From NCBI GenBank assembly GCA_003142355.1, contig PLMF01000334.1, positions 1 to 6,197 of the forward strand: a stretch of 6,197 nt of DNA, written 5' to 3'. This document shows, in pieces, positions 1 to 6,197 of the stretch. The notes below the pieces were generated by a model that worked only from the letters and a program-made list of their open reading frames with translations, searched no databases and was not told the origin of the DNA. This DNA is from Bryobacterales bacterium (GTDB taxonomy: Bacteria > Acidobacteriota > Terriglobia > Bryobacterales > Bryobacteraceae). A program made the position numbers and the translations under genes. Position 1 is the stretch's first letter. Every line of letters begins with the position of its first letter.

Positions 1-123
1 GTCGGGGAAAAGAAGTGGCAGCACGGCATGGCCACGTTCTGCAAGCCGTTCACGAAAGCCACGATCGGATACTTCGATCACGCCGACGCCGCTGAGGCGC
101 GGAAGTGGTTAGGTGAAGCGTAG
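1..123 (+). CDS. SpoIIAA-like (STAS/SEC14-type) protein, C-terminal end only
   Basis: This is the 3' end of a gene that starts before the window; 40 codons remain, read in frame 1 and ending in TAG at 121-123. Visible landmarks are the VGEKKW start, the segment FCKPFTKA (residues 13-20), the YFDHAD segment (24-29), and a final helix with KWL just before the stop. From memory this order (VGxxxW, then a K-P-F/L-T-K-A stretch, then YFD and a terminal A-x-x-WL helix) is typical of the C-terminus of the SpoIIAA-like family (PF11964), small cytosolic proteins with a STAS-like fold whose cellular role is mostly unknown. The next gene starts 32 bp downstream on the same strand, so co-transcription with the proton ATPase is likely. 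The N-terminal part and full length cannot be seen. The family call rests on pattern recall over a short stretch. Confidence 0.72.
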   Translation, partial: VGEKKWQHGMATFCKPFTKATIGYFDHADAAEARKWLGEA

Positions 124-145
124 CCGCTTCGGCCGCGAACAACGC

Positions 146-152
146 AAAGGAG
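146..152 (+). promoter_or_regulatory. Ribosome binding site of the H+-ATPase gene
   Basis: AAAGGAG matches the Shine-Dalgarno core and ends 3 bases before the ATG at 156. The spacing is shorter than usual, but this is the only good purine-rich site nearby. No other ATG, GTG or TTG lies in the same frame between the previous stop and this ATG, so the site fixes the start of the ATPase. Confidence 0.65.
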
Positions 153-155
153 CAA

Positions 156-2666
156 ATGAAACCCATAGCCCACCAGGCCGAGGCTCCCGAATCGAAGCCT
201 GATGCGAACGAAGATCTGAAATCCCTGCCCTTGCCGGAATTGCAGGCAAAACTGGGGTCGTCGCCGGATGGCCTCAGTCAGGTCGAGGCGCAGAAACGGC
301 TTGCCCAATATGGGCCTAACGAGATCGAAGAAAAGAAGACCAATCCGTTCCTGAAGTTTTTGAGCTATTTTTGGGGTCCGATCCCATGGATGATCGAAGC
401 GGCCGTGATCCTGTCCGCGCTGGTGCGGCACTGGCCGGACTTTTTCATCATCCTTGTTCTGCTATTGGCCAACGCCGCGGTCGGTTTCTGGGAGGAATAC
501 CAGGCCGGTAACGCCATCGCCGCGCTGAAGGCCAAGCTGGCGATTCGGGCTCGCATCCGGCGCGACGGGAAGTGGGGTTCCGTCGCTGCGCGGGAACTGG
601 TGCCGGGAGACGTCATTCGCGTTCGTCTCGGGGACATCGTGCCGGCGGACGCCCGTCTGTTGGAGGGCGACCCCATGGAAGTGGACCAGTCCGCGTTGAC
701 CGGTGAGTCGCTGCCTGTCACGCGCAAGTCCGGCGAAACGATCTACTCGGGCTCGATTGTCCGTCAAGGCGGGACTGATGCACTGGTCTATGGGACGGGC
801 CAGAACACCTACTTCGGGAAGACCGCACAACTGGTGCAGGAAGCGCACACCGTCAGCCATTTCCAACGCGCCGTGTTAAAGATCGGCGACTACCTGATCG
901 TGCTGGCGGTAGTGCTGGTGGCCTTGATTCTGGGCGTGGCCCTTTTCCGGGGCGACCGCATGACCACAACGTTGCAGTTCGCTCTGGTGCTGACTGTTGC
1001 CGCGATCCCCGTGGCGATGCCCACGGTGCTGTCGGTAACGATGGCCGTGGGGGCGCGCGTGCTGGCAGCGAAACAGGCGATTGTTAGCCGACTGGCGGCC
1101 ATCGAGGAACTGGCGGGCATGGACGTGCTGTGTGCGGACAAGACCGGCACTCTGACCCAGAACAAGTTAACGCTGGGCGAGCCGTTCCGCGTGGACGGCA
1201 TCGCACCTGAGCAGGTCATTCTCAGTGCCGCGCTGGCATCGCGCGCGGGAGACCAGGACACCATCGACCTGGCTGTGCTAAGCGGTCTGAAGAACGATCA
1301 AGCTTTGGAGGGCTACCAGGTGGTCCACTACCAGCCCTTTGACCCGGTGCACAAGCGCACCGAGGCCACCGTTAAGACCGCCGACGGGCACACGTTCAAG
1401 GTGACGAAGGGCGCGCCGCAGGTGATCTTGGAACTGGCGGCCAATGCCGCGCAGGTAAACCCCGTGGTCGAGAAAGCCATCGACGAATTCGCTACGCGAG
1501 GCTTCCGTTCATTGGGCGTGGCGCGGTCGGACGCGCAGGGGCAATGGCAGTTTCTGGGCGTCCTCCCGCTCTTCGATCCACCCCGCGAGGATTCCAAAGC
1601 GACCATCGCCACCGCGCGGCAGATGGGCGTGAGCGTGAAGATGGTCACGGGCGATCAGTTGGCCATCGCCCGGGAAACCGCTGGACAACTGGGGTTGGGC
1701 AAGAACATCCTCGATGCCAGCGGCTTCGGCGATACCCGCCACCATGAGAGCGCGCGGTTGGCGGAGTCTATCGAGAACGCGGACGGCTTCGCCCAAGTGT
1801 TTCCCGAACACAAGTTTCACATCGTGGATGTCTTGCAGCGGCGCCATCACATCGTCGGAATGACCGGCGACGGGGTGAACGATGCGCCGGCGTTGAAGAA
1901 GGCGGACGCGGGCATCGCCGTGTCGGGCGCGACGGACGCGGCCCGGGCGGCGGCGGACATCGTTTTGCTGACGCCGGGCCTGTCGGTGATCATCGACGCG
2001 ATCAAGGAGAGCCGCAAGATCTTCCAGCGGATGAACAGCTACGCGACGTACCGGATTGCCGAGACGATTCGCGTACTGCTGTTCATGACGCTGTCGATTC
2101 TGGTTTTCAACTTCTATCCCGTGACGGCCGTCATGATCGTGCTGCTGGCATTGCTCAACGATGGCGCGATTCTGTCGATCGCCTATGACAAGGTGCGCTA
2201 CTCCGACCAGCCGGAGTCTTGGAACATGCGTAATGTGCTCGGCATCGCGACCGCGCTGGGCGTCGCCGGCGTAATCGCTTCTTTCGGACTGTTTTATCTC
2301 GGAGAGCGCGTATTTCACCTGACCCGTGACGTGATTCAATCGCTCATGTACTTGAAGCTCTCGGTTGCGGGACACCTGACGATCTTCGTCACACGAACTC
2401 GCGGGCCCTTTTGGTCCATGCGTCCCGCTCGGGTGCTGCTCCTGGCGGTGGTCGGTACGCAAATTTTGGCGACCCTGATCGCGGTCTACGGACTCTTTAT
2501 GACTCCAATCGGTTGGAGGTGGGCGCTGGTGGTGTGGGGCTACGCATTGGCCTGGCTCTTTGTGAACGATCGCGTGAAACTGGCCGCGTTTCGGATTCTC
2601 GACCCCACACACCCGTGGCTGTCGGCCGACGGCGCACGCCGCTTCGCATCGCGCCCCGTTTGCTAA
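156..2666 (+). CDS. Plasma-membrane-type H+-transporting P-type ATPase (type IIIA)
   Basis: An 836-residue proton-exporting P-type ATPase of the inner membrane, using ATP to build a proton gradient. Order seen: cation-ATPase N-terminal domain (about 20-85), TM1-TM2 (65-90, 94-115), actuator domain with TGES (182-185), TM3-TM4 (243-264, 273-295) with IPVAMP (284-289), phosphorylation motif DKTGTLT with acceptor D328, nucleotide-binding KGAP (418-421), DPPR (474-477), MVTGD (496-500), hinge TGDGVNDAP (570-578), then TM5-TM10. The membrane residues used by plant AHA2 for proton transport have counterparts: N106 in TM2, R639 in TM5 and D669 in TM6 (LLND). This favours H+ over Ca2+, Mg2+ or Na+/K+. 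The protein ends soon after TM10, so the roughly 100-residue autoinhibitory R-domain of plant pumps is absent; archaeal homologues such as MJ1226 are also short. A ClC gene follows after 15-33 bp, suggesting coupled ion handling. The exact substrate is inferred, not shown. Confidence 0.95.
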   Translation: MKPIAHQAEAPESKPDANEDLKSLPLPELQAKLGSSPDGLSQVEAQKRLAQYGPNEIEEKKTNPFLKFLSYFWGPIPWMIEAAVILSALVRHWPDFFIILVLLLANAAVGFWEEYQAGNAIAALKAKLAIRARIRRDGKWGSVAARELVPGDVIRVRLGDIVPADARLLEGDPMEVDQSALTGESLPVTRKSGETIYSGSIVRQGGTDALVYGTGQNTYFGKTAQLVQEAHTVSHFQRAVLKIGDYLIVLAVVLVALILGVALFRGDRMTTTLQFALVLTVAAIPVAMPTVLSVTMAVGARVLAAKQAIVSRLAAIEELAGMDVLCADKTGTLTQNKLTLGEPFRVDGIAPEQVILSAALASRAGDQDTIDLAVLSGLKNDQALEGYQVVHYQPFDPVHKRTEATVKTADGHTFKVTKGAPQVILELAANAAQVNPVVEKAIDEFATRGFRSLGVARSDAQGQWQFLGVLPLFDPPREDSKATIATARQMGVSVKMVTGDQLAIARETAGQLGLGKNILDASGFGDTRHHESARLAESIENADGFAQVFPEHKFHIVDVLQRRHHIVGMTGDGVNDAPALKKADAGIAVSGATDAARAAADIVLLTPGLSVIIDAIKESRKIFQRMNSYATYRIAETIRVLLFMTLSILVFNFYPVTAVMIVLLALLNDGAILSIAYDKVRYSDQPESWNMRNVLGIATALGVAGVIASFGLFYLGERVFHLTRDVIQSLMYLKLSVAGHLTIFVTRTRGPFWSMRPARVLLLAVVGTQILATLIAVYGLFMTPIGWRWALVVWGYALAWLFVNDRVKLAAFRILDPTHPWLSADGARRFASRPVC

Positions 2667-2681
2667 CCTGAACAGTAAGTC

Positions 2682-5585
2682 GTGGGAATCTCTGCGGACA
2701 TGCCCTCGCCCCAGTCACACTCCACCTGGAAACGCCGTCTGAAGAACTGGTCGGACCCTGAATGGCTTCACCACCACGAAGATAAAGTCATCCTCGTCCT
2801 GACTCTGATCATCGGAGCCGTGGTCGGCCTGGTGGTCGCGGCCTTCATCTACGTCACTGAGAATCTCGGTTCCCGGATGTACCCGGCGGGCGGCGCGGCC
2901 TGGCGGCGGCTGGTGATCCCGGTCGCCGGCGCTCTGTTCACCGGGTATCTGCTCTCCCGCTATTTCCCCAACGCGCGTGGCAGCGGCATCCCGCAGACCA
3001 AGGCCGCATTGTTCCTCCGCGACGGCTTCATCGCTTTTCGGACAGTGGTGGGGAAATTCTTCTGCTGTTCGGTCTCGCTGGCATCCGGCATCGCGCTCGG
3101 CCGCGAAGGCCCGTCGGTCCAGGTTGGATCGGGTCTGGCATCGGTCCTCGGCCGGCGGCTGGGACTGGGACCGGAACGGATCCGGGCGCTGGTGCCCATC
3201 GGAGCTGCCGCGGCCCTGGCGGCTGCCTTCAACACGCCCGTCGCGGCAGTCCTCTTCACGCTCGAGGAGGTGATGGGCGATCTCCACGCGCCGGTGCTGG
3301 GTTCCGTCGTGCTGAGCTCGGCCACCTCGTGGATCGTTCTCCACCTGCTCCTCGGCGACGAACCGCTGTTTCACGTCCCCGCCTATCAACTCATCCACCC
3401 CGTCGAGTTCCTCTTCTATGCCGCCTTGGGGGTTGTCGGCGGCATCGTTTCGGTCTGCTTCGTCAAGCTGCTGCTCTTTATCCGGCGGCGCTTTACGCAG
3501 TTGCCCAAGTGGAGCGAGTGGCTGCAGCCGGCGGTGGGCGGCTTGCTGGTGGGCGTGATGGGATGGTTTGTGCCGCAGGTCCTGGGCGTCGGTTATGGCA
3601 ATGTCAGCCTGGCATTAAACGGCCAGATGGCGCTGGGACTCATGGCCCTGCTGGTGCCGCTCAAGCTCATCGCCACCGCATCCTGTTACGGCACGGGCAA
3701 TGCGGGCGGCATCTTCGGCCCCAGCCTTTTCATTGGAGCCATGATGGGCGGTGCGGCGGGCAGCGTAGCTCACCACCTGCTGCCGGATTATACCGGCAGC
3801 GTCGGCGCGTACGCGCTGGTGGGAATGGGCGTCGCATTCGCGGGCATCGTCCGCGTTCCGCTCACTTCCGTAATCATGATCTTCGAGATGACGCGCGATT
3901 ACTCGATCATCGTGCCGCTCATGATTTCCAACCTCATCAGCTTCTATATCTCACAACGTCTGCAGCGGGAGCCGATCTATGAAGCTCTTCAGCACCAGGA
4001 TGGCATTCACCTGCCCGCCGGAGCCCGGGACCGCCAGGGGATGCCGGTCGTCTGGGCCGCCTTGACTCCCGCCGAACACGTTTTTTCCGGCAGCGCCACG
4101 GTGGAGGACGCGGCCAGGTCTCTCGACGAAGAGCGCAATGCCGCCCCGGTCGTGGGCGAACACGGCCTCCTGGGCATGGCGTCCCTGGCTCGATTGCAGA
4201 AGCACGTGTCGGAGGGGCACGGCAACTGGACGCTGGCCGAAATCCTGCCAAGCTACGATTTCAGCGGGCCGCTCACGGCGCAGAATTTTCCTCACTTGCA
4301 CGTGGATCAGCCGCTCGATGCGGCCTTGAGACACATGGCGCAAGCCAAGCTGAACGTGCTGCCGGTGGTGAGCCGGACTAACCTTCGCAACCTGCGGGGC
4401 GTGGTCTCTCTCAATGGCATCCTGCACGCCTATGGTGTGACCGAGGCGGAAGAAGCGGCTCCCGAACCGGCGCATTCAGTGACTCGCCGCTCGGGCGCGT
4501 TCTTACCGGGCCTGATCGCCGCCACGCTCGGAGCGCTGTTGCTGGTGGGTTTCCTGAATTATTACTACCGTTCCGAGCGTGCGGCCAGGGCCGATCGGTA
4601 CTTTAAGGCGGGCAACGACCTGGTCCTGCACGATCGCAATCAGGAAGCCGTGGAGCAGTTTCGAAACGCGCTTTCCGTGTCACCCGTCAACCGCGCCTAC
4701 CGGCTTGCCCTGGGCCTCACCCTGGTGAACACCGGCCGCTTCGAGGAAGCCTCCGTGTACCTGGAGGAGGTGCTGCGGCGGGACCCCACCAACGGCTCCG
4801 CCAATCTCGGGCTGGCCAGGATCGCGGCTCAACAAGGGAGAACAGCGGACGCCGTCACCTGTTACCATCGCGCCATCTACGGCTCCTGGCCGGCCAATCA
4901 GGCCGCCAACCAAGTGCAGGCTCGTTTTGAGCTGGCCGCCTTCCTGACAAAGGCGGCGTTGAGAACCCAGGCAACGGCGGAGTTGCTCGCGATAATCGAT
5001 CGTGTTCCCAACGATACCGCCGCCAGGAAGCGCGCCGGGCGGCTATTGCTCGATTACGGAGCACCGGGACAATCGGCGGACGTATTCCATGGCCTGGCGC
5101 GCGAAAACAATCGCGATGCGGAAGCCTACTCCGGGCTGGGAGCGGCCGAATTCGCCGAAGATCAGTACGTGGCCGCGCGCGATGCCTTTCGCAACGCTTT
5201 GCGGTTGAACCCGTCCGATGAAACAACCAACCAGCAACTGGCGCTCTGCGAGCGGATTCTGGAATTGGATCCGGCCGTTCGCGGGATCGGTCCGGCGGAG
5301 CGATATCGGCGCAGCGCGGCGCTGCTCCAAGCGGCCCTTGCCAGGGCGGAGCAATGCCTTCCGAAGATCGGCCAGCCCGCGGACGCTCAGTCGTTTCGGA
5401 CCTGGGCGGACACAGCACGCCAGTCGCTGGCCCGGCATCCGGCCCGCCGGTCGTATGACAGTGCCGCCGAGTCCGATCTTTCGCTGGCGGAAGAGTTGTG
5501 GGCGGCTAGCCAGAAACTGTGCGGCGCGGCGTCCGGGCTCGATGCGGCCACGGATCGCGTGCTGGCCGGCCTGCCGCGAAAGTGA
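2682..5585 (+). CDS. ClC-type Cl-/H+ exchanger fused to CBS pair, extra TM segment and TPR repeats
   Basis: One uninterrupted 967-codon frame. Residues about 35-440 are a ClC core: GSGIP (100-104, with S101 typical of chloride selectivity), GREGP (140-144, gating glutamate E142), FNTP followed by the glutamate pair E195-E196 (second one matching the proton glutamate E203 of E. coli ClcA), GGIFGP (342-347) and Y433 (matching Y445). Both glutamates predict a 2Cl-/H+ exchanger rather than a channel. Two CBS domains follow (about 456-512 and 536-585, the second with GVVSL). Then comes a hydrophobic segment (607-629), about six TPR-like 34-residue units (638-670, 671-704, 705-734, 745-778, 779-812, 813-846) and an unrecognised helical tail (870-967, cysteines C892 and C947). 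ClC proteins with CBS domains are well known; the TM-TPR extension is unusual. The start is uncertain: GTG at 2682 and ATG at 2700 (961 residues) both lack a clear Shine-Dalgarno site. Numbering here uses the GTG. It lies 15 bp after the H+-ATPase and is probably in the same transcript. Confidence 0.92.
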   Translation: MGISADMPSPQSHSTWKRRLKNWSDPEWLHHHEDKVILVLTLIIGAVVGLVVAAFIYVTENLGSRMYPAGGAAWRRLVIPVAGALFTGYLLSRYFPNARGSGIPQTKAALFLRDGFIAFRTVVGKFFCCSVSLASGIALGREGPSVQVGSGLASVLGRRLGLGPERIRALVPIGAAAALAAAFNTPVAAVLFTLEEVMGDLHAPVLGSVVLSSATSWIVLHLLLGDEPLFHVPAYQLIHPVEFLFYAALGVVGGIVSVCFVKLLLFIRRRFTQLPKWSEWLQPAVGGLLVGVMGWFVPQVLGVGYGNVSLALNGQMALGLMALLVPLKLIATASCYGTGNAGGIFGPSLFIGAMMGGAAGSVAHHLLPDYTGSVGAYALVGMGVAFAGIVRVPLTSVIMIFEMTRDYSIIVPLMISNLISFYISQRLQREPIYEALQHQDGIHLPAGARDRQGMPVVWAALTPAEHVFSGSATVEDAARSLDEERNAAPVVGEHGLLGMASLARLQKHVSEGHGNWTLAEILPSYDFSGPLTAQNFPHLHVDQPLDAALRHMAQAKLNVLPVVSRTNLRNLRGVVSLNGILHAYGVTEAEEAAPEPAHSVTRRSGAFLPGLIAATLGALLLVGFLNYYYRSERAARADRYFKAGNDLVLHDRNQEAVEQFRNALSVSPVNRAYRLALGLTLVNTGRFEEASVYLEEVLRRDPTNGSANLGLARIAAQQGRTADAVTCYHRAIYGSWPANQAANQVQARFELAAFLTKAALRTQATAELLAIIDRVPNDTAARKRAGRLLLDYGAPGQSADVFHGLARENNRDAEAYSGLGAAEFAEDQYVAARDAFRNALRLNPSDETTNQQLALCERILELDPAVRGIGPAERYRRSAALLQAALARAEQCLPKIGQPADAQSFRTWADTARQSLARHPARRSYDSAAESDLSLAEELWAASQKLCGAASGLDAATDRVLAGLPRK

Positions 5586-5608
5586 CCGCTTTAGCGCGAT
5601 GCCATCAT

Positions 5609-5623
5609 CGCCACGATGTGGCG
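5609..5623 (+). other. Short hairpin after the ClC-TPR gene
   Basis: CGCCAC (5609-5614) and GTGGCG (5618-5623) are perfect inverted repeats around a 3-base GAT loop, 23 bases after the ClC-TPR stop. No run of T follows, so it does not look like a standard intrinsic terminator. It could slow 3' exonuclease digestion of the transcript or be chance in GC-rich DNA. Confidence 0.3.
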
Positions 5624-5719
5624 GACGCCCAGTTTCGCGACTTCACGCAGTACCGGTGCTGGGAACCACGCCATTATAGCTGAAACGTCACCGCGGGGTG
5701 CTGCTGAGCCCGCCCGCCC

Positions 5720-5747
5720 GCTCTGTGGGATAATCGTTCTACAGAGC
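5720..5747. repeat. Inverted repeat (11-bp stem, 6-base loop) upstream of lepA
   Basis: GCTCTGT (5720-5726) and ACAGAGC (5741-5747) are perfect inverted repeats. In RNA the pairing extends inward by G-U, G-C, G-U and A-U pairs, giving an 11-bp stem around the loop TAATCG (5731-5736). The right arm ends 13 bases before the lepA ATG. No T-run follows, so terminator function is doubtful. The left arm and loop contain the possible -10 element, so the DNA dyad could be a repressor operator. Alternatively, it acts in a read-through RNA as a hairpin in the lepA leader. Confidence 0.55.
5726..5734 (+). promoter_or_regulatory. Possible extended -10 promoter of lepA
   Basis: TGGGATAAT matches the extended -10 pattern TGnTATAAT with one mismatch (first T of the hexamer is G). 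Transcription would begin near 5741-5743, leaving a lepA leader of about 20 bases. No acceptable -35 hexamer is seen at 16-18 bp spacing, where the DNA is a C-rich tract; an extended -10 can work without one. The assignment rests on this one element only. Confidence 0.4.
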
Positions 5748-5760
5748 ACCCCCACATCGC

Positions 5761-6197
5761 ATGGATCGCGAATTCATCCGCAATTTCTCTATCATTGCGC
5801 ATATCGACCACGGCAAGTCGACGCTGGCCGACCGCCTCCTGGAGGCGACCGGCGCGCTTTCGCAGCGCGAAATGATGGAACAGGTGCTCGATACCATGGA
5901 CCTCGAACGCGAGCGCGGCATCACCATCAAGGCCCATGCGGTGCGCCTGAATTATCGCGCCGACGACGGCAACCTCTATCAACTGAACCTGATCGATACC
6001 CCCGGCCACGTGGACTTTTCCTACGAGGTCTCGCGCAGCCTGCAAGCCTGCGAAGGCGCGCTGCTGGTGGTGGATGCGTCGCAGGGCGTGGAGGCGCAGA
6101 CGCTCGCCAATACCTACCTGGCGCTGCACCACAACCTGGAAATTATTCCGGTGATCAACAAGATCGATCTTCCTTCGGCCGAGCCGGAGCGCATTCG
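5761..6197 (+). CDS. lepA: Elongation factor 4 (LepA), N-terminal GTPase domain, cut by window end
   Basis: The first 145 codons of the ribosome-associated translational GTPase EF4/LepA, which is associated with back-translocation and with ribosome assembly or translation under stress. All the visible G motifs are intact: P-loop AHIDHGKST (residues 13-21), switch I RGITI (52-56), DTPGH (79-83) and NKID (133-136), followed directly by LPSAE, which is typical of LepA. The N-terminus [19 protein letters not shown] fits LepA rather than EF-G, TypA or PrfC, so the ATG at 5761 is secure. No convincing Shine-Dalgarno sequence precedes it; the 20 bases upstream are mostly A and C, and the only purine stretch (AGAG, 5743-5746) is too far away. 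The 175-bp gap from the ClC-TPR gene suggests a separate transcription unit. Usual LepA length is about 600 residues, so roughly three quarters of the gene lies outside the window. Confidence 0.96.

Follow-up and report, generated by a model that had tools for sequence, protein, structure and literature searches.

The window analysed here, a stretch of 6,197 nucleotides from a soil bacterium of the Bryobacterales, contains one open reading frame in which a ClC core and a CBS region are followed by an extra hydrophobic helix, a TPR array and a further tail, raising the question of whether this is a true fusion and what the added part does for the transporter. Pfam, hydropathy and a structure model bore out the original prediction that ClC, CBS, TM and about six TPRs share one frame, and the following features were assigned.

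156..2666, + strand: proton-efflux P-type ATPase, plasma-membrane type (TIGR01647, 1086.8 bits, cut-off 615.5)
2682..5585, + strand: whole gene, ClC-CBS-TM-TPR fusion protein (GTG start at 2682, 967 aa)
2928..3956, + strand: ClC exchanger core (Pfam Voltage_CLC, residues 83-425)
4059..4442, + strand: CBS region (residues about 460-587; Pfam CBS, E 6.4e-10)
4443..4499, + strand: variable linker (residues 588-606; low pLDDT, dN/dS about 1)
4500..4628, + strand: extra transmembrane helix (core 607-625), unbroken through the first TPR helix, which ends at 649
4572..5231, + strand: TPR superhelix with six helix pairs or so (residues ~631-850)
5232..5582, + strand: helical cap at the C-terminus (residues 851-967), containing the Cys pair C892 (5355-5357) and C947 (5520-5522)
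5761..6195, + strand: start of what we take, from its sequence, to be lepA (elongation factor 4), outside the system

An in-frame ATG at 2700, the start adopted by the database copy (P0001), gives a protein of 961 aa. PF00654 (Voltage_CLC) matches the ClC core with E 1.7e-98, and the CBS region is presumed, from family knowledge, to lie in the cytoplasm. Segment 607-625 is an additional hydrophobic stretch with a mean hydropathy of 2.25. Many Pfam TPR models score above cut-off, the best stretches falling within about 642-846, and a superhelix built of 34-residue helix pairs in tandem is supported by Pfam, by the model and by PDB matches. An LDPxxRG motif lies close to the start of the cap.

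That the fusion is genuine, as originally claimed, is supported by both its recurrence and its conservation. The profiles for ClC, CBS and tail each match all of the best 120 of at least 7999 homologues, and the fused homologues lie on many separate contigs. When the window gene was compared from residue 243 onward with that of a Bryobacterales relative (L001), dN/dS was 0.04 in the ClC part, 0.33 in CBS, 0.25 in the TPR part and 0.34 in the C-terminal end; it was 0 in the TM segment, where all residues of the 24 codons are identical. These low values indicate purifying selection on the whole tail, whereas the 19-codon junction, at about 1.1, looks like a free linker. An assembly error or missed stop was therefore ruled out, and a chance fusion without function is exceedingly improbable. 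The alternative that a separate TPR product arises from an internal start was also rejected. The only in-frame GTG codons near the junction of the window gene are 586 and 600, and neither is preceded by a Shine-Dalgarno-like word, in keeping with the earlier statement that no such start exists there (including the GTG at 4479). Among 26 fused genes scanned, five (L035, L183 and L185-L187) have one junction start candidate with a ribosome-binding word, but no start is conserved. The original prediction had named as damaging the case in which close relatives always split at about residue 600; the near relatives listed are fused, while distant ones do split at about this point, which approximates to the linker, and keep both genes as neighbours in either order.

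Profile searches of Acidobacteriota genomes identified the TM-TPR part as a family of its own, found in three arrangements: it is fused to ClC here, its gene lies immediately downstream of ClC in another lineage, and immediately upstream in a third. In searches that started from the tail, surroundings were read for 65 strong hits, and each proved either to be part of a ClC fusion or to have a ClC gene as its immediate neighbour; one further hit, the 66th (L211), is a piece of a fused gene. At class level, 40 of 40 loci read were fused to, or within 300 bases of, a same-strand ClC gene, and the same held for 13 of 13 further strong loci at phylum level and 12 of 12 new loci in the order of Luteitalea. 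Hits under about 115 bits (L196-L198, L212-L214) were not counted as family members; these are TPR proteins with no ClC match in the surrounding stretch. Starting from ClC instead, the partnered clade gave 70 rows, of which 63 have the tail (27 upstream, 19 downstream, 17 fused), one of the downstream rows (L088) being a broken fused gene. The median gap between the two genes is -3 bases in both orders, taking longest-ORF starts. Across 124 clade rows, the TPR gene precedes clc in 72 and ClC comes first in 21, and covalent fusion was found in 24 labelled rows.

The tree unites the 124 ClCs of the partnered clade in a single group (SH-aLRT 99) and places the other ClC subfamily outside it. Distances among ClCs and among tails correlate (r 0.605, 115 pairs; none of 1000 permutations as high), with a mean identity within arrangements of 29-37% for the tail versus 58-73% for ClC. 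None of 12 control paralogues from the other subfamily has a tail, although these lack the central Ser and the proton Glu and so cannot serve as matched controls for exchangers. A TPR gene also adjoins three divergent ClCs from outside the clade (L083, L149, L166), each in a cluster where a clade ClC is present too. The tail was lacking in seven of the 70 ClC-first rows; of these, L061 is at a contig end and L046, L047, L059, L066, L069 and L075 are not, with a short upstream view for L046 and L059 and about 2.2 kb on both sides for L075. The genomes of all seven contain, at best, weak and partial TPR matches elsewhere, indicating that the subunit can be absent. Of 399 genomes sampled from one class of Acidobacteriota, 180 have the TPR protein, which goes under database names, where given, such as 'hypothetical protein', 'PilF' and 'tetratricopeptide repeat protein'. 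Protein searches with the separate subunits returned only Acidobacteria where an organism was named, which is the case for few of the hits listed.

Neighbouring genes offered no further partner. The P-type ATPase gene ends 15 bases upstream of the fusion gene, but a near match recurs only in the closest relative (L033) and a loose P-type ATPase cluster touches 4 of 143 loci, and a functional link was rejected. No third gene recurs near the ClC-tail loci, the largest other neighbour cluster reaching 10 of 143.

The ClC part carries the residues expected of an exchanger. As originally claimed, the core includes S101 (2982-2984), E142 (3105-3107), E196 (3267-3269) and Y433, whose codon (3978-3980) falls just 3′ of the Voltage_CLC span; these align with the GSGIP Ser, the GREGP Glu, the second Glu of EE and the helix-R Tyr of a solved enterobacterial CLC exchanger, which we take to be S107, E148, E203 and Y445. 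The central-site Ser serves chloride, and the gating Glu and internal proton Glu are marks of exchangers rather than channels. The gating Glu is kept in 124 of 124 partnered-clade rows and the proton Glu in 123, and the central position is S in 118, T in five and G in one. By its residues, then, the window ClC is of the Cl-/H+ exchanger type, with 2:1 Cl-/H+ exchange as its predicted activity. Seventeen ClC columns distinguish the clade from the other subfamily, a contrast between exchangers and proteins without the Ser and proton Glu from which no interface can be claimed.

The structure prediction proposed for about residues 590-967 was run on 598-967 and gave a confident AlphaFold2 model (mean pLDDT 95.5) in which a single 43-residue helix (607-649) runs from the TM into the first TPR, followed by about six TPR helix pairs, counted from the helix list, and a helical end. 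The full-length model was poor in the ClC part (mean pLDDT 67.3) and useful for the tail only. The C-terminal end had been called an unrecognised tail; no Pfam model matches residues 851-967, yet the high-confidence helical model indicates that it is folded. TPR superhelices commonly bind peptides or proteins, and a fold search with the tail returned superhelices of this kind among PDB entries, and hence no hint of a specific partner. Pfam hits to the tail up to E 0.1 were TPR or other general repeat models, and the NCBIfam matches, all below cut-off, were general TPR models, several of envelope proteins (PilW, LapB, YbgF). W736, in the TPR part, is present in 115 of 116 tails and the Cys pair of the end in 113, the latter retained even though aligned tails are only 27-53% identical to that of the window. 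The short form of Granulicella tundricola (234 aa) has no Cys and no Cys-bearing end, and in a handful of further hits the match is confined to the profile's first half, indicating that the cap is not always present.

Fused and split forms each have one TM. Among 91 split tails its hydropathy has a median of 2.4 and exceeds 1.4 in 89; in all 25 fused tails it is at least 1.82. Split forms open with it (median TM start, residue 27). The conserved Cys pair, together with a TM that follows the cytoplasmic CBS region, leads us to infer that the TPR superhelix is periplasmic, with a probable C892-C947 disulfide. Flanking positive charges do not favour this C-out orientation in either form: Arg plus Lys average 2.36 before and 3.48 after the TM in fused tails, and 2.56 and 2.92 in split tails. 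The earlier reading had noted neither the probable periplasmic location nor the conservation of the Cys pair.

The gene product is likely to be a Cl-/H+ exchanger that has its own accessory subunit fused to it, this subunit being made up of a single-pass TM and a periplasmic TPR domain. This reading draws on the domain order and its conservation, linkage in two gene orders plus fusion, the exchanger residues, the Cys pair and the predicted fold. In such a subunit the TM helix would run rigidly into the TPR superhelix, which would be closed by the helical cap with its probable disulfide; in many relatives this part is a separate protein, encoded on the same strand directly beside its exchanger. 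It most likely binds the exchanger within the membrane, covering or touching the periplasmic face, and may be needed for the exchanger's stability or for setting its activity, while the TPR groove may present to another envelope protein. In the fused form the ratio would be fixed, each ClC protomer having one subunit and each ClC dimer two. The original suggestion that the transporter is a scaffold or is gated by a partner thus needs revision, the fused piece itself appearing to be the partner and its family travelling with the ClC clade.

Some of the same observations could be read otherwise. The TPR part might be a general envelope scaffold tethering the exchanger to a periplasmic or outer-membrane protein with no direct effect on ClC, as the binding habit of TPR superhelices (also noted in PMC9643414), the resemblance to envelope proteins among the sub-cut-off matches and the greater variability of the tail would allow; we regard this as possible but doubtful, given the lack of a recurrent third gene and the fact that, the fragment aside, all strong loci read in the tail-first searches are linked to ClC. 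This account overlaps with that of an accessory subunit, and the likelihoods of the readings do not sum to one. Action as a chaperone or assembly factor during membrane insertion, in place of a lasting subunit, seems unlikely: the TM-TPR protein YfgM acts at the Sec translocon (PMC9643414), and the more frequent gene order would suit a helper that is made first, but fusion and the ClC-first order fit a lasting 1:1 subunit better.

CBS domains are a known cytoplasmic regulatory part of ClC, and a slightly less likely arrangement still would have a helix that does not span the membrane and a cytoplasmic TPR part that reads out or modulates them. The excess of positive charge after the helix agrees with this; the hydropathy of the helix, its position at the start of split forms and the nearly invariant Cys pair do not, and a TPR gene is retained with some partnered ClCs that, at 449-459 aa, show no CBS match (L192, L232).

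We think it rather probable that one exchanger clade in Acidobacteriota has a TPR beta-subunit dedicated to it, periplasmic, disulfide-bonded and in some lineages fused, which arose independently of OSTM1 and TMEM9 but meets the same need, to control or protect the outer face of the exchanger, and which is the first for bacterial CLCs in the literature searched; among the titles and abstract openings listed from open-licence PMC, neither ClC-TPR proteins nor subunits of bacterial CLCs were the subject of any paper. Bacterial CLC exchangers are workhorses of CLC biophysics and, to our knowledge, have been studied without accessory subunits. A subunit occurring both separately and naturally fused would make an accessory effect on Cl-/H+ exchange testable in simple liposomes, the fusion would offer a fixed-ratio complex for structure work, and a TPR protein found in so many sampled genomes of one class would gain a role.

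ClcA, the enterobacterial Cl-/H+ exchanger, has the same ClC fold and the same four residues for exchange (Ser, gating Glu, proton Glu and Tyr); solved ClcA chains (442-489 aa) match residues 36-436 of the fusion protein only, and ClcA presumably lacks a CBS, extra TM or TPR part. Plasmid-borne ClC proteins of other phyla likewise share the ClC part, which matches 576 plasmid records (15 listed), whereas the window tail alone matches one of 72,556, from Granulicella tundricola, at the sensitivity of tblastn (E<=1e-5). YfgM, as described in PMC9643414, is a single-pass N-in/C-out protein with TPRs on the periplasmic side and PpiD and SecYEG as partners. Its N-terminal TM followed by periplasmic TPRs resembles the predicted tail layout; the corresponding TPR_21 model matches 613-729, covering part of the TM, at E 0.019 and 15.1 bits, below the Pfam cut-off of 25.5. 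Beta-subunits described for animal CLCs in PMC12403049 are OSTM1, barttin and glial CAM, plus TMEM9/TMEM9B. OSTM1 (for CLC-7) and TMEM9/TMEM9B (for ClC-3/4/5) are single-pass with a disulfide-stabilised luminal domain (PMC12403049, PMC7440919), that of OSTM1 consisting of two three-helix bundles (PMC7440919). Homology of the tail to OSTM1 or TMEM9 was not detected in Pfam to E 0.1, and the absence of OSTM1-like folds from the fold-search lists says little, as one domain fills them. As single-pass partners of exchanger-type CLCs, OSTM1 and TMEM9 nonetheless appear alike in design to the window tail with its putative Cys bond; they are animal proteins, OSTM1 has luminal helix bundles where the tail has TPRs, and the putative bacterial subunit is, in some lineages, fused to its exchanger.

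The 2682–5585 frame of the window encodes 967 residues if translation starts at its GTG codon, or 961 if it starts at the ATG at 2700. Its domains, and the gene preceding it, are as follows.

156–2666, forward strand: plasma-membrane type proton (H+) P-type ATPase (TIGR01647), 15 bases upstream of the exchanger start
2682–5585, forward strand: fused exchanger gene
Residues 83–425: ClC core (Pfam)
Following the ClC core: CBS region (Pfam)
Residues 607–625: extra hydrophobic segment (TM)
Within about residues 642–846: TPRs (Pfam)

The last 117 residues had no match in the Pfam search. S101, E142, E196 and Y433, picked out from the sequence in the original prediction, aligned with the exchange residues of a solved enterobacterial CLC exchanger, and the hydrophobic segment proposed to follow CBS was confirmed. 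The proton pump and Cl-/H+ exchanger genes stand in tandem in the window, and a near match of the ATPase was seen only at locus L033. The gene starting downstream of the fusion is presumably lepA.

A homologue search with the window protein scored at least 7999 proteins and listed 120, on which the conservation figures rest. Among these matches all 120 matched the ClC, CBS and tail profiles, 116 were 911–1000 aa long, and the named organisms were Bryobacteraceae or other Acidobacteria. Conservation across the 120 was about equal in the TM segment, first TPRs and CBS (mean majority frequency 0.75, 0.73 and 0.69), lower in the end (0.58) and poor in the junction (0.41). Relative to L001, a Bryobacterales MAG locus (compared from residue 243 on), dN/dS was below 0.35 in each part except the 19-codon junction, where it was about 1; all residues of the 24-codon TM were identical. 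These profile matches and substitution rates identify the window gene as a conserved fusion; the original prediction was of a true fusion.

A full-length profile run over 150 genomes of the family to which G001 (the source of L001) belongs recovered both fused genes and separate ClC and tail matches side by side. The loci read fell into three arrangements: fused, ClC followed by TPR, and TPR followed by ClC. The fused TM-TPR part forms a separate protein family. The genome searches by profile, which covered Acidobacteriota, were repeated with the tail alone. Matches were found in 180 of 399 genomes of the class of G001 (E≤1e-30), and 40 loci from 40 of these genomes, sampled besides the family-level loci already examined, were all fused to or adjoining a same-strand ClC gene. 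At the phylum level (63/396 genomes, E≤1e-22) the 13 new strong matches that were examined were all linked to ClC; none of six weak matches (82–115 bits; L196–L198, L212–L214) was linked within the sequence stretch examined. Within the order that includes Luteitalea sp. TBR-22 the tail was matched in 20 of 120 genomes (E≤1e-30), all linked and 12 of them new, one (L234) showing the tail in part only. Altogether, 65 of 65 strong distinct loci from the tail-first searches were linked to ClC. Counted apart is L211 (4769–5854), a further strong match in genome G021: a fragment of a fused gene that keeps a CBS remnant and the tail and lacks ClC; G021 also has an intact fused gene on the same contig, about 22–24 kb from this partial second copy.

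Named carriers of the linked pair include Edaphobacter acidisoli (P0169), Luteitalea sp. TBR-22 and Granulicella tundricola MP5ACTX9, on whose plasmid pACIX901 the annotated ClC and TPR genes overlap by one base. With longest-ORF starts, the median gap between the two genes was -3 bases whichever came first, a spacing like that of genes with coupled translation. Some subunits carry the database names 'Tfp pilus assembly protein PilF', 'predicted Zn-dependent protease' or 'thioredoxin-like negative regulator of GroEL', which are probably misannotations passed on through generic TPR matches.

When loci were instead collected by ClC, 63 of 70 rows of the partnered clade, the ClC clade having the tail fused or as a neighbour, had the partner (17 fused, 19 downstream, 27 upstream). 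Among the seven lacking it, L061 stops at a contig end, and a tail search of the seven genomes gave weak partial TPR matches at most, or none. Twelve paralogous ClCs of another subfamily (L199–L210) had no tail match in the stretch examined, with flanks of at least 1.3 kb except at L206, where one side has 278 bases; this subfamily is without the central Ser and proton Glu, so as a control it does not match the exchangers. TPR genes also adjoin three divergent ClCs that fall outside the clade (L083, L149, L166), each in a cluster that also has a clade ClC. These clusters place two or three ClC genes, one of the partnered kind and the others divergent, around one TPR gene; the ClCs of such a cluster may form mixed dimers or share a subunit. 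At L192 (the same place as L229) and L232, partnered ClCs of 459 and 449 aa have no CBS match and a separate upstream TPR gene.

A quick tree of 142 ClC rows (midpoint root, SH-aLRT support only, long branches) placed the 124 partnered-clade rows in one group (SH-aLRT 99). TPR-first rows (72/124) fell at two places, the ClC-first arrangement formed one group (20/22 labelled ClC-first), and fused rows fell in one group that includes the window (18/20 fused) and another with degenerate CBS (6/9 fused). Members of the second fused lineage (L070–L074, L088, L159) are 865–953 aa where one ORF, with CBS barely or not recognisable and the TM-TPR tail retained. The fused label requires six changes on the tree, and starred branches force five of these, so fusion must have been gained or lost repeatedly; some of the changes reflect broken ORFs and contig ends (L061, L088). 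ClC and tail distances correlated over 115 pairs (r 0.605; 0/1000 permutations as high; r 0.76–0.89 inside each arrangement), as would be expected if the partners were mostly inherited together.

On the best-supported reading, the TM-TPR part probably serves an exchanger-type CLC as its dedicated accessory subunit. A purely scaffolding role of the TPR part, which overlaps with the subunit reading, is rather unlikely; across 143 loci, the biggest recurrent family in neighbour clustering touches 10. As a subunit, the fused form would give each ClC protomer its own copy, two per dimer, and a continuous helix between membrane and TPR would leave little slack. The subunit may cap, gate or stabilise the exchanger, or hand it to another envelope protein.

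The termini of ClC proteins lie in the cytoplasm, as do CBS domains, and with one more spanning helix the TPRs would therefore lie outside. In split tails this helix comes first, preceded by only a short N-terminal stretch (median TM start at residue 27). Of 116 tails, 113 had both C892 and C947, and 62 had exactly two Cys; the sole tail with neither, L058, has 369 aa and no Cys. In the predicted model the two Cys sit at, or close to, the ends of helices 871–895 and 922–947, which would run parallel if the three helices pack up-down-up. Two observations count against a periplasmic reading of the TPRs: charges flanking the TM give no support to a C-out orientation, and the short TPR partner of G. 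tundricola pACIX901 (L235, 3860–4564; 234 aa) has no Cys, its Cys-bearing end being absent. A few further genome matches cover just the first half of the tail profile.

The split tails resemble YfgM, described as an N-in/C-out periplasmic TPR protein (PMC9643414), in having an N-terminal TM helix before the TPRs. Among CLC exchangers, OSTM1 and TMEM9 are obligatory beta-subunits, single-pass with disulfide-stabilised luminal domains (PMC12403049), and the luminal face of CLC-7 lies under OSTM1 as a cover (PMC7440919). With its TPRs outside and its Cys pair bonded, the bacterial TM-TPR protein would share the layout of these subunits, with a different fold.
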